NCBI GenBank assembly: GCA_012798975.1
Contig: JAAZME010000138.1
Span: forward strand, 1 to 10,163
DNA: 10,163 bases
Direction: 5' to 3'
Source: Gallicola sp.
Lineage (GTDB): Bacteria; Bacillota; Clostridia; Tissierellales; Peptoniphilaceae
Each line of letters starts with the position of its first letter. Position 1 is the first letter of the stretch. The notes below the pieces were generated by a model that saw only the letters and a list, made by a program, of their open reading frames with translations, ran no database searches and had not been told where the DNA came from. Positions 1 through 10,163 of the stretch are shown here, piece after piece. Both the position numbers and the translations under genes were made by a program.

Positions 1-488
1 ACTCTTTTTAATATTTCTTCCTCTATCTGTGAAATAGGAATACCAAGCCTTGATCCTTTCGCACAAGGGTCATAGATCGCAGGGCCTTCTTGGGTGGAAA
101 ACTCGGGATTGATTCGGATTCCAAAGCTTTTGCCTGCTTTCTTTGTTTCTTCTTCGAATTTTTCCAGCTGAGATAAGGAATTGAAAATAATATGGTCGGA
201 ATATTTTAAAATATCTGAAAATTCCTCTTCTTGAAAGGCTGGAGAAAAGGTATGGTTTTCTTTTCCCATTTCTTCATCGCCAAGTCTTGCTTCAAACAAT
301 CCGCTGGAAGCAGTTCCGGAGAGATATTCGCCGACAAGAGGATAGAGACTATACATAGAAAAAGCCTTTTGTGCCAGAAGAATATGGCAGCCGGTGGTGT
401 CCATAATTTCTTTTAATATTTCTAAATTTTTACGCAGCAAAGACTCCTCTACTATATAGCAGGGAGTCTTTCTTTTAGTTGTTTTCAT
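1..488 (-). CDS. nspC: Carboxynorspermidine/carboxyspermidine decarboxylase, N-terminal part (runs off the window)
   Basis: Translation from the ATG at 488 gives about 162 residues in frame without a stop to the left edge; the family is usually about 375-400 residues, so less than half is present. It opens MKTTKRKTPCYIVEESLL, followed by GCHILLAQKAF (residues 33-43), the alanine-racemase-fold (fold type III) PLP-enzyme pattern in which Lys41 should bind PLP. SGTASSGLFEARLG and RINPEF follow, also typical of NspC. The enzyme decarboxylates carboxynorspermidine or carboxyspermidine to norspermidine or spermidine in the cytoplasm. Its start overlaps the upstream dehydrogenase stop by one base (TAATG), implying translational coupling; those two enzymes act consecutively. 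Family assignment is firm from the visible sequence. Substrate preference cannot be read from this fragment. Confidence 0.93.
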   Translation of the reverse strand, partial: MKTTKRKTPCYIVEESLLRKNLEILKEIMDTTGCHILLAQKAFSMYSLYPLVGEYLSGTASSGLFEARLGDEEMGKENHTFSPAFQEEEFSDILKYSDHIIFNSLSQLEKFEEETKKAGKSFGIRINPEFSTQEGPAIYDPCAKGSRLGIPISQIEEEILKR

Positions 489-1690
489 TAATCCACTAGC
501 TCCGGATTTTCTTCTATCTGCCATGGAAGTCCCCATTTGTTTAGTGCGTCCATAAAAGGATCCGGATCGAATTCTTCTACGGTATAGACTCCGGGACTTT
601 CCCATTGTCCATTCATCACAAGCATCGTTCCGATCATAGCCGGAACTCCTGTTGTGTAGGATACTGCTTGAGATCCTACTTCCGCATAAGCTTCTTGATG
701 ATCGCAGACATTATAAATATAAAGAGTTTTTTCTTCACCGTCTTTTACCCCCTGAAAGATACATCCGATATTTGTTTTGCCAACAGTTCTCGGTCCTAAA
801 GAAGAAGGATCTGGAAGTACAGCTGTCAAAAATTGAAGCGGAATAATTTCTTTTCCTTCAAACATAATCGGTTCGATGGAAGTCATCCCTACATTTTCTA
901 AACATTTTAAATGTGTTAAATAGCTTTCTCCAAAGGTCATAAAGAAACGGATTCTCTTAATTCCCGGCACATGAATACCTAGAGATTCCAACTCTTCATG
1001 ATGAAGGAGATACATATCTTTTTCTCCTATTTCAGGGAAATTATATTTTCTTTTGATTTCTAAAGGTTCTGTTTCTACCCATTCTCCATTTTCCCAGTAA
1101 GAACCCTTCGCAGAGACTTCTCGGATATTGATTTCAGGATTGAAATTTGTAGCAAAAGGATAACCGTGGTCGCCTGCGTTGCAGTCTAATATATCAATAT
1201 AATGTATTTCATCAAAATAATGTTTTAAAGCATAAGCTGTAAATACAGAAGTAACCCCCGGATCAAATCCGCTTCCTAACAGTCCTGTTATACCAGCTTT
1301 TTTATAGCGGTCCATATAATCCCATTGCCATTTATATTCGAATTTTGCTGTATCTTCCGGCTCATAGTTTGCCGTATCGATATAGTGGGTTTTTGTTTCC
1401 AGACAAGCGTCCATTATCGTCAAGTCTTGATACGGAAGAGCAAGGTTAAGAACCGCCTCCGGTTTTACTTTCTCGATAAGAGAAACAAGCTCCTCTACAT
1501 TGTCTGCATCAACCTCTTCTGTAGTAATAACAGTTTTTGTTTTTCCTTCAAGCTTTTCTTTAATTGCATCCGCTTTCGCCTTTGTTCTTGTGGCTATACA
1601 TACTTCTGTGAAAAACTCGTCATTTTGACAGATTTTATGAATTGCTACGCTAGCTACTCCGCCGGCGCCGATTACTAATACTTTTCCCAT
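488..1690 (-). CDS. Carboxynorspermidine/carboxyspermidine dehydrogenase (saccharopine dehydrogenase family)
   Basis: The protein has 400 residues and begins with a Rossmann dinucleotide motif, VLVIGAGGVASVAIHKI (residues 4-20), followed by the saccharopine-dehydrogenase-like body, including LLGSGFDPGVTSVF. Length agrees with characterised family members (about 400). Known family members reductively condense aspartate semialdehyde with putrescine or 1,3-diaminopropane, using NADPH, to form carboxyspermidine or carboxynorspermidine. Immediate coupling to nspC supports this role over a lysine-pathway saccharopine dehydrogenase. The stop of upstream speB is followed after 10 bases by this ATG, and the ribosome site AAGGAG overlaps that speB stop. 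A relative acting on agmatine (carboxyaminopropylagmatine dehydrogenase) is an alternative that sequence alone cannot exclude, because agmatine should be made by the same operon. Confidence 0.9.
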   Translation of the reverse strand: MGKVLVIGAGGVASVAIHKICQNDEFFTEVCIATRTKAKADAIKEKLEGKTKTVITTEEVDADNVEELVSLIEKVKPEAVLNLALPYQDLTIMDACLETKTHYIDTANYEPEDTAKFEYKWQWDYMDRYKKAGITGLLGSGFDPGVTSVFTAYALKHYFDEIHYIDILDCNAGDHGYPFATNFNPEINIREVSAKGSYWENGEWVETEPLEIKRKYNFPEIGEKDMYLLHHEELESLGIHVPGIKRIRFFMTFGESYLTHLKCLENVGMTSIEPIMFEGKEIIPLQFLTAVLPDPSSLGPRTVGKTNIGCIFQGVKDGEEKTLYIYNVCDHQEAYAEVGSQAVSYTTGVPAMIGTMLVMNGQWESPGVYTVEEFDPDPFMDALNKWGLPWQIEENPELVD

Positions 1691-1700
1691 ATTTCACTCC

Positions 1701-2552
1701 TTAACGACTTATGCTTAATATTATTTCTCTTAATAGTTTCCCTGCCACCATTGTGGACATATCGGAAGGGTCGATGGCAGGAGCTAATTCTACCATATCG
1801 CATCCTACTAGATTTGATCTTCCGGTCACTTCCCGCACTTCTCTTAAAAGTTCCACATATCCTACTCCCCCTGCTTCCGGAGTTCCTGTTCCCGGCAGTA
1901 CAGAAGGATCTAGTATATCCAAGTCAATCGTCAAATAGATCGGATATCCACGGAGGTTCTCTACAATTTCGATTAAATCTTGGAAATTAAATAGTTTTAA
2001 TTCAGTGTGTCCCTTAGACCACTCGAATTCTTCTCTGTCTCCTGAGCGGATTCCAAACTGGTATATTCGCCCATCTCCCAGCAGATCCCAACATCTTCTC
2101 ATTACAGAAGCGTGAGACAGTTTTACTCCTAGATACTCATCTCTTAAATCCGCATGGGCATCGAAATGGATAATGTGAAGATCAGGATGTTTTTTCGCTA
2201 AAGCACGTACGGCTCCCAGACTTACTAAATGTTCTCCCCCAAGGAGAAACGGAAACTTGTCATCAGCAATAATTTTTGTTATTGTATCTTCTATTTTTCG
2301 AAGGGTCTTCTCCGTATCTCCGATCGGAAGTTCTATATCCCCTGCATCGAAGATATTTTCTTCTGTCAAATCTCTATGAAGTCCTGGACTATATGTTTCC
2401 AGCCCTTCAGACAAACATCGCATCGCTTTCGGACCGAATCTTGCTCCTGGTCTAAAGGAAGTTGTAGAATCGAAGGGTGCTCCTACAATGACAATATCGG
2501 CTTCTTCGTAGGGTTTATCGCATCCGATAAACTTTTCATTATTATTCAACAT
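1701..2552 (-). CDS. speB: Agmatinase-family ureohydrolase
   Basis: The protein has 283 residues, close to the 290 of Bacillus SpeB. The binuclear manganese site of the arginase/agmatinase family looks complete: GGEH with His108, DAHADL with Asp131, His133 and Asp135, and TIDLDILDP with Asp210 and Asp212. Agmatinase splits agmatine into putrescine and urea. It follows arginine decarboxylase and aminopropyltransferase genes and overlaps the end of speE by 11 bases. The GAGGAG ribosome site lies inside speE, about 10 bases before the ATG, so translation is probably coupled. Some SpeB homologs instead hydrolyse N1-aminopropylagmatine to spermidine; with speE and an aspartate-semialdehyde pathway in the same operon that substrate is a real alternative. 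The family is certain, the exact substrate is not. Confidence 0.93.
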   Translation of the reverse strand: MLNNNEKFIGCDKPYEEADIVIVGAPFDSTTSFRPGARFGPKAMRCLSEGLETYSPGLHRDLTEENIFDAGDIELPIGDTEKTLRKIEDTITKIIADDKFPFLLGGEHLVSLGAVRALAKKHPDLHIIHFDAHADLRDEYLGVKLSHASVMRRCWDLLGDGRIYQFGIRSGDREEFEWSKGHTELKLFNFQDLIEIVENLRGYPIYLTIDLDILDPSVLPGTGTPEAGGVGYVELLREVREVTGRSNLVGCDMVELAPAIDPSDMSTMVAGKLLREIILSISR

Positions 2553-3393
2553 CTTTCATAATCTCCTCTACATACTTTGGCAGATAAAAAGCTCCGAGGT
2601 GAAGCTTTGTGGTGTAATATTTCGTCTCTAATTTTCTTTCATTCCATCGTTCTTCTTTTAGATCCTTTAATGGATGGTACGTTTTCGAAGCAAACCCAAA
2701 CAGCCAGTGCCCGGATGGATACGTCGGTATGTGGGCTTGATAGATTCTCGCTATAGGGAAACTGTCTACAATCCGTTTATGAGCTCTTTTACAGGCTAAG
2801 GCGTCCTGAGGATAGAAAGGGCTTTCATGCTGATTTACCATAATACCGTCTTCTTTTAAGGCTTTATAGGAATTGCCGTAAAACTCTTTTGTAAAAAGAC
2901 TTTCTCCCGGTCCGAAAGGATCCGTAGAGTCTACTATAATGAGATCATAGTAATCTTCCTTTCTTCTTGTAAAGCGCAGTCCGTCTTCATAATAGATATG
3001 AACTCGAGGATCCTCCATTTTTAAGCTTGTCTGGGGAATATATTTTTTGCATACTTCTACTACCATCGGATCTATTTCTACTAAATCTATCCGTTCTATA
3101 TTCTTATACCCTGATAACTCTCGGATAACTCCCCCATCCCCAGCCCCGATTACTAATACCTTTTTTACATCGGGATGAACGGCCATAGGAACATGTACCA
3201 TCATTTCGTGATAAATAAATTCATCTTTTTCTGTAAACATTAAAAACCCGTCTAATACAAGAACTTTCCCTAAATCATAGGATTCGAAAACGTCGATTCT
3301 TTGAAAATCGCTTTGGCCTGAGTATAGCTGTTTGTCAATTCGAATCGATAATTTTACATTGTCTGTATGCATCTCAGAAAACCATAAATCCAT
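2542..3393 (-). CDS. speE: Polyamine aminopropyltransferase (spermidine synthase)
   Basis: The 283-residue protein matches the SpeE fold: DLWFSE at the N-terminus, the decarboxylated-SAM site VIGAGDGGVIRE (residues 81-92), the acidic EID near 106-108, the catalytic segment VDSTDPFGPGESLF with Asp155 and Asp158, and IPTYPSGHW at 222-230. It transfers an aminopropyl group from decarboxylated SAM, made by SpeD, to putrescine. I chose the ATG at 3393, because GAAGGGAG lies 8 bases upstream and MDLWFSE aligns with known N-termini; a GTG nine bases earlier sits almost on the ribosome site. The start lies 20 bases inside the end of speA. The acceptor-site segment reads NQHESPF, and acceptor choice (putrescine, agmatine or another amine) cannot be settled here. 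Confidence 0.95.
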   Translation of the reverse strand: MDLWFSEMHTDNVKLSIRIDKQLYSGQSDFQRIDVFESYDLGKVLVLDGFLMFTEKDEFIYHEMMVHVPMAVHPDVKKVLVIGAGDGGVIRELSGYKNIERIDLVEIDPMVVEVCKKYIPQTSLKMEDPRVHIYYEDGLRFTRRKEDYYDLIIVDSTDPFGPGESLFTKEFYGNSYKALKEDGIMVNQHESPFYPQDALACKRAHKRIVDSFPIARIYQAHIPTYPSGHWLFGFASKTYHPLKDLKEERWNERKLETKYYTTKLHLGAFYLPKYVEEIMKDVE

Positions 3394-4843
3394 CTTTATC
3401 ACTCCCTTCTAGCACATTCAGTCTTTCAATATTGATATCTTCCGGTCCCGTTATTTGAGATCCTTTTTCTTTTGCATATTTTATATAATCGAGTATCTCT
3501 CGTGTGATAACTTCACCAGGGGCTAAAATCGGAATACCTGGAGGATAGCACATAACGAACTCGCTGCAGATTCTGCCTTCCGTTTCTTCGATAGGCAGAG
3601 AAATCTTTGGAGCATAGAAGGCGAACTGAGGTGTTTTTAAAACTGTTGGCTCTACATTCTCATGATAGTGGTGAATCTCTTCTTTTTTCGAAAAATTCCT
3701 TTTCACTTCTGCTAAGGCAGCCACCAGCCGTTCCACATCTCGATTCCGGTCGCCTATGGCGATATAAGCTAAAATATTTCCCATATCTCCGAACTCGATT
3801 TGGATGTCGTATTCATCTCTTAAAAGATCATAGACCTCGATGCCTGTCAGTCCGATACCCTTGGTATTAATCGTCAGCTTCGTCTGATCGTAATCGTAGA
3901 TGCTGGAGCCGTTTATAAGTTCATTTGAAAAGGCATAATATCCTCCGATATGGGCTATCTCTTCTCTGGCATAGTCTGCAAGTTCTTTCACTTTCTGAAA
4001 GGCTCTCTTTCCGTTCAAGGCCAAATTTTTTCTAGACAGATCCAGACTGGATAAAAGAAGATAAGAGGCGCTTGTCGTTTGTGTAAGGTTTATAATCTGA
4101 TGAATAAATCCAGAGCTTATGGTGTTTTTCGCTAACAAAAATGCAGACTGGGTAAGACTTCCTCCCGACTTATGCATACTGACAGCTGCCATATCGCAGC
4201 CTGCTTCCATGGCGCTTATAGGAAGATTTTCACCGAAATAAAAATGAGTCCCATGTGCTTCGTCGGCTAAGCAGTACATACCGTTTTTATGGGCAAGCTC
4301 TACAATCCCTTTTAGATCCGAACAAATTCCATAATAAGTCGGATTATTTACAAGAACCGCTACTGCATCGGGGTGAGCTTCTATCGCTCTTTCTATTTGT
4401 TCTACTTTCATACCCAATGCAATTCCTAATCTCTCATCGATATCCGTATTAATATAAACAGGTCTTGCTCCGCAGAGAACAAGAGCATTGATAACACTTC
4501 TGTGGACGTTTCTTGGAAGAATTATCTTGTCGCCGCTTTTGCATACTGTAAAGATCATACTCTGAATTGCTGAAGTGCCTCCCCCAACCATAAAATAAGC
4601 ATGGTCTGCTCCGAAAGCTTCTGCTGCAAGCTCCGCTCCTTCTTTTATGACGGAAACAGGATGGCAGAGATTATCCAGCTGCTTCATAGAATTGACATCT
4701 ATAGATACACATCGTTCTCCCAGTAAGTTTTTTAAGGCTTGGTTTCCCCGGCCTCGTTTATGCCCCGGTACGTCAAAGGGTACAATTCTTTCGTTTCTAA
4801 ATTCTTCTAAAGCTTCGTAAATAGGCGCTCTATTCTGATCCAT
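3374..4843 (-). CDS. speA: Arginine decarboxylase, Orn/Lys/Arg decarboxylase fold type I
   Basis: The 489-residue protein fits the short Bacillus SpeA-type group (about 490 residues), which lacks the N-terminal response-regulator-like wing domain of the large enterobacterial enzymes. Visible motifs are PGHKRGRG (26-33), VGGGTSA (86-92), the PLP-binding aspartate segment ADEAHGTH (193-200) and VSMHKSGGSLTQS, in which Lys225 should form the PLP Schiff base. The C-terminal domain contains YPPGIPILAPGE. The family decarboxylates arginine, lysine or ornithine. Arginine is favoured because an agmatinase-family gene lies two genes downstream. The gene starts 11 bases after speD with a modest AGGA ribosome site formed partly by the speD TAG stop, and it overlaps speE. 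Substrate is inferred from context, not from a diagnostic residue. Confidence 0.92.
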   Translation of the reverse strand: MDQNRAPIYEALEEFRNERIVPFDVPGHKRGRGNQALKNLLGERCVSIDVNSMKQLDNLCHPVSVIKEGAELAAEAFGADHAYFMVGGGTSAIQSMIFTVCKSGDKIILPRNVHRSVINALVLCGARPVYINTDIDERLGIALGMKVEQIERAIEAHPDAVAVLVNNPTYYGICSDLKGIVELAHKNGMYCLADEAHGTHFYFGENLPISAMEAGCDMAAVSMHKSGGSLTQSAFLLAKNTISSGFIHQIINLTQTTSASYLLLSSLDLSRKNLALNGKRAFQKVKELADYAREEIAHIGGYYAFSNELINGSSIYDYDQTKLTINTKGIGLTGIEVYDLLRDEYDIQIEFGDMGNILAYIAIGDRNRDVERLVAALAEVKRNFSKKEEIHHYHENVEPTVLKTPQFAFYAPKISLPIEETEGRICSEFVMCYPPGIPILAPGEVITREILDYIKYAKEKGSQITGPEDINIERLNVLEGSDKDGFMVF

Positions 4844-4854
4844 ATCATCACATC

Positions 4855-5601
4855 CTAGTATAAGTTTTTGCCGTGAAAGATCTCCATCATCTCTTGGCGG
4901 ATACTTTCTGTAATCTCTTCTTTTTCTTCCTCATCCAGCTCTTCTTCCAAGTGAAACAGATAATCTTCTAATATAATTTCCTTTAGCTTCATCTTCGTAT
5001 GGAAAAGATTCGCTTGATCTACATTAATATCATAGACCTCATAGCGGTTTAAAGTTTCTTCTTCTATATAGTCTTGGATAGAGTCTATAGGGTGATCTAT
5101 AAAGATCTTCTCCCCTTCCAGATTCCTTGTAAATCCTCTTACCCGATAATCCATCGTTATAATATCCGAATCGAAAGAATCGATCAAATAATCTAGAGTG
5201 GATAGAGGAGAAATCTCCCCGCAGGTAGCTACATCGATATCAACTCTAAACGTCGCGATGGAACTATCCGGATGAAACTCGGGATAAGTATGTACCGTAA
5301 CATGGCTTTTATCCAAGTGAGCTAGTATTTCAGAGGTCTTTCTTCTATTTTCCGCGATCAGCACAGCTACAGAGGCTCCCTGAGGGTCATAGTCTTGGCT
5401 GGATACATTCAGTATTTCCGCACCGATCATATCGACTATTTTTTTTATAATCGCAGTAATTCTAGCTGAACTGTATTCCTCATCAATATATTCCACATAC
5501 TGCTGGCGTTGTTTCTCTGTTTTCGCATAACAAATATCGTATATATTAAAACTAAGAGATTTTGTTAAATTGTTAAACCCGTATAATTTTAATTTATCCA
5601 T
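4855..5601 (-). CDS. speD: S-adenosylmethionine decarboxylase proenzyme, E. coli-type (class 1A)
   Basis: The first gene of the polyamine operon encodes 248 residues, nearer the E. coli-type enzyme (about 264) than the short Bacillus/Thermotoga type (about 125). [20 protein letters not shown] is at the N-terminus. The self-cleavage site is [12 protein letters not shown], with Ser99 expected to become the pyruvoyl group. [14 protein letters not shown] contains the likely proton-donor Cys127, and [12 protein letters not shown] follows. It makes decarboxylated SAM for SpeE. I chose the ATG at 5601 because GGAGGAGA lies just upstream (5605-5612) and the N-terminus matches the family. A start at 5691 would add 30 unrelated residues and read through the terminator hairpin. 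Expression is likely controlled by the leader attenuator described separately. Confidence 0.96.
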
Positions 5602-5616
5602 AAATCTCCTCCATTT

Positions 5617-5646
5617 AAAAAAGCACAAGAGATCTCTCTCTTGTGC
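5617..5646 (-). terminator. Intrinsic terminator in the speD leader (attenuator)
   Basis: Read on the minus strand, GCACAAGAGA, a GAGA loop and the exact complement TCTCTTGTGC form a perfect 10-bp stem, followed at once by six T residues. It ends only a few bases before the speD ribosome site GGAGGAGA (5605-5612), so it is downstream of the predicted promoter and upstream of the whole operon. That placement is what an attenuator would have. Partial competitor sequences lie upstream: minus-strand TTCTTGT (5683-5677) can pair with ACAAGAG in the 5' arm, and AAGAGAT (5676-5670) with ATCTCTT of the 3' half. These are shorter than the terminator stem, so the antiterminator is tentative. Confidence 0.85.
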
Positions 5647-5722
5647 AGAATTCTTCTTTATCTCGAGAAATCTCTTACAAGAACAGCACACAGCGATCTT
5701 TTATTTAAAACTATTCCTTTAC

Positions 5723-5767
5723 TTAGGGCAAAAGATCCAGCCCCATGGACTTCTCATCTGAAAACAT
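5723..5767 (-). CDS. Candidate 14-residue leader peptide upstream of speD
   Basis: A short ORF in the speD leader encodes MFSDEKSMGLDLLP followed by TAA. AAAAGG lies at 5783-5778, about 10 bases before the ATG, a good ribosome site. The ORF starts roughly 20 bases after the predicted transcription start and ends about 75 bases before the terminator. Its last sense codon is proline directly before the stop, as in the TnaC arrest peptide; polyamine genes elsewhere are also controlled by small upstream ORFs (SpeFL in enterobacteria, the MAGDIS uORF of mammalian AdoMet decarboxylase). There is no sequence similarity to those that I can see. Codons 11-13 contain GATCTTTT, exactly complementary to AAAAGATC at 5702-5695. 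Translation is inferred, and a 15-codon ORF can arise by chance. Confidence 0.5.
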   Translation of the reverse strand: MFSDEKSMGLDLLP

Positions 5768-5794
5768 CTCTGCTTTTCCTTTTATAGCAGCAAT

Positions 5795-5823
5795 ATTATA
5801 TAATAATTTTCTCTAATTGTATA
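5795..5823 (-). promoter_or_regulatory. Promoter of the speD polyamine operon
   Basis: On the minus strand TATACA (5823-5818) and TATAAT (5800-5795) are separated by 17 bases. The -10 is a consensus match and the -35 matches TTGACA at four of six positions. Transcription would begin near 5788-5785, giving a leader of about 190 bases with the small ORF and terminator. Confidence 0.6.
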
Positions 5824-5825
5824 AC

Positions 5826-5862
5826 AGAACTTTTCAAGAACAAAACTTGGGTGAAAGGTTCT
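5826..5862. promoter_or_regulatory. Inverted repeat between divergent promoters, candidate operator
   Basis: AGAACTTTTCA (5826-5836) and TGAAAGGTTCT (5852-5862) are inverted copies with one mismatch in 11 bp, separated by 15 bases. The left arm ends three bases from the speD -35 box and the right arm abuts the -35 box of the divergent plus-strand promoter. This symmetric placement suits a dimeric regulator acting on both transcription units. No regulator gene is in the window and I do not recognise the motif. Confidence 0.45.
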
Positions 5863-5891
5863 TTGTAATAATAACTACCCTTTGTTATGAT
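5863..5891 (+). promoter_or_regulatory. Candidate divergent promoter for the FUSC/ArAE gene
   Basis: TTGTAA (5863-5868) and TATGAT (5886-5891) are spaced by 17 bases. The start would be near 5898, giving a leader of about 275 bases that includes the purine-rich repeat and the foldable segment at 6022-6092. A second possible promoter, TTAACA (6014-6019) and TACTAT (6036-6041) with a 16-base spacer, could give a shorter leader. Confidence 0.45.
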
Positions 5892-5904
5892 ATATAAAAC
5901 GGCT

Positions 5905-5975
5905 GAGAAGAAATGGGAAGTGTGAAAGAGGAGAGCGGGGAGTTAATGAAGCAACATAGAACGTGTTTTTTTATT
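5905..5975 (+). repeat. Dispersed repeat copy 1 (purine-rich tract plus hairpin)
   Basis: A purine-rich run that includes GAGAGCGGGGAGTTAATGAAG is followed by a degenerate hairpin (AAGCAACATA / CGTGTTTTTT). It aligns with copies at 7093-7207 and 9985-10098 and, for the purine part, at 7383-7432 on the minus strand. This copy lies between the divergent promoter and the FUSC gene, so it would be in that gene's 5' leader. It has no GC-rich TAG module. Boundaries are approximate. Confidence 0.65.
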
Positions 5976-6021
5976 TGAAAAAAACAGAATTTACTAATCT
6001 CAAATTGGCTGATTTAACAGC

Positions 6022-6092
6022 TAGATGCCGCATCTTACTATGGCTAGAAAAAGAGACAGAACCCCTATGCGGCTTAGAAAAGCCGACATCTA
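6022..6092 (+). promoter_or_regulatory. Foldable leader segment with alternative stems upstream of the FUSC gene
   Basis: TAGATG (6022-6027) pairs with CATCTA (6087-6092). GCCGCAT (6027-6033) pairs with ATGCGGC (6067-6073). CGGCTT (6070-6075), AGAA loop and AAGCCG (6080-6085) form a perfect 6-bp hairpin. The second and third stems share 6070-6073 and so exclude each other. No T-run follows. I do not recognise a known riboswitch. The first arm is transcribed only from the distal promoter at 5863-5891, since the alternative -10 box at 6036-6041 lies inside the segment. Confidence 0.35.
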
Positions 6093-6174
6093 TCGAATCC
6101 TCAGCTCTAATCGGACTTCCAAGGCATTTCTTTTATATATATTATCTTATTAAATCAGGAGAAGGAGGAAATTC

Positions 6175-7083
6175 ATGAAATTTTCTATATATAGACCCAG
6201 TATACGAACTGTGAAAACAGGTTTAGCTGTGGCGGTATCGCTGGCCATTGCCAATTTTTTTCATTTAGAAGCTCCTTTTCTATCCGGAATTTCCGCCTTG
6301 ATGACTGTCAATGATTCTATCTCCAGTTCCTTTAAAATAGCTCTTTTTCGTATGACTGCAACAGTGCTTGGTGCTGTTATAGCCTGCCTTTTTCAATTCG
6401 CAGGCTTTACAAACAGTTTTGCTATCGGACTTGCTATCGTTCTTCTTGTACAGCTTTTTATTTTATTAAAATGGCAGGAGTCCATTATCACTGCCGGGAT
6501 TGTAACGATATCGATAATGCTCTTTAATCCCGCAAGCCACGAGGCTTATATTCTTTTTTCCGTATCTAAGATCATCGATACCTTTGTAGGGGTAGCTACT
6601 GGATTTTTAATCAATTATCTGATCCTTCCTCCGAGAAGAGAAGTCATACTCGTAGAATATTATCGAAGTATTTTACAAGAGTTTATAAAAAAACTAGGAG
6701 AACTTTTGGAAAAAGAAGGAGATGTGCATATTTCTCCTTTAATCGCAGAACTAAACTCGATTACTAACGAAACTTTAACCATAGAAGAAGATAAACGCTT
6801 TATCCAAAACAGAGTTAAAGAAACGGAAATCTGGGAAATCAATACCTTGTTCTATATCCTCTTCAGCCTAATTACCCAGCTGATCGATAAAAAGCATATC
6901 GTCCCTTTAACGGATAAAAACAAAAAAGCCCTCGAAGAACTGCTTGACCGGGATATCCAGCAGCGCTACGACGACAAAGACAAGGATTACGAAAAAATAT
7001 TCAACTTCACCATCTCAAGAATCATCAGCACCTCCCGTTCCATAGAAAAACGGCTAAAAGAAATCGAGAGTTCGGTGAAATAA
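6175..7083 (+). CDS. Aromatic-acid-exporter-like FUSC/ArAE family membrane protein
   Basis: The 302-residue protein has an N-terminal membrane half and a soluble, charged, helical C-terminal half (about 152-302). Hydrophobic segments lie near residues 15-29, 33-48, 59-77, 81-98, 103-117 and 132-150. The start VKTGLAVAVSLAIA, the following PFLSGISALMTV and the closing NYLILPPRRE resemble the ArAE_1/DUF939 group of Firmicutes, related to fusaric-acid and aromatic-acid efflux proteins. The start is set by GAAGGAGG six bases before the ATG. Substrate is unknown. It is divergent from the polyamine operon across a shared promoter region, so a role in exporting polyamines or related compounds is possible but only a context inference. 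No dedicated terminator follows closely; the bidirectional one at 7353-7382 could serve. Confidence 0.85.
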   Translation: MKFSIYRPSIRTVKTGLAVAVSLAIANFFHLEAPFLSGISALMTVNDSISSSFKIALFRMTATVLGAVIACLFQFAGFTNSFAIGLAIVLLVQLFILLKWQESIITAGIVTISIMLFNPASHEAYILFSVSKIIDTFVGVATGFLINYLILPPRREVILVEYYRSILQEFIKKLGELLEKEGDVHISPLIAELNSITNETLTIEEDKRFIQNRVKETEIWEINTLFYILFSLITQLIDKKHIVPLTDKNKKALEELLDRDIQQRYDDKDKDYEKIFNFTISRIISTSRSIEKRLKEIESSVK

Positions 7084-7092
7084 AAAAGCTAT

Positions 7093-7207
7093 TAAAAAAA
7101 AGTGGGGAATGTGATAGAGGGGAGTGGGGAGTTGTTGAAGAAACATGGAACGTGTTTCTTTGGTAGTATAAGTGCTCCTTTCTTGACCTTATTCAAATAT
7201 CAAAATA
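7093..7207 (+). repeat. Dispersed repeat copy 2 (purine-rich tract, hairpin, AT-rich tail)
   Basis: A tract with GAGGGGAGTGGGGAGTTGTTG is followed by AAGAAACATG, GAA and CGTGTTTCTT, a 10-bp stem allowing one G-U pair. The tail contains TATAAGTGC and ATCAAAATAG, matching TATAAGTAC and ATCAAAATAT in copy 4. It begins about 10 bases after the FUSC gene stop, with the purine strand in the sense of that gene. Confidence 0.75.
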
Positions 7208-7352
7208 GTAGCTTCTGAAAAACAAGGCTCGAGAACTCAAGATCAAAATATCTTATATTTCAATATATACAATACCCCACCAGCAAAATTTGTAAAACAA
7301 CTATAGTATCCAATCCAAATATCGAATTTCTAAAATACTAGTTTTATAATCT
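7208..7352. other. Intergenic spacer, no feature seen
   Basis: AT-rich DNA between repeat copy 2 and the terminator. I found no ORF with a ribosome site, no convincing promoter and no strong inverted repeat. Confidence 0.5.
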
Positions 7353-7382
7353 AAAAAAGGAAAGCGGGGTATTCCCGCTTTT
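7353..7382. terminator. Bidirectional intrinsic terminator between convergent FUSC and bioBY units
   Basis: AAAGCGGG (7361-7368), GTATT and CCCGCTTT (7374-7381) form a perfect 8-bp stem. On the minus strand it is followed by CC and six T, a good terminator for bioB-bioY. On the plus strand it ends in a shorter T-run that could stop transcripts of the FUSC gene. It lies about 110 bases past the bioY stop, with repeat copy 3 in between. Confidence 0.85.
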
Positions 7383-7492
7383 CTACCTTTACTCCACTCT
7401 ACCACTCTTTAACTCTTTCACTCTTTTTTAATGCCGCCTAGGTTGCGAAGCAATCCTGCCTAGAGCCTGGGTCCCGATAGGGATCCCGCCTA
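7383..7492 (-). repeat. Dispersed repeat copy 3 (TAG-linked two-hairpin module plus purine tract)
   Basis: Read on the minus strand, the copy starts with TAGGCGGGATCCCTATCGGG, whose TAG is the bioY stop codon, and continues through CTCTAGGCAG and TTGCTTCGCAACCTAG to CGGCA near 7432. About 54 of 61 positions match copy 4 after tenA. A purine tract with repeated AGAGTG units (7432-7383) follows and runs into the terminator. The module can fold as GG-A-TCCC / GGGACC and as TCTAGG...TTGC-TTC-GCAA-CCTAGG. Confidence 0.85.
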
Positions 7493-8041
7493 TTCTTTAA
7501 TCCCATACAGTTTGTTTTGGATTAAGGCTTCTCGGATTTTTTCTCCGGCGAAGGCTGCGACTGCTATTTTCACAAGGTCTCCAGGAATAAAAGGAATCAC
7601 TCCTGCCATAAAGGCTTGAGAAAGTCCCATGCCTGTTTGAATATTCAGCCAGATAGTTCCAAAGAAATAACAGACAACCGTTCCTATTATCATCGCGAGT
7701 ATCGTATTTTTCTTATCCTTGTAATTCTTCTCAATAAAATACCCGCTGATTAAAAAGATAAAAATAAATCCAAACAAATATCCTCCAGTGGGGCCGAACA
7801 ATTTCCCTGGTCCTCCGCTAAATCCGGAAAATACCGGCAAACCCACAAGGCCGATCAAAAGATAGACAAGATAAGAAACGAGTCCTCTCCTGCTGCCAAT
7901 AGCAAATATTGCCACATAAATAATAAAATTCGTAAAAGAAATCGGCACAGGTCCTATGGGTATGGATAAAGGCGCTATAATACATAATACAGCTGCTACC
8001 AACCCTATTTTTGTAATTTCTACGGTATTCATATTTTTCAT
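7490..8041 (-). CDS. bioY: BioY, biotin-binding S component of an ECF transporter
   Basis: The 183-residue, very hydrophobic protein has the usual BioY length (about 185-190). Hydrophobic segments lie near 10-28, 37-49, 53-68, 85-103, 112-131 and 143-165. Typical motifs are GLPVFSGFSGGPGKLFGPTGGY (residues 67-88) and IPGDLVKI (152-159), whose Asp155 and Lys158 correspond to the conserved Asp/Lys pair that contacts biotin. BioY captures biotin, normally with the shared EcfA/EcfT module, which is not in this window. The ATG at 8041 lies two bases after the bioB stop, with AAAGGA inside bioB, so the pair is one operon with coupled translation. The ATG at 8032 is an alternative start. Its TAG stop is also the first codon of repeat copy 3. 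Confidence 0.95.
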   Translation of the reverse strand: MKNMNTVEITKIGLVAAVLCIIAPLSIPIGPVPISFTNFIIYVAIFAIGSRRGLVSYLVYLLIGLVGLPVFSGFSGGPGKLFGPTGGYLFGFIFIFLISGYFIEKNYKDKKNTILAMIIGTVVCYFFGTIWLNIQTGMGLSQAFMAGVIPFIPGDLVKIAVAAFAGEKIREALIQNKLYGIKE

Positions 8042-8043
8042 TT

Positions 8044-8946
8044 TTATATCCTTTCATATCCTAATAGATCTAATTGTTCTTGATCTCTGTTCAAATCGCT
8101 TCCTGTCGTTGTAAGAAGATTTCCCGTCATTAAGGCATCGATTCCTGTGTCGAGAATTTCCTTTTCAAAATCCGGATAGAGACCTCTTCCCGCTGCTAAT
8201 CGGATAGATGATTCCGGCAGAAGGAAACGAAACATAAGAAGGGTACGAAGGATCTCTTCTTTTTCCAACACTTTTTGATTTTCAAGGGCTGTTCCCTTTT
8301 GAGGCAATAACACATTAATCGGTACGGAATCTACTTTCAGCTCTTTTAAAGTCATTGCCATCTCCCATCGGTCTTCGAAACTTTCACCCATACCGATAAT
8401 TCCTCCGGAACAAATTTCTAAACCTGCCTCTTTGGCTTTTTGAATCATGTCAATCTTTTCATTATAGTCATGAGTACTGCAGATTTCTGGAAAGTAAGAC
8501 TCGGAGGTTTCTATATTGCAATGATACCTTTTCACCCCGCTGTCTTTCAGTTCTTTCAGCTGCTCTTGGGTTAAAAACCCATGGGAAGCACAAAGGTTAA
8601 AACTGTATTTTTCATCTAGCGCTTTATAAAAAGAGGCAAGTTCTTCGAAATCTTCATCCATCGTTCTTCCTGAAGTCACGATGGAAAAACGGTCTACATT
8701 GCCTTCCATTTCGCTGCAATAATCAAATAGGGATTCTTTCGAAATCAAATCCGTCTCTTCAATGCATCCTTTTCTATGTACAGATTGAGCACAGAAAGCA
8801 CAATCTTCACTGCAACCTCCTGTTTTTCCGCTTAGGATGGAACACAAGTCGATTTTATTCCCTGAATATTTTCCTCTGATTTCTCTCCCCTTTTCCATAA
8901 GCGATTCTAAATCTCTATGGACAAAGAGTTCTACATTGTAATTCAT
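8044..8946 (-). CDS. bioB: Biotin synthase, radical SAM enzyme with an atypical auxiliary-cluster site
   Basis: The 300-residue protein carries the radical-SAM motif CSEDCAFC, with Cys45, Cys49 and Cys52 binding the [4Fe-4S] cluster. It converts dethiobiotin to biotin by sulfur insertion. Aligned by eye with E. coli BioB at constant spacing, Cys128 and Cys188 correspond to Cys119 and Cys179, and Arg260 to Arg249 (IRLAAGR). Position 97, a [2Fe-2S]-cluster cysteine in E. coli, is Ser88 (RFSIVTSGR), and the conserved His152 is Cys143 in YHCNIETS; an additional Cys156 lies nearby. The auxiliary cluster is therefore unlikely to be the classical one. The start has GGAGG seven bases upstream and a strong promoter. 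No bioA, bioD or bioF is present, and bioY follows directly. Confidence 0.95.
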   Translation of the reverse strand: MNYNVELFVHRDLESLMEKGREIRGKYSGNKIDLCSILSGKTGGCSEDCAFCAQSVHRKGCIEETDLISKESLFDYCSEMEGNVDRFSIVTSGRTMDEDFEELASFYKALDEKYSFNLCASHGFLTQEQLKELKDSGVKRYHCNIETSESYFPEICSTHDYNEKIDMIQKAKEAGLEICSGGIIGMGESFEDRWEMAMTLKELKVDSVPINVLLPQKGTALENQKVLEKEEILRTLLMFRFLLPESSIRLAAGRGLYPDFEKEILDTGIDALMTGNLLTTTGSDLNRDQEQLDLLGYERI

Positions 8947-8967
8947 ACTAGCACCTCCAACTTCTCT

Positions 8968-8996
8968 AGTATAAAATCATTTTATTTTATTGTCAA
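8968..8996 (-). promoter_or_regulatory. bioB-bioY promoter with overlapping palindrome
   Basis: On the minus strand a consensus TTGACA (8996-8991) and TATACT (8973-8968) are spaced by 17 bases. The start would be near 8961, leaving a leader of about 15 bases holding only the GGAGG site, so regulation by an RNA leader is unlikely. A 15-bp palindrome, ATAAAATCATTTTAT (8971-8985), overlaps the -10 box and spacer and may be an operator, although AT-rich palindromes arise easily by chance. I could not match a GTTAAC-type BirA site. Confidence 0.75.
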
Positions 8997-9027
8997 CTTA
9001 TATTTTATTTCAGTTTACTTAATCCGT

Positions 9028-9056
9028 TAGACGAAATATTTTACTTGTGCTATAGT
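9028..9056 (+). promoter_or_regulatory. Candidate tenA promoter
   Basis: TAGACG (9028-9033) and TATAGT (9051-9056) are spaced by 17 bases, with four and five matches to consensus. The start near 9063 would lie just before the riboswitch aptamer, as expected. It is divergent from the bioB promoter. Confidence 0.5.
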
Positions 9057-9068
9057 ATAAGTAATAAA

Positions 9069-9148
9069 ATATGGGGAGCTTTTTGCTGAGAGGATCGTTG
9101 AGATCGACCCAAGAACCTGTTTGGATAATGCCAGCGTAGGAATCATAA
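9069..9148 (+). ncRNA. TPP riboswitch (THI element) aptamer
   Basis: The conserved THI blocks are present in order: GGGGAGC, GCTGAGAGGATC, GTTGAGATCGACCC, GAACCTGTTTGGATAATGCC and AGCGTAGGAA. The outer stem can be formed by TATG (9070-9073) with CATA (9144-9147). The aptamer binds thiamin pyrophosphate and should repress the downstream tenA gene when TPP is abundant. Confidence 0.97.
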
Positions 9149-9151
9149 TCG

Positions 9152-9233
9152 AGAGGACTTTTTGCCTCTTTTTAAAGTTGAGTCATAACCATCAGGTTTT
9201 GGACTCCTTTTTTATTAAAAAAACTTTAGGAGG
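9152..9233 (+). terminator. Riboswitch expression platform: terminator plus possible ribosome-site sequestration
   Basis: GAGTC (9180-9184) pairs with GACTC (9202-9206), with an inner AACC/GGTT stem, followed by CC-less than perfect spacing and then six T (9208-9213): an intrinsic terminator. AAAGTT (9174-9179) is complementary to AACTTT (9222-9227), next to the AGGAGG ribosome site (9228-9233), and could extend the structure toward it. A small hairpin AGAGG (9152-9156) / CCTCT (9165-9169) with a T-run comes first. How these switch with TPP is inferred from position. Confidence 0.7.
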
Positions 9234-9237
9234 CAGG

Positions 9238-9894
9238 ATGAAATTTACAGATGAATTGCTAGAACAAAACCTTGATTTATGGGAAGGGTATTTAAAACAT
9301 CCCTTTGTAAAAGGAATAGCCGAAGGAGACTTGAACATCGATCATTTCAGATACTATATGATCCAAGACTATATCTATCTTTTTGATTATGTAAAAGTTT
9401 TTTCCTTAGGCCTTGTAAAATGCGACAGCTTCGAGGATCAAAACTTAATGTCCGGATCCATCGCAGGTGTTTTATGGGAAGTTGAAAATGTCCATAAAAA
9501 ATATATGGAAAGAATCGGTATATCCGAAGACGAAATCGAAAACACTCCAGTTCACATCGACAACACAAGCTATACGAAGTATATGCTTTACTGCGGATAC
9601 GAAGGAGATTATTTCGATATTCTAATGGCTATTCTATCCTGTGTATGGAGCTATCATTATATTGCAGAAAAAATCAACGGAAAAGATCCGAAAGCAAAAG
9701 AACACGAATTCTACGGACAATGGATCAGTTCTTATATCATCGACGAGTTTAGATCCTTAAAAGAAGGTCTTGTACAAAGAGCAAATGAACTGGCAAAAGA
9801 AGTTTCGAAAAAACAGCTAGAAAAAGCCCATAGAATCTTTAGAAACTGCAGTATTTATGAAATGCAGTTTTGGGAAATGGCTATAAAGAGATAG
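9238..9894 (+). CDS. tenA: Aminopyrimidine aminohydrolase / thiaminase II (TenA family)
   Basis: The 218-residue protein matches the TenA fold in length. Key positions agree with Bacillus TenA: Asp44 and Tyr47 in IQDYIYL, the catalytic Cys135 in LSCVWSYHYI, and a C-terminal glutamate at Glu208 (IYEMQFW) corresponding to the catalytic Glu205. The enzyme hydrolyses the amino group of aminomethyl- or formylaminomethyl-pyrimidine derived from degraded thiamin, giving hydroxymethylpyrimidine for TPP synthesis; it can also cleave thiamin. The ATG at 9238 follows AGGAGG and comes after the riboswitch terminator. An in-frame TTG at 9121 would put the aptamer inside the coding region. No other thi gene is next to it here. 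Its TAG stop is the first codon of repeat copy 4. Confidence 0.95.
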   Translation: MKFTDELLEQNLDLWEGYLKHPFVKGIAEGDLNIDHFRYYMIQDYIYLFDYVKVFSLGLVKCDSFEDQNLMSGSIAGVLWEVENVHKKYMERIGISEDEIENTPVHIDNTSYTKYMLYCGYEGDYFDILMAILSCVWSYHYIAEKINGKDPKAKEHEFYGQWISSYIIDEFRSLKEGLVQRANELAKEVSKKQLEKAHRIFRNCSIYEMQFWEMAIKR

Positions 9895-10098
9895 GCGGGA
9901 TCCCTGTCGGGCTCCAGACTCTAGGCAGCTTGCTTCGCAACCTAGACGGCACGCCCAAGGGCGGCCGGGAAAAAAGTAGAGTATAAAAAAGAGTGGAAGA
10001 GTAGGAGAGTGGAGAGTGAAGATAATGAAGAAACATGAAACATGCTTCTTTAGTCATATAAGTACATATTTTTTGGATTTTATTAACTATCAAAATAT
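9892..10098 (+). repeat. Dispersed repeat copy 4 (complete: TAG-linked module, purine tract, hairpin and tail)
   Basis: The copy begins at the tenA TAG stop with TAGGCGGGATCCCTGTCGGG and runs through CTCTAGGCAG and TTGCTTCGCAACCTAG to CGGCA near 9951. A GC-rich insert absent from copy 3, containing CGCCC-AA-GGGCG, follows. Next come the purine tract with GAGTGGAAGAGTAGGAGAGT (about 9991-10010), then AAGAAACATG / CATGCTTCTT and the AT-rich tail ending ATCAAAATAT, both shared with copy 2. It shows that the two modules belong to one element. The right boundary is approximate. Confidence 0.85.
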
Positions 10099-10163
10099 TC
10101 ATGAATCCATGAAGAAACCTCCAGAAATTAGATCATATTATTACTCTACAATTGAAAAAAAGA
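10099..10163. other. Right-edge intergenic DNA
   Basis: AT-rich DNA containing only a short hairpin, TTCATG-AATC-CATGAA (about 10098-10113). No gene is visible before the window ends. Confidence 0.5.

Follow-up and report, generated by a model that had tools for sequence, protein, structure and literature searches.

The leader of the speD operon in the window, the 10,163-nucleotide stretch of Gallicola sp. DNA analysed here, is with moderate confidence a terminator/antiterminator attenuator whose likeliest input is the occupancy of a small open reading frame (ORF) by ribosomes. A perfect intrinsic terminator abuts the speD ribosome site, and a second helix, the antiterminator, uses part of the same sequence, such that the two structures exclude each other. 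Attenuation by competing terminator and antiterminator is an already known kind of control, and the element in the window is placed within that kind. Few bacterial switches of polyamine synthesis are understood, though polyamines are nearly universal, and with both helices named the control of the speD operon becomes directly testable.

The operon is encoded on the minus strand. Its first gene, speD (4855..5601), codes for an S-adenosylmethionine decarboxylase of the E. coli type; the match to TIGR03331 in a family profile search (385 bits, cut-off 255.8) agrees with the class 1A assignment made in the original prediction. It is followed by genes for an Orn/Lys/Arg decarboxylase (3374..4843, PF01276), spermidine synthase (speE, 2542..3402, family profile search), agmatinase (speB, 1701..2552, TIGR01230) and a carboxynorspermidine synthase/dehydrogenase-like protein (488..1690; NF043000 with 411 bits, under its cut-off of 800). 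The last frame in the open reading frame list (3..605, minus strand), truncated by the contig end, probably encodes carboxynorspermidine decarboxylase, a name taken from the neighbouring genes alone. Upstream, the speD leader occupies about 190 bases of the minus strand between the speD start codon (ATG at 5601) and a divergent ArAE_1 exporter-like gene on the plus strand (6175-7083, profile search). Judged from the genes of the operon alone, the signal sensed by this leader would be a polyamine. The source genome is 82% complete and 1.8% contaminated. Elsewhere in the window, a TPP riboswitch-like match on the plus strand (9062-9159; 47.4 bits, below the gathering score of 54.3; E 5.8e-7) sits at the start of the frame of a tenA-type gene.

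A promoter-like site, TATACA-17-TATAAT (5795..5823, minus strand), matches the consensus in 10 of 12 positions and would place the transcription start at about 5788-5790 on the minus strand. The predicted promoter is thus present at 5823-5795, but such sites are not rarer than chance (four found versus 3.0 expected on both strands of 801 bases), and its use is presumed here. An 11-base inverted repeat with one G-T pair (AGAACTTTTCA/TGAAAGGTTCT, 5826-5836 and 5852-5862), noticed by eye and absent from the repeat-finder listing, lies immediately upstream of the speD -35 element and beside a promoter-like site of the opposite strand; it is a possible operator candidate.

The intrinsic terminator (5617..5646, minus strand) consists of ten perfect pairs (5646-5637 with 5632-5623) closed by a GAGA loop. 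The hairpin, GCACAAGAGA-GAGA-TCTCTTGTGC (5646-5623), is followed by six T, the speD ribosome site and the ATG at 5601. When the 187-base leader was shuffled 20,000 times with dinucleotides preserved, a perfect 10-bp stem with a T tail did not appear once. Since the upstream neighbour is divergent, the terminator at 5646-5617 cannot end an upstream operon. Both the perfect stem abutting the speD ribosome site and its placement as an attenuator-type terminator between the promoter-like site and speD are borne out, and among the parts named in the original prediction only the terminator clearly exceeds chance. The whole leader also folds better than its shuffles (z -2.39; 4 of 200 equally good), an excess that may largely be accounted for by the terminator.

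The competing helix, absent from the original prediction, was found in an inverted-repeat search as a match of 5676-5665 with 5638-5627 (92% complementary). Including G-U pairs, it extends to 15 contiguous pairs, 11 of them Watson-Crick, between 5679-5665 and 5638-5624. Its 5' side is referred to as strand B (TGTAAGAGATTTCTC, 5665..5679) and its 3' side as strand C (5624..5638), both on the minus strand; the repeat finder, folding and shuffles all point to this candidate antiterminator. Strand C comprises two bases of the 5' arm of the terminator, its loop and nine bases of its 3' arm. Because the B:C helix takes up the loop and the 3' arm, it and the terminator are mutually exclusive; an antiterminator of the type expected in a transcription attenuator is thus found by sequence and by folding. 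Eleven Watson-Crick pairs were reached in 12 of 2,000 dinucleotide shuffles of the upstream part, and the rarity holds when only the part 3' of the ORF stop codon is shuffled (14 of 2,000). A shorter helix from the first folding model (5681-5675 with 5644-5638) was superseded by the longer one.

Folding was computed at fixed RNA ends rather than as kinetics and with an assumed transcription start. Under these premises, the local energy is -18.2 kcal/mol for B:C when forced versus -21.3 kcal/mol for the terminator fold. For an RNA that stops at 5627, B:C has a predicted probability of 0.91 without a ribosome and of 0.93-0.96 when one occupies the ORF; for ends at 5623-5617 the terminator reaches 0.99. 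When the sequence extends to 5610 and another start is assumed, the terminator is at 0.89, yet the single best fold is the antiterminator. The calculations demonstrate only that a contest of the two predicted structures exists. The dominance of the terminator in the complete leader would also suit a constitutive terminator or stabilising hairpin that fixes operon expression at a low level, with the antiterminator arising by accident from GA- and CT-rich sequence. B:C is indeed made of GA and CT tracts, but the shuffles that keep this composition rarely match it (the 12 of 2,000 above), and we consider such a fixed setting unlikely.

In the attenuator that we favour, RNA polymerase would start near 5788 and make about 170 bases before reaching the terminator that abuts the speD ribosome site. 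Pairing of strand B (5679-5665) with strand C (5638-5624) would exclude the terminator; this helix would form before the terminator has been transcribed to its last bases and be displaced once they exist. Given this predicted order of early formation and later displacement, any factor that captures or masks B would shift the balance. As input, we consider it likeliest that ribosomes occupy the small ORF, in which codons 5-7 (strand A) could pair with B. Such an input is possible, and the modelling points to it weakly; an effect of the ORF on the operon, and the direction of the resulting control, are presumed.

The small ORF (5723..5767, minus strand) runs over 14 codons, MFSDEKSMGLDLLP-stop, from the ATG at 5767 to the TAA at 5723, with AGGA nine bases upstream of the ATG, and ends LeuLeuPro-stop. 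This candidate leader peptide with its own ribosome site is present as originally described, but lies within chance: among 20,000 shuffles of the 187-base leader, 12% contain an ATG ORF that has a ribosome site and spans 14 codons or more, and 21% contain one when the minimum is lowered to 8 codons. The same applies to the 8-bp complement between GATCTTTT in the ORF (5737-5730) and AAAAGATC (5695..5702, minus strand), which had been proposed as the switching stem. It exists at these positions, but a perfect complement of 8 bp is found in 13.6% of 20,000 leader shuffles, and since the stem has no overlap with the terminator it was rejected as the switch. By these shuffle frequencies the terminator stands out, whereas neither the ORF nor the 8-bp stem means much on its own.

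Strand A (GAGAAGTC, 5748..5755, minus strand), suggested by folding and assessed with shuffles, pairs with 5672-5665 of strand B through eight pairs, one of them G-U; 122 of 2,000 ORF shuffles pair as well, which is not significant. The ribosome was modelled as a 30-base shadow moved along the ORF, with the complete leader folded at each position. Only codon 5 in the P site tips the balance: the predicted terminator drops to 0.42 and B:C climbs to 0.57. On codons 7-12, B:C reaches 0.05-0.15 versus 0.003 without a ribosome, and at 13 of the 14 positions the terminator remains above 0.8. Shadows on codons 3, 4 and 6 also mask the entire strand A, yet leave the terminator at 0.96-0.99; freeing B from A is thus insufficient in the model, which argues against a simple A:B switch. 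Ribosomes on the small ORF may act as the input, translation itself being predicted.

A more specific role of the ribosome had been proposed in the original prediction, namely that it stalls at the Pro-stop of the ORF upon a polyamine or SAM-related signal, blocks the 8-bp stem and thereby changes termination. TnaC and SpeFL are arrest-peptide leaders, and the last codon of TnaC is Pro. The window resembles both in having a small ORF ahead of an operon, and TnaC also in the final Pro codon. Just 0.5% of shuffles yield an ORF of 8 or more codons that has a ribosome site and ends in Pro-stop, a feature that was picked after being seen. In an earlier folding model, a ribosome on the stop codon raised sequestration of the 5' arm of the terminator from 0.37 to 0.61 (equalled in 16 of 400 shuffles), but the predicted effect is not specific to the stop, as sequestration is greater when codon 7 (0.67) or the start codon (0.68) is occupied instead. 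In the complete leader, the terminator keeps a probability of 0.98 when the ribosome sits on the last codon, versus about 0.01 (0.011) for the antiterminator. By this model, and unlike in the TnaC and SpeFL systems, ribosome arrest at the stop would leave the complete terminator closed; the 8-bp stem that it would block makes no contact with the terminator.

Comparison with other speD leaders likewise argues against Pro-stop arrest. A total of 109 leaders was compared, each taken as at most 250 bases ahead of the estimated start codon: the best 80 of at least 573 SpeD relatives and 29 loci among 44 other genomes of the order that have SpeD. A Pro-stop ORF with a ribosome site was found in one of the 109 (L052, within an RNA of the RF02440 type discussed below), in none of the 45 leaders without that RNA and in none of 11 further SpeD loci of the class. 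Taken together, arrest at the Pro-stop appears very unlikely. Any ORF with a ribosome site was seen in 11 of the 45 leaders without the RNA. The nearest SpeD relatives, with 91%, 86% and 76% identity, are known as proteins only, and the leader comparison hence concerns distant loci; apart from the genome of the window itself, 391 genomes of the class held nothing nearer to the 91% relative than 68%. The small ORF, which shows no sign of conservation in these distant leaders, could belong to the switch. Conserved upstream ORFs in two relatives from the order (L087 and L091) were discarded, as they overlap what reads by eye as a promoter. A terminator-like hairpin was found within 200 bases upstream of speD at 53 of the 80 loci, the best 80 of at least 573 relatives, a frequency that fits the attenuator reading, and at 5 of the 29 loci from the order, a scarcity that counts against it.

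Trp-type attenuators are coupled to translation and carry a leader peptide. Such peptides occur in Firmicutes, for example the His leader peptides of bacilli (PMC2965389). The window shares with these systems a short ORF, a possible rival antiterminator and a terminator before the first gene, but differs in that its ORF is putative and lacks the characteristic codon run: MFSDEKSMGLDLLP, read by eye, holds no run of arginine, lysine or methionine codons, nor of those for any amino acid of the pathway. An upstream ORF before a polyamine gene is also known from the odc1 motif, whose 11-residue peptide is highly conserved at most positions (272 examples); in contrast to the window, that motif is alphaproteobacterial and translational (PMC8632094). 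If the ribosome is indeed the sensor in the window, the leader would be a translation-coupled attenuator for a bacterial S-adenosylmethionine decarboxylase.

Many speD operons carry a different leader. A conserved RNA was detected upstream of speD at 64 of the 80 loci (E up to 0.01, weakest match 21.3 bits), which are the best 80 of at least 573 relatives, and is commonly followed by a terminator-like hairpin. The model of this RNA, R1, comprises 211 positions and was built from 32 of these loci; Rfam family RF02440 (SpF59_sRNA, with ldcC RNA as second name), typed as an sRNA in Rfam, covers merely its 5' 54 bases. Among 60 copies in an alignment fitted to the structure, 98.2% of the cells of the 32 pairs are paired; in 8 pairs both partners change, a number reached in 1 of 500 shuffles. 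RF02440 is present in 17 of 398 Bacillota genomes. All 17 loci match R1, and in all of them a gene for SpeD (6), the decarboxylase (4) or a carboxynorspermidine enzyme (7), as sought with the six proteins of the window, lies downstream on the same strand. R1 was also found at 10 of the 11 further SpeD loci of the class (one, L153, being the same place as L129), at none of the 29 loci from the order, and RF02440 in none of 248 genomes of the order. We take SP0916 to be the first gene of a polyamine operon. Pneumococcal F59 is located between SP0915 and SP0916 (PMC3395615). The second name ldcC RNA suggests that the Rfam curators saw a link to a decarboxylase gene. The literature search found no description of an RF02440-type RNA as a riboswitch, nor anything on SpF59 or ldcC as a leader. 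From these alignments and gene contexts, R1 emerges as a candidate orphan cis-regulatory RNA ahead of polyamine genes across Bacillota, many of which carry it.

The window differs from these loci in that the RNA is missing: neither RF02440 nor R1 matched, and the view that the leader is a diverged RF02440-type RNA was rejected after a search with filters off, in which R1 scored 1.9 bits at best (E 0.61). The widespread structured RNA nevertheless bears on a tentative alternative, which we regard as possible without favouring it, in which sensing falls to the RNA or to a protein bound to it, through an aptamer or binding site within 5790-5647 that controls B:C, and the ORF is accidental. It fits with an ORF within chance, with the folding of the whole leader (z -2.39, 4 of 200 as good) and with the structured RNA at 64 of the 80 loci just described. 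Spermidine riboswitches, 13 examples of SAM-I variants, control polyamine genes in several Bacilli (PMC10853860) and resemble the window in their polyamine genes and in a terminator/antiterminator expression platform. They differ from it in their SAM-I-like aptamer: searches with SAM family models, which are not specific for the variants, found nothing in the window at E values up to 5 or in the leader at values up to 10. No Rfam family fits the leader, which argues against an RNA sensor, as does the poor score of the RF02440-type model. The statement in the original prediction that no leader peptide had been described for bacterial speD operons gives an incomplete picture, as both spermidine riboswitches and RF02440-type RNAs precede polyamine genes.

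The absence of R1 from the leader is set against the placement of its SpeD protein. In a quick, unfinished tree, SpeD of the window falls apart from its own order, among other Clostridia, and inside an 80-row group with all 64 RNA-bearing rows (SH-aLRT 98); as the tree is quick and the window sits on a long branch, this placement is only indicative. SpeD is present in one of 130 genomes of the family, that of the window itself, and in 45 of 249 of the order. Its absence from the other 129 family genomes, together with the tree, makes it plausible that the operon was gained by horizontal transfer and then lost the RNA; alternatively, the contig may have been wrongly binned, which is possible. 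A plasmid search returned 15 records, all below 60% identity, and a search of viral contigs one weak match of 30% identity. An extended scenario combines this history with the favoured attenuator: the operon would have swapped the conserved RNA sensor for a ribosome-based one, in which translation of the 14-codon ORF, slowed by polyamine shortage at the Pro-stop or at mid codons, decides between antiterminator and terminator. Taken as a whole, it is quite unlikely.

Some minor observations were made in the course of these comparisons. The leader also gave short matches of 19-43 bases in 36 genomes elsewhere in the class (lowest E 1.6e-5, in one genome), which were discarded as a set. Likewise, no second copy was accepted within the genome of the window, where the 25 other short matches all have E of at least 0.05. 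At three of the R1-bearing loci (L014, L019, L031), a second copy of the R1 motif GCCATACGGACAGC with up to two mismatches lies behind speD, at about 3960-4060, where model R1 itself gave no second match. Two of the 25 short leader matches are on contig C233, within an open frame at its end. The same contig (L119) carries an open frame of 350 residues, followed by one TGA and 86 more residues in frame, which may be a selenoprotein of the glycine reductase type.
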